Shown here one piece after another: positions 1-36,559 of a stretch of DNA of 36,559 nucleotides. Each line of letters opens with the position of its first letter. Positions within the stretch are counted from its first letter, which is position 1. The translations under genes and the position numbers were made by a program. The DNA lies in the IMG/VR virus record IMGVR_UViG_3300026518_000028, positions 1 through 36,559 of that record. One strand, 5' to 3'. The stretch comes from a virus. The notes under the pieces were generated by a model that searched no databases, was not told the origin of the DNA, and saw only the letters and a list, made by a program, of their open reading frames with translations.

Positions 1-423
1 CACTGCGGCTTTAGGAGGCGTTCCCCCAAGAGCTGACCACCCAGTGTCTGTATCTAAATCGGTGAGGTATTGCGGCACGTTATTGGGTGTCACTGCAATT
101 ATCATGCTATTGTAGCGCTCAAACCGCCAAACGTGGTCAGTGCCGAGCGCAGTGTAGCCAGTTGTTTCCGTAACCGTTCCAGGAACACGCGTAAACAGCC
201 GCGTGGAGCTTCCGCCGACGATTAAGGGGGTGCTGTCAGTTTTCACAAACAAAGCCGCTCCTGCCGCCGTTTCTGTGGTTACGTCTCCCGTTCCAGCTGG
301 TGATTCAAACTTGGTATAGCCCCCGCTTGAAGGATAAACGTTTTTAGCCACAACAACGCCAGGGTTCCTGTAATCCGCTTGATCTGGCATCCATTGGCCT
401 AGATGAATTTCAAAAGACTGCAT
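1..423 (-). CDS. N-terminal part of tail/DNA-stabilisation protein (cut by window edge)
   Basis: This is the first 141 codons of a leftward gene that runs off the left edge. It starts at ATG 423 and overlaps the stop of the adaptor gene by one base (TAATG). The opening MQSFEIHLGQWMPDQADYRN and the later GWSALGGTPPKAAV resemble the N-terminal region of podovirus tail-hub or packaged-DNA stabilisation proteins (P22 gp10-like) that sit below the portal. The C-terminal part of what looks like the same protein is at 35568-36559, beginning VRWSALNNP. The two pieces are in different frames relative to a direct join, so bases are missing between the window ends (number equal to 1 modulo 3). Family assignment is inference from residue pattern and gene order. 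Confidence 0.7.
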   Translation of the reverse strand, partial: MQSFEIHLGQWMPDQADYRNPGVVVAKNVYPSSGGYTKFESPAGTGDVTTETAAGAALFVKTDSTPLIVGGSSTRLFTRVPGTVTETTGYTALGTDHVWRFERYNSMIIAVTPNNVPQYLTDLDTDTGWSALGGTPPKAAV

Positions 424-1013
424 TAAACCTTAACCCCCGGCCTGCTAACCATTGGCCCGCTGTTGCGGTTCTTGCGGTCGGCTTTCAAAATGCCGTCAAG
501 CGTGGCTGAATAAACTTTGTCATAGCTTCCGGCGAGCTCAATGTCCTGCTTCCATACCGCCGCATGACGCAAAGCCGAATACATAAACAGCGAAGGGTGT
601 GCCGTGATAACGTCATTAGTATCAGTCGCCCCCGAGAAATCCGCCAGCTTGGTGTAATACCGAAGCTTAAGCGAATAGGTGCCATCAGGGGCGGGCATGA
701 GGTTAAGTGAGCTGTTAATCACTGAGTAATAGTATGGCTTGCCAGAGCTATCGTGACGGATTGCCATTGATTGATCTGTAATAGGCTGCATCGCAAGGCG
801 TGGCGTAGCATCCACATAAAGGCTCTCAACGGCCATGAAATCATTGGGCAGGGTTACAGTTTCACTTGTAGCCGATAGCGTGGTGCTGGCTTGCATTTCC
901 AAAATACGCAAATCGCGGTTAATGTCCGCCATCATGAAGGAATAGACGTAATCAGGCACATCGGAGCGCCCTAAAGCGCTTTCAACGTTTGATTTCAGGG
1001 TCTGGAAGTCCAT
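423..1013 (-). CDS. head-to-tail adaptor (connector) protein
   Basis: The 196-residue product lies between the capsid/small-protein cluster and the stabilisation protein, where P22 gp4-like or T7 gp11-like adaptors are found. It opens MDFQTLKSNVESALGR, followed by a region rich in short helices (VYSFMMADINRDLRILEMQA), then a beta-rich middle with LPNDFMAVESLYVD and a YYSV segment. The LPxDF-E-LYVD pattern is typical of short phage adaptor proteins that bind beneath the portal ring. The start ATG overlaps the stop of the next upstream gene (1013) in an ATG/TAG arrangement. The role rests on position and length; no catalytic residues are expected. Confidence 0.65.
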   Translation of the reverse strand: MDFQTLKSNVESALGRSDVPDYVYSFMMADINRDLRILEMQASTTLSATSETVTLPNDFMAVESLYVDATPRLAMQPITDQSMAIRHDSSGKPYYYSVINSSLNLMPAPDGTYSLKLRYYTKLADFSGATDTNDVITAHPSLFMYSALRHAAVWKQDIELAGSYDKVYSATLDGILKADRKNRNSGPMVSRPGVKV

Positions 1014-1348
1014 TAGATGCCCCCGCTCGTGGTTCTGAACTTGGAATAGTCAGAGTCACGCAACCGAGCCACAAGCAAATCATTTAATCCGCTCATGTTG
1101 CCAGGCGCAATCATGCCCTTGTCTGTCCACTCTTTAAGCCAAGCATTGTAAACCACCGAGGGAATACGCCCAACAAGCCGCCCGCCATCGCTTCGGCCAT
1201 CCGTTTCATTGCGAATACGGGTTGCGGCGTTGATAATAGGGGCCACGTCTTGAACCTGCTCACGGTAAAACTCAGTATCGTTAGCAAGCCCATCGTGATA
1301 GCGCTGGAAAACGCCATCTTGTGAGCCTTTATGCCAGCGTTTTTCCAT
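1013..1348 (-). CDS. hypothetical virion-region protein, 111 aa
   Basis: I choose ATG 1348 because a strong GGAGGTGAC lies just upstream and the start shares one base with the upstream stop (TAATG). An upstream in-frame start would extend it by eight residues into the neighbouring gene. The product is basic and mostly helical (MEKRWHKGSQDGVFQRYHDG) with a middle RIPSVVYNAWLKEW. No motif that I recognise. It sits between a small beta-rich protein and the adaptor and is translationally coupled to both, so a virion or head-assembly role is likely, but this is only context. Confidence 0.6.
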   Translation of the reverse strand: MEKRWHKGSQDGVFQRYHDGLANDTEFYREQVQDVAPIINAATRIRNETDGRSDGGRLVGRIPSVVYNAWLKEWTDKGMIAPGNMSGLNDLLVARLRDSDYSKFRTTSGGI

Positions 1349-1647
1349 TAGTAAGTCACCTCCGAAACCCAAAGCGTGCCGTCCGCACTATCACGAATAG
1401 CCGATACCTTCTCGCCACGGCGAATAGACATAAGCATTTGCGTATTGGCTGGAACAAACATGTCGGCCGTGGTGGCAACAGGCGTGCCAGCAAATTGCAC
1501 ATGGCAATCGGTGGATGCCCAAATCAACACGCGGGTGATCTGGGCACCTACGGCGGTAGTTGTGGCGGCTGCTGTGGCTGTGTAAGCGACTGATTGCGCC
1601 CCGCCCAATACGGGGTAAGGCACACGCGCGTCATTGCGGCTAGACAT
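1348..1647 (-). CDS. small beta-rich virion-associated protein, 99 aa
   Basis: The product is rich in Ala, Thr and Val, with alternating hydrophobic/polar residues (VAYTATAAATTTAVGA, then LIWASTDCHVQFAG and FVPANTQMLMSI), which suggests a small beta-sandwich. It lies two genes after the major capsid protein, a usual place for head decoration or stabilising proteins. A protein of similar composition is encoded at 35194-35571, just below the stabilisation gene. The start ATG 1647 overlaps the stop of the 51-aa gene upstream. I do not recognise a named family; a decoration role is inference. Confidence 0.6.
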   Translation of the reverse strand: MSSRNDARVPYPVLGGAQSVAYTATAAATTTAVGAQITRVLIWASTDCHVQFAGTPVATTADMFVPANTQMLMSIRRGEKVSAIRDSADGTLWVSEVTY

Positions 1648-1803
1648 TTAAGCGTCCTTCTTCTTCATGGCCTTCATCGTGTCTTTAATGAATTTCGCCT
1701 CGTCAGCCGGAAGCATAAGCGCCCCGCCCTTTACCATTTTACCACGGGAAGTGTGAATGTTGTTAACTGTGCACTCAACCCTAACTTCTTTTGAATCTGC
1801 CAT
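1648..1803 (-). CDS. small protein, 51 aa, after capsid gene
   Basis: ATG 1803 is preceded by GGAG at good distance and the frame is open for 51 residues to TAA at 1648-1650. The product begins MADSKEVRVECTVNNIHTSR and ends with a lysine-rich helix (MKAMKKKDA). Its stop overlaps the start of the following gene. The middle HTSRGKMVKGGALMLPADEA reads like the small 'virion region' proteins often found after podovirus capsid genes. Function unknown. Confidence 0.6.
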   Translation of the reverse strand: MADSKEVRVECTVNNIHTSRGKMVKGGALMLPADEAKFIKDTMKAMKKKDA

Positions 1804-1823
1804 TGTAATCTCCAATCAAATAT

Positions 1824-1846
1824 GGGGGCGAGGTTATCCCGCCCCC
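1824..1846 (-). terminator. intercistronic hairpin after capsid gene (weak or partial terminator)
   Basis: A 7-bp GC-only stem (GGGGGCG/CGCCCCC) with a 9-nt loop follows the capsid stop by about 8 bases. The downstream tract on the minus strand (ATATTTGATT) is only weakly U-rich, so full termination is doubtful. Such hairpins commonly lower downstream expression or protect the abundant capsid mRNA. Confidence 0.5.
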
Positions 1847-1853
1847 GTCTCGG

Positions 1854-2801
1854 TTATGCTGTGGTCAGGTCAAAGACCCCGCCATTGGCAAGCTCATTGC
1901 GGCAAACCAGCGTGGCCTCGGCAACAATGTGGAACTTGTCCGCATCACCAGTCTTGGCCAAAGCCTCATCAAACATTGGCCGGAGATCAGCCCATGCCCA
2001 CATATCCGTGGTGAGAACCAGCGCATCGCGCGCGCGGACATGACGGGAAGGCTCATAGCGAACCTTGCCAAAGTCATACTCATACACGTCAACATATGCG
2101 GTTACCTTCGCATCCTCGCCCTTGTCGAAACGAGTGCTAGAGCCTGTGAAAGCAGAAGCGGCTTGCTTGTTGAAAGAGCCAAGGAATACGCAATCTGGCT
2201 TCTTGCCGGAGTTGTCGTAAATCGAGGCTAGCACGCCCTTCAGAATTGCCTCGGTAAAGGCCCGCTGTGTGCCATTAGTCCGCGCGTCCGTGCCGTCACC
2301 AGTAGCGTCAGAACCACCAACGCCTGCCGAGGTGTTGCTTGTGAGCCATGTCGGCACACCAGCCATCTCTCGGGCCGTGGTGGCGTTACCAGCAACACGG
2401 GCGTTATTGGCAAAAGCCGACATTTCCATGTCAGTTTTAAGCGCCTTGCCCTTACGCAATTTCTGATAGGCTTGCTCACGTCCGCGACCTGCACGGGTGG
2501 TTGCCTCAAGCGTGCCGGGAATGGTTACGGCTTTCTTGAGAATTTGGGTGTAGTTCCCCAAGCGAACTGTCGGAGATACCGCACCAGCTGTGGTGTCGTC
2601 ACCCTCAATCGCGGCATTGGTTGCGCTGGGCGCGTCAAGGCCATCAGTTTGCCACTCGTGGTAAGTGCCTTTGGCCTTCACTTTGCTCATCTTGGACAGG
2701 AAAGGCGTTTCGTCTGGATCAACATTATAAATGCCGTCAAACAGGTCTTCTCGGATACCTACTGCATCGTAGGTGTCAAAGGTATTGGCTGGCTGTGCCA
2801 T
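1854..2801 (-). CDS. major capsid protein, SU10/DUF5309 type
   Basis: The 315-residue product opens MAQPANTFDTYDAVGIREDL and continues with NVDPDETPFLSKMSKVKA, then HEWQTD and GNYTQILKKAVTIPGT. This arrangement (an early ETPFLS, a W-x-TD strand, a GNYTQI strand) is the hallmark of the SU10-like major head proteins (DUF5309), which have the HK97 fold. It would form the icosahedral shell. The middle holds a long helix (REQAYQKLRKGKALKTDMEM), and the C-terminal FDLTTA is short. It follows the scaffold gene by 27 bases, as expected, and is followed by a strong hairpin. Length fits the family. Confidence 0.9.
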   Translation of the reverse strand: MAQPANTFDTYDAVGIREDLFDGIYNVDPDETPFLSKMSKVKAKGTYHEWQTDGLDAPSATNAAIEGDDTTAGAVSPTVRLGNYTQILKKAVTIPGTLEATTRAGRGREQAYQKLRKGKALKTDMEMSAFANNARVAGNATTAREMAGVPTWLTSNTSAGVGGSDATGDGTDARTNGTQRAFTEAILKGVLASIYDNSGKKPDCVFLGSFNKQAASAFTGSSTRFDKGEDAKVTAYVDVYEYDFGKVRYEPSRHVRARDALVLTTDMWAWADLRPMFDEALAKTGDADKFHIVAEATLVCRNELANGGVFDLTTA

Positions 2802-2828
2802 GGTGTAACCCCTTAAAGGTTTATCAGC

Positions 2829-3821
2829 TTATCCATAGAGCATTTTCAAATGCTCATCCATAGAATGTGGCTGGTTCAGTTTGCGATTTGTGGTCGCTTT
2901 CCGTTCAGCCTGCACATCAGCCTTGCCCTTAACCTTGCCGGGCCTAAGAACCTTCGGAGCTTTGGTTAGCTTCTTTTCAATCACCGCGTTCTGGCTCTGC
3001 ATCGCGTCGTACCGCGCTGCTTTTTCCAAAAGAACGGCCAACCGAAAATCACTCGACCCGTCATACTCTTCAGGCGTAAACCCTGCCGCCAGTGCTACAT
3101 CGCGGCGATTGGTGGCGTTCTTTATGAACTCGCCATCTTGCTGCCATTCAGGAATTGCCGCAACAGCCAATTCAGCCGTCTTGCGTTGGAATTCCTGCAC
3201 TCGCCTAGCTTCATCCTGCTGCAATCGAGCTTGGGCTTCTTGCCGTTGCTGCTGCTGCTGGTTCCACTTTTCCTTCGCGGGCAAATACTCAAGCGGTTTT
3301 TCCGCCGCCATCTTTACCCAATCCGGCTCAGGTTCAATGCTTTGTGCAAGCTGCTCATCGAGCAACCGTTGTTTCTCCGCAATTCCAGCCAATTCTTGCT
3401 GGAGTGTCGCGCGCTCTTGCTGAATCGTAGCTTCCATTTGCTTACGCTCGGCAGCAATCTCTTGCGTCTTGCGGGTATAATCGGCTTGCAACTGGTATCC
3501 TTTGGCCGCTTCCGCGAGGTTAACCCGTTTTTCCTCGCCATCAACAATCACGGGAATTGTAACTTCACCGTATTCGTCAAGGGTTAGGTGCTGGGGTTCC
3601 TCCGGCTCCGGTTCGGGGTCGGTCGTTTCGTCAATTTCTTCATCTTGGGCAGCATCGGCTTCAATTTCTTGATCCGGCGCTTCGTCTTGTTCTGCGTCTG
3701 GCGCAGGTGCTTCAACACTTTCAGCAGTTGGCCCTTCAACATCATCTGTTTCAGGCTCTGCGAATTTAGCATCAAGCAGTTGATCAATCGTTTGCGGTCC
3801 AGTTTCCTGATTATCGCTCAT
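2829..3821 (-). CDS. capsid scaffolding protein
   Basis: The 330-residue product has the classic scaffold make-up. Its first ~80 residues are very acidic (many D/E and P, with EPEPEEP), followed by a long Q/E/K-rich coiled coil (about 110-220) with a QQQQQ run. The last ~60 residues are basic (LTKAPKVLRPGKVKGKAD). It lies directly upstream of the capsid gene. The basic C-terminal helix probably binds the inside of the procapsid, as in other podoviruses; the protein is expected to leave or be lost on maturation. ATG 3821 overlaps the previous stop (ATGA). Confidence 0.85.
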   Translation of the reverse strand: MSDNQETGPQTIDQLLDAKFAEPETDDVEGPTAESVEAPAPDAEQDEAPDQEIEADAAQDEEIDETTDPEPEPEEPQHLTLDEYGEVTIPVIVDGEEKRVNLAEAAKGYQLQADYTRKTQEIAAERKQMEATIQQERATLQQELAGIAEKQRLLDEQLAQSIEPEPDWVKMAAEKPLEYLPAKEKWNQQQQQRQEAQARLQQDEARRVQEFQRKTAELAVAAIPEWQQDGEFIKNATNRRDVALAAGFTPEEYDGSSDFRLAVLLEKAARYDAMQSQNAVIEKKLTKAPKVLRPGKVKGKADVQAERKATTNRKLNQPHSMDEHLKMLYG

Positions 3822-4048
3822 CGGTCGTCCTCTTGGTTATGGCGGACAGGTGCCGCCCATTTAGCAAGAATAGATTCAACCCGTTCAAGGCCTTTGTATT
3901 CCTGCCAGCGTGACTCCCGCCCCTCTGGGGTGGTGGAAGTAAGTAACCTATTATTAACATCAGCCTTGGCCTGTGTCAACGCCGCCATGATTACACTGTC
4001 ATTCAAGGTGTTGTTGGCCGCGTGGGCGCGTTGGGTTTTATCTACCAT
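3818..4048 (-). CDS. small helical protein between portal and scaffold, 76 aa
   Basis: The product is a short, charged, helical protein (MVDKTQRAHAANNTLNDSVI, later ESRWQEYKGLERVESILAKW). Its start lies inside the last codons of the portal gene and its stop overlaps the scaffold start (ATGA), so its translation is coupled to both. Many podoviruses of this type carry a small unknown gene here. No motif recognised; a head assembly role is inference from position. Confidence 0.6.
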   Translation of the reverse strand: MVDKTQRAHAANNTLNDSVIMAALTQAKADVNNRLLTSTTPEGRESRWQEYKGLERVESILAKWAAPVRHNQEDDR

Positions 4049-6128
4049 TGGTCAAAGCCACCCCATCCACACGCTCGTTGAATTGCTTGGCCTCGTCAGC
4101 TTCTATCTTTGCAGCGGCAAGGTCGCGCTCTCGATGGTCTTTCATCATCATATCAAGGCGCTTGGTTTCAGCCTCCATCTTCTTAATCTCTATTTCGGCC
4201 AGCTTGGCGTTCAAGATATTCTCGGATTTCTTCATATCAACCTGCGCCAGCATCATGGCGGGGTCGGGCTGTGGTGGCTGCTCAGGCTTGGGTGGAATGT
4301 TGGCAGGATCAGGGAAAAACGCCTCTACATCCTTAAATCCGCTAAGTTCAACCATTTTACTTAGTGTGTGAAATAAATGCTCCGGCCCTACACCGCCAAT
4401 GGCAAAGGCCTCTTTCTGCTGGCCAAGTATCATCCCGAGCCGCTGGAATTGCACGTCTCTATCACCAGTGCCAAGGCCCACATTAACCGTCATGTCAGTG
4501 CGTGATTTCCATGTGCGCGGGTCAACCTCCACCCACTCGTTGTTGAGCTTCATGGCAATGCTTTTCAGCGGGCCGCTGCGCAAGTCCGCGTGCATATCCT
4601 GAAACATCGGAGCTACGGCAGTTTCGGCAAAGATACGGGCAATCATTAGGATTTTCTTCTGAGAAGCCGCCATAACCGCCTTTGTGCCGCCAAAGGTGCT
4701 TTTGCTTAGAGCATTGGCGTCAAGGCCTTGGTTAAACTTAGAAACGCCGCTGCGCTCCTCTCGCAGGCTGTCAACGTATTGAATCCCCATGAGCGATTGC
4801 GGCGCGGTGCTTGTTGGCGGAAGCTGCTGCAATGATGCAATCCCACCGGATATTCTAATAACCCGCCCCGGCCTTGTGACAGCCAAGTCCTGATATGTGG
4901 CATCGCTGGCTTTGTCTTCATCCATTACAATGTCAGCGTTATTGCTGCCAACAATGTTATCAACCATTTGCCGAACTAACACAGTCCGAAGCCTCTGCAA
5001 GTCTTCAATCAATTCGCCCATAGAAAGGCCATAGTGCTTATGCGGGATGGGCAGCGGGCAAGCCGTGTTGAATGGAACCTTGCGAATTTCTTCAATCGCC
5101 TGCTTGCCGTTGCGCTTCAGGATTTCCCCACCAGTGCCTCCAGTGAATATTTGCAGCAATTCAGCCACGCCATCACCATCCCTATCGGCCATGATGTAAT
5201 TCTCAAATACCTGCACAACCCGCATTGCAACTTCAGTGCTGGAATTGATATTGCTTTCATCCGCCTTATTGCCAGAAAACCGCGTTTCAGCCTCTTCCGT
5301 TTGAAGCTTCACATCAATCTCGGGCAGGGCTTCAACCTGTTTGCGGTCAAAGCCCATCTCGATCAGTTCTGATACCGTCTTTGTGGATCTGTGCGCAACA
5401 TATGGGCAACCATCAAACGAAAGCTTGTTCCAAAGCGGGCTGACAAGGATTTCCTCCGGTGGCACTGGCTCGATCTTGTATTGCTTTAGCTCCCTTGTTA
5501 TCCGAAGCTTAAAGCCGATGGGTTCCATTTCAACGCCACCAACGCCGCCTTCGGGAATCATGCCCATAGCCATATCCTCGGGCGCGTCCTCTTCAACTTC
5601 TGGCCCGCCCCAGCGCTCTATGATCTCCACCTCGCCATCCTCTTGCTCGATAGATGACAGTATTTGCATTGCCTCTTGTGGTGAAAGGTCGTCATAGCTT
5701 TCAATTTCGGTGACGGTCCGCTCGTCCCAATAGCGCTTCACATAGCCATTCTTGAGCATCAGCGCATCGGTGAACCATGAGTAAAGCACCATGAAGCCGT
5801 TATTCTGTTGCTGGAATATGTAATTGCAAACATCGGTTTCTTGCTTGGCCGCGCCCACATCTTCAGCGCCTTGTGGGGCAAATTCCACAACATTGTCCCC
5901 GCCAAAGAATATATCCATCAATTCGGGTTTGATGCTTTCGATCGTATCGCGGACATCAGTCATGACAATCTGCGAGCGGTCTTGCACCTCATCGCCGTAT
6001 TTCTCGCCGTTGTATCGGTCCATCAGGCTGGCCCGGTGCTGGCCAATCGTGGAATTGAGAGCGCCAACAGCATTACTTTGGTTTGCTGCGAGTAAAGCCT
6101 CTAGGGCTGCTTTTGTCATTTTAGCCAT
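4038..6128 (-). CDS. portal protein (P22-like size class)
   Basis: The 696-residue product has the sequence style of large podovirus portals. N-terminal helices are followed by RQSMD-type segments (here HRASLMDRYNGEKYGDEV and RSQIVMTDVRDTIESIKPEL), then DIFFGGDNVVEFAP and a helix with LKNGYVKRYWDE. The stem/crown part contains LGTGDRDVQFQRL, and the last ~100 residues form a long coiled coil (KKMEAETKRLDMMMKDHRER). Twelve copies would form the DNA-entry vertex where TerL docks and the adaptor binds. It lies two genes after TerL and before the scaffold, the canonical order. Confidence 0.9.
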   Translation of the reverse strand: MAKMTKAALEALLAANQSNAVGALNSTIGQHRASLMDRYNGEKYGDEVQDRSQIVMTDVRDTIESIKPELMDIFFGGDNVVEFAPQGAEDVGAAKQETDVCNYIFQQQNNGFMVLYSWFTDALMLKNGYVKRYWDERTVTEIESYDDLSPQEAMQILSSIEQEDGEVEIIERWGGPEVEEDAPEDMAMGMIPEGGVGGVEMEPIGFKLRITRELKQYKIEPVPPEEILVSPLWNKLSFDGCPYVAHRSTKTVSELIEMGFDRKQVEALPEIDVKLQTEEAETRFSGNKADESNINSSTEVAMRVVQVFENYIMADRDGDGVAELLQIFTGGTGGEILKRNGKQAIEEIRKVPFNTACPLPIPHKHYGLSMGELIEDLQRLRTVLVRQMVDNIVGSNNADIVMDEDKASDATYQDLAVTRPGRVIRISGGIASLQQLPPTSTAPQSLMGIQYVDSLREERSGVSKFNQGLDANALSKSTFGGTKAVMAASQKKILMIARIFAETAVAPMFQDMHADLRSGPLKSIAMKLNNEWVEVDPRTWKSRTDMTVNVGLGTGDRDVQFQRLGMILGQQKEAFAIGGVGPEHLFHTLSKMVELSGFKDVEAFFPDPANIPPKPEQPPQPDPAMMLAQVDMKKSENILNAKLAEIEIKKMEAETKRLDMMMKDHRERDLAAAKIEADEAKQFNERVDGVALTNGR

Positions 6129-6336
6129 TGGCCATGTCCCCCAATTCTGGATAAAGATCTCTAGCCACGTCTTCTACCATTGTATCGTCTGTTAGATGGC
6201 CCGCGTCAACGCCAAGCTCGGTGTAAATCACAGGAACACCGCTCCTAAACGACATGTAGCCAACTTTTCCTGCTATATCTGGCCTCTCCTGCACAAGTTT
6301 GCGCCAGAACATTTCCCATGTTATTTTACCACTCAT
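6121..6336 (-). CDS. small protein between TerL and portal, 71 aa
   Basis: This short ORF overlaps both TerL (4 bases, ATGA) and the portal start (8 bases), so it is part of the packaging operon. The product is MSGKITWEMFWRKLVQERPD followed by VGYMSFRSGVPVIYTELGVD. It has two aromatic-rich segments and an acidic C-terminal half. No known domain recognised. Coupled translation with the packaging genes is what supports it as real. Confidence 0.6.
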   Translation of the reverse strand: MSGKITWEMFWRKLVQERPDIAGKVGYMSFRSGVPVIYTELGVDAGHLTDDTMVEDVARDLYPELGDMANG

Positions 6337-7649
6337 GCCATCGTTCCTAACGGTCTAAGAATTGGGGCCGAGTTAGTCCGCCGCCGTGTCATATGCGGGA
6401 ATAGCTCGGTATACGCCCACACTAGCGCATCTACACGGTCAGGGGAATAGCCCTGCGCCTTGCGGTCAAAATCGCTCGTAAACGCGCAAAGCTGGTCTTC
6501 AAGATCGGGGAAATCACCCGAATGGTAAACCTTCCCGCGCTCATACAGTGCCGCAACTGGTTCAGCTCGCACATACTTGCCGCGCGTGGCCCTCACGGCC
6601 TTGTAGGGTATGTCTGGCCTGTGCGCCCGAATTACAGTCTCTACCATGTCACCGCCTTGGTTCACCTCGGCCACAATGCAGTCAGCATCTAGGTAATCAT
6701 AGAGTGCAATCGCCTTTTTGGCCCAGTTATCGGGTGAATACTTACCACTATCATCGGCTAAAGTATAGCCATTTCCTGCCCCGTCTATTCCAGCGGCTAC
6801 AATTCCGGTTTCATCCGAGCCAATATTGTTTGACACTGCCGGATCAATCGCCACAACAATGCGGGCCATATCTGGCAGGTTAGCCACCCGCTTGATAAGA
6901 TTGCGCCGCCAAAGGGCGTTCTCTGCATCCTCAACGTATTCACCAGAAAAGAAGCGTTTCTTCGCCCTGTCATTCATGCTCTCAAGGTCAGCTATGTAAT
7001 CAGCCGATAGGTTAGGCAAGTTGTCCATCGGGTTAATCACACCCCAAGCGTATTGCCTAGGGTCAACAGGCCGCTCCCCGTCAGGGTCTATCAGGTCTCG
7101 CCATAGCCTATAGGTCCAGTGATTGCGCGTTGTTGGGTTCAGGTCGTTGTAATCCCGTTGGCTCAGGAAGCCGCCGTCTAATGTCTTGACCTGCTGCGCC
7201 AGCCGTGAGCGTAAAAGCGTGTGCGCCGAATAGTTAATCTCTGAGCACTCATTTTTGTAGATCGTAGCATACTCGTTGCCAAGAATGCGCTCCATTGCCT
7301 TCTCGTCATTCAACCCACCTATCCATATTTCTGAGCCGTTTGGCAGCTCAAAGTAACCATATTTTTCATTCCACGTGATTTCCAATCCGGAGTAGCGCAT
7401 GCGCGCAACCGCTGGAACAGTGGCCATATTGCCCCGAGCAAGAGCAGCCCGCGCCGCGCTGCCCTCCTTCCGGACTATCAGGTGTTTGGATCGTGGCGCG
7501 TAAAGGGCGCGGTCTAGTGTTACTCCTGAGAATAGAACAGTTTTGCCGGATCGACTACCACCGTATAGCAAGTTGAACCGAGCGCCAGTTGTTAGAACCT
7601 CGTCAAGTGCCTTTTGCTGGCCTTGGTTCCAATTAAAGTTTGCGGACAT
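6333..7649 (-). CDS. terL: terminase large subunit (packaging ATPase/nuclease)
   Basis: The 438-residue product has an N-terminal ATPase with Walker A GGSRSGKT (about residues 30-37) and a Walker B-like IYKNECSEI (about 130-140). The C-terminal RNase H-like nuclease is marked by VVAIDPAV (about 265), where the Asp is the first metal ligand, and a late RVDALVWA motif containing another acidic residue. It drives DNA into the prohead and cuts the concatemer. The start ATG lies inside the last codons of TerS (17-base overlap). Length is normal for Terminase_3/PBSX-like enzymes. Confidence 0.93.
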   Translation of the reverse strand: MSANFNWNQGQQKALDEVLTTGARFNLLYGGSRSGKTVLFSGVTLDRALYAPRSKHLIVRKEGSAARAALARGNMATVPAVARMRYSGLEITWNEKYGYFELPNGSEIWIGGLNDEKAMERILGNEYATIYKNECSEINYSAHTLLRSRLAQQVKTLDGGFLSQRDYNDLNPTTRNHWTYRLWRDLIDPDGERPVDPRQYAWGVINPMDNLPNLSADYIADLESMNDRAKKRFFSGEYVEDAENALWRRNLIKRVANLPDMARIVVAIDPAVSNNIGSDETGIVAAGIDGAGNGYTLADDSGKYSPDNWAKKAIALYDYLDADCIVAEVNQGGDMVETVIRAHRPDIPYKAVRATRGKYVRAEPVAALYERGKVYHSGDFPDLEDQLCAFTSDFDRKAQGYSPDRVDALVWAYTELFPHMTRRRTNSAPILRPLGTMA

Positions 7650-8031
7650 CTGAACCTATGGTGATATTAACGTCACCGTGCACCCTATCAACCAGCAACC
7701 CGTGCAGTTTCGCCTTGCCCATTGTTGCCGAATTCATGGCCGCAGGCTGCTCAAGCTCAAGCGCCGCCGATCTGTTTTCATCCAGCTCTTTGGTGAGGCT
7801 TTCCACCGTTACAAGCGTTCGCTCTCGGCCCGCTTCTTGCAATTTTACAATCGTTAGGGCTATGTTAGGGCGGTTTAACAGCTTATTCGCCTCAACCTTT
7901 ATTGATTCCGGCGACATGTTTTCAGCATCATAAGCGCGCTTATATGCCTCGCTCGGGCCTAGCATCTCAACATAAGCTCTTGCGAAAGCATCTTGCTTTG
8001 GGGTTAATTTTGCTGCCTTAGGTGCTGGCAT
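7633..8031 (-). CDS. terS: terminase small subunit
   Basis: The 132-residue product begins MPAPKAAKLTPKQDAFARAYVE and continues GPSEAYKRAYDAENMSPESI and VEANKLLNRPNIALTI. This is the Terminase_2 (XtmA-like) pattern: an N-terminal helix-turn-helix that recognises the packaging site, followed by a helical oligomerisation region. It recruits the viral DNA to TerL. The C-terminal HGDVNITIGSDVRKL is the usual TerL-contact tail. It directly precedes and overlaps terL. Confidence 0.88.
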   Translation of the reverse strand: MPAPKAAKLTPKQDAFARAYVEMLGPSEAYKRAYDAENMSPESIKVEANKLLNRPNIALTIVKLQEAGRERTLVTVESLTKELDENRSAALELEQPAAMNSATMGKAKLHGLLVDRVHGDVNITIGSDVRKL

Positions 8032-8155
8032 GGATGTTCCTGCTATTGGTGATATTCATAAGATCCACATCACACCAAGATTGCGGGCCATTTTCTGGCA
8101 TAGAATTTGTGTGTAGCGGCTTTATTTTCTTAACCTCGGCAGATAGCACACCCAT
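8018..8155 (-). CDS. possible small protein overlapping TerS start, 45 aa
   Basis: A 45-codon frame from ATG 8155 (MGVLSAEVKKIKPLHTNS...) ends with TAA inside the first codons of terS in another frame. It fills the gap between the 31-aa ORF and terS and would couple translation to terS. I see no good ribosome binding site, so it is a candidate only. No function can be proposed. Confidence 0.35.
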   Translation of the reverse strand: MGVLSAEVKKIKPLHTNSMPENGPQSWCDVDLMNITNSRNIHAST

Positions 8156-8164
8156 AGCGACGTA

Positions 8165-8260
8165 CTAGCCAGGCGTTTGGTATTTCGCTAGAGCGTATCC
8201 TTCTTCAGGTGTTAGCATTGGCCGTGAATTGTGTTTGTATTGCGCGAGGTGGCTAGTCAT
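8165..8260 (-). CDS. possible small protein, 31 aa
   Basis: This 31-codon frame (MTSHLAQYKHNSRPMLTPEE...) starts at ATG 8260, which overlaps the end of the 94-aa gene by 8 bases, and stops at TAG 8165-8167. LTPEEGYALAKYQTPG looks like ordinary coding sequence rather than noise. The ribosome binding site is weak, so translation would rely on coupling. Function unknown. Confidence 0.4.
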   Translation of the reverse strand: MTSHLAQYKHNSRPMLTPEEGYALAKYQTPG

Positions 8261-8537
8261 ATTTTCTCACTATCTTCAGGCCGAATTTGTTGAACGAAGT
8301 TTTGTATTTCGCTTCCAAACTGCCGCGCCGGTATTCTTTCAGCGGGGCCTTGCGAGATATTCTCAATATATGTGTCATTGGCTTAGATGATTTGCGCAGG
8401 CGAAAAACTTTACATCTTTCTCTGTGGACAAAACCCTTCACTTTTCGGTAGCTGATGAATGTTTCAAATATCATCCCAAAAAATAGCGCATGGGAGAACG
8501 CCCCGCTTTGATTGGTGTTTGTGCTCGCCCTCGCCAT
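8253..8537 (-). CDS. basic hypothetical protein, 94 aa
   Basis: ATG 8537 has GAGGTGAT at suitable spacing, supporting this start. The product is very basic (many K/R: YRKVKGFVHRERCKVFRLRK) with a short hydrophobic stretch FSHALFFGMIFETF. It is the first gene after a good minus-strand promoter at 8606-8634 and lies three frames before terS. Charge suggests nucleic-acid binding but no domain is recognised. It could be a small regulator or packaging accessory; this is not shown. Confidence 0.5.
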   Translation of the reverse strand: MARASTNTNQSGAFSHALFFGMIFETFISYRKVKGFVHRERCKVFRLRKSSKPMTHILRISRKAPLKEYRRGSLEAKYKTSFNKFGLKIVRKYD

Positions 8538-8605
8538 AGATCACCTCATTGAATTAGTAACCCCACGGTGTTGAGCGCTAAGGCCTGCGGGGTGTTGTTG
8601 CAGGT

Positions 8606-8634
8606 ATATTACCGCCTATTGCTGAGAATATCAA
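8606..8634 (-). promoter_or_regulatory. sigma70-like promoter for terminase/late genes
   Basis: On the minus strand TTGATA (8634-8629) and TAATAT (8611-8606) are separated by exactly 17 bases. It lies in the 200-base gap 8538-8737 and points towards the 94-aa gene and terS, about 70 bases before the ATG. The rest of the gap has short GC-rich inverted repeats but no convincing ORF. Confidence 0.55.
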
Positions 8635-8737
8635 GTGCCGGGCCTCCGCGCCGGAAGAGGCGTATGAAGCCTTACACGCATTGCCCGACTGCGGGTGTTT
8701 TTAACCACCGCCCGCTGGGTTGTTCGCTAACTGGCGT

Positions 8738-9064
8738 TTAGTCTATCCAAGACGCCTCGATCTCGTCGCCCGTTATGGTTACGGCGAAACTCCGGAAGTT
8801 TTCGCCCTCTTCTTCACCAAACTGATGCACGTGGCCGATTGCAACGCGCGGCTTAGGCTCTATCACGCGGCGGTATGCTCTTATGATGCCAGATGCATTA
8901 AGCCAAACATCGCGGCCAACCAAGCATCTCTCATCTTGCCGTTCAACCTCTTCACGCTTTTCGTTCTTAAGCCGCACCTGCGCCAGCTCCCCTTCTTTTA
9001 GGGGGCAAGGCCCGCCGTTGAATATTTCCCAAGGCCCGAATTCTGCTTCTTGCTCGGGGGTCAT
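8738..9064 (-). CDS. hypothetical protein, 108 aa
   Basis: The start ATG 9064 overlaps the stop of the upstream gene (ATGA), and an AGGGTAATTAA precedes it. The product is acidic in part (MTPEQEAEFGPWEIFNGGPC) with LVGRDVWLNASGIIRAYRRV and a C-terminal GDEIEASWID. This is similar in style to small phage proteins of unknown role that read 'E-F-G-P-W...G-P-C-P'. I do not recognise a characterised family. It is co-transcribed with the 147-aa gene before it. Confidence 0.6.
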   Translation of the reverse strand: MTPEQEAEFGPWEIFNGGPCPLKEGELAQVRLKNEKREEVERQDERCLVGRDVWLNASGIIRAYRRVIEPKPRVAIGHVHQFGEEEGENFRSFAVTITGDEIEASWID

Positions 9065-9504
9065 TTAATTACCCTCACTTCTACTTTTTCGGTTTCCGCG
9101 CCGGGGTGGCAAACCTTCGCGCTGCGCGCCGTTGAGTAAAGGCAATCCGGCTTTGATTTCGGCCTATGCCAAATCTCCGGCCCCGGTGGGGATAAATCAT
9201 CGCTATGCTCGCCGCTCGTAGCGATACGATTACCGCCTTTATCCCAAGAACACCCGATAGCCCCAATGCGCCCGAAAAAACGGCCACCATATTCCCCGAA
9301 TATTTCAGCATCAGCGCCGCCCCGAGTTTTCCCTGCCCAACCCACGTAAAACTCCGGCTTTGCTGGCTCTGGCATGGTGCGGAGGCGCTTGCCTGCTTCA
9401 GTAAGATTTTCCCTGCGCCGTTTTGGACATGTGGCCATCATAGAAATATCGCTATCCAGCCAGTCAGCCAAAACGGCGTTGGTCATTTCGCTTGGTTTAG
9501 TCAT
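9061..9504 (-). CDS. hypothetical protein, 147 aa
   Basis: ATG 9504 has a strong GGAGG 9 bases upstream. The product opens MTKPSEMTNAVLADWLDSDI and then CPKRRRENLTEAGKRLRTMP, a helical N-terminus. The rest is Gly-rich with EYGGRFFGRIGAIGCSWDKG. No motif recognised. Its mRNA leader contains the structured three-way junction described at 9528-9583, so expression may be controlled by RNA folding. Overlaps the next gene by 4 bases. Confidence 0.6.
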   Translation of the reverse strand: MTKPSEMTNAVLADWLDSDISMMATCPKRRRENLTEAGKRLRTMPEPAKPEFYVGWAGKTRGGADAEIFGEYGGRFFGRIGAIGCSWDKGGNRIATSGEHSDDLSPPGPEIWHRPKSKPDCLYSTARSAKVCHPGAETEKVEVRVIK

Positions 9505-9527
9505 TTTGATTCCTCCGTTGAATTAGC

Positions 9528-9583
9528 CCCGCCCTACACACTCCGGATTCCAGAGAATGTTGCCTTTGCTACAATCGGGCGGG
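9528..9583 (-). ncRNA. three-way-junction RNA element in the leader of the 147-aa gene
   Basis: On the minus strand a 7-bp closing helix CCCGCCC/GGGCGGG (9583-9577 with 9534-9528) encloses two hairpins. One is TGTAGC-AAAG-GCAACA (one A-A mismatch). The other is CTCTGG-AAT-CCGGAG, fully paired with a G-U on this strand but not on the other. The closing helix ends about 10 bases before the GGAGG of the gene at 9504. Just upstream a GGGC..GCCC pairing could compete with the closing helix, as in a switch. No known riboswitch class recognised; a regulatory role is inference. Confidence 0.4.
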
Positions 9584-9597
9584 TTTGCCCTAGGTGC

Positions 9598-9640
9598 ATC
9601 GTAGCGCGCCGCCTAAACTACGATCTGGGCTGATAGGCGG
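9598..9640. other. H-type pseudoknot geometry
   Basis: Two perfect 7-bp pairings interlock: ATCGTAG (9598-9604) with CTACGAT (9618-9624), and CCGCCTA (9609-9615) with TAGGCGG (9634-9640). Loops of 4, 2 and 9 nt on the plus strand fit a classic H-type pseudoknot; on the minus strand the order is 9, 2 and 4. It is immediately followed by the palindrome GGTGCAGCACC (9639-9649) and a CCCG/CGGG hairpin at 9664-9676. Whether it is transcribed is unknown. Confidence 0.4.
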
Positions 9641-9691
9641 TGCAGCACCAGAAAGAACACAAGCCCGATTGACGGGATAGAACGCCCTGTT

Positions 9692-9780
9692 AACTGCGCT
9701 CTGGAGGCGCGCCGACCATGCCTAGGAAGCTTGATCTAAAGCGGGGGAGGACCGCTAAGGCGCGCCGCCAGAGTGCAGTT
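9692..9780. repeat. long imperfect inverted repeat, 22-nt arms
   Basis: Arms at 9692-9713 and 9759-9780 are reverse complements at 20 of 22 positions; each ends in an inner GGCGCGCC. The 45-base centre contains a further hairpin AGCGG-7-CCGCT (9740-9756). On the plus strand one mismatch becomes G-U. There is no U-run, so this is not a simple terminator. It could be a structured RNA or a DNA site such as an origin or packaging signal. It lies in the 9505-9813 gap, which has no convincing gene. Confidence 0.6.
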
Positions 9781-9813
9781 AGCCAGTTTTACGAGGTGGC
9801 TAGCTCTTTGGGG

Positions 9814-9972
9814 TTAGGCGGCTAGTTTCCTGTCCGCCGCTTCCTCTGCCATTGCGGCACACACAAAATGGAAAACCTCGTTCTGGTAATCAGTTAACGC
9901 CTCTGTCACCGTAGCGCCAACCATTTCAGCCACTGCTTCCGCCGCCATCATTGTGATTTCGTCTATGTCCAT
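9814..9972 (-). CDS. small acidic protein, 52 aa
   Basis: ATG 9972 has GGGAG at about 9 bases and follows a promoter at 10007-10034. The product is a short acidic helix-rich protein (MDIDEITMMAAEAVAEMVGA, later DYQNEVFHFVCAAMAEEAAD). It is the first gene of the late transcript and lies just before the structured noncoding segment. No family recognised. Composition suggests a small helical regulator or a dimer, but that is a guess. Confidence 0.6.
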   Translation of the reverse strand: MDIDEITMMAAEAVAEMVGATVTEALTDYQNEVFHFVCAAMAEEAADRKLAA

Positions 9973-10006
9973 CTTATCTCTCCCTTTGTTTGCTTCCTAT
10001 AACTCT

Positions 10007-10034
10007 AATATAGTCACTTATTCTCTCTTTGCAA
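10007..10034 (-). promoter_or_regulatory. promoter TTGCAA-16-TATATT at head of late operon
   Basis: On the minus strand TTGCAA (10034-10029) and TATATT (10012-10007) are 16 bases apart, the same boxes and spacing as the early promoter at 14608-14635. The flank carries an A/T run like that of the 14570-14613 operator (about 13 of 18 positions match). It starts after the replication-operon terminator and leads to the 52-aa gene. Confidence 0.6.
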
Positions 10035-10054
10035 GCACTTTTTTGGTTTTTTTG

Positions 10055-10085
10055 CAAAAAAGGCCCCAGCTTTTACACCGGGGCC
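10055..10085 (-). terminator. rho-independent terminator of replication operon
   Basis: On the minus strand an 8-bp stem (GGCCCC core, one G-U, 8-nt loop TGTAAAAG) is followed at once by TTTTTT. It sits right after the stop of the 26-aa ORF (10088). This is the clearest terminator in the window and separates the replication operon from the late promoter. Confidence 0.85.
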
Positions 10086-10087
10086 AG

Positions 10088-10168
10088 TCAACAGGGAGAA
10101 AAAATGAAACACTCGTTAACAAGAGAGGTGCCGCATTTATCGCATAGAATGGGGTGGTGGTCAATCAT
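10088..10168 (-). CDS. zinc-ribbon-like microprotein, 26 aa
   Basis: ATG 10168 overlaps the primase stop in an ATGA, and the frame ends at TGA 10088-10090, three bases before the terminator stem. The product MIDHHPILCDKCGTSLVNEC carries CxxC at 9-12 and further Cys at 20 and 26, enough to bind one zinc ion. The tight fit between primase stop and terminator supports it as a gene. The role is unknown; a partner of the primase is possible but unproven. Confidence 0.5.
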   Translation of the reverse strand: MIDHHPILCDKCGTSLVNECFIFSPC

Positions 10169-11097
10169 CTTTTCCCCGTTAGCATATATTCATCAGCCCA
10201 ATCAGTCCCTGATTTCCTCGGGATTTCCACGGTTACCCCAACCCCCTTTGTGGCCAGCTTATACGCCAAGGAATACGCCGACTTCTGGCCCCCGAATTTA
10301 ACGTCATTATCCCCGTAAATCACAACTTCGGTGCAGCCCTCTGGTGGGGTCCACTTTTCAAGCATTCCGGCGTTGAGCGCTGCCCATACTGGCATCTGAA
10401 ACATGTTTGACGCACTCATAGCCGTTTCTATGCCCTCGGCTATCCCTAGAGGACCTCCCGTGTATTCAGAAAGCGCCACACACGCCCCATCAGGTAACCG
10501 CCCCGGCATATTTTTGCGGGGGCTTTGCATTTCAGCTTTTCCAAGGCCATCGCTACGCAAGAATGTGCGGTGCATTGTCGAATACTTAGGCTCCCCATAA
10601 ACCCCGACCATTGCCACCATGCACGGCCTTATGCCACCTTCCCCATCTCTAAGAGCAGGGGAAAACCTAAGCGCCTTTGAGTAAACCAGTTCATCTAGGT
10701 TTCTGGTGGCAAGGTATTTATCAACCAAATCTCCCGTTTCAATTGGCCTTGTTGCCGCCCAAACATCTCGCAACATTTGCATTTGGCTTTCGTCTGTCAT
10801 TTCGGGCTTGGCTCGTTCATATTTTATATTCCCGAGCATCCCATCAATTTCAGCGGCAACCGTCTTAAAATCCCTGCCAGTGTATTTTATAGCTAAATCC
10901 ATGCCGTCACCAGCGCCGCAATGGGTGCAGTAGTAGGTTCCCCTGCCCTCTTTGTTATCCCATCGGAACCTATCTTTTCCACCACAACACGGACACGGGC
11001 CATGCTTCCCGCTTAGAGCTTCATCTGGCACGCCGAGCTGCAAAAGTATTCCACGCCATTTTCCCTTAGCCGCAATGGCTGTGTTTTCGCTTATCAT
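10165..11097 (-). CDS. DNA primase with zinc ribbon and Toprim domain
   Basis: The 310-residue product begins with a zinc-binding primase domain: C35/C37/C38 (CPCCGGKDRFRW) and C57xxC60 (CTHCG). A linker is followed by a Toprim-like catalytic region with GIAEGIETA (the conserved Glu, about 217) and VVIYGDND (the DxD metal ligands). This layout is that of P4-alpha-type phage primases (Prim_Zn_Ribbon plus Toprim_3) without a helicase part. It would make RNA primers on phage DNA, working with the helicase encoded upstream or the host DnaB. It overlaps the helicase stop (ATGA) and the 26-aa ORF. Confidence 0.88.
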   Translation of the reverse strand: MISENTAIAAKGKWRGILLQLGVPDEALSGKHGPCPCCGGKDRFRWDNKEGRGTYYCTHCGAGDGMDLAIKYTGRDFKTVAAEIDGMLGNIKYERAKPEMTDESQMQMLRDVWAATRPIETGDLVDKYLATRNLDELVYSKALRFSPALRDGEGGIRPCMVAMVGVYGEPKYSTMHRTFLRSDGLGKAEMQSPRKNMPGRLPDGACVALSEYTGGPLGIAEGIETAMSASNMFQMPVWAALNAGMLEKWTPPEGCTEVVIYGDNDVKFGGQKSAYSLAYKLATKGVGVTVEIPRKSGTDWADEYMLTGKR

Positions 11098-12581
11098 TTC
11101 CCCACCCTCCTTGCATACCGAATATCTTTTGCCGTCACATAATCGTAAACTTCCTGCCCCGGCGCGCGCGGCACATCCTCAAGCCCACGCGGCCATACCC
11201 CAAACTTATCCTTGTATGTGTGTGAAGCCCAGCCCTTAGCCCTACCCCTTACAAGTGCTATTTTCAGCAATCCGCTCCACCAAACTTGCTTTTCTTCTTT
11301 GGCGTATTTCTTTTTCTTTTCGGGGTTCAGGGCTACCAGTTCACCGTCAACCGTTTCAATTCCTGCAATCGGCTTGCGCTCATGTCCGCAGAATGGACAG
11401 GTTAGGCCCGTGTGAAGCCCGCCGCAATTAGCGCACTCTTTGGGGAGCTTTTCGTTTGTCTTGCGCTTCTCCTTTTCTCCCTTTTTGGTGGCATCAAGCG
11501 TTTCATGCAAAATATCAGTTACCAGCCCGAGCCGTAGCGAATTGCCAGCGTGGTCTAAAATCATTAAATCCTCTGTGCCTTCATTTACTCGAAGACCTCT
11601 GCCAATCTTTTGAACATGAAGCATTTCGGATTTTGTTGGGGCCGCGTCAATAATGCAGCTTACAGGCCAATCAATACCAGTGGTTAGGGTTCTAACTGAG
11701 CAAGCAACCTGAATTTCACCTGACCTAAAACGCCGCTCGATTAACTGGCGCTCCACAACGTCCGTGTAAGCGTCGACGTAAGCCGCTGCAACGCCCGACT
11801 GTTGGAATGCGTCAAACATTGTGGCAGCATGGGCGCAATTCACGCCGAAGGCCAGCGTAGGCCGTCCTGAGGCCTTCTCAAGCCATGTATCAACCACACC
11901 AGCCACAAGCGCGCCCTCGGCCATTACTTCCTCTAGGTCAGCATCCACGTAATCCCCAGCGCGAGTCCTGACTTTGGTTAAATCCGGTATGCTTGGCGCG
12001 TAAGCCGTAAATTTTGACAAGTAGCCTTGATCTATCAGTTCTTGCAATGTGATAGGAATAACCAAGTCTTGCCATTGCAGCCCCATGCCTTTAGCCCAAG
12101 GCGTTGCGGACAATCCAACAAAAAAACAGTCAGGCCGCTCATTCATCATTTTTTCAATTGCCGTGGCTCTTATGTGGCACTCGTCTACAATCACCAAAGA
12201 GGCTTGCGGTATATCTCTCCTAGCCAATGTTTGAACCGAACAGACTTGCACTTGCGCATCAGGGTTTGTGCGAGGGTGGCTGGATTGCATAACCCCAATG
12301 TCAGTTATGCCCTCGGATTCAAAGGCATTCACTGTCTGGTCAATCAGGCTGATAGCTGGCGCGGTGAATATCACCTTGTTGCCCTTGGCTATTGCCCCTT
12401 CGATAATGTTAGCAGCTACAAGCGTTTTGCCAAATCCTGTGGCCCCTTGAATAACTACCCTTCGATTACCCAAGCCAAAAGAAGACTTTAGCATGTTGAT
12501 TGCGTTCTGTTGATAATCCCTTAAGATTTTCTTTTCTTGGCTAGGGCTGCTGAATTCAAAGCTTGGTGAAATGCTATTCAT
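11094..12581 (-). CDS. SF2 DEAD/DEAH-type helicase with zinc motif
   Basis: The product has an SF2 (ResIII/UvsW-like) helicase core: motif I GATGFGKT, motif II DECH, motif III SATPWAKG, and C-terminal motifs with TGIDWPVSCIIDAAPT and QKIGRGLR (motif VI arginines). A Cys cluster follows (CANCGGLHTGLTCPFCGHE), then a basic tail. I prefer ATG 12581 (MNSISPSF, 495 aa), with GGTGAT upstream, over ATG 12593 four codons earlier; both lie inside the end of the initiator gene. It probably unwinds or remodels the fork or origin. The phage has no DnaB-type helicase in the window. Confidence 0.85.
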   Translation of the reverse strand: MNSISPSFEFSSPSQEKKILRDYQQNAINMLKSSFGLGNRRVVIQGATGFGKTLVAANIIEGAIAKGNKVIFTAPAISLIDQTVNAFESEGITDIGVMQSSHPRTNPDAQVQVCSVQTLARRDIPQASLVIVDECHIRATAIEKMMNERPDCFFVGLSATPWAKGMGLQWQDLVIPITLQELIDQGYLSKFTAYAPSIPDLTKVRTRAGDYVDADLEEVMAEGALVAGVVDTWLEKASGRPTLAFGVNCAHAATMFDAFQQSGVAAAYVDAYTDVVERQLIERRFRSGEIQVACSVRTLTTGIDWPVSCIIDAAPTKSEMLHVQKIGRGLRVNEGTEDLMILDHAGNSLRLGLVTDILHETLDATKKGEKEKRKTNEKLPKECANCGGLHTGLTCPFCGHERKPIAGIETVDGELVALNPEKKKKYAKEEKQVWWSGLLKIALVRGRAKGWASHTYKDKFGVWPRGLEDVPRAPGQEVYDYVTAKDIRYARRVGK

Positions 12582-13083
12582 TTTCATCACCATGTTTTGA
12601 ATTTACGCATGGCTTGGTTTTGGATTTCGACAGGTTTGACTTACATATAGACTGTGTAACATTTTGATACGCCAGTGGCGTAACATTTTGGGCGTAGAGT
12701 GGTGTAACATTTTGGGCCATATCTCTGACATATTCGTCAATCCATGTGGCCCCGCAAAACACCAGAATTGCGTGAATATTTACCGTGTAGTGTGTCGGGT
12801 TCTGGCCTTCCCCGTGTAGATTTCTAACTGGCGTTATCATGCCGCCCGCACGGAGCTTGGCAAGGCATCTGGCTACGGTCATTATTGTAACTCTTGCCTT
12901 TTTTGCTAAATGCTTCCTGCCGGGGTGAATATAACCTTTAGGTCCGTTTCGGTGATGAAACCACAAGTTAACAATCGCAACGGTTATATCGCGGTCACTT
13001 TTGGTCATTTCTGATTTACGAATAGCTGATCTGACCATGCGCTGATATGCGGCGTCAGGTGTATCTTTGAATTTGTTTTGCAT
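12574..13083 (-). CDS. replication initiator-like winged-helix protein with in-gene iterons
   Basis: From ATG 13083 the product is 169 residues; a longer frame from a TTG at 13137 is unlikely. Residues ~25-105 form a winged-helix domain (SDRDITVAIVNLWFHHRNGP, then HPGRKHLAKKARVTIMTVAR and LRAGGMITPVRNL) like the HTH_36 N-terminus of phage O/DnaT-type proteins. The tail carries QNVT three times at eight-residue spacing, encoded by three iterons with exact 24-bp period. As in lambda O, the initiator gene would thus contain its own origin. It precedes the helicase and primase. Function is inferred from domain, context and iterons. Confidence 0.7.
   Translation of the reverse strand: MQNKFKDTPDAAYQRMVRSAIRKSEMTKSDRDITVAIVNLWFHHRNGPKGYIHPGRKHLAKKARVTIMTVARCLAKLRAGGMITPVRNLHGEGQNPTHYTVNIHAILVFCGATWIDEYVRDMAQNVTPLYAQNVTPLAYQNVTQSICKSNLSKSKTKPCVNSKHGDENE
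12656..12714. repeat. three iterons, 24-bp period: probable replication origin
   Basis: GTAACATTTTG occurs exactly at 12656-12666, 12680-12690 and 12704-12714, i.e. starts 24 bases apart. The period equals eight codons, so it is in frame with the gene and about one helical face per site. AT-rich sequence follows at 12580-12650. Iterons inside the initiator gene are known from lambdoid phages. Confidence 0.7.
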
Positions 13084-13159
13084 GTTTGGCCCATTTTCGG
13101 GCAGGGTCTTGCAACAGGCTTCCCAGCGTGCTAACAATAACCTGCATTTTAGATTGCAT
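13055..13159 (-). CDS. possible small basic protein, 34 aa
   Basis: ATG 13159 lies five bases after the stop of the 71-aa HTH gene. The frame runs 34 codons (MQSKMQVIVSTLGSLLQDPA...RKWAKHAKQIQRYT) and overlaps the start of the initiator gene. A weak GGTAG is upstream, so translation would depend on coupling. The basic amphipathic composition is plausible for a real peptide. It fills the only gap in this operon. Confidence 0.4.
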   Translation of the reverse strand: MQSKMQVIVSTLGSLLQDPARKWAKHAKQIQRYT

Positions 13160-13163
13160 CACA

Positions 13164-13379
13164 CTACCGCCCATCCAGCGGAAAATCAAGGCCTCGCTTA
13201 ACTGGCGGGGCCTTTACTCTAAGCACCTGCTCAAGCTCACCAATAGCCCGTAGGCGGCGAACCTCAAACCTCACGCGCTCGACATTGCAATTCAGAATTA
13301 AGGATATGTCCTCAGTGCCTAAGCCAAGGCCTAGAAGACTGCGAATAGCTGTTTCTAAGGGGATTTTTCGTTTTTTCAT
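13164..13379 (-). CDS. small helix-turn-helix protein, 71 aa
   Basis: The product (MKKRKIPLETAIRSLLGLGL, then TEDISLILNCNVERVRFEVR) reads as a helix-turn-helix of the kind found in small sigma-region-4- or transposase-like DNA binders. A basic C-terminus follows (KAPPVKRGLDFPLDGR). The start ATG overlaps the stop of the upstream winged-helix gene (ATGA). It could help the initiator or regulate the operon. Which DNA it binds cannot be told. Confidence 0.6.
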   Translation of the reverse strand: MKKRKIPLETAIRSLLGLGLGTEDISLILNCNVERVRFEVRRLRAIGELEQVLRVKAPPVKRGLDFPLDGR

Positions 13380-13726
13380 TTCTTCACCAGCTTATAAACT
13401 TTACGCCTATCAGCCTTCCCGATGACTTCAATAACGCCCTTTCCAACCATGCTCCGAAGTGCAGGCCGAATGCTTGTCATCGAAACACCTGTTGCAACTT
13501 TTATGTTTACGGCCATGTTTGGGCCTTTCTCCAGAACCTTGGCTATTTTTGCCTCTACCTGTGCTTGAAATCCTCTTTTGTTTTGTTGCGCCACCATCTG
13601 CCGGAATTCAATAAAACGGGCCGCAACTGCCTCGAGGGTGTCCACCGTGTAGTTTTTGCGGTGAAGCGTGTTTTCCAATAGGTCAGCCGCCGCTTCCAGG
13701 GCCGCTTTTTCTATGTGGTCAGTCAT
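13376..13726 (-). CDS. winged-helix DNA-binding protein, 116 aa
   Basis: The N-terminal ~55 residues are helical (EKAALEAAADLLENTLHRKN). The C-terminal half is a winged helix: FQAQVEAKIAKVLEKGPNMA, then VATGVSMTSIRPALRSMVGK, then GVIEVIGKADRRKVYKLVKK. The 'IRPALRSMVGKGVIEVIG...RRKVYKL' part is the usual recognition helix plus wing of MarR/PadR-like folds. It is coupled to a 19-aa leader ORF upstream (ATGA overlap). Likely a replication or transcription accessory. Confidence 0.65.
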   Translation of the reverse strand: MTDHIEKAALEAAADLLENTLHRKNYTVDTLEAVAARFIEFRQMVAQQNKRGFQAQVEAKIAKVLEKGPNMAVNIKVATGVSMTSIRPALRSMVGKGVIEVIGKADRRKVYKLVKK

Positions 13727-13782
13727 TTAGAAAGCTCCATCTGCATCATGGCGCGATACATGGCGCGTTGCATTTTAGTCAT
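13723..13782 (-). CDS. methionine-rich leader peptide, 19 aa
   Basis: AAAGGAGAAAACC precedes ATG 13782, the best ribosome binding site in this operon. The frame MTKMQRAMYRAMMQMELSK ends in a TGA that overlaps the ATG of the next gene. Six of 19 residues are Met. A GC-rich inverted repeat (13805-13847) lies just before the site. It is either a leader peptide that couples or attenuates translation of the winged-helix gene, or a short real protein. Confidence 0.5.
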   Translation of the reverse strand: MTKMQRAMYRAMMQMELSK

Positions 13783-13804
13783 GGTTTTCTCCTTTGTTAA
13801 ATGC

Positions 13805-13847
13805 GGCGGGGCCCGGTTTCGGGTCTCGGGTTCAGCCTCGCCCCGCC
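13805..13847 (-). repeat. GC-rich inverted repeat before leader peptide
   Basis: GGCGGGGC at 13805-13812 and GCCCCGCC at 13840-13847 pair perfectly. The interior holds a CCCG-GTTT-CGGG hairpin. On the minus strand it is followed by ATTTAACAAAGGAG, so it would sit just upstream of the ribosome binding site of the leader ORF. There is no U-run; regulation of translation or a pause is more likely than termination. Confidence 0.5.
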
Positions 13848-13918
13848 TAAATCAGAATGCCACGGCTCCAACAAATCCTAAATCCAAAGAGTAGAAAATA
13901 CCGTGCCACTCCGAAACT

Positions 13919-14029
13919 CTAAGCGAATAAATCGCCTGTTGTTTTTCCCTCTGTGTTTTCAGCCTGTGTCACAAAAAAGTCAGGTTGCGCATATGCTTCC
14001 CGCTCACTTAGCTTCCCTCCGAGCCGCAA
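13919..14029 (-). CDS. possible small acidic protein, TTG start, 36 aa
   Basis: After the 109-aa gene a frame encodes KLSEREAYAQPDFFVTQAEN and TEGKTTGDLFA, ending at TAG 13919-13921. It looks like true coding sequence but has no ATG. The possible start is TTG 14029, overlapping the gene before it, without a clear ribosome binding site. It could be an independent small gene or a tail reached by frameshift from the 109-aa gene. The segment between it and 13783 has no other ORF. Confidence 0.35.
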   Translation of the reverse strand: MRLGGKLSEREAYAQPDFFVTQAENTEGKTTGDLFA

Positions 14030-14333
14030 TCACACGTGGAATTGCTGGCTGGTATCTGTAGCTATGAAAGCCGCTTGGGTGATATTCGGCGGGGCCATAA
14101 CGGCAATCATCACGCGGAGCCGCCACGCCGCCATCCACGCAAGCCGCGTGAAGGTCCAGCTCGATCTTGTCAATCTCCATCGCTTGCCAATTCATATCGG
14201 CCTGAATTTTTTGGGCGCGCTTGGGTGTGTTGTCGTGGTTCTGTCTGGCCGATATTTTGTCGAAATGCTTGCGCTCAGAAACAAGGCGCTTTGCTAGCCG
14301 CAATATGGCCTCGGCATCGTTAAGGTCAATCAC
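14004..14333 (-). CDS. hypothetical protein, 109 aa
   Basis: I choose GTG 14333 (MIDLNDAEAILRLAKRLVSE) because GGGGGTGG lies just upstream; it overlaps the end of the XRE gene by 8 bases. A TTG at 14366 would extend it by eleven hydrophobic residues. The first ~75 residues are a charged helix (KRAQKIQADMNWQAMEIDKI), and the rest is His/Tyr-rich (YGPAEYHPSGFHSYRYQP). No family recognised. It sits second in the leftward regulatory operon. Confidence 0.55.
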   Translation of the reverse strand: MIDLNDAEAILRLAKRLVSERKHFDKISARQNHDNTPKRAQKIQADMNWQAMEIDKIELDLHAACVDGGVAAPRDDCRYGPAEYHPSGFHSYRYQPAIPRVIAARREAK

Positions 14334-14523
14334 GATCCACCCCCATATAATCAGCCAGGTGCTCAAGGGTGCTGTATTTCGGGCTGGCCTCGCCGCGCGC
14401 TATCTTGCGCACCGTTTCCCGTGTCATGTAGCACTTCTTAGCTACCGTCTTATAGACACGGTCTTTCAGGGCCTCTCGCACCTTCGTATAAAGAGCGTCA
14501 TAGTTTTCTGGTTTTTTTGCCAT
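14326..14523 (-). CDS. small XRE-family repressor/Cro-like protein, 65 aa
   Basis: ATG 14523 follows AAAGGAG. The product has a helix-turn-helix of the XRE/Cro type (VYKTVAKKCYMTRETVRKIA with RGEASPKYSTLEHLADYMG), which fits the fold's five-helix core in just 65 residues. There is no peptidase or dimerisation tail. It is the first gene leftward from a perfect inverted repeat (14570-14613) that overlaps both divergent promoters, so it is the natural candidate to bind there and choose between early rightward and leftward transcription. The binding is inference. Confidence 0.75.
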   Translation of the reverse strand: MAKKPENYDALYTKVREALKDRVYKTVAKKCYMTRETVRKIARGEASPKYSTLEHLADYMGVDRD

Positions 14524-14546
14524 GCGTAAACTCCTTTCGTGTGTGG

Positions 14547-14575
14547 ACAATACGCGTTTAATTCGTGCTTTGCAA
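14547..14575 (-). promoter_or_regulatory. leftward promoter for XRE/replication operon
   Basis: On the minus strand TTGCAA (14575-14570) and TATTGT (14552-14547) are separated by 17 bases, about 25 bases before the ATG. The -35 box lies inside the left arm of the inverted repeat. Confidence 0.6.
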
Positions 14576-14613
14576 TGTGTTTTTTTGTAATGCCGCAAAA
14601 AAACACATTGCAA
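14570..14613. promoter_or_regulatory. operator: perfect 18-bp inverted repeat
   Basis: TTGCAATGTGTTTTTTTG (14570-14587) and its exact reverse complement (14596-14613) flank an 8-nt spacer TAATGCCG. Each arm carries the -35 hexamer of one of two divergent promoters. Transcribed, it would form an 18-bp hairpin, but promoter overlap makes a protein-binding site the simpler reading. Confidence 0.75.
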
Positions 14614-14635
14614 TCCGTTTAGGTGTGGTTATATT
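14608..14635 (+). promoter_or_regulatory. rightward early promoter
   Basis: TTGCAA (14608-14613) and TATATT (14630-14635) are 16 bases apart, 26 bases before ATG 14662. The -35 box is the outer end of the right operator arm. GGAGG precedes the ATG. Confidence 0.65.
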
Positions 14636-14661
14636 GGGGGTAAGCAAACGGAGGAAAGAAC

Positions 14662-14952
14662 ATGGAAGAAGTTAAAAGCATTAAGGCACTGCTGGACGCG
14701 GCAAAGCCATTTATGGAAGCACTGCCGAAAGATAGCGCAATGGCTAAAATCGTGGCGGCTTACGTGGACGCTGAGCGGGTGGCCAGTGGAAATCTTAGCC
14801 AAAGTGATGCCGATTATTTTGGCGATGCGGCCAGCGTGATCTATGCCGCTAGTGATGATTTGGCGGGGCGTTATGTTGGCCTTATAGGTAATTGCCGAAG
14901 CCTGCCAAGTGTGAAAGTGGATAGCTGGGATGGGTGCGAATATGCAGACTGA
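14662..14952 (+). CDS. first early protein, hypothetical, 96 aa
   Basis: This is the first gene of the rightward operon, with CGGAGG before ATG 14662. The product is helical and acidic (MEEVKSIKALLDAAKPFMEA, LPKDSAMAKIVAAYVDAERV) and ends in GCEYAD. No motif recognised. Its place directly after the early promoter suggests a host-takeover or regulatory role, as is common for first early genes, but the sequence does not say which. Confidence 0.6.
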   Translation: MEEVKSIKALLDAAKPFMEALPKDSAMAKIVAAYVDAERVASGNLSQSDADYFGDAASVIYAASDDLAGRYVGLIGNCRSLPSVKVDSWDGCEYAD

Positions 14953-15088
14953 AACATTCACAACAAAAGATGACCTTGAGGGGTTTCTTGTGCAGCTCGA
15001 TCTTATGGGCGGATACATCGTTCACCGGATTGAATGCCGCAAGGGAGATTACACTGTAACCTATAGCAAGCCGGAGGGTGAAAAATGA
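14942..15088 (+). CDS. small early protein, 48 aa
   Basis: ATG 14942 lies 11 bases inside the end of the previous gene. The product MQTETFTTKDDLEGFLVQLD continues GGYIVHRIECRKGDYTVTYS, a compact alpha/beta pattern, and stops at TGA 15086-15088. The stop overlaps the next start (ATGA). Function unknown. Overlaps on both sides and a balanced composition support it. Confidence 0.55.
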   Translation: MQTETFTTKDDLEGFLVQLDLMGGYIVHRIECRKGDYTVTYSKPEGEK

Positions 15089-15303
15089 CCATTTGCAAGC
15101 AAATAGCAAAGAACAACGCCAAGGTTCGGGCGCGCCGGAATATGGAAAACCCGCTAGGCATGCTTTATGCCGCCAACAAGGCCATTGATCGCCGCCGATT
15201 GGTGGTTTCCGTTTCCTTGCTGGCCTTTGGGCTGGCGGGGTTTGGGTGGGGCTTGCATCACTGGAAAGATGTTGTGGTGCGGTTTTTGGAGGGATGGCTG
15301 TGA
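15085..15303 (+). CDS. single-pass membrane protein, 72 aa
   Basis: The product has a basic N-terminal half (ICKQIAKNNAKVRARRNMEN), a hydrophobic segment at about 40-58 (VVSVSLLAFGLAGFGWGL), and a short tail DVVVRFLEGWL. The positive-inside rule predicts a cytoplasmic N-terminus. Early small membrane proteins often act in superinfection exclusion, but there is no specific signature here. ATGA overlap with the previous gene and GTGA with the next. Confidence 0.6.
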   Translation: MTICKQIAKNNAKVRARRNMENPLGMLYAANKAIDRRRLVVSVSLLAFGLAGFGWGLHHWKDVVVRFLEGWL

Positions 15304-15497
15304 GCAACCCAGATTTGCAGTGGGAACTATTGCGCGAAATATCCGACCAGCGAGAGCGGGCCGACGCTAGCGCAAGGGTGGCGAAAACTGATGAAACCGC
15401 GCAATATTACGCTGGCATGGCGGCGGCATTCCTTTGGTGTTTCGTGAAGGTTGAAGAGAAGATAGACATTGCTAAGGAGAGAGAGAATGGGCAATGA
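15300..15497 (+). CDS. hypothetical protein, 65 aa
   Basis: I choose GTG 15300, which overlaps the previous stop (GTGA) and has GGAGGG six bases upstream; ATG 15294 is too close to that site. The product (MSNPDLQWELLREISDQRER, ending KVEEKIDIAKERENGQ) is helical with a short hydrophobic patch AQYYAGMAAAFLWCFVKV. No family recognised. It overlaps the start of the annealing-protein gene by 11 bases. Confidence 0.55.
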   Translation: MSNPDLQWELLREISDQRERADASARVAKTDETAQYYAGMAAAFLWCFVKVEEKIDIAKERENGQ

Positions 15498-16194
15498 AAA
15501 GAAAGACGGGTTGGCACTTCTTCGGGAACCATTCCCTGAGAACGCAATTTCGAAGCTGCCAAAGCCGACAAAGCGCCAAACGGATGAGGTGAAGGCTGAC
15601 TTCAAAAAGGGCATCCGGTGCGAATTGTGCGGTGGCTGGCACCACCCGCAAGTTGTGCATCTTGATTATGTAGGCCACGCGGCATTAACTGATCGACTTC
15701 TTGATTGTGACCCTGAATGGAATTGGGAGCCGCTGTCCGTCAATGAAAATGGTCTTCCTGTTTATGACGGCATCGGGGGATTATGGATCAAACTCACTGT
15801 TTGCGGCGTACCCCGCCTAGGCTATGGTCATGCTGATGGCAAAACTGGTGGCAACGCTATCAAGGAAATCATTGGCGACGCCTTGCGCAATGCTGCTATG
15901 CGGTTCGGTGCAGCGCTAGACCTATGGCACAAGGGCGATTTGCATGGTGACGATGAAACGCCACCGCCGCAACAGACGCCACCGCCAAAGCCCCCGCAAG
16001 GGCTAACCAAGGCCGAAGCCCTGGGCCATATCTGGGGCGCTAAAACCAAGGCCGCGCTCGACGGCATGGCGGCAAGGCTGGCTAAACAATACCCCGAAAT
16101 CGCGGGTGACGAAAAGGTTATTGCGGCAATCGTGAAGATGAATGGGAAGTTTGAAGATGATAACCCGCCTGTTGATGACGTTATCCCATATTAG
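15487..16194 (+). CDS. Rad52-like single-strand annealing protein
   Basis: From ATG 15487 (AAGGAGAGAGAG upstream) the product is 235 residues. The N-terminal ~150 carry DYVGHAALTDRLLDCDPEWN, GGLWIKLTVCGVPRLGYGHA and AIKEIIGDALRNAAMRFGAA, a pattern typical of phage Rad52/Sak-type annealing proteins. A Pro/Gln linker (TPPPQQTPPPKPPQ) follows, then a helical domain. The protein ends DDNPPVDDVIPY, which resembles the acidic tip of SSB (DDDIPF) and may bind the same partners. With the SSB at 17215 and the nucleases after it, it makes a recombination module. Rad52 versus Erf family cannot be settled by eye. Confidence 0.7.
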   Translation: MGNEKKDGLALLREPFPENAISKLPKPTKRQTDEVKADFKKGIRCELCGGWHHPQVVHLDYVGHAALTDRLLDCDPEWNWEPLSVNENGLPVYDGIGGLWIKLTVCGVPRLGYGHADGKTGGNAIKEIIGDALRNAAMRFGAALDLWHKGDLHGDDETPPPQQTPPPKPPQGLTKAEALGHIWGAKTKAALDGMAARLAKQYPEIAGDEKVIAAIVKMNGKFEDDNPPVDDVIPY

Positions 16195-16203
16195 GAGAGA
16201 ATT

Positions 16204-16905
16204 ATGGAAAATGAACGTGCAGTAATTGGCGGCAACAACCCTCCATCGCCAATTGACGACGCCGTAGCGCCATATGGTGCGCTTATTCTTGAGTGCGAAA
16301 ACTGGTGCGATGGCGGCAAGGTGGAAACCGAAGCGCAAATGGAAGTTGTTGACGCTCTTCTAAAGCAATTCAAAACCGCCAGAACCGCCGTAAATAAAGC
16401 CCGTGATGATGACGTTCGAGAATACAAGGCGGCACATACGGCAGCAATTGAGTTCTGGAAGCCCACGCTTGCAGATTTTGACCGGATTGTCGCCTCACTG
16501 GTTGCCACTGTTGACCCATTCAAGCGCAAGATGGCGGCTGAGAAAGCTGAGGCCGAGCGCATTGCATGGGAAAAGGCCAATGCGGCAAAACTTGAGGCTG
16601 AACGGAAAGCCCGCGAGGCGGATGCAGCGGACCTTGAGGCGCAACGCGAGGCACAACAGGCCCAAGAGGCGGCTATGCAGGCAGACAAGGCAGCACGGGC
16701 GGCGAAGGCTGACAAGCCAAGGGGTTTGCGGAAAGTCAAACACTTTGAGATTGTGGACATGCGGGCGCTGGTTAATTGGATCGCCACAAACGACAAGCCA
16801 GCAATGGCCGCTTTCGCTGAGGAATACGCGCGGGCGCATCACAAAACTACAACCCTTGGCGGCGATAATGTGGTAAAGCAATGGCAATCTAAGGAGGCAT
16901 TTTGA
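16204..16905 (+). CDS. coiled-coil protein next to annealing protein, 233 aa
   Basis: TTAGGAGAG precedes ATG 16204. The N-terminal part (MENERAVIGGNNPPSPIDDA) is followed by a helical region with KQFKTARTAVNKARDDDVRE and then a ~90-residue Ala/Glu/Arg coiled coil (about 115-185). The last ~50 residues form a small domain (HFEIVDMRALVNWIATNDKP, ending VVKQWQSKEAF). Similar proteins often sit beside Erf/Rad52-type genes in phages; the function is unknown but a recombination or nucleoid role is likely by context. GC-rich codons as in its neighbours. Confidence 0.6.
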   Translation: MENERAVIGGNNPPSPIDDAVAPYGALILECENWCDGGKVETEAQMEVVDALLKQFKTARTAVNKARDDDVREYKAAHTAAIEFWKPTLADFDRIVASLVATVDPFKRKMAAEKAEAERIAWEKANAAKLEAERKAREADAADLEAQREAQQAQEAAMQADKAARAAKADKPRGLRKVKHFEIVDMRALVNWIATNDKPAMAAFAEEYARAHHKTTTLGGDNVVKQWQSKEAF

Positions 16906-16949
16906 TGCACCCGCGCCGGAATTTAACAACAAAGAAAGAGAGTTACTAA
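16905..16949 (+). CDS. possible 14-aa ORF with strong ribosome site
   Basis: The frame MHPRRNLTTKKESY starts at ATG 16905, sharing one base with the previous stop (TGATG). AAGGAGG lies seven bases upstream inside the end of the previous gene, and the next gene starts one base after its stop. It may simply keep ribosomes moving to 16950. Too short to call a function. Confidence 0.35.
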   Translation: MHPRRNLTTKKESY

Positions 16950-17225
16950 ATGGAAGATAGAGATTCACAAATTAAGGATTTTGGGTTTAGCCTTGCAGGA
17001 ACATCAGTAAACGCCATGATGATGGCTGCAGACACTGGAGAAGCCTATTACGAAGGGGTTTTGTCGCTTGCGGTTGGAGTTGTATACCACTTTGGCGTGA
17101 TCGACAGAGCAACAACAAAAGAAGAAAATGAATGTGCGGCGCTTAAGGAAAGGGTATTAGGATTACTATATAAAGCATATAGTGCCGGACTTGAGCAAGA
17201 ATCGGAGATTCTTAATGCTGAATAA
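16950..17225 (+). CDS. hypothetical protein, 91 aa
   Basis: The product is a helical protein (MEDRDSQIKDFGFSLAGTSV, then LSLAVGVVYHFGVIDRATTK, ending AGLEQESEILNAE). The middle is mildly hydrophobic but has no clear membrane helix. Codon use here is richer in AT than in the flanking recombination genes, which suggests a different origin. It overlaps the SSB start by 11 bases. No family recognised. Confidence 0.55.
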   Translation: MEDRDSQIKDFGFSLAGTSVNAMMMAADTGEAYYEGVLSLAVGVVYHFGVIDRATTKEENECAALKERVLGLLYKAYSAGLEQESEILNAE

Positions 17226-17661
17226 ATGGACTGGAATTGGCCACTTGGGAGCCGATGTAGAAATACGCACGTTCCAAAATGGCGGGCGCGTGGCCAACCT
17301 GCGCCTTGCCTGCACTGAAACGTGGAAAGACAAGCAAGGCCAGCAACAAGAGCGCACCGAATGGGTGAGCGTTGCCATTTTCTCGGAGGGGCTTGTTAGC
17401 GTGGCCGAACGGTTCCTGAAAAAAGGTTCCAAGGTCTACCTTGAAGGCAAGCTGCAAACCCGCAAGTGGCAAGATCAATCCGGCAATGACCGCTATAAAA
17501 CCGAGGTGGTTTTGCAAGGGTTTGACTGCAAGCTGATTATGCTGGACGGGAAGCAAGAGCGCGGCGGCTATCAGGACAAGGCGTTGCAAGGCCCGCAGGG
17601 TGGTGCTCAGGCTGGTGGCTTCGATGCCGACTTGCCATTCGCCGCAGAGAAACGAATTTAA
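17215..17661 (+). CDS. ssb: single-stranded DNA-binding protein
   Basis: I choose ATG 17215 (GGAG seven bases upstream) over GTG 17182. The product starts MLNKWTGIGHLGADVEIRTF, followed by NLRLACTETWKDKQG, RTEWVSVAIFSE, AERFLKKGSKVYLEGKL and RKWQDQSGNDRYKTEVVL, which is the bacterial SSB OB-fold. After a Gly/Gln-rich linker it ends DADLPFAAEKRI: the DxDLPF tip is present but followed by six extra residues, so the partner-binding end is not at the very C-terminus. It coats ssDNA for replication and annealing. Confidence 0.93.
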   Translation: MLNKWTGIGHLGADVEIRTFQNGGRVANLRLACTETWKDKQGQQQERTEWVSVAIFSEGLVSVAERFLKKGSKVYLEGKLQTRKWQDQSGNDRYKTEVVLQGFDCKLIMLDGKQERGGYQDKALQGPQGGAQAGGFDADLPFAAEKRI

Positions 17662-17667
17662 ACCATT

Positions 17668-17729
17668 CCACCCGATTGCTGTTGATACCCTGACCGGGTG
17701 GATAGGGGCCAGCTTTGCACACTGGCCCC
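17668..17729 (+). terminator. two tandem GC hairpins between SSB and NinB-like gene
   Basis: CCACCCG/CGGGTGG (17668-17674 with 17695-17701) and GGGGCCAG/CTGGCCCC (17705-17712 with 17722-17729) lie in the 93-base gap. Neither is followed by a U-run, so they are more likely attenuators or mRNA-processing/stability elements than strong terminators. Confidence 0.45.
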
Positions 17730-17754
17730 GCAACTTAACTTAGGAGAAAGACCA

Positions 17755-18219
17755 ATGGCCCACCGCGCTATCAAAACCCCAAGCCAGCGTGAAGGCCTGT
17801 TTTCCGTGCTAAGCAACGTTGATTTGCCGTTCACAATATCGTGGACAAAAGGGCATGACCGGACGGCAGCGCAGAACCGCTTGCAATGGCTATGGGCTGA
17901 AGAATGCGCGCGGGATTTGGGAAATGATGACGCGGCGGGTTATCAGGCCATATTCAAGCTGGAAATAGGGGTGCCAATTCTAAGGGCCGAGAATGAAGAA
18001 TTTCGGCACGTTTATGATACGCTGATAAAGCCCGCCAGCTATGAGGAAAAAATCAAGGCCATGCGTAGCGGGATGATTGACGTATCCAGCCGCATGACCA
18101 AAAAGCAAATGACGAATTACCTCGATCGCATATGGGCCGAATACACTGGTTTAGGTGTTGATCTAACCTTGCCTGACCCTGAAATGGTTTGGAGATTGAA
18201 GGCGCAAGGCAATGACTGA
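17755..18219 (+). CDS. NinB-like recombination protein
   Basis: TAGGAGAAAG precedes ATG 17755. The 154-residue product has RTAAQNRLQWLWAEECARDL, where R-x-x-x-QNR-x-W-W-E is the N-terminal NinB signature. It also has SRMTKKQMTNYLDRIWAEYT followed by LGVDLTLPDPEMVWR. NinB (lambda Orf family) binds ssDNA and helps recombinase loading on SSB-coated DNA. It is placed between SSB and a Ref-type nuclease, which agrees. Overlap of 8 bases with the next gene. Confidence 0.7.
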   Translation: MAHRAIKTPSQREGLFSVLSNVDLPFTISWTKGHDRTAAQNRLQWLWAEECARDLGNDDAAGYQAIFKLEIGVPILRAENEEFRHVYDTLIKPASYEEKIKAMRSGMIDVSSRMTKKQMTNYLDRIWAEYTGLGVDLTLPDPEMVWRLKAQGND

Positions 18220-18589
18220 CTTCAATCCAGCCCCTAAGCCCATTAAAGCACCTAAAGAGCAAAAGCGCTACATGACCACCAAACGGCGCAAGAAGCCCGT
18301 CAGCGCCCGTTCTGAGCGCATACACAACTGCCCCTGCATGATATGCCACTTCTACGGAATGCAACAACTATCACCTACGGCGGAACACCACTGGATTCAC
18401 GATAGGCCAGTGCCGGGGCGGAAAACGCCAGACAGCGAAACCTTGCCGCTTTGCGAGGGCCACCACCAAGGCTTGATTGATAACAGCAAGATTGCCCTGC
18501 ATCTCGGGCCGGAAACATGGCGGAAGGAATACGGGCGGGATTATGACTGGCTTAAATACGCTAATGAATTGATTGAGGAGTATAATTGA
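18212..18589 (+). CDS. Ref-like HNH nuclease (RecA-dependent type)
   Basis: The 125-residue product has a basic N-terminus, then a zinc/HNH region: C40, C42, C45 (CPCMIC), HH at 59-60 (AEHHWIHDR) and C81-x2-HH (LCEGHHQG), ending with LHLGPETWRKEYGRDYDW. The C..C, H-H, PLC-x-x-HHQG and W-x-x-x-YGRDYDW arrangement is that of P1 Ref-like (RecA_dep_nuc) proteins, which cut DNA at RecA-made D-loops. Next to SSB and NinB it fits a recombination role. Confidence 0.7.
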   Translation: MTDFNPAPKPIKAPKEQKRYMTTKRRKKPVSARSERIHNCPCMICHFYGMQQLSPTAEHHWIHDRPVPGRKTPDSETLPLCEGHHQGLIDNSKIALHLGPETWRKEYGRDYDWLKYANELIEEYN

Positions 18590-18865
18590 ATGCGCGGCCA
18601 ATTCAAAAACAAGCGCGACGCTAATGAGCCTGCAATATTTGCAATCCTTCGCGGTTACGGGTTTTCAATCTACCCCACAGATCAGCCGCTAGATTCAATC
18701 TGCGCATTCAATGGCGTGAATTACCTGGTTGAGATCAAGAACGGCTTGAAAGCGCCGCTAACCAAGCCACAAGCTAAGTTTCTAAAAGACTGGCGCGGGC
18801 AATTTGTCATTCTGCATAATGAAGATGAAGCCCACGAATGGGCTAAATCTGTAGTTAGCCGTTAG
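18590..18865 (+). CDS. PD-(D/E)XK nuclease (VRR-NUC/resolvase-like), 91 aa
   Basis: The product has D35 (QPLDSICAF), then E48-x-K50 in YLVEIKNG and Q61 after LTKPQAKFL, the compact PD-(D/E)XK layout seen in phage Holliday-junction resolvase-like and VRR-NUC proteins. The N-terminal ANEPAIFAILRGYGF supplies the usual helix with a conserved Glu. GAGGAG lies upstream of ATG 18590. It is last in the recombination group and its stop overlaps a convergent gene by 11 bases. Confidence 0.7.
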   Translation: MRGQFKNKRDANEPAIFAILRGYGFSIYPTDQPLDSICAFNGVNYLVEIKNGLKAPLTKPQAKFLKDWRGQFVILHNEDEAHEWAKSVVSR

Positions 18866-19340
18866 CCTCAAATATAGCTTGGGCAATGCCCCGAGGTGAG
18901 GCGCTGCGAATGCGCTTTGTCTTTTCTGACTTCCCCCCGAGCTTCAGGTGCTGCAATGAATAGCCAGGCTCTACGGGAACAGGCTTTTTATCAGGCATGA
19001 TGAACCCGCCGCCCGTCCAGTAGCATGTTTTTTTCGGATAAGCATCGCGCGGCTCTATGTATTCGGGATAGCGCGGATGCACGTCATCCTTCGGCAAATA
19101 CCCGCCGTATTCCCATGGGTGGAATATATGGTCAGGCTTGCGCCACTCGGATGAAATGACACTAACAGGGTTTTCTATAACCCACGGGCAACCGATTTGC
19201 TTGGCCATGTCTCGCACGGTGTAAACCAGTTTCATTGCCTTATCACGATAGCGCGCATCAGCCGCCGCCTTTTTGGCAAAGTGCGCCGCACCGCTCACAG
19301 CCAAATCTGTGCATGGCGGGAAGCCTAAAACTATTGCCAC
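18855..19340 (-). CDS. C5-cytosine-methyltransferase-like protein, C-terminal part
   Basis: From GTG 19340 the product reads VAIVLGFPPCTDLAVSGAAH, where PPCT matches the catalytic PC motif (motif IV) of C5 DNA methyltransferases. WVIENPVSVIS corresponds to the ENV motif VI, and TCYWTGGGFIMPDKKPVP follows. The SAM-binding part (motif I) is in the separate ORF 19331-19543. A TGA sits just upstream in this frame, so the gene is broken or split at 19340-19346. It would act on phage DNA, perhaps against host restriction, if the two parts work together. Confidence 0.65.
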   Translation of the reverse strand: MAIVLGFPPCTDLAVSGAAHFAKKAAADARYRDKAMKLVYTVRDMAKQIGCPWVIENPVSVISSEWRKPDHIFHPWEYGGYLPKDDVHPRYPEYIEPRDAYPKKTCYWTGGGFIMPDKKPVPVEPGYSLQHLKLGGKSEKTKRIRSASPRGIAQAIFEANG

Positions 19341-19543
19341 ATTTCAAAATGCCTGAGAATGATTTCAATGTTCTGGTGGTGGTCTCTTGCATCCCACGGC
19401 ATGAATATAATCCGGCCTTTTCCGTGGTTTTCTATTCGTTGCTTTTTGTGCAGAATATCGTAGCAATAGACATCATGCCCGGCTTTCGCCCACGGTGCGG
19501 CGCTTAGGCCACTTTCCTCGAACAGGCAAACAACGTCCTTCAT
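19331..19543 (-). CDS. C5-methyltransferase-like protein, N-terminal part
   Basis: ATG 19543 overlaps the stop of the HD gene (ATGA), which favours it over GTG 19552. The 70-residue product has VVCLFEESGLSAAPWAKAGH then DVYCYD, the SAM-binding motif I/II layout of C5 methyltransferases. It ends RHFEMWQ at a TAG. The other half starts 10 bases earlier in the -1 frame and reads on smoothly (...HFEM then VAIVLGFPPC). A single missing G in the string ATGTGGC would restore one ORF. Confidence 0.6.
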   Translation of the reverse strand: MKDVVCLFEESGLSAAPWAKAGHDVYCYDILHKKQRIENHGKGRIIFMPWDARDHHQNIEIILRHFEMWQ

Positions 19544-20049
19544 GCCGCCCACCGTATAATATCAGCCACTTCCAAATTCACGCCGCAAGCGTCTGCCATG
19601 CCAAATATGCGGGCTTTGCTTTCTATCCACTCCCCTCGCTGCATAAGGTCAGGGCGGTGAAGTTGGGCGAATAGCAGTGCGTCGAGGCGGTCACAAAGGT
19701 TAAGACGCTCTTGCCATCGGTCATCCAGCAAATATTCGCATTCCATTTTCTTCGCAGTTTCGGCTTCAAGAATATCAAGCGCCGCGTTGAATTTTGGATT
19801 GTCTTGCTTGCTAACGGCGGAAACGTCACCTACGATATATTCGGGCAGGTCGTGCACCACACAAGCCCACAGAACGTTCGCAGGGGCATCCGGCCATAGA
19901 GAGCGCATAAGGACCGCCACGCGCCCGCTATGGCCGTTTAACGGGTCATGGGTGTGGGCAAGGTGCTCGTTGCTGTGCCACCTAGCGACGTGGCAGGATT
20001 TCCACAATATAGCTGTTTTCTGCGGGCTTAGTCTAGGCGTGCTGGTCAT
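19540..20049 (-). CDS. HD-domain phosphohydrolase (YfbR-like)
   Basis: I take ATG 20049 (MTSTPRLS, GGAAG upstream), 4 bases after the HNH stop, over ATG 20064. The 169-residue product has HSGRVAVLMRSLW, then ACVVHDLPEYIVGDVSA: H...HD..E...GD is the metal-binding HD signature, in the spacing of YfbR-type 5'-deoxynucleotidases. Such enzymes may tune the nucleotide pool or hydrolyse a nucleotide signal. It is co-transcribed with the HNH gene above and the methyltransferase-like ORFs below. Confidence 0.75.
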   Translation of the reverse strand: MTSTPRLSPQKTAILWKSCHVARWHSNEHLAHTHDPLNGHSGRVAVLMRSLWPDAPANVLWACVVHDLPEYIVGDVSAVSKQDNPKFNAALDILEAETAKKMECEYLLDDRWQERLNLCDRLDALLFAQLHRPDLMQRGEWIESKARIFGMADACGVNLEVADIIRWAA

Positions 20050-20053
20050 TGTT

Positions 20054-20611
20054 TTATCTTCCATGGTTAAAGTTAAATCCGTGTTTAGTCTCAGCCAATT
20101 TGCGAGCCTTCGCGGCATCATCTATATTGTCGTAAAACCCTAGGTTTTCCTGAATTCCTTCACATCTTATTTGCGCGTGCCATTTCTTGGCTGCTTTATG
20201 CCAACAAACGCCATGAACGCCACTAGTGTTGCATTTCGACAAAACTCTATTATGTGAATTGTCCAAGTTTGTAGCGGGGCGTAAGTTAGCGATTCTATTG
20301 TCAGACCGAACGCCGTTGATGTGATCAATCTGGTCCACTGGCCAAGCCCCCGTTTCTATTGCCCAAATTACGCGGTGCGCGCGGTGCCATTGGCACATAA
20401 TTGGGCCTCGCATATACCCACTACCGTCGTTGGAGTTCATAGCTATTTTACCAGCGTATCTTCCATTCCACTTGTTACAAGTGTGTTTGGCAGAATGCCG
20501 CCCGATCTTAAACATGTCAGGAGTGCGCTCGCGCCAAAACAGTTTGCCAGTATCCGGCTCGTAGCGTAAGAGCTTGCGTAATAATTCAGGGGGTGGTAAA
20601 TCTTTCGACAT
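20054..20611 (-). CDS. HNH homing endonuclease with AP2 domain (copy 1)
   Basis: The 185-residue product starts MSKDLPPPELLRKLLRYEPD with GKLFWRERTPDMF. The HNH core has AHRVIWAIETGAWPVDQ followed by DHINGVRSDNRIANL, and the C-terminal AP2 DNA-binding domain follows (SGVHGVCWHKAAKKWHAQIR). This is a standard free-standing phage homing endonuclease. It is a clear paralogue of 23577-24143 on the other strand. The AAAGGACTAGCCA before ATG 20611 matches the other copy's ribosome site, and a promoter and hairpin precede it. Confidence 0.88.
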   Translation of the reverse strand: MSKDLPPPELLRKLLRYEPDTGKLFWRERTPDMFKIGRHSAKHTCNKWNGRYAGKIAMNSNDGSGYMRGPIMCQWHRAHRVIWAIETGAWPVDQIDHINGVRSDNRIANLRPATNLDNSHNRVLSKCNTSGVHGVCWHKAAKKWHAQIRCEGIQENLGFYDNIDDAAKARKLAETKHGFNFNHGR

Positions 20612-20635
20612 TGGCTAGTCCTTTAGCTGATCGTT

Positions 20636-20662
20636 GGCGAGGGTGTTGATGCACCGCTCGCC
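20636..20662 (-). promoter_or_regulatory. 5-prime leader hairpin of HNH gene (copy 1)
   Basis: On the minus strand GGCGAG-C-GGTG-CATCAA-CACC-CTCGCC forms a 10-bp hairpin with one bulged C and a hexaloop, starting close to the predicted transcript start. The second HNH gene has the same shape with different stem bases. Confidence 0.65.
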
Positions 20663-20665
20663 ACT

Positions 20666-20694
20666 TTTATAGCATGAACGCTAATCAATCTCAA
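20666..20694 (-). promoter_or_regulatory. promoter of HNH/HD/methyltransferase genes
   Basis: On the minus strand TTGAGA (20694-20689) and TATAAA (20671-20666) are 17 bases apart, close to sigma70 consensus. The -35 overlaps the end of the 20-aa ORF. GCTATAAAA is shared with the promoter of the other HNH gene. Confidence 0.65.
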
Positions 20695-20753
20695 CAGCCT
20701 AATCGGCGCACAAAGCAGGCTTTCCAAAGGGCGGCTACCTTTTCAGGTGTCAT
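20691..20753 (-). CDS. possible 20-aa ORF
   Basis: ATG 20753 has GAGGAAAGC upstream and overlaps the end of the 55-aa gene; the frame MTPEKVAALWKACFVRRLGC stops at 20691. It resembles a short helix with two Cys. The HNH promoter begins within it, so it may be the remnant of a longer gene cut when the HNH cassette arrived. Function unknown. Confidence 0.4.
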   Translation of the reverse strand: MTPEKVAALWKACFVRRLGC

Positions 20754-20910
20754 TGCTTTCCTCTTTGCTTTCCACCAGTCCTACCTTCATAAGCGCCTCT
20801 ATTGTAAACAGTAGTGTGTGGTGTAGGGCTTGCTGGTGATGGGCTGGCATATCGTCAAATCCACGGTGAAGCAGTTTCAGGGCTTCACGCTCTTTGTCGG
20901 CGTCAGTCAT
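20743..20910 (-). CDS. small protein, 55 aa
   Basis: ATG 20910 overlaps the stop of the gene before it (ATGA). The product MTDADKEREALKLLHRGFDD, then HHQQALHHTLLFTIEALMKV, is a short helical, His-rich protein ending in SKEESNDT. No family recognised. Its end overlaps the 20-aa ORF, so all members of this island are coupled. Confidence 0.55.
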   Translation of the reverse strand: MTDADKEREALKLLHRGFDDMPAHHQQALHHTLLFTIEALMKVGLVESKEESNDT

Positions 20911-21236
20911 TGGGTTTCATCCGGTGTGGTAATAGGCCGCCATGTGGTAGGAATGAATAGCCCGTGCTTCCCATAATAGAACACAGGCCGCTTCGGGGCT
21001 TCAATACTGCTCCTTGCCCAGCATTGATGCGCGCCATGAGATTTATTCCAGCCTTCAATGTTAGTCCCGTCCCGTGGTGCCGCTTCCATATCTGTATTCC
21101 ACTCGCAGGCTTGTAGGGCGTCAGCCATTGCTAGCAAAAGCTCCTCAGCATCATATCTCTGCCCGAGAAGAACGGTTGGCAAAATGCGACTCCCTTTTGC
21201 CTTACGGGCGGCTTCTATTAGTTTACTATTACTCAT
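20907..21236 (-). CDS. DUF551-like small protein, 109 aa
   Basis: AGGAGATC precedes ATG 21236. After a helical start (LIEAARKAKGSRILPTVLLG, DAEELLLAMADALQ) comes EAAPRDGTNIEGWNKSHGAH and a final W-x-P (FIPTTWRPIT). The 'M-x-A-P-R-D-G-T-x-I-x-G-W ... W-R-P' pattern is common in small phage proteins (DUF551-like) of unknown role. It is encoded between two small unknown ORFs in the leftward island. Confidence 0.55.
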   Translation of the reverse strand: MSNSKLIEAARKAKGSRILPTVLLGQRYDAEELLLAMADALQACEWNTDMEAAPRDGTNIEGWNKSHGAHQCWARSSIEAPKRPVFYYGKHGLFIPTTWRPITTPDETQ

Positions 21237-21432
21237 CTTGATCTCCTAATTTTGGCGTGTCATATTGCTTGGAAATAAATACGCATCTCGCCTTTGCTTC
21301 TTGTGGTGTTTCATATTCTCCGAGAGCCATGCGGCCCTCATAAGCAACATACACACCGTTTTCTAGACACACGAACCACACGTCATCTGCGCTCTTGTGT
21401 TCGTTGCCATGCCTTTCCCACTCAATCACCAT
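21229..21432 (-). CDS. small acidic/aromatic protein, 67 aa
   Basis: GGAGAACAAG precedes ATG 21432, which lies inside the end of the 67-aa gene upstream. The product has DDVWFVCLENGVYVAYEGRM and ALGEYETPQEAKARCVFISK, a small beta-alpha pattern like short phage proteins with a 'TPEEA' helix. No family recognised. Overlaps both neighbours. Confidence 0.55.
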   Translation of the reverse strand: MVIEWERHGNEHKSADDVWFVCLENGVYVAYEGRMALGEYETPQEAKARCVFISKQYDTPKLGDQDE

Positions 21433-21625
21433 CTTGTTCTCCTAGCGCTGCTATTTGCGCGCGGTCAGTGTTGGTGGTGTGGGCCTCAATTTTACGGAGA
21501 TCGGCCTGTAACAACCTATATTCGGCTTGCATCCTGAAAAACCTTGGGTCGCCCCGTCGTTTAGCTCTGCGTTTATTTCTAATTAGGTTCTGCAAACGCC
21601 TCCTTAGCTTGCCACCACTACTCAT
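21422..21625 (-). CDS. small very basic protein, 67 aa
   Basis: The N-terminus is strongly basic (GGKLRRRLQNLIRNKRRAKR) and continues as a helix (FRMQAEYRLLQADLRKIEAH). ATG 21625 overlaps the stop of the ribbon-helix-helix gene (ATGA). The charge suggests nucleic-acid binding. No known family recognised; a role with the upstream RHH protein is possible but unproved. Confidence 0.5.
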   Translation of the reverse strand: MSSGGKLRRRLQNLIRNKRRAKRRGDPRFFRMQAEYRLLQADLRKIEAHTTNTDRAQIAALGEQDGD

Positions 21626-21777
21626 TCCTCGGCCTCCTTTTTGGCTCGGGCTGCTAGGGCCTCTTTAATTAAATGCTCCGCTATTTTAGCGTTGCTCCGG
21701 TCCTCGGTTTTAGCCAGCAACCTAATTTGTGCGGCTAACTCTCGGCTTGGGTAAATTGTCATTTTTTCTGTTGGCAT
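21622..21777 (-). CDS. ribbon-helix-helix regulator, 51 aa
   Basis: AAAGGAGCAATT precedes ATG 21777. The product MPTEKMTIYPSRELAAQIRL continues LAKTEDRSNAKIAEHLIKEA, which fits a small Arc/MetJ-like ribbon-helix-helix: one strand (KMTIYPS) and two helices. As the first gene of the leftward island it faces a divergent promoter region (21778-21881) with repeated ATACC/GGTAT, a natural place for auto-regulation. Too short for extra domains. Confidence 0.65.
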   Translation of the reverse strand: MPTEKMTIYPSRELAAQIRLLAKTEDRSNAKIAEHLIKEALAARAKKEAEE

Positions 21778-21821
21778 AATTGCTCCTTTCTAAATATTAC
21801 CGTATCATACCGCTTTATACC

Positions 21822-21850
21822 TTGCAATAGGTAATGTGGCGTGCTATGTG
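21822..21850 (+). promoter_or_regulatory. rightward promoter in divergent region
   Basis: TTGCAA (21822-21827) and TATGTG (21845-21850) are 17 bases apart, 31 bases before ATG 21882. ATTACC/GGTAAT and ATACC repeats in 21796-21834 could be operator sites for the divergently encoded RHH protein. Confidence 0.45.
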
Positions 21851-21881
21851 TAAGGAACACAAAACACCGAAAGGAAGAACG

Positions 21882-22061
21882 ATGTTACGCCCAATTACCC
21901 GCATGGATAGAGATGATTTACGTGCCCGTAGTGAAGAATATCAATACCGCTATGATTTGGGTGCCAATATGCATTCAAAAGGCTTTTCTTTAGGCCCGGC
22001 TCCCGATCCGTTTTTTGCTGATGGTTGGCATGATGCTGAAGCGCAAAGTAACCGCCCCTAG
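21882..22061 (+). CDS. small protein, 59 aa
   Basis: I choose ATG 21882 (GAAAGGAAGAACG before it) rather than an upstream in-frame ATG that lacks a ribosome site. The product MLRPITRMDRDDLRARSEEY then DLGANMHSKGFSLGPAPDPF and WHDAEAQSNRP is small and charged. It is the first gene of the second rightward block. No family recognised. Confidence 0.55.
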   Translation: MLRPITRMDRDDLRARSEEYQYRYDLGANMHSKGFSLGPAPDPFFADGWHDAEAQSNRP

Positions 22062-22080
22062 GACAGAGAGGAAAGACACA

Positions 22081-22437
22081 ATGCCTGGACCAAGATACAC
22101 AAATCCAGAATACAAAGCGGAGCTGGTTAAAAACCTACGCGAAGCCGAATCCGAATGGCGCAAGGGTGCCGACTGGCCGAATGAATTCGACATGGACAAG
22201 TGGGATATGTCGCGCGACAAAATATGCACAATGCATGCGAGTTGCGATGACTGTTTTGTCACTTCTGCTACGGGCGGCACAAATTGCGTGGAGTCCCCGA
22301 TTGCAGAGGCTATCGGGCTGCATGGTGATTGGGCGGGTGAAAAGGACGGCCCAGCTTATGACGAATGGCGGGCGGGCGCGGTCAAGGTGGCGGAATTCTT
22401 CGATGATCTGTTGCAGAAAGCGGAGGCATTAATATGA
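22081..22437 (+). CDS. cysteine-containing hypothetical protein, 118 aa
   Basis: GAGAGGAAAG precedes ATG 22081. The product has a helical N-terminus (NPEYKAELVKNLREAESEWR) and then DKICTMHASCDDCFVTSATG with C-x6-C-x2-C and a further Cys (GTNCVESP), which could bind a metal. The C-terminal helix is EWRAGAVKVAEFFDDLLQKA. No known domain recognised. The frame is coupled to the next gene by ATGA. Confidence 0.55.
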   Translation: MPGPRYTNPEYKAELVKNLREAESEWRKGADWPNEFDMDKWDMSRDKICTMHASCDDCFVTSATGGTNCVESPIAEAIGLHGDWAGEKDGPAYDEWRAGAVKVAEFFDDLLQKAEALI

Positions 22438-22709
22438 CACACACGAAAGAGCCTTGGGAGGTCATACATACAGATGCTGGCTTGATGGTCAGTGTTCCCG
22501 CTATAGGTAAATACGGCAGGCCGTTGTTAACCACGCCCCGCAGTGATGACCCTGCAAGGGCGGTGGTTTGCGTCAACGCCATGGCAGGCATTCGCGCCCC
22601 AGAAGCATGGGTGAAGGCCGCTAAGCGGGTGCAAGAGCTGGCCGTGAAGTCAGGCTTTCCGGTGGAGCTGGCCGAGGCGTTGTTGGATATGCGGGAGTCT
22701 GAAGGATGA
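22434..22709 (+). CDS. small phage accessory protein, 91 aa
   Basis: The product opens MTHTKEPWEVIHTDAGLMVS and has DDPARAVVCVNAMAGIRAPE followed by AWVKAAKRVQELAV. The K-E/G-P-W-x-V ... R-A-V-x-C-V-N-A-x-A-G-I pattern is a widespread short phage family of unknown function, often encoded in early accessory regions. ATGA overlap at both ends. No catalytic residues apparent. Confidence 0.6.
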   Translation: MTHTKEPWEVIHTDAGLMVSVPAIGKYGRPLLTTPRSDDPARAVVCVNAMAGIRAPEAWVKAAKRVQELAVKSGFPVELAEALLDMRESEG

Positions 22710-22948
22710 TAAGTGAGGCCTTTCCTGTTGTGGTAACAGAAACCAAGCAAAAAGATGCGTGGTTTAGTGCTAATGTAGGTAAAACTGGGCGAACGAGAAC
22801 GGTTTCCGCTCATGCGGTGAAGATATTCATTGGTCGCAGTTCATTTATTAGTTCAACAAGATATAGCTCTCGCGCAAAAGCCGAGGCTGCTGCCAAGCGG
22901 ATAATGGCCAAGCACGGGAAAGCCAAAAAGGAGGTGCAAGATGACTGA
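22706..22948 (+). CDS. small basic protein, 80 aa, EVQDD end
   Basis: The product MISEAFPVVVTETKQKDAWF then SAHAVKIFIGRSSFISSTRY and a Lys-rich helix ends KEVQDD. The last 18 bases of the gene, including the next start, are repeated exactly at the end of the following gene. The N-terminal half looks like mixed beta strands. No family recognised. ATGA-type overlaps on both sides. Confidence 0.55.
   Translation: MISEAFPVVVTETKQKDAWFSANVGKTGRTRTVSAHAVKIFIGRSSFISSTRYSSRAKAEAAAKRIMAKHGKAKKEVQDD
22931..22948 (+). repeat. 18-bp direct repeat, copy 1 (gene junction)
   Basis: GAGGTGCAAGATGACTGA is found here and again at 23139-23156. It contains the ribosome site, the ATG of the next gene and the stop of the current one, so each copy ends one protein in EVQDD and starts the next with MT. 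Confidence 0.7.
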
Positions 22949-23156
22949 GGTAAGCCACGGGTGGGCCATTGTCGCTCGCAGCCAGCGCTCAAGCTGGATT
23001 ATGCCCTTCACGATTCAACGCACAAGAGCGGAAGCGATACAGCGCTTTGTTGATATTTGGGAGAACAAAGAATTTGGCCGGAAGCAATGGTTAAAAGATC
23101 GTAAAGCTGGCCGCGTTAAGTGCGTGCGGGTCGTAACAGAGGTGCAAGATGACTGA
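22941..23156 (+). CDS. small basic protein, 71 aa, EVQDD end
   Basis: The product MTEVSHGWAIVARSQRSSWI then MPFTIQRTRAEAIQRFVDIW is a compact alpha/beta protein ending VVTEVQDD. It shares its C-terminal EVQDD and the DNA of the junction with the gene before it. The R-T-R-A-E-A helix resembles the R-A-K-A-E-A of the previous protein, so the two may be distant duplicates. Function unknown. Confidence 0.55.
   Translation: MTEVSHGWAIVARSQRSSWIMPFTIQRTRAEAIQRFVDIWENKEFGRKQWLKDRKAGRVKCVRVVTEVQDD
23139..23156 (+). repeat. 18-bp direct repeat, copy 2 (gene junction)
   Basis: An exact copy of 22931-22948, 208 bases on. It again links a stop and a start. Confidence 0.7.
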
Positions 23157-23499
23157 TTTAGCAAAGCTGATTGAAGCTGTGGAGGAAGGGAGTATTGATT
23201 TTAACGAATTCCTGCCGCGCGACAATTTTGACATGATGCGCAAAGCGATGCCCATAGATGATTGGGGCGTTTTCGTTAAAGCCTATGAAGGATCGGTGGA
23301 TGCAGCCATTGCCTTAATGGCGGAGTTGCTGGGGGATAGATGGGGATTTGTGATACGAGAGGGGTTTGCAAAAGTTCAACACCCAAAAACATGGAGAAAA
23401 GACATAGCCATTTTTGACAGCATAACAAGCCGTGCGCTACTAACAGCCACCCTCAAAGCTCTTGAATGGGACCAATTAAACGGCAAACTAGACATTTAA
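23149..23499 (+). CDS. hypothetical protein, 116 aa
   Basis: The product MTDLAKLIEAVEEGSIDFNE then MMRKAMPIDDWGVFVKAYEG and VDAAIALMAELLGDRWGFVI is a small helical protein. The 'E-A-V-E-x-G ... A-Y-x-G-S-x-D-A-A-x-A-L' motif recurs in phage accessory proteins of unknown role. No catalytic signature. A promoter (23489-23517) begins in its last codons, so the HNH gene after it can be expressed alone. Confidence 0.6.
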   Translation: MTDLAKLIEAVEEGSIDFNEFLPRDNFDMMRKAMPIDDWGVFVKAYEGSVDAAIALMAELLGDRWGFVIREGFAKVQHPKTWRKDIAIFDSITSRALLTATLKALEWDQLNGKLDI

Positions 23500-23517
23500 C
23501 TACATTTGGGCTATAAA
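23489..23517 (+). promoter_or_regulatory. promoter of HNH gene (copy 2)
   Basis: TAGACA (23489-23494) and TATAAA (23512-23517) are 17 bases apart. Its GCTATAAAA is the same as in the copy-1 promoter. Confidence 0.65.
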
Positions 23518-23520
23518 ATA

Positions 23521-23549
23521 GGAGCCGCGATGCGTCAACATCCGGCCCC
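23521..23549 (+). promoter_or_regulatory. 5-prime leader hairpin of HNH gene (copy 2)
   Basis: GGAGCCG-C-GATG-CGTCAA-CATC-CGGCCCC folds with a bulged C, a 4-bp upper stem and a hexaloop, with one A-C mismatch in the lower stem. The shape equals copy 1 (20636-20662), while stem pairs differ in a compensatory way. Confidence 0.65.
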
Positions 23550-23576
23550 ATGATCGGCAACAAAAGGACTGTGCCA

Positions 23577-24143
23577 ATGAATAAACGATTAATACCTCAA
23601 GAGCTATTATGCAAGATATTAAAGTGCATCCCTGAAACAGGGGAGTTGTTTTGGCGTGAGCGCACGTCTGATCTATTTTCAAATAGTGCGCGTGCAAATT
23701 GCTGGAATAGTCGTTGGCCTGGCAAGCCAGCCCTCGCTACTATCGACGGTGTAACCGGCTACAAGCACGGTGATATTTTTTACAGGAAGCATTACGCACA
23801 TCGGGTTGTTTGGGCGATGGAAACTGGTGCTTGGCCCGTGGACCATATTGACCATATCAACCATGATAGGGCCGATAACAGGATAGCAAACTTGCGGGAG
23901 GTTACCCGTGTAGAGAATGGAAAGAATTTGAGCATTTCAAAGCTAAATACAAGCGGCGTTACTGGGGTTTGTTGGTGTAAAACCTCCCAAAAATGGCACG
24001 CACGTATCGTAGTTGAAAAACGCAAAATTCACCTAGGGTATTTCGATGCCAAAAAAGATGCAATCAATGCCCGCGCCGCAGCAAATATTAAATACAAATT
24101 TCACGAAAATCATGGGAGAAAAAACAATGGCCGAAGCACCTGA
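23577..24143 (+). CDS. HNH homing endonuclease with AP2 domain (copy 2)
   Basis: I choose ATG 23577 because AAAGGACTGTGCCA before it equals the ribosome site of copy 1; ATG 23550 is in frame but lies next to the hairpin. The 188-residue product has ETGELFWRERTSDLF, AHRVVWAMETGAWPV, DHINHDRADNRIANL and the AP2-like SGVTGVCWCKTSQKWHARIV. It is closely similar to the leftward copy over its length. Its end overlaps the next gene by 17 bases, as if inserted into an existing junction. Homing is known for the family; activity here is inferred. Confidence 0.88.
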   Translation: MNKRLIPQELLCKILKCIPETGELFWRERTSDLFSNSARANCWNSRWPGKPALATIDGVTGYKHGDIFYRKHYAHRVVWAMETGAWPVDHIDHINHDRADNRIANLREVTRVENGKNLSISKLNTSGVTGVCWCKTSQKWHARIVVEKRKIHLGYFDAKKDAINARAAANIKYKFHENHGRKNNGRST

Positions 24144-24522
24144 AAAGATATGGGCATGGGCCTTGGACAAATTCAATGGGAAGCCATTCTGGGCAGGTGA
24201 TATTAAGGTATCACACGTCCCCAAAGACGGGGCCACCAAATACCGCCGCGCTGACATCCCAGCAAAGGTCAAGGGGTTGGTTTGGGACAGGTTGGGTGAT
24301 GTTTTTTATGCGAATGGCGCTGGTCAAGAATATTCATTCAATCTTCAGGATATGGCTGATGGTAGCGGGTTTAACATTTATCTAGGGTCAATGCCGCTGA
24401 CTGACGCAGAATATCACACACCAGATGACGCCAAAGCCGCAGCTCAAGCCCACTATGAAGCCCTTGTTCTTAGCTGCTTAGAGGGGGCTGGGATAGAAAG
24501 ATTAAGGAACCTGGAAAAATGA
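24127..24522 (+). CDS. phage accessory protein, 131 aa
   Basis: I choose ATG 24127 (GGGAGAAAAAACA before it). The product opens MAEAPEKIWAWALDKFNGKP, then PKDGATKYRRADIPAKVKGL, DRLGDVFYANGAGQEYSFNL and PDDAKAAAQAHYEALVL. This 'PEKIWAW ... DGATKYxRADI ... AKAAAQAHYEA' layout is a common phage family of unknown function. Overlaps the HNH gene and, by ATGA, the next gene. Confidence 0.6.
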   Translation: MAEAPEKIWAWALDKFNGKPFWAGDIKVSHVPKDGATKYRRADIPAKVKGLVWDRLGDVFYANGAGQEYSFNLQDMADGSGFNIYLGSMPLTDAEYHTPDDAKAAAQAHYEALVLSCLEGAGIERLRNLEK

Positions 24523-24746
24523 CCGATAAAACAATTGAGGCTATGCGTGAAGCATACAAATTTGGTGAGTGCGCTGGCCCACTGCAAGACCCAATGGAGT
24601 TGGCCTACGCCGTGGCCCGTGAGGCTGTGCTGGAGGAAGCGCTCAGGAAAATCGCCGACATCCCGACATCCCGAGCGCTTGGCCGTGAGAAAGGCTTGGA
24701 TGATGCTTACCGCGTGGTTGAAGCAATGAAAGGGCCAGACGCATGA
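24519..24746 (+). CDS. small helical protein, 75 aa
   Basis: The product MTDKTIEAMREAYKFGECAG continues DPMELAYAVAREAVLEEALR and then DDAYRVVEAMKGPDA. It is helical and acidic without motifs. Overlaps at both ends (ATGA) put it in the accessory operon. No function can be given. Confidence 0.55.
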   Translation: MTDKTIEAMREAYKFGECAGPLQDPMELAYAVAREAVLEEALRKIADIPTSRALGREKGLDDAYRVVEAMKGPDA

Positions 24747-25039
24747 AACTGCAATCACACCAAATGCCCGAGCCAAGCGATGATGAAATCTCCCAATTAC
24801 CGGATGAAATTCAAGATTATATCGGCGCTTTGGAGTCTGACCTTGAGGAAACTGAGGAGGCCATCCAATGCGCCTACGGCTACCTATGGCGCGGCATGAG
24901 CGCAGGGCCGCATGAGCAGGATGCACGGCGGCGGTTGCTGTCTATCATGGATAAAGAAGACCAGCGGCACGGTATCGATGCGGCGCTTGCCAAATATGGG
25001 CCAACGACCACGCATGAAGTCCTGATGAAATGCCCATGA
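24743..25039 (+). CDS. acidic helical protein, 98 aa
   Basis: The N-terminal half is very acidic (PEPSDDEISQLPDEIQDYIG, SDLEETEEAIQCAYGY). The C-terminal half includes HEQDARRRLLSIMDKEDQRH. Strongly negative phage early proteins often mimic DNA or bind host proteins; nothing here proves that. Coupled to its neighbours by short overlaps. Confidence 0.55.
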   Translation: MKLQSHQMPEPSDDEISQLPDEIQDYIGALESDLEETEEAIQCAYGYLWRGMSAGPHEQDARRRLLSIMDKEDQRHGIDAALAKYGPTTTHEVLMKCP

Positions 25040-25101
25040 AACTCGCCAAACTCCGCGCCCGCATCCTTGCCCTGTATTGGCGTGAGGAATGGCACGTATG
25101 A
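25036..25101 (+). CDS. possible 21-aa ORF
   Basis: ATG 25036 lies in the last codons of the 98-aa gene. The frame MKLAKLRARILALYWREEWH ends at TGA 25099-25101, which overlaps the next start (ATGA). A short basic-amphipathic helix. It may be a coupling ORF. Confidence 0.4.
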   Translation: MKLAKLRARILALYWREEWHV

Positions 25102-25355
25102 CCCCAGTTTTCTTTGCACACAGTGGCCGTAGTGCTTATGAACGTGGTGAAGGCTTTATCTGCTCATGCGTATTTTGCAATCGAGAGATAACCGCCCCTT
25201 GGGAATTTCAGAAAACCGTTGTGTCCTGTTTATATTGTGGATTTGAGCGGGGGTTAGTGCCAGAAATAGAAGTGCAAGGTGGTTTGGAATATACTTTCGG
25301 AATTACCGCAACAGAATGTAAACACAGGAGAAACGCACCAATTCCGGCGCGTTGA
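25098..25355 (+). CDS. zinc-ribbon protein, 85 aa
   Basis: I choose ATG 25098 over 25089, since GAGGA lies 10 bases before it and it overlaps the 21-aa stop. The product has ICSCVFCNREITAPWEF (C22, C24-x2-C27) and VVSCLYCGFERGLVPE (C44-x2-C47), a paired CxxC zinc ribbon. There is also a later Cys in TECKHRR. It may bind nucleic acid or a host protein; the family is not recognised. Confidence 0.6.
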   Translation: MTPVFFAHSGRSAYERGEGFICSCVFCNREITAPWEFQKTVVSCLYCGFERGLVPEIEVQGGLEYTFGITATECKHRRNAPIPAR

Positions 25356-25373
25356 ATGAAAGGATGAATGAAG

Positions 25374-25622
25374 ATGAAAACCACACCCCTACCAGCCGCA
25401 ACATGCCGCCTCGATATTGATTGCAGCACAGACGTCGGAATAGGCCGGATCATCCTCACGCATGACGGCGGGAGCGTATTCGTTAAGCAAGAATTTGATT
25501 ATGGCGACCTGAGTAAATCAGATGGGCCTAAGTCAATGGGAGAATTCGAAATGTCGCCAATGGAAGCTCGCGAGCTATCTGCCGCGCTTCGGATTTTCGC
25601 GAACATGATGGACGAAAGGTGA
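25374..25622 (+). CDS. last gene of rightward operon, 82 aa
   Basis: ATG 25374 is at the better distance from AAAGGA than ATG 25368. The product (PLPAATCRLDIDCSTDVGIG, IILTHDGGSVFVKQEF, SPMEARELSAALRIFANMMD) looks like a small beta-sheet protein with a C-terminal helix, similar in style to short phage proteins of unknown role. It precedes the hairpin cluster. Confidence 0.55.
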   Translation: MKTTPLPAATCRLDIDCSTDVGIGRIILTHDGGSVFVKQEFDYGDLSKSDGPKSMGEFEMSPMEARELSAALRIFANMMDER

Positions 25623-25653
25623 CCATATCCCCGATGCCCGAAAAATTTGTGAA

Positions 25654-25772
25654 CCGTTTCCAAAACGGAAATAGCTCAGGTGGTGCAAAACATGCACTAA
25701 CTGAGCTGTCAAGGATTGCTTGACAGTTGAAAACTAGAGCCGCTCCTAAAGACGGCTCAGAAAACCTTTTCT
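25654..25772. terminator. hairpin cluster between converging operons
   Basis: Five hairpins follow in 120 bases. CCGTTT/AAACGG is at 25654-25668. AGCTCAG/CTGAGCT with inner GTGCA/TGCAC is at 25673-25707. CTGTCAAG/CTTGACAG is at 25706-25726. GAGCCG/CGGCTC is at 25737-25758. AGAAAA/TTTTCT is at 25759-25772. On the minus strand the GAGCCG stem is followed by TAGTTTTC, a terminator for the lysis genes. The gap 25623-25788 has no ORF on either strand. Bidirectional termination is likely for the last two; the others are unexplained. Confidence 0.6.
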
Positions 25773-25788
25773 ACACATGACAGATAGG

Positions 25789-25992
25789 CTAAGGCGTGCA
25801 ACCAGCGTCAAACTTCACCACAAAGCCCTCAGTTGCCTGCACAACGCTGTCAGTGCCTTCTTGCAAGACTACCCCCACAAGGGCCTCTAGGCTGGGCCTC
25901 AGGCCGCTACATAGCACGCTATCGTTTACGCTTGTGCAGCCAGCCACGAAGGTTAGCCCGAGCATCGGCGACATTATCAGCAGGTTTCGCAT
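25789..25992 (-). CDS. outer-membrane lipoprotein spanin (o-spanin)
   Basis: AAGGATAGACA precedes ATG 25992. The product MRNLLIMSPMLGLTFVAGCT has a lipobox FVAGC with the Cys at 19, which would be lipidated, leaving a mature protein of about 48 residues. Its start lies inside the inner-membrane spanin gene in another frame, the Rz/Rz1 arrangement. Together the two proteins fuse inner and outer membranes in the last step of lysis. Length and overlap fit Rz1-type proteins; the mature sequence is not Pro-rich. Confidence 0.75.
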   Translation of the reverse strand: MRNLLIMSPMLGLTFVAGCTSVNDSVLCSGLRPSLEALVGVVLQEGTDSVVQATEGFVVKFDAGCTP

Positions 25993-26143
25993 TGTCTATC
26001 CTTTCGTCGGTATCCCGCGCCTCTTTCAATCGGCGCAATTCGTTCTTTGTGCGCTCCGCCTTGCGCTGGCTGGCCCCGAAGGTAATCAAGAAAAGCAGGA
26101 AGGCCCCGAAGGCGGCGGCGTATAGCTTGAGCTTTAGCATCAT
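25919..26143 (-). CDS. inner-membrane spanin (i-spanin, Rz-like)
   Basis: I choose ATG 26143, which overlaps the previous stop (ATGA). The product MMLKLKLYAAAFGAFLLFLI has an N-terminal membrane helix (about 7-25) followed by a charged periplasmic coiled coil (QRKAERTKNELRRLKEARDT). The basic end is LRGWLHKRKR. At 74 residues it is shorter than most Rz proteins. It pairs with the o-spanin encoded inside its 3-prime end. Confidence 0.7.
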   Translation of the reverse strand: MMLKLKLYAAAFGAFLLFLITFGASQRKAERTKNELRRLKEARDTDERIDNAKPADNVADARANLRGWLHKRKR

Positions 26144-26340
26144 TTCCCAGCCCGCCATCGGCCATAAGCCGCACCAGCAAAGCCAAGCAGTGCCGATCCA
26201 ATCTTAAGCCATGCAACCAGCCAGCCAGCAACGCCAGCATCGGCAAGCACGCCCCACACGGGAGCGGATAGCTCAGGGAATTGGGTGGCGGCTAAGAATG
26301 CCAACCACGAATATGTTTTCTTGCCCTTCATGATTTTCAT
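26140..26340 (-). CDS. holin-like small membrane protein, 66 aa
   Basis: ATG 26340 overlaps the endolysin stop (ATGA). The product has a basic start (MKIMKGKKTYSWLAFLAATQ), then hydrophobic segments at about 12-30 and 38-58 (GWLVAWLKIGSALLGFAGAA), and a basic end RWRAGK. Two membrane helices and the place between endolysin and spanins are as in class II holins, which open the inner membrane for the endolysin. The protein at 26962-27261 is an alternative holin candidate. Confidence 0.6.
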   Translation of the reverse strand: MKIMKGKKTYSWLAFLAATQFPELSAPVWGVLADAGVAGWLVAWLKIGSALLGFAGAAYGRWRAGK

Positions 26341-26960
26341 TTCTTACCCCCAAACAGCTTGATAATCGCCGCAATAAGCACGGCTAGCCAGTTTACTTTC
26401 TTGACGGGCGGAGCATAACCGGACCGTGCAAGAATTTCCGCCCCGCTTAGCGTGTCGATAACCCCGCCGAGGTTGCCCGCACCGTCCGTCCCGTAAACAG
26501 GCACATTCATTCGCCCGTAGTCGCCTGTCTCGAATAGCACGCGCTCGGCTTTCCGGCGGGGGATAATAGCAGCGGGTTTTATCCAGCCCATGAATGCCGC
26601 CCCCGCGCCCTTGTGGTCGCTACGGTTCAGCAACTTAGTCAGCGTGGCCTTGTAAATCCCGCCCGTGTTGTAGTGGAAGCTCACCAGCGCGTCGAATTCG
26701 TGTTGCGATACCGGCACTTTCACGGCCTCATTCACGTCCTTTTCATAGCGCGTCAAGTCCTTGCGAAATACCTTGAGCGCCTCGTTCACCACACCGTTGA
26801 CATTCGCAGGCATGGCGCGGGCCATTGTCTTGGGGTTAAACCCGTCGTGCAGAGTGTGGCCGACGCCCCAAGTCCACACCCCCACCACGTCGCGATAAGG
26901 CGCAACCACAATGCCCTCTTTCGCCGCGAGTGAAACCAATCCTTTATCAGATATTTCCAT
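26337..26960 (-). CDS. endolysin, T4-lysozyme (GH24) type, with C-terminal membrane helix
   Basis: The 207-residue product has E15 in AAKEG, D24 in YRDVVG and T30 in WTWGVGHT: the E-8-D-5-T spacing is that of T4 lysozyme (E11, D20, T26), so muramidase activity is expected. HEFDALVSFHYNTG and AAIIPRRKAERVLFETG follow, as in GH24 enzymes. Unlike most, it ends in a hydrophobic helix (WLAVLIAAIIKLFGGKK), which may hold it to the membrane. GGGGGACAG precedes ATG 26960. Confidence 0.88.
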   Translation of the reverse strand: MEISDKGLVSLAAKEGIVVAPYRDVVGVWTWGVGHTLHDGFNPKTMARAMPANVNGVVNEALKVFRKDLTRYEKDVNEAVKVPVSQHEFDALVSFHYNTGGIYKATLTKLLNRSDHKGAGAAFMGWIKPAAIIPRRKAERVLFETGDYGRMNVPVYGTDGAGNLGGVIDTLSGAEILARSGYAPPVKKVNWLAVLIAAIIKLFGGKK

Positions 26961-26961
26961 G

Positions 26962-27261
26962 TTACTGTCCCCCGCCTGTTACTGCCTGCCGGATGTAAAA
27001 CAGATCACGCTGAATGCCCGACAGCGAGGCTTTAACGTCCGAAATGTCGCTATTCGTTGCCGCCACCTGCGCTCTGATAAGCTGGTCAGCGTCATAATAA
27101 CCGCGCTTCGTTTCCTCAATATCGCCCGTGATGCGGTCCACCCGCGCCGCCATGTTGGCCCATGCCGCCGACATAGACGCCAGCATGACGCCCAGCGTTA
27201 TCACCGTTTTAATGTCCAAGATTTTGCCCTTTTGCAGGCCATTATCGTTTATGTCAGTCAT
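26962..27261 (-). CDS. membrane-anchored coiled-coil protein of lysis cassette, 99 aa
   Basis: After KGKILDIKTVITLGVMLASM there is one membrane helix (about 18-38), then a helix of Asp/Glu/Arg residues (AARVDRITGDIEETKRGYYD, ATNSDISDVKASLSGIQRDL). A single helix plus coiled coil is found in small phage proteins next to endolysins, often labelled holin-associated. It precedes the endolysin with one base between stop and start. It could be a holin or antiholin. Confidence 0.6.
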   Translation of the reverse strand: MTDINDNGLQKGKILDIKTVITLGVMLASMSAAWANMAARVDRITGDIEETKRGYYDADQLIRAQVAATNSDISDVKASLSGIQRDLFYIRQAVTGGGQ

Positions 27262-27288
27262 TGGTCAACTCGCTGTTTTCGGGGATAG

Positions 27289-28278
27289 TCATAATGTCGC
27301 CAGCGTTGCGGCTAGAGCTGTCGCCGCTGCCGCTTTGCCAGCCGCCGCGAAATGCCTGCCGTCAAGATAAGCGGGGTCTAAGCTGTTGCCTGTTTGCGTG
27401 TCGAATGCGGGGTGAGCTTTCTCAATATCGCAAACTGCATCGATGCCGAGCGCAATATCGGCCCGCAACAGGGCGTTGTAATCGTAGGGCCGTTGATTGT
27501 CGAACGGGTTATCCCCGCTTCGAGGAACTGTTGCCACAACGATTTTTGCCGTCGGAAAGCTGGCCCGAAGGCCTGCAATAAACGTCTGCGCCCGCGCCCA
27601 TACCTGCGCCCCGGTTGGGACTTGGCCTGCGATTAGCGTGTTGCTAAAGTCATTGGTGCCAAGCGCGATGTAGATTATGTCACCAGCTACAAGGCCAAGC
27701 GTCGAATACTTCACGGGCCGCATCATCTCGTGGTCATTGGCATAGTCAACAATATCCCCGCCAGCGAAGAATGATCCGCCGTTGCCGTTGTGCAGGAGTG
27801 CCTTGCTTGGCGTCACATATTCATCTGGTGCACTACCCCCCCACGGCGTCACCGTGGCCCCCGCCCACTGCTGGAACCCCGCCGTTCCGTAGCTATCCGT
27901 CCCGTCAACACCAAGGCCACCGTGGCGGGCGAGGCTGTCACTGATTATCAGCAGATTGCGCTTGCCGTTAAATCGGCTCATGCGGCTCCGCGCCTCTTGG
28001 CGTGCGTATCCGGCAGGGGCCACCACAGTTGCACTCGTGACCTCTATGCCTTGCAAGTGAGGCGATACCGTAGCCCAAAGGTTATCAGGGCACTCCATCC
28101 ACTCCACGGCACCAGCTAGGCCCCGCTCAAGTATAGCGTTTGTGCCTGCGGCTTGCGGCAAATCTTGGATTAGCCGCCTATTGCAAATATCCCCCGCCGT
28201 CTGGAATGACGGCTGCAATGTCATGTCTGGGATAGCCACGCCAGTGCGCGTAAATGGGTCTGGTTGAAAATAGTGCAT
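27289..28278 (-). CDS. SGNH/GDSL-type esterase of the fibre module
   Basis: The 329-residue product has the SGNH blocks: LLIISDSLARHG (Ser nucleophile, about 112), IYIALGTNDFS (the Gly/Asn block III) and DGRHFAAAG near the end (catalytic Asp/His, block V). The first ~100 residues show no such motif and may attach to the fibre or help trimerise. Such virion-linked enzymes deacetylate surface polysaccharide so that the phage can reach its receptor. The start shares one base with the previous stop. Confidence 0.8.
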   Translation of the reverse strand: MHYFQPDPFTRTGVAIPDMTLQPSFQTAGDICNRRLIQDLPQAAGTNAILERGLAGAVEWMECPDNLWATVSPHLQGIEVTSATVVAPAGYARQEARSRMSRFNGKRNLLIISDSLARHGGLGVDGTDSYGTAGFQQWAGATVTPWGGSAPDEYVTPSKALLHNGNGGSFFAGGDIVDYANDHEMMRPVKYSTLGLVAGDIIYIALGTNDFSNTLIAGQVPTGAQVWARAQTFIAGLRASFPTAKIVVATVPRSGDNPFDNQRPYDYNALLRADIALGIDAVCDIEKAHPAFDTQTGNSLDPAYLDGRHFAAAGKAAAATALAATLATL

Positions 28279-29045
28279 CAGATGGGCCTCACACTATTTG
28301 CCCAATCGGAAAACGACTGGCGAACCGCTGGCGGGAGAACACCTTGCCCGATTGCGATTGTGTTATAAACGCCTGCAAAGCTGCCTCCGATAGCGGCCCC
28401 GAGGCTGTCCGTTGTCGGGTAGGCCGTGGCGGCAAAAGGCGTCTGGATGTTGGCCGCGACCTCGACGCCGTTGAACCATGCGCGGTTGTTAGCGGGGGTA
28501 ACAAAATCGTGCTGCTCTTCAATTGTCACCCAAACCGTATCCGTTACCGTAATGCCGCTAGGGTCTTGCCTCCATACCCACGCGTTGCTGTCTGTTTGGT
28601 CAATGTGGGATCGAGGCTGGCCCCCAGCGTAACTTAAGACGTCAACGATAAGACGCCCAGTCTGCGTAGTGTTTACCCCGTCGTAAACCTTGATTAGGCG
28701 TGGAGCATTGGCTTTGTTTATAACCTGCACATTACAGGCAAAATAAATGCCGTTTGAGCCATTCAACGGCACCGCACCGCCACCCACTAGGGCCATAGAC
28801 CGCGACAAGTCAGCCGTGAAGCTGGCCCCGTTGGCCACCGCATCCGGCTGGCTTGCGGCAACGGTCTGCTCCCAAGCGTTAGCCGCGCCGCGTGCCATTT
28901 CCGGCACACTCTGAACCTTTGCCCCGTTCAACACGGGCGCGGTGAAATCCCACGCGTAAAGGTCCGCGTGGGCGGTGTAGGGGAGCGAAGAGCCGCGACC
29001 CGCCGCTACATTCGAAAGCCCGATCCCGATCCCGATCCCGCTCAT
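28278..29045 (-). CDS. fibre-associated LamG-like protein, 255 aa
   Basis: I choose ATG 29045 (GGAGG seven bases before, ATGA overlap). After MSGIGIGIGLSNVAAGRGSS the product reads like a concanavalin/LamG-type beta sandwich: GIYFACNVQVINKANAPRLI, WVTIEEQHDFVTPANNRAWF and NTIAIGQGVLPPAVRQSFSD. The IYFAC ... WxxIEEQHDF ... RAWFNG strands are typical of carbohydrate-binding phage proteins. Presumed attachment to glycans. Confidence 0.6.
   Translation of the reverse strand: MSGIGIGIGLSNVAAGRGSSLPYTAHADLYAWDFTAPVLNGAKVQSVPEMARGAANAWEQTVAASQPDAVANGASFTADLSRSMALVGGGAVPLNGSNGIYFACNVQVINKANAPRLIKVYDGVNTTQTGRLIVDVLSYAGGQPRSHIDQTDSNAWVWRQDPSGITVTDTVWVTIEEQHDFVTPANNRAWFNGVEVAANIQTPFAATAYPTTDSLGAAIGGSFAGVYNTIAIGQGVLPPAVRQSFSDWANSVRPI
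29019..29040. repeat. hexanucleotide tandem repeat in fibre gene
   Basis: CCCGAT is repeated 3.7 times just after the start of the 255-aa gene and encodes GIGIGIG. Slippage would change the protein by two residues without frameshift. Confidence 0.7.
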
Positions 29046-29254
29046 GACATGCCTCCATAATTGACGTAATTGTGCACTGTTGGGCAAGTGTGCGTAGGAA
29101 CGACACCAGCGAGTGTTTTGGCTACACCGTTTATTCCATAAACGCCGCTCGCGAAACCGGCGATAAGCGGAGGCGCGTTGCCCTCGCGAGTATAGGCGGC
29201 TAGGGGCGAAACACCCCCGCTTGATAGCGCTAAACTTAGTCCTAGTGCTGGCAT
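29042..29254 (-). CDS. small fibre-module protein, 70 aa
   Basis: AAGGTGATAAC precedes ATG 29254. The product MPALGLSLALSSGGVSPLAA is a short Gly/Ala/Ser-rich protein whose start resembles that of the next gene (M-x-x-[LI]-G-[LI]-x-[LI]), then ends VHNYVNYGGMS. It may be a short adaptor between fibre pieces. Function unknown. Confidence 0.55.
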   Translation of the reverse strand: MPALGLSLALSSGGVSPLAAYTREGNAPPLIAGFASGVYGINGVAKTLAGVVPTHTCPTVHNYVNYGGMS

Positions 29255-29258
29255 GTTA

Positions 29259-30464
29259 TCACCTTATGATTTCCGCAATTAGCCTATGTTTCCAATTCGT
29301 TTCCGTAAGCGTTGCATAAGTCGGCGCATTCGGAACTACCCACCCGTAATTGCCTCGCTCCACGTAAAGGTTGCTGGCGTTGCCGTAAACGTTTACACCA
29401 CTCCCCGCTTGAAGTTCAAAGAATGAGGTGAACGACATTGTGTCACCGACAGCGAAACCATGCTCGGCGGTTGTGCATTCCAGAACCACAAGCACCAAAT
29501 CAGGTGCCGCCCCCAAGCTATGCGCTGTTGCGGTCGTGGCGTTCTTGGGGGGGAGCCCCGCAGTCCAAGCCGTTTTCTCATAAAGCGATGTTTGGGCGAC
29601 GATCGCCGCTGCTATATTTGCGGCACTGGCCAGCCTCGGAGTTGTGCTTGTGCCTGCTTGAGCATCGGAGGCAGATAGCGAGCTGGCGAATGAAACCATA
29701 TCCCAAATTGCAGCCGTGACCTGAGTAAATATAGCCACATCTCCTGCGCTTACCGTAATAGATGCACCGCCTATCAAATTAAGTTTAGTGACATCATGCG
29801 TCAATGTAAGCGCAGAATCAAAGCGCAGAATGACCGTGGTTCCTATCGCTAAATCCACTATGCTAGTGATTGTGGTAGTTCCTGTAATGTCAAACATATT
29901 CCCATCACTGCCCAGTGTTAATGCTGCTGCTGACGCTACATCCGCACCCTTAGACCACCGAATTTGATTGCCGCTAGTGTCGAGAACCCCGCCAAGTTGA
30001 GGGGTTAAATCTTCAACTAAATTAACAACGTGCGCAATCGGAGTTGGGTTAAGCACCACGAAACTACCAAGAGATGAAACATAAACCACATCATAGACAC
30101 CTCCGCTTTGGATTTGGCCACTCGCAGGGTCGCCTACCCCACCTTGCCCGTAAACCTTCATCGCAACAAGCCCCAGCGTATCGACGTTAATCGTGCAAGC
30201 GCCCGTGTTGGAAAAACTGGCCCTAAACGCAAGCCTGATTTTGTCCTCGTATGCCGTAACCGTGCCACCCGTCGAGAGTGCGTAAGCGTTAGCCGAACCC
30301 GTGGTGGTTGTCGGCTTGGCAATATCAAGCAGGAAGTTTGCACTATCAGCCATAAGCGCGCGAATTGCGTTATCAAGCGCGTTAGCAAGCATAGCATCGG
30401 AAAGGCCAATTCCCGCAACCGCCGTGTTGTCTGTGGCCGTGGCCGAATAATCACGAATTGTCAT
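29259..30464 (-). CDS. tail fibre / tail-spike protein, 401 aa
   Basis: The product begins MTIRDYSATATDNTAVAGIG and has many T/S/A-rich strands, with TGTTTITSIVDLAIGTTVIL and LTHDVTKLNLIGGASITVSA, typical of trimeric beta fibres. The C-terminal part (AGLPPKNATTATAHSLGAAP ... NYGWVVPNAPTYATLTETNW) looks like a receptor-binding tip. ATG 30464 overlaps the ejection gene stop. It probably fixes the virion to the host surface, together with the two small proteins and the esterase after it. Confidence 0.75.
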   Translation of the reverse strand: MTIRDYSATATDNTAVAGIGLSDAMLANALDNAIRALMADSANFLLDIAKPTTTTGSANAYALSTGGTVTAYEDKIRLAFRASFSNTGACTINVDTLGLVAMKVYGQGGVGDPASGQIQSGGVYDVVYVSSLGSFVVLNPTPIAHVVNLVEDLTPQLGGVLDTSGNQIRWSKGADVASAAALTLGSDGNMFDITGTTTITSIVDLAIGTTVILRFDSALTLTHDVTKLNLIGGASITVSAGDVAIFTQVTAAIWDMVSFASSLSASDAQAGTSTTPRLASAANIAAAIVAQTSLYEKTAWTAGLPPKNATTATAHSLGAAPDLVLVVLECTTAEHGFAVGDTMSFTSFFELQAGSGVNVYGNASNLYVERGNYGWVVPNAPTYATLTETNWKHRLIAEIIR

Positions 30465-32368
30465 TGCTGACCCCCAGTCATTGAAATACCGCCTCCCATA
30501 AGGAGAGGCCTAAGCATTGTTTCAGTCGCCCGGCTTGCGCGGGTTCCGCCCTGTTGTGCCACATTTTGCAACAGTTGGGCAAGAATTGCGTCACGTTGCG
30601 GGCCTTGTGCCGATAAGATTTTGCCTATATCAGCATTAGCCGCTGCGCGCCTTCCACCTGTTAATGCGTCCATAAGCGCGTTGCCCGCCTGATCAGCCGC
30701 CCGCTTTACTGGCCCTTGCTGACCTGTGTAAGATGCCCGCATATCAGATGAATCCCTGATTGCATCGCTCCTTTGTGCCGTTATAGAATTGCCAACAACC
30801 CGTCCGCGAGTATCCACAAAGGCTTGCTCGGAATTAAGCCGACCTATTAGCCGCCCCGCCTCTTCTTCGCCCAGAATAACATTTAGCTTTTCCCGGCTGG
30901 TGTCAGTAAGAAGAACACGCCGCGCCGCCGCATCGCCCGCCCGAGATGTTTCTGTAAGGTTGCGGATATCTTGGCGGACACCTTGCAAGAAGGCGGTCCT
31001 TTCCCCCTCCTTCATACCGTTAAGCATTGCCCTGATTTCCTCGGGGCTTTTATTTGTTGCTCGCCCGCCCCTGAAAGCTGTCAAGCCATCATTCAAGGCG
31101 TTATCAATCTCGTGAGTATCGGCCCAAACCCTACGCGCTTCTGAATAGTGCGGCACATTATCGAGAACATTATCTATTTCTCGCAATGTATCCTTTAGGA
31201 CATTAGCTTGCTTCCCATTCCCGGCACGCGCCGCCGCATTTGCTGCATCACTTAAATCTGATCTCACATTGTGGAGTTGCTCTGCACTCATATCGCCGCC
31301 AAGTGATTCCTTGTAACGCCGTAGGACCGCGCCCGTATCTGGCCCAGCGGTGTCAATGCGCGCCGATATACTAGAGGCTATTCCATCCGTGTTTATAGGG
31401 TCAGGAAAAGCCTTAGCCGCTTCATATAGCGGGCTCCCCACATTTTGGCGGAGGTCAGTCTGCGCTGCTCGTTGCGCCGAATACTCCCCGCGTCCACCCA
31501 AAACATCGTCAATGGTGGCGTTCGTTCTTGTTGCAGCACCATCACCGCGTGACCTAATAGCCCCGACAATAGCATCACCGCCGGGGCCTTTCTGTCCAGC
31601 GATGCCCATGGCGCGCCCTTGAAGCGCTCCCGGCACATCAGCAAGCATCGCCTCCGGCCCCAAGTTATTCAAATAGTCTTGAATGTCTGGCACGGTTCTG
31701 GAGCTTGCTGCAATATCCTTCATTGCGTTACGCGTAGCAATGCCGCTCATTCCCCGAAGCGGGTTTGATGACCGATTGGCGATTGAGCCTACCAAATTTC
31801 GCCCCCCCCGAACCGCCGCACCAGCACCTGCCGCAAGCAATGGCGCGCCTGCGCCTATTACTGCTCCAATAGCCGCGCCGGGTGCTGCTGCTTCCATTCT
31901 AGGCATGAATCCGCCTTGAGCCTCGCCGAACCCTTGAGCGCCGCCCTCAACAGCCCCAGCGAGAAGACCACGCCCAGCCATTCCGGCTAAAGACGCCCCC
32001 CTTCCAACCCATCCGGCAGGCAAAACAGACGTAGCCGCCATCCCTGCGAATTTGCCCGCCCCGTAATCTTTAGGGTATTGCTGTTGAGCGATGAAATCGT
32101 CAAGCCGCATTGCATCCTGTGTTTCCTGCCCACCAACAAGCCCGCCAATTTCATCAGCGAACCCAAAAGAGGCCCCTTGCATAGCGCCACGGCCAACGGC
32201 AGGCCACCGCCCCATTTCAAGGTTAGCCGCGTCGCGCTGTGAATACAGGTTCTCAAGGGCGGCAGTCTCGCGCTGCCCACGTTCTGCGGGGTCGATAGCC
32301 TCCAAAACCTGAATGGCGTAGAGGATTTGTGATGCGTCCGCGCGGCCCTTTATTTCATTTCCCGCCAT
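30461..32368 (-). CDS. internal virion (ejection) protein, membrane-active, 635 aa
   Basis: The product has an N-terminal helical part, then a Gly/Ala-rich hydrophobic region (GRGLLAGAVEGGAQGFGEAQ, AAIGAVIGAGAPLLAAGAGA, about 140-200) that could span membranes. A long helical C-terminal part follows (SRAGDAAARRVLLTDTSREK, and so on). Large internal proteins of this kind form a channel through the envelope when the phage injects DNA (podovirus ejection proteins). It lies between the lytic protein and the fibre genes. Confidence 0.7.
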   Translation of the reverse strand: MAGNEIKGRADASQILYAIQVLEAIDPAERGQRETAALENLYSQRDAANLEMGRWPAVGRGAMQGASFGFADEIGGLVGGQETQDAMRLDDFIAQQQYPKDYGAGKFAGMAATSVLPAGWVGRGASLAGMAGRGLLAGAVEGGAQGFGEAQGGFMPRMEAAAPGAAIGAVIGAGAPLLAAGAGAAVRGGRNLVGSIANRSSNPLRGMSGIATRNAMKDIAASSRTVPDIQDYLNNLGPEAMLADVPGALQGRAMGIAGQKGPGGDAIVGAIRSRGDGAATRTNATIDDVLGGRGEYSAQRAAQTDLRQNVGSPLYEAAKAFPDPINTDGIASSISARIDTAGPDTGAVLRRYKESLGGDMSAEQLHNVRSDLSDAANAAARAGNGKQANVLKDTLREIDNVLDNVPHYSEARRVWADTHEIDNALNDGLTAFRGGRATNKSPEEIRAMLNGMKEGERTAFLQGVRQDIRNLTETSRAGDAAARRVLLTDTSREKLNVILGEEEAGRLIGRLNSEQAFVDTRGRVVGNSITAQRSDAIRDSSDMRASYTGQQGPVKRAADQAGNALMDALTGGRRAAANADIGKILSAQGPQRDAILAQLLQNVAQQGGTRASRATETMLRPLLMGGGISMTGGQQ

Positions 32369-32369
32369 G

Positions 32370-34055
32370 TCATTGCCCCCCTAGAGCTAAAGCGTCATCT
32401 ATGCTCATGCCTCCGACCGAGCCTGCAAATTCTTCCGGCGTAACCAGAGACCCAGTAACATCGCCATGCCCCAAAGCCCGCTGAATAGAACGGTTATACA
32501 TGCCGCGCATCTGCGACTTGAATGCTATCGTAGTTGGTGTGTCCCCCGGCTGTGCGAAATATGTTTCGCGGATTCGCACAATCTCAGAAGGTGTCGCTGC
32601 CGCACCTGTCGAGATACGCAACGCGCCTTCTGCCCAAGCCGAAGCCGCCGATGTATAAGTTTGACCAGCAGATGATTGAAAAAAGTTACCAGCAATCGGA
32701 GTATTTCTGGCTACTGCATCTGAAATATTTGAGGGGTCCCATTGCGTTTCAATATCGCCTAGAACTGGAGCGGTTTCGTCCATCATGCTTTTGAACAAGG
32801 TTAACTTCGACTGGTCTGCCGTTAGGTCAACCTGCGAAGGGGCTGTGCCGCCGCCTTCTGGTGCATCAATCGGAACCCAAGTGCCGCCCTGCGGGCTATT
32901 CGCATCCGGACTCCACTGCACTGCGACATCAGAACCGTCAGACCTCGTGAGCGTTTGCACCTTTGGCGCGGATGTATCTACAGGTGGCTCAATACCATCA
33001 ACCACTGACGGGCCTCCTTCTGCCGCCAAATCAACCAACCGCCCCCCGACTACCTTCCACCTGTTTGGGTCAAATTTAGGCTGTGCCATTTCTTGCTTGA
33101 TCATAGCATTAGCATAAGCCCGCTGGCCATCTGATAGGTTGGGATCATTGGCGAGTTGAAACAACTGCATAAGCCGTTCATTTGGTGGGGCATGTGGCGG
33201 CTGGCCTTGTGGCTGGCCACCTGCATGGGTGGCCGCGTAATCTGATAGATGCGTGCCGTTGCTATCGGCGGGGTTATACGTTCCGCCGCTTTCAAGGAAC
33301 CGTTTCATGCCGTGGTTGCCGCCAAGGTGCGCCATAGCCCTCATGCCGTTTTGCGTAATGGTAACGCCGTTTATGGTTTGCCCGATGTATTGGTTGAGGC
33401 CATTGCCCTGAATGAATTGGTCAGTGTCAGACACATTCCAGCGCTGCGCAGCCTCTTGAATTTGAGGGCTGGCAAGGAATTGTTCCATTGTTACGTTTTG
33501 GCCCGTGGCGCGGTTGTAGTCTGTTAGCCGCGCCTGCCCGAACTGATAGCGCCCGCCGTATCCCTCGCTGTTTACAATGCCGTAATTTCCGCCGCTTTCC
33601 GTGGTGGAAAGGCCGCTATTATAAGCATCAACACCGCCACCATTCACCGCGTCAACAATGCTTTGTGGTAGGCCTTGAGGGTTGCCAATGGGGATTGGCC
33701 CAGAAGTAATAGGCGCGCCTTGCTGTGGCTGTCCACCGGCACCAAGGAAAGCGTTAAACCTTGCCGTTGCCGCGTTCTGTGCCGCCGCCGCGTCCTGTTG
33801 GCCTAGCATGTCGTAGAGGCTGGACACTTGCCCATCTTGGGGAAGCATATCAAGCAAAGCACGGCGATTCCCACCAATGCCCATGTTATCCATAAGGGCC
33901 GCAATGTTGCTTCTGCGCTCGTCGCGCTCAACGCCTTGGTTATATGCTTGAAGGTTGCCCCCCTGCACGCCTTGTAATGCGCTGCCAAAGTCTTGCATCC
34001 GAGCGCCTAGGCGTGGCTGCCAGTCTTCTTTTTGAAAGAAATTACTAAGGCTCAT
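32370..34055 (-). CDS. internal virion protein with peptidoglycan-hydrolase-like domain, 561 aa
   Basis: Residues ~155-290 read TTESGGNYGIVNSEGYGGRY with QFGQARLTD, then AHLGGNHGMKRFLESGG and NPADSNGTHLSDYAATHAGG, a domain used by phage internal virion proteins related to transglycosylases (E in ESGG as acid). It would open the cell wall locally during injection. The N-terminal part has a QGVQGGNLQAYNQGV helix; the rest is low in motifs. Followed at 1-base distance by the membrane-active ejection protein. Confidence 0.75.
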   Translation of the reverse strand: MSLSNFFQKEDWQPRLGARMQDFGSALQGVQGGNLQAYNQGVERDERRSNIAALMDNMGIGGNRRALLDMLPQDGQVSSLYDMLGQQDAAAAQNAATARFNAFLGAGGQPQQGAPITSGPIPIGNPQGLPQSIVDAVNGGGVDAYNSGLSTTESGGNYGIVNSEGYGGRYQFGQARLTDYNRATGQNVTMEQFLASPQIQEAAQRWNVSDTDQFIQGNGLNQYIGQTINGVTITQNGMRAMAHLGGNHGMKRFLESGGTYNPADSNGTHLSDYAATHAGGQPQGQPPHAPPNERLMQLFQLANDPNLSDGQRAYANAMIKQEMAQPKFDPNRWKVVGGRLVDLAAEGGPSVVDGIEPPVDTSAPKVQTLTRSDGSDVAVQWSPDANSPQGGTWVPIDAPEGGGTAPSQVDLTADQSKLTLFKSMMDETAPVLGDIETQWDPSNISDAVARNTPIAGNFFQSSAGQTYTSAASAWAEGALRISTGAAATPSEIVRIRETYFAQPGDTPTTIAFKSQMRGMYNRSIQRALGHGDVTGSLVTPEEFAGSVGGMSIDDALALGGQ

Positions 34056-34085
34056 AGGACGCCCCTTTCATATTGAGACTACACA

Positions 34086-34805
34086 TCAAAAGAACCCGCC
34101 AATTCCAGTAATTACTTTACCAAAGTCCGCCAGCGACCAAGGTTTTCTTTGCGTGGCGTTAGACGTTCCGCCCATGCCGCCCATCATGGCGCTCAGTTGG
34201 GCGTATTGCTTAAGCGCATCCATGGGGGCATTTTGGGCCTCGGAATATTGTGCCATGTCAGCATTTATATTCTGCTGGTTCAATCGATCTCGCATCCCGC
34301 CAGCGGCAAGCCGCCCCTGTGCATCACTGCGCCCAAGTCCTGCAATCTGCGGTGCCATGCCCATTGCGGATAGTTTGCGGTTCTGAGCACCCCCCCAAGC
34401 ACCGTATTCAATGCCGCCAATTGCGTCAGCCATACCGCGCCCAAACTGTTGCGCGCCTAGGCCAGTGTTAAGCCCCCCGCCCGCAAGCGTTGACCCAAGC
34501 GCCGCCTTAGTGTCCGCAATCGTGGTCGCCTTCATTTGGTCAAATGCTCTATTCCTCGCCCCGTCATCCATAAACCCAGCAAAGGCATTCTCGGCCATTG
34601 GGGTTATATTTGAACCAGCCTGCAAGCCCTGCATTCCCTGAAGGGTTGCTGGTGAAAAGTTAGCCACCCGCTGGCCCGTATATGGGTCAACCTGCATACC
34701 ACCGGAGTTATACAAATCGCTCGATGCCCCGATTACATCCCGCAATGCGCCTTGCGCTGGTGCCCAAGGGTCAGATACGGTCTTTTGTGTTGTTGTCGTG
34801 CTCAT
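34086..34805 (-). CDS. ejection protein, 239 aa
   Basis: The product is rich in Gly, Ala and Met with STTTTQKTVSDPWAPAQGAL, then a middle of GGGLNTGLGAQQFGRGMADA and GMAPQIAGLGRSDAQGRLAA. These patterns are seen in small podovirus injection proteins (P22 gp7-like place in the order). It ends in a hydrophobic KVITGIGGFF. It is the first of three ejection proteins in this direction. Confidence 0.6.
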   Translation of the reverse strand: MSTTTTQKTVSDPWAPAQGALRDVIGASSDLYNSGGMQVDPYTGQRVANFSPATLQGMQGLQAGSNITPMAENAFAGFMDDGARNRAFDQMKATTIADTKAALGSTLAGGGLNTGLGAQQFGRGMADAIGGIEYGAWGGAQNRKLSAMGMAPQIAGLGRSDAQGRLAAGGMRDRLNQQNINADMAQYSEAQNAPMDALKQYAQLSAMMGGMGGTSNATQRKPWSLADFGKVITGIGGFF

Positions 34806-35206
34806 AGGTCTTGCTCCATAATTCGGTGGGTTTCTTTGAAGCCCATTGTTCTGAGCATTTTCGTATGCCCGGGGCGGTTAATCACCCGAAGCCGTTTTGC
34901 GCCGATGTGCTTTGACCATGCCATAATTTCGCTAACTAACATAGTGTTCCAATCCTCTCGGCCCTCACCAGCGCAGTGGGTAAACTCCACCACCTTAATT
35001 TCGTTCTCAACAACTTGGGTAAGCCCGCAAGCCTTGACCTTGCCATCCCACGCCATCCAGCATTGCCTTTTGCCCTCAATAACCTCAGAAGCTAAATGGT
35101 CGATTGTTTCCTCTCCGTGGCTGCGATCGACAAAAGAATTGAAATGCCAGCCCACTAGCGGGGCGATCTTAGGAAACTCCTTAGCTGGAATGCCTACAAT
35201 GTCCAT
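34802..35206 (-). CDS. GNAT-like acyltransferase of the virion module, 134 aa
   Basis: The product MDIVGIPAKEFPKIAPLVGW has CWMAWDGKVKACGLTQVVEN, then EFTHCAGEGREDWNTMLVSE and GAKRLRVINRPGHTKMLRTM with GFKETHRIMEQDL. This is a GNAT-like fold of the small type common between adaptor and ejection genes of podoviruses (T7 gp13-like position). The acetyl-CoA loop is not typical, so it may be structural. ATGA overlap with the next gene. Confidence 0.6.
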   Translation of the reverse strand: MDIVGIPAKEFPKIAPLVGWHFNSFVDRSHGEETIDHLASEVIEGKRQCWMAWDGKVKACGLTQVVENEIKVVEFTHCAGEGREDWNTMLVSEIMAWSKHIGAKRLRVINRPGHTKMLRTMGFKETHRIMEQDL

Positions 35207-35571
35207 GTATCGCCCCCCTCAACCTGCAATCCCCAAGCAAATAGCTGCAATCCCGTAGCGCTGGCAGTCGCTGCCATATCAACTGCGTCCGGCAGTAGAA
35301 TGTCGGAAAATCCAACCACATCAACAGTAGTATTCGCGGCAATCGACAAGCTGCTAAGCCACGTATTCGAGGCCTTTATAATTGAAAGTGTAATTGTGCC
35401 CGCCGTGGTATTGCACACCGACATTTTGCGCAGAAGAAAGAATTTGCCAGCCAATCCGGTGTAAATAGTGGTTGCCGTAGTTAGAATCGCCACGTCAATC
35501 GCAACTGGCGTCATTAAGCTGGCATTGCGCCGCTGTTTCTGGTCACTAAATGGTGATTGCGCTAGTTTCAT
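35194..35571 (-). CDS. small beta-rich virion protein, 125 aa
   Basis: The product has VAILTTATTIYTGLAGKFFL, RKMSVCNTTAGTITLSIIKA and SLSIAANTTVDVVGFSDILL, which are alternating beta strands of a small sandwich. Its composition resembles the 99-aa protein at 1348-1647. ATG 35571 overlaps the stabilisation gene stop (ATGA). It may be a tail knob or decoration protein. No named family. Confidence 0.55.
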   Translation of the reverse strand: MKLAQSPFSDQKQRRNASLMTPVAIDVAILTTATTIYTGLAGKFFLLRKMSVCNTTAGTITLSIIKASNTWLSSLSIAANTTVDVVGFSDILLPDAVDMAATASATGLQLFAWGLQVEGGDTWTL

Positions 35572-36559
35572 TTTGCCCCCGACATTCTGGCCTGAATGTG
35601 AACGGCTGACGCATTGTTCCAGTCTGCGTTGGCCGGAATAACAACACGAACCGCGACAAACCGCGCATCGACCTTATGCGGGCAAAACCCATCGTCGCCC
35701 TCTGATGATGAAGCTGATGCCGTCTGTGCCATGCCCTGATTGGCGCGGCTTAGAACCTGCGTTCGCGTATTGCCTGCCGTGTTTTCAACAATAGGCAAAA
35801 CCCCCGTAACATGCGAATTGCGGCCAGCTTGAATTTGGAAATCCCCCGTTTCAATCGTGGCCTGACGTGGCGCACCAGAGAACACCGAAAATTCAGACCC
35901 CGTTCCACTGGCGATAAACGCCGCTAAAGTGAAGCTCTTTGCCTCAAAATCACTGTTTCCAATAACACCCACATCAACAATCCCCGACGGGTAAAGCGTA
36001 GACAAGCCCGCCAGCGTTACCGCATCCGTTTTAGTTTTTACAATAAAATCTACAGGCTCTTCAGCATACGCCCACTTGTCATCCGCAAATGAATATATGA
36101 TTTGCCGCGTGAACCCCGATCCTGACGTTGGGATAAATGACCATACGATTGATTGCTTTGGCCAGTTTAACGCTCCTTGCACGCGGTCATATTCAGCCTG
36201 ATTGACCTCGCCAATAAACCATTCCGAAACCCGTTGCGAGCTAATTGGCTCAACTGTTGATCCGTTTGTTACGTAGAACCCATCTTGGCTAAGAAAATAG
36301 GTGTTAAACCCGATAGTCACCGCGCTATCAGGTGCAGAACACCCACGGTCAACGGAAACCTCCTCAAAGTCAAACACCTTGGGCGAACCAATGAATGTCA
36401 TGCGCCAGATAGCCCGCTCTTGAAACACAATTCCGAAGCGCCCGCCAATTATGCCCGTAATACGCCCGTATTTGGGGTCTAAATCGCGGTAATCTGATAA
36501 TTCACCACGATCAGTTACCCAATTCCCGTTGGGGTTATTCAAAGCTGACCATCGCACCC
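35568..36559 (-). CDS. tail/DNA-stabilisation protein, C-terminal part (cut by window edge)
   Basis: The frame is open from the right edge. It reads VRWSALNNPNGNWVTDRGEL, YGRITGIIGGRFGIVFQERA and MTFIGSPKVFDFEEVSVDRG. This is the middle and C-terminal part of a podovirus tail-hub or P22 gp10-like protein. The N-terminal 141 residues at 1-423 fit upstream of it. GTG 36557 is not taken as a true start. Near the end: HIQARMSGAK. Together with the other part the protein would be around 500 residues. Confidence 0.7.
   Translation of the reverse strand, partial: VRWSALNNPNGNWVTDRGELSDYRDLDPKYGRITGIIGGRFGIVFQERAIWRMTFIGSPKVFDFEEVSVDRGCSAPDSAVTIGFNTYFLSQDGFYVTNGSTVEPISSQRVSEWFIGEVNQAEYDRVQGALNWPKQSIVWSFIPTSGSGFTRQIIYSFADDKWAYAEEPVDFIVKTKTDAVTLAGLSTLYPSGIVDVGVIGNSDFEAKSFTLAAFIASGTGSEFSVFSGAPRQATIETGDFQIQAGRNSHVTGVLPIVENTAGNTRTQVLSRANQGMAQTASASSSEGDDGFCPHKVDARFVAVRVVIPANADWNNASAVHIQARMSGAK

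Follow-up and report, generated by a model that had tools for sequence, protein, structure and literature searches.

The leaders of two HNH endonuclease genes in a viral DNA of 36,559 nt (IMG/VR record IMGVR_UViG_3300026518_000028, positions 1 to 36,559; hereafter the window) are, judging from their sequences, probably Sar/SymR-type antisense RNA loci that repress free-standing homing endonucleases. Such endonucleases are abundant in phages, and little has been reported, to our knowledge, on how those outside T4 avoid harming phage or host. Since the two-hairpin leader is built like the control regions of SymR and Sar, the nucleases are probably checked by a hidden antisense RNA. The sequences support a conserved two-hairpin leader, its covariation, a sense promoter and recurrence before nuclease genes. 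They also support an architecture shared with the symE leader, a first hairpin and Shine-Dalgarno (SD) region shared with ant leaders, and selection for both structure and a promoter on the antisense strand. Antisense RNA production, pairing, repression and timing are steps that we infer.

The two genes, HNH-A and HNH-B, encode proteins with 56% identity, and each would be a self-contained expression unit (Table 1). Like free-standing homing endonucleases, HNH_3 nucleases (PF13392, phrog_99) lie outside introns and are scattered over unrelated phages and positions, homing itself being predicted. Their neighborhoods differ; for example, in Paracoccus phage KLEP18-1 the gene adjoins the capsid gene on the opposite strand, and others are found in Sulfitobacter phages. 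The HNH-A leader (minus strand) begins with TATAAAAG-TGGCGAG-C-GGTG-CATCAA-CACC-CTCGCCA and continues with ACGATCA, GCTA-AAGGAC-TAGC and CA-ATG; its first hairpin (HP1) begins no more than about 4 nt from the predicted transcription start. The HNH-B leader (plus strand) begins with TATAAAATA-GG(A)GCCG-C-GATG-CGTCAA-CATC-CGGC(C)CC and continues with ATGATC, GGCA(A)CA-AAAGGAC-TG-TGCC and A-ATG. The one A.C mismatch in its lower HP1 stem is a G.U pair on the antisense strand.

Table 1. Features of the two HNH loci in the window
Feature	Position	Strand	Basis
HNH-A, HNH_3 (phrog_99) endonuclease, 185 aa	20054..20611	-	Pfam PF13392, 55.8 bits; phrog_99, 200.9 bits
HNH-A sense promoter, -35 TTGAGA, 17-bp spacer	20689..20694	-	Predicted
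HNH-A sense promoter, -10 TATAAA	20666..20671	-	Predicted
HNH-A HP1: 7-bp lower stem, bulged C, 4-bp upper stem, loop CATCAA	20635..20663	-	R2, 22.2 bits
HNH-A linker ACGATCA (consensus RAYCA)	20628..20634	-	Leader comparison
HNH-A HP2: GCTA-AAGGAC-TAGC, SD in loop	20614..20627	-	Folding
Predicted antisense RNA to HNH-A leader, about 60 nt, extent inferred	20609..20670	+	P22 sar and symR geometry; strand tests
Predicted antisense promoter inside HNH-A, TTGCGT - 17 - TAAATC	20574..20602 (hexamers 20574-20579, 20597-20602)	+	Prediction
HNH-B, HNH_3 (phrog_99) endonuclease, 188 aa	23577..24143	+	PF13392 and phrog_99 matches
HNH-B sense promoter, -35 TAGACA, 17-bp spacer	23489..23494	+	Predicted
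HNH-B sense promoter, -10 TATAAA	23512..23517	+	Predicted
HNH-B HP1: bulged C, upper stem GATG/CATC, loop CGTCAA	23521..23549	+	Folding; R2
HNH-B linker ATGATC	23550..23555	+	Sequence
HNH-B HP2: GGCA(A)CA-AAAGGAC-TG-TGCC, SD in 7-nt loop	23556..23575	+	Folding
Predicted antisense RNA to HNH-B leader, about 67 nt, extent inferred	23510..23579	-	P22 sar and symR geometry; strand tests
Candidate antisense promoter in HNH-B (weak), TTGCAT - 17 - TAATCG	23586..23614	-	Prediction

An earlier note on this DNA had described one hairpin per leader, with a lower stem, a bulged C, a 4-bp upper stem and a hexaloop. All these sequence details were confirmed and the hairpin is real, but a second, SD-bearing hairpin (HP2) had been overlooked. 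The note had also pointed to short motifs shared by the two leaders; GCTATAAAA and AAAGGACT are indeed present, but at one mismatch they were not rarer in the window than expected by chance. It is the comparative data, not these motifs alone, that establish the leader element. The claim that each HNH gene has its own promoter held: the mean best sense promoter score at the hairpin start was 7.1, versus -0.8 at control positions (p = 2e-15). A strict promoter scan of the window detected no sigma70 site because the -10 is TATAAA.

The folding z-scores of the first hairpin were -4.3 (HNH-A) and -3.0 (HNH-B). The same layout was found upstream of at least 31 distinct HNH_3 (phrog_99) genes of diverse phages, thus providing the further covarying examples near related HNH genes on which the earlier note had made its claim depend. 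It comprises the gene's own sigma70-like promoter, a 5'-terminal hairpin with the hexaloop C-NNN-AA, a linker R-A-Y-C-A and the SD hairpin, which usually has 4 to 5 bp and a 7-nt loop presenting the SD directly 5' of the AUG. We aligned the leaders manually, padding them with N (alignment A3), since MAFFT misaligned the second hairpin of the raw leaders. Among 26 leaders, all 18 pairs were changed on both sides and 98.2% of the cells were paired, in line with the proposal that compensatory changes preserve the RNA shape. The covariation score for these leaders was 0.898, compared to 0.184 after shuffling and at most 0.143 after sliding. Pairing in the HP1 stems persists although their sequences vary completely, and the bulge varies in side and size. 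A CsrA-type GGA site was rejected, as inspection of the leaders revealed no full GGA in roughly half of the HP2 loops.

The two-hairpin layout was present in 25 of 135 HNH upstream regions and in 20 of 1270 upstream regions of other genes at the same loci; when the loop motif was also required, 18 and 2 remained, respectively. A loose hairpin descriptor gave no contrast. A first covariance model (R1), in which the N padding had been turned into model positions and which was weak for this reason, was replaced by R2, which covers HP1 only and was trained solely on HNH leaders. R2 gave no match for HNH_3 genes of Rhizobium, Caulobacter and enterobacterial phages, and the element is thus restricted to a part of phrog_99. 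It did match leaders in a second HNH family, the leader of a small ORF immediately upstream of a T5orf172 gene, antirepressor leaders of the P22 type and the E. coli symE leader. The idea that the RNA travels with the nuclease therefore applies to many HNH genes, but the element is also associated with other nuclease families, antirepressors and symE. The leader element is absent from Rfam. On these comparisons, we conclude that HP1 is a conserved, covarying regulatory RNA.

Strand tests favor an antisense RNA at the HNH leaders as well. C1 and A6 face each other in 31 of 38 loops, and the same position is a U.G pair in the antisense RNA. HP1 was more stable as antisense in 26/31 leaders (p = 2e-4), versus 166/400 controls; for HP2, the stability test revealed no strand preference. 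In HNH-B, the predicted fold stability is -26.2 kcal/mol for the antisense and -19.7 kcal/mol for the sense strand. The apical loop is inverted in leader L151 relative to L149 and L152, and leaders L021 and L256 have the sense loop TTGACG.

Codon usage points in the same direction. The first Leu codon is YTA in 24 of 28 element-bearing genes, versus 66 of 305 (p = 1.5e-11), and this bias is absent from HNH genes without the element. As a group, element-bearing genes deviated from synonymous randomization of the antisense promoter (p = 1e-11) and from genes without the element (p = 1.4e-6). Individually, HNH-A gave p = 0.08, and HNH-B did not show the codon signal (p = 0.52). At the predicted antisense -35, codon choice did not reach significance. 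The -10 hexamers predicted for the antisense strand (TAAATC, TAGATC, etc.) are often without the final T, and the raw antisense promoter scores of the element-bearing genes were not higher than those of other HNH genes (4.44 vs 4.62). In this group comparison of sequences, the synonymous codons of element-bearing genes are biased toward an antisense promoter at the AUG. At the 3' end, several leaders have a weak antisense U-tract after the HP1 complement or none at all, and a strict scan of the window called no intrinsic terminators on the antisense strand. On the plus strand, the A-tract at the HNH-A -10 is read as TTTTATA and lies 3' of the antisense hairpin; such an A-tract is explicable by the sense -10.

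The architecture was compared to that of known systems. The HNH leaders have the features of a Sar/SymR-class leader: a GC-rich hairpin with the loop C-NNN-AA (UU-NNN-G in the antisense RNA) and an SD region downstream. SymR is transcribed from a promoter inside the symE ORF, covers the whole symE leader, is complementary to the 5' end of the symE mRNA and represses its translation (PMC1891008). Like the HNH leaders, symE has its own promoter, an HP1 with the loop CGCCAA, the linker TAATCACAATCA and an HP2 (CTATT-CCTGGAG-AATAG) whose 7-nt loop holds the SD, followed by ATG. The R2 match to this leader had E = 0.15, and Rfam called SymR (RF01809) opposite symE with 95.3 bits; only symE, not the HNH leaders, reached the RF01809 gathering score. 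The symE/symR locus differs in that it encodes an AbrB-fold toxin, is LexA controlled, resides on a bacterial chromosome and is unlike the HNH leaders in primary sequence. Opposite the antirepressor leaders found by R2, Rfam called Sar (59.4 and 48.0 bits), while the gathering score of sar (RF00262) was not reached in the window or at the HNH loci. In P22, the sar promoter lies 6 nt inside ant, the RNA starts at AUG-1, and the terminator lies 33 to 70 nt upstream of the AUG. As predicted for the HNH loci, the promoter is thus in the first codons and the RNA ends in the HP1 complement; the sense strand of ant has an HP1 with the loop CGGTAA, and its SD region is covered by Sar. However, ant shares its upstream promoter with arc, and the loop of its SD hairpin is larger and different. 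R2 did not match the leader of P22 ant itself.

RNA structure also limits translation of T4 homing endonucleases (I-TevI, I-TevII, I-TevIII, segB and Aeh1 mobE), by hairpins that sequester the ribosome binding site (RBS) (PMC2988022, PMC3014915). There, early read-through transcripts have their RBS hidden by the hairpin, and the structure is bypassed by a late promoter that lies within it. In contrast, the HNH leaders have the SD in a loop, a promoter upstream of both hairpins and a predicted antisense RNA, in agreement with the earlier view that their hairpin is unlike the T4 type. In seg43(25) of Aeromonas phage 25, a stable hairpin immediately 5' of the RBS does not sequester it (PMC2988022); this is a single reported case, of a GIY-YIG endonuclease in a T4-like phage.

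Could the leader act on the sense strand only, with HP1 protecting the mRNA from 5'-end-dependent decay and HP2 tuning translation? 5'-terminal hairpins are known to stabilize mRNAs such as ompA. HP1 begins at the predicted +1, HP2 holds the SD in a loop of most often 7 nt, and both hairpins covary. However, a plain stabilizer does not need the loop C-NNN-AA to be conserved, and of the two strands it is the antisense on which HP1 has the higher stability. The synonymous codon bias fits an antisense promoter, and two leaders that share this HP1, those of symE and ant, are already known to be targeted by antisense RNAs. We consider this explanation unlikely and favor the Sar/SymR-type double-strand arrangement; the RNA is thus unlikely to be of a wholly new kind, as had been considered. 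Less probable still is a protein-binding operator, with translation repressed by the nuclease itself or by a host protein bound to HP1 or HP2. The design of HP1 (bulge, 4-bp stem, hexaloop) resembles phage coat-protein operators and part of its loop is conserved, but a sequence-reading protein is not expected to tolerate the variable bulge and invertible apical loop. Moreover, the proteins encoded downstream of the element are unrelated (HNH_3, another HNH family, antirepressor and SymE), making autoregulation by each product unlikely.

An element acting as DNA, either an inverted-repeat repressor operator that overlaps the start site or a site of recombination or homing, appears very improbable. 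HP1 overlaps the predicted transcription start, and a reference title quoted in PMC3014915 names I-TevI as a transcriptional autorepressor. Unlike in an operator, however, the stem sequences are fully variable while pairing is kept; furthermore, the position of the SD, like HP2, is linked to translation, and the asymmetric loop rule and the orientation to the gene are strand specific. Finally, the two leaders could share an ordinary promoter and a chance or terminator hairpin through recent duplication, since the genes are homologous and the short motifs alone are at chance level. This we regard as scarcely credible: the fold is maintained through compensatory changes in dozens of diverged leaders, so that chance is already refuted by the comparative data, and HP1 was rejected as a sense terminator because no T-tract follows it (1.7 T in 10 nt).

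In the favored antisense mechanism, the sense mRNA would start at HP1 and continue with the short linker, HP2 with the SD in its loop, and the nuclease gene. A small RNA of approximately 60 to 70 nt would be transcribed on the opposite strand from a promoter within the first codons of that gene. It would start near the AUG, contain the HP2 complement with an anti-SD loop and end with the HP1 complement. The RNAs would first make contact between the loops, UU-NNN-G in one and C-NNN-AA in the other, and the duplex would then spread and block the RBS. With the RBS blocked, the nuclease would be produced only in short bursts, for example when mRNA exceeds antisense RNA on newly entered phage DNA.

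We found no report of antisense control of homing endonucleases in the listed titles and abstracts of the open, non-subscription literature. In our estimate, there is an even chance that Sar, SymR and the HNH leaders form a single large superfamily, not joined before, of mobile cassettes for antisense control. Such cassettes would pass from one selfish phage gene to another, across unrelated protein families, and would silence homing endonucleases, antirepressors and toxins for as long as the antisense RNA is not outrun. The proposed cassette consists of a promoter, a kissing hairpin, an SD hairpin and, hidden within the first codons, an antisense promoter. If true, two textbook antisense systems, P22 Sar and E. 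coli SymR, would be linked to a much wider family, and its members could be searched for by a simple rule: a first hairpin with a C-NNN-AA loop, an SD hairpin and a rare Leu codon. For a selfish gene, an antisense RNA inside the nuclease gene would be a neat solution, since it would move along with the gene and require no host regulator.

The two hairpins that the earlier note described in the window, a 36.6-kb phage record with genes including those for large terminase, portal, helicase, primase and endolysin, were exact in all details and had folding z-scores of -4.3 and -3.0. They precede the endonuclease genes HNH-A and HNH-B, whose proteins are 56% identical. In both leaders, this hairpin (HP1) is followed by a second one (HP2), which carries the Shine-Dalgarno sequence (SD) inside its loop and ends 1-2 nt 5' of the ATG (HNH-A, GCTA-AAGGAC-TAGC; HNH-B, GGCA(A)CA-AAAGGAC-TG-TGCC). 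A short ORF lies among small unknown genes between HNH-A and HNH-B.

Coordinates of the genes, leaders and hairpins considered in this analysis
Feature	Record	Position	Strand	Remark
HNH-A	window	20054-20611	minus	HNH_3, phrog_99
HNH-B	window	23577-24143	plus	HNH_3, phrog_99
Short ORF	window	21834-22061	plus	
Leader	L149	5921-6003		near-identical to L151
Leader	L151	3049-3131		inverted HP1 apex
Leader	L152	4085-4167		near-identical to L151
Full leader, 86-aa ORF	L234	1501-1818	plus	
Full leader	L242 (pCB2047-A)	about 1930-2010	minus	
HP1-like hairpin	L366 (phage P22)	38091-38120	plus	

A search for further covarying examples 5' of related HNH genes, as proposed in the earlier note, was successful: among the regions 5' of 137 distinct HNH_3 genes from viral contigs, the two-hairpin plan was parsed by hand in 31. 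HP1 comprises a GC-rich lower stem, a bulge or internal loop varying in side and size, a 3- to 6-bp upper stem and the hexaloop C-NNN-AA; it is followed by a linker with RAYCA, by HP2 (usually 4-5 bp, the SD being held in a loop of 7 nt), and by a gap of 1-7 nt before the ATG. An automatic descriptor detected the two-hairpin layout in 25/135 HNH upstreams versus 20/1270 for the remaining genes in those loci, and the layout plus loop motif in 18/135 versus 2/1270. In a hand alignment of 26 leaders, both sides changed at 18/18 pairs, pairing is kept in 98.2% of cells, and covariation scored 0.898 (0.184 for shuffled and <=0.143 for slid partners), numbers that are biased upward because the leaders were aligned by structure. 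The element, which has no match in Rfam 15, is also present in the cultured Sulfitobacter phages pCB2047-A and phiGT1 and Paracoccus phage KLEP18-1. We conclude that conservation of the two-hairpin leader as a sequence feature is close to certain.

Sigma70-like promoters with a start <=4 nt from HP1 had a mean score of 7.1, compared to -0.8 at control positions (p = 2e-15), mostly with a 17-bp spacer. This backs, as a prediction, the earlier note's claim that each HNH gene has its own promoter with the hairpin just after the start site, and would place HP1 at the very 5' end of the mRNA. On the opposite strand, we tested the first Leu codon, which would supply the TAR that begins an antisense -10. 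It was YTA in 24/28 element genes versus 66/305 other Leu codons of the same genes, with a TTG-type -35 located 17 or 18 nt away in 18/24; HNH genes without the element showed no such bias at the first Leu (26/73 versus 0.375). Furthermore, upon synonymous randomisation of the first codons, antisense promoter scores in element genes exceeded expectation (Fisher p = 1e-11), and this excess surpassed that of other HNH genes (p = 1.4e-6). The predicted antisense -10 is imperfect, and HNH-B taken alone gave no codon signal.

The hairpins themselves were also compared between strands. The HP1 loop ends, C1 and A6 in 31/38 leaders, are unpaired in the sense RNA and form a U.G pair in the antisense RNA. 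HP1 was more stable in antisense in 26/31 leaders (p = 2e-4) versus 166/400 control upstreams, while HP2 stability showed no strand preference. Non-Watson-Crick pairs in the HP1 stems, which were chosen to pair, were five A.C (G.U in antisense), four G.U and none else. The 12 nt at the apex of the L151 HP1 are the reverse complement of those in its near-identical relative L149, and are inverted relative to the near-identical L152 as well, which suggests a hairpin-templated inversion with function kept. Together with the TTGACG loop on the sense strand of L021 and L256, this indicates that either RNA can carry the kissing loop. Such freedom is readily understood if the loop is where two RNAs meet, but hard to understand if the hairpin were read by a protein.

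We scanned 0.93 Mb of loci, as well as about 125 whole records, with a covariance model of HP1 trained on HNH leaders only (R2). The majority of matches were directly 5' of HNH_3 genes, in line with an RNA travelling with the nuclease; this claim has to be widened, however, since matches also precede P22-type antirepressors, a T5orf172-linked ORF and another HNH family. Some of the non-HNH_3 matches carry HP2 too. One match (L240) lies 5' of a 346-aa zinc-finger protein with a different HNH domain at its end, and its relatives in L253 and L267 have the same leader (in L267 it lies about 100 nt ahead of the start codon, with HP1 loop CGCTAA and HP2 TGACT-ATTTCGG-AGTCA). The full leader in pCB2047-A (HP1 loop CGCCAA; HP2 TACCT-GATAAGG-AGGTA) precedes an unannotated 26-aa ORF overlapping the start of a T5orf172-domain gene. 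In L234, HP1, linker and HP2 (GCGA-GGGAGGA-TCGC) precede an 86-aa ORF without a match in Pfam or PHROG; after this ORF come an 81-aa ORF that weakly matches NUMOD1 and a gene for the terminase small subunit. Among antirepressor homologues, HP1 is present in many variants. In P22, a clear HP1-like hairpin, GGCAAGAGACTG-CGCTAA-CAGCCTCTTGCC, followed by TGATC, lies in unannotated DNA that separates the late terminator from holin gene 13, and possibly marks another small ORF under antisense control.

Opposite two of the antirepressor leaders found with R2, Rfam calls Sar RNA (59.4 and 48.0 bits), the P22 antisense RNA repressing ant. In P22, the sar promoter is located 6 nt inside ant, Sar RNA begins at AUG-1, and the complement of HP1 forms the sar terminator, 33-70 nt upstream. 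One of two R2 matches in 46 kb, a weak one (E = 0.15), was the leader of E. coli symE; this leader matches the HNH plan in every part (loop CGCCAA, linker TAATCACAATCA, HP2 CTATT-CCTGGAG-AATAG), and SymR lies opposite to it. The SymR promoter is inside the symE ORF, and SymR represses symE translation (PMC1891008). The HNH leaders are not members of the Rfam 15 families sar or symR, and are likely to work like them without belonging to them. In the open-access literature, we found no account of homing endonucleases being controlled by antisense RNA, and the T4 homing endonuclease precedents rely on another mechanism (PMC2988022, PMC3014915), in agreement with the earlier note's view that this leader differs from the T4 hairpins. 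In summary, the comparative evidence argues that the HNH leader is probably the target half of a predicted cis-antisense RNA locus.
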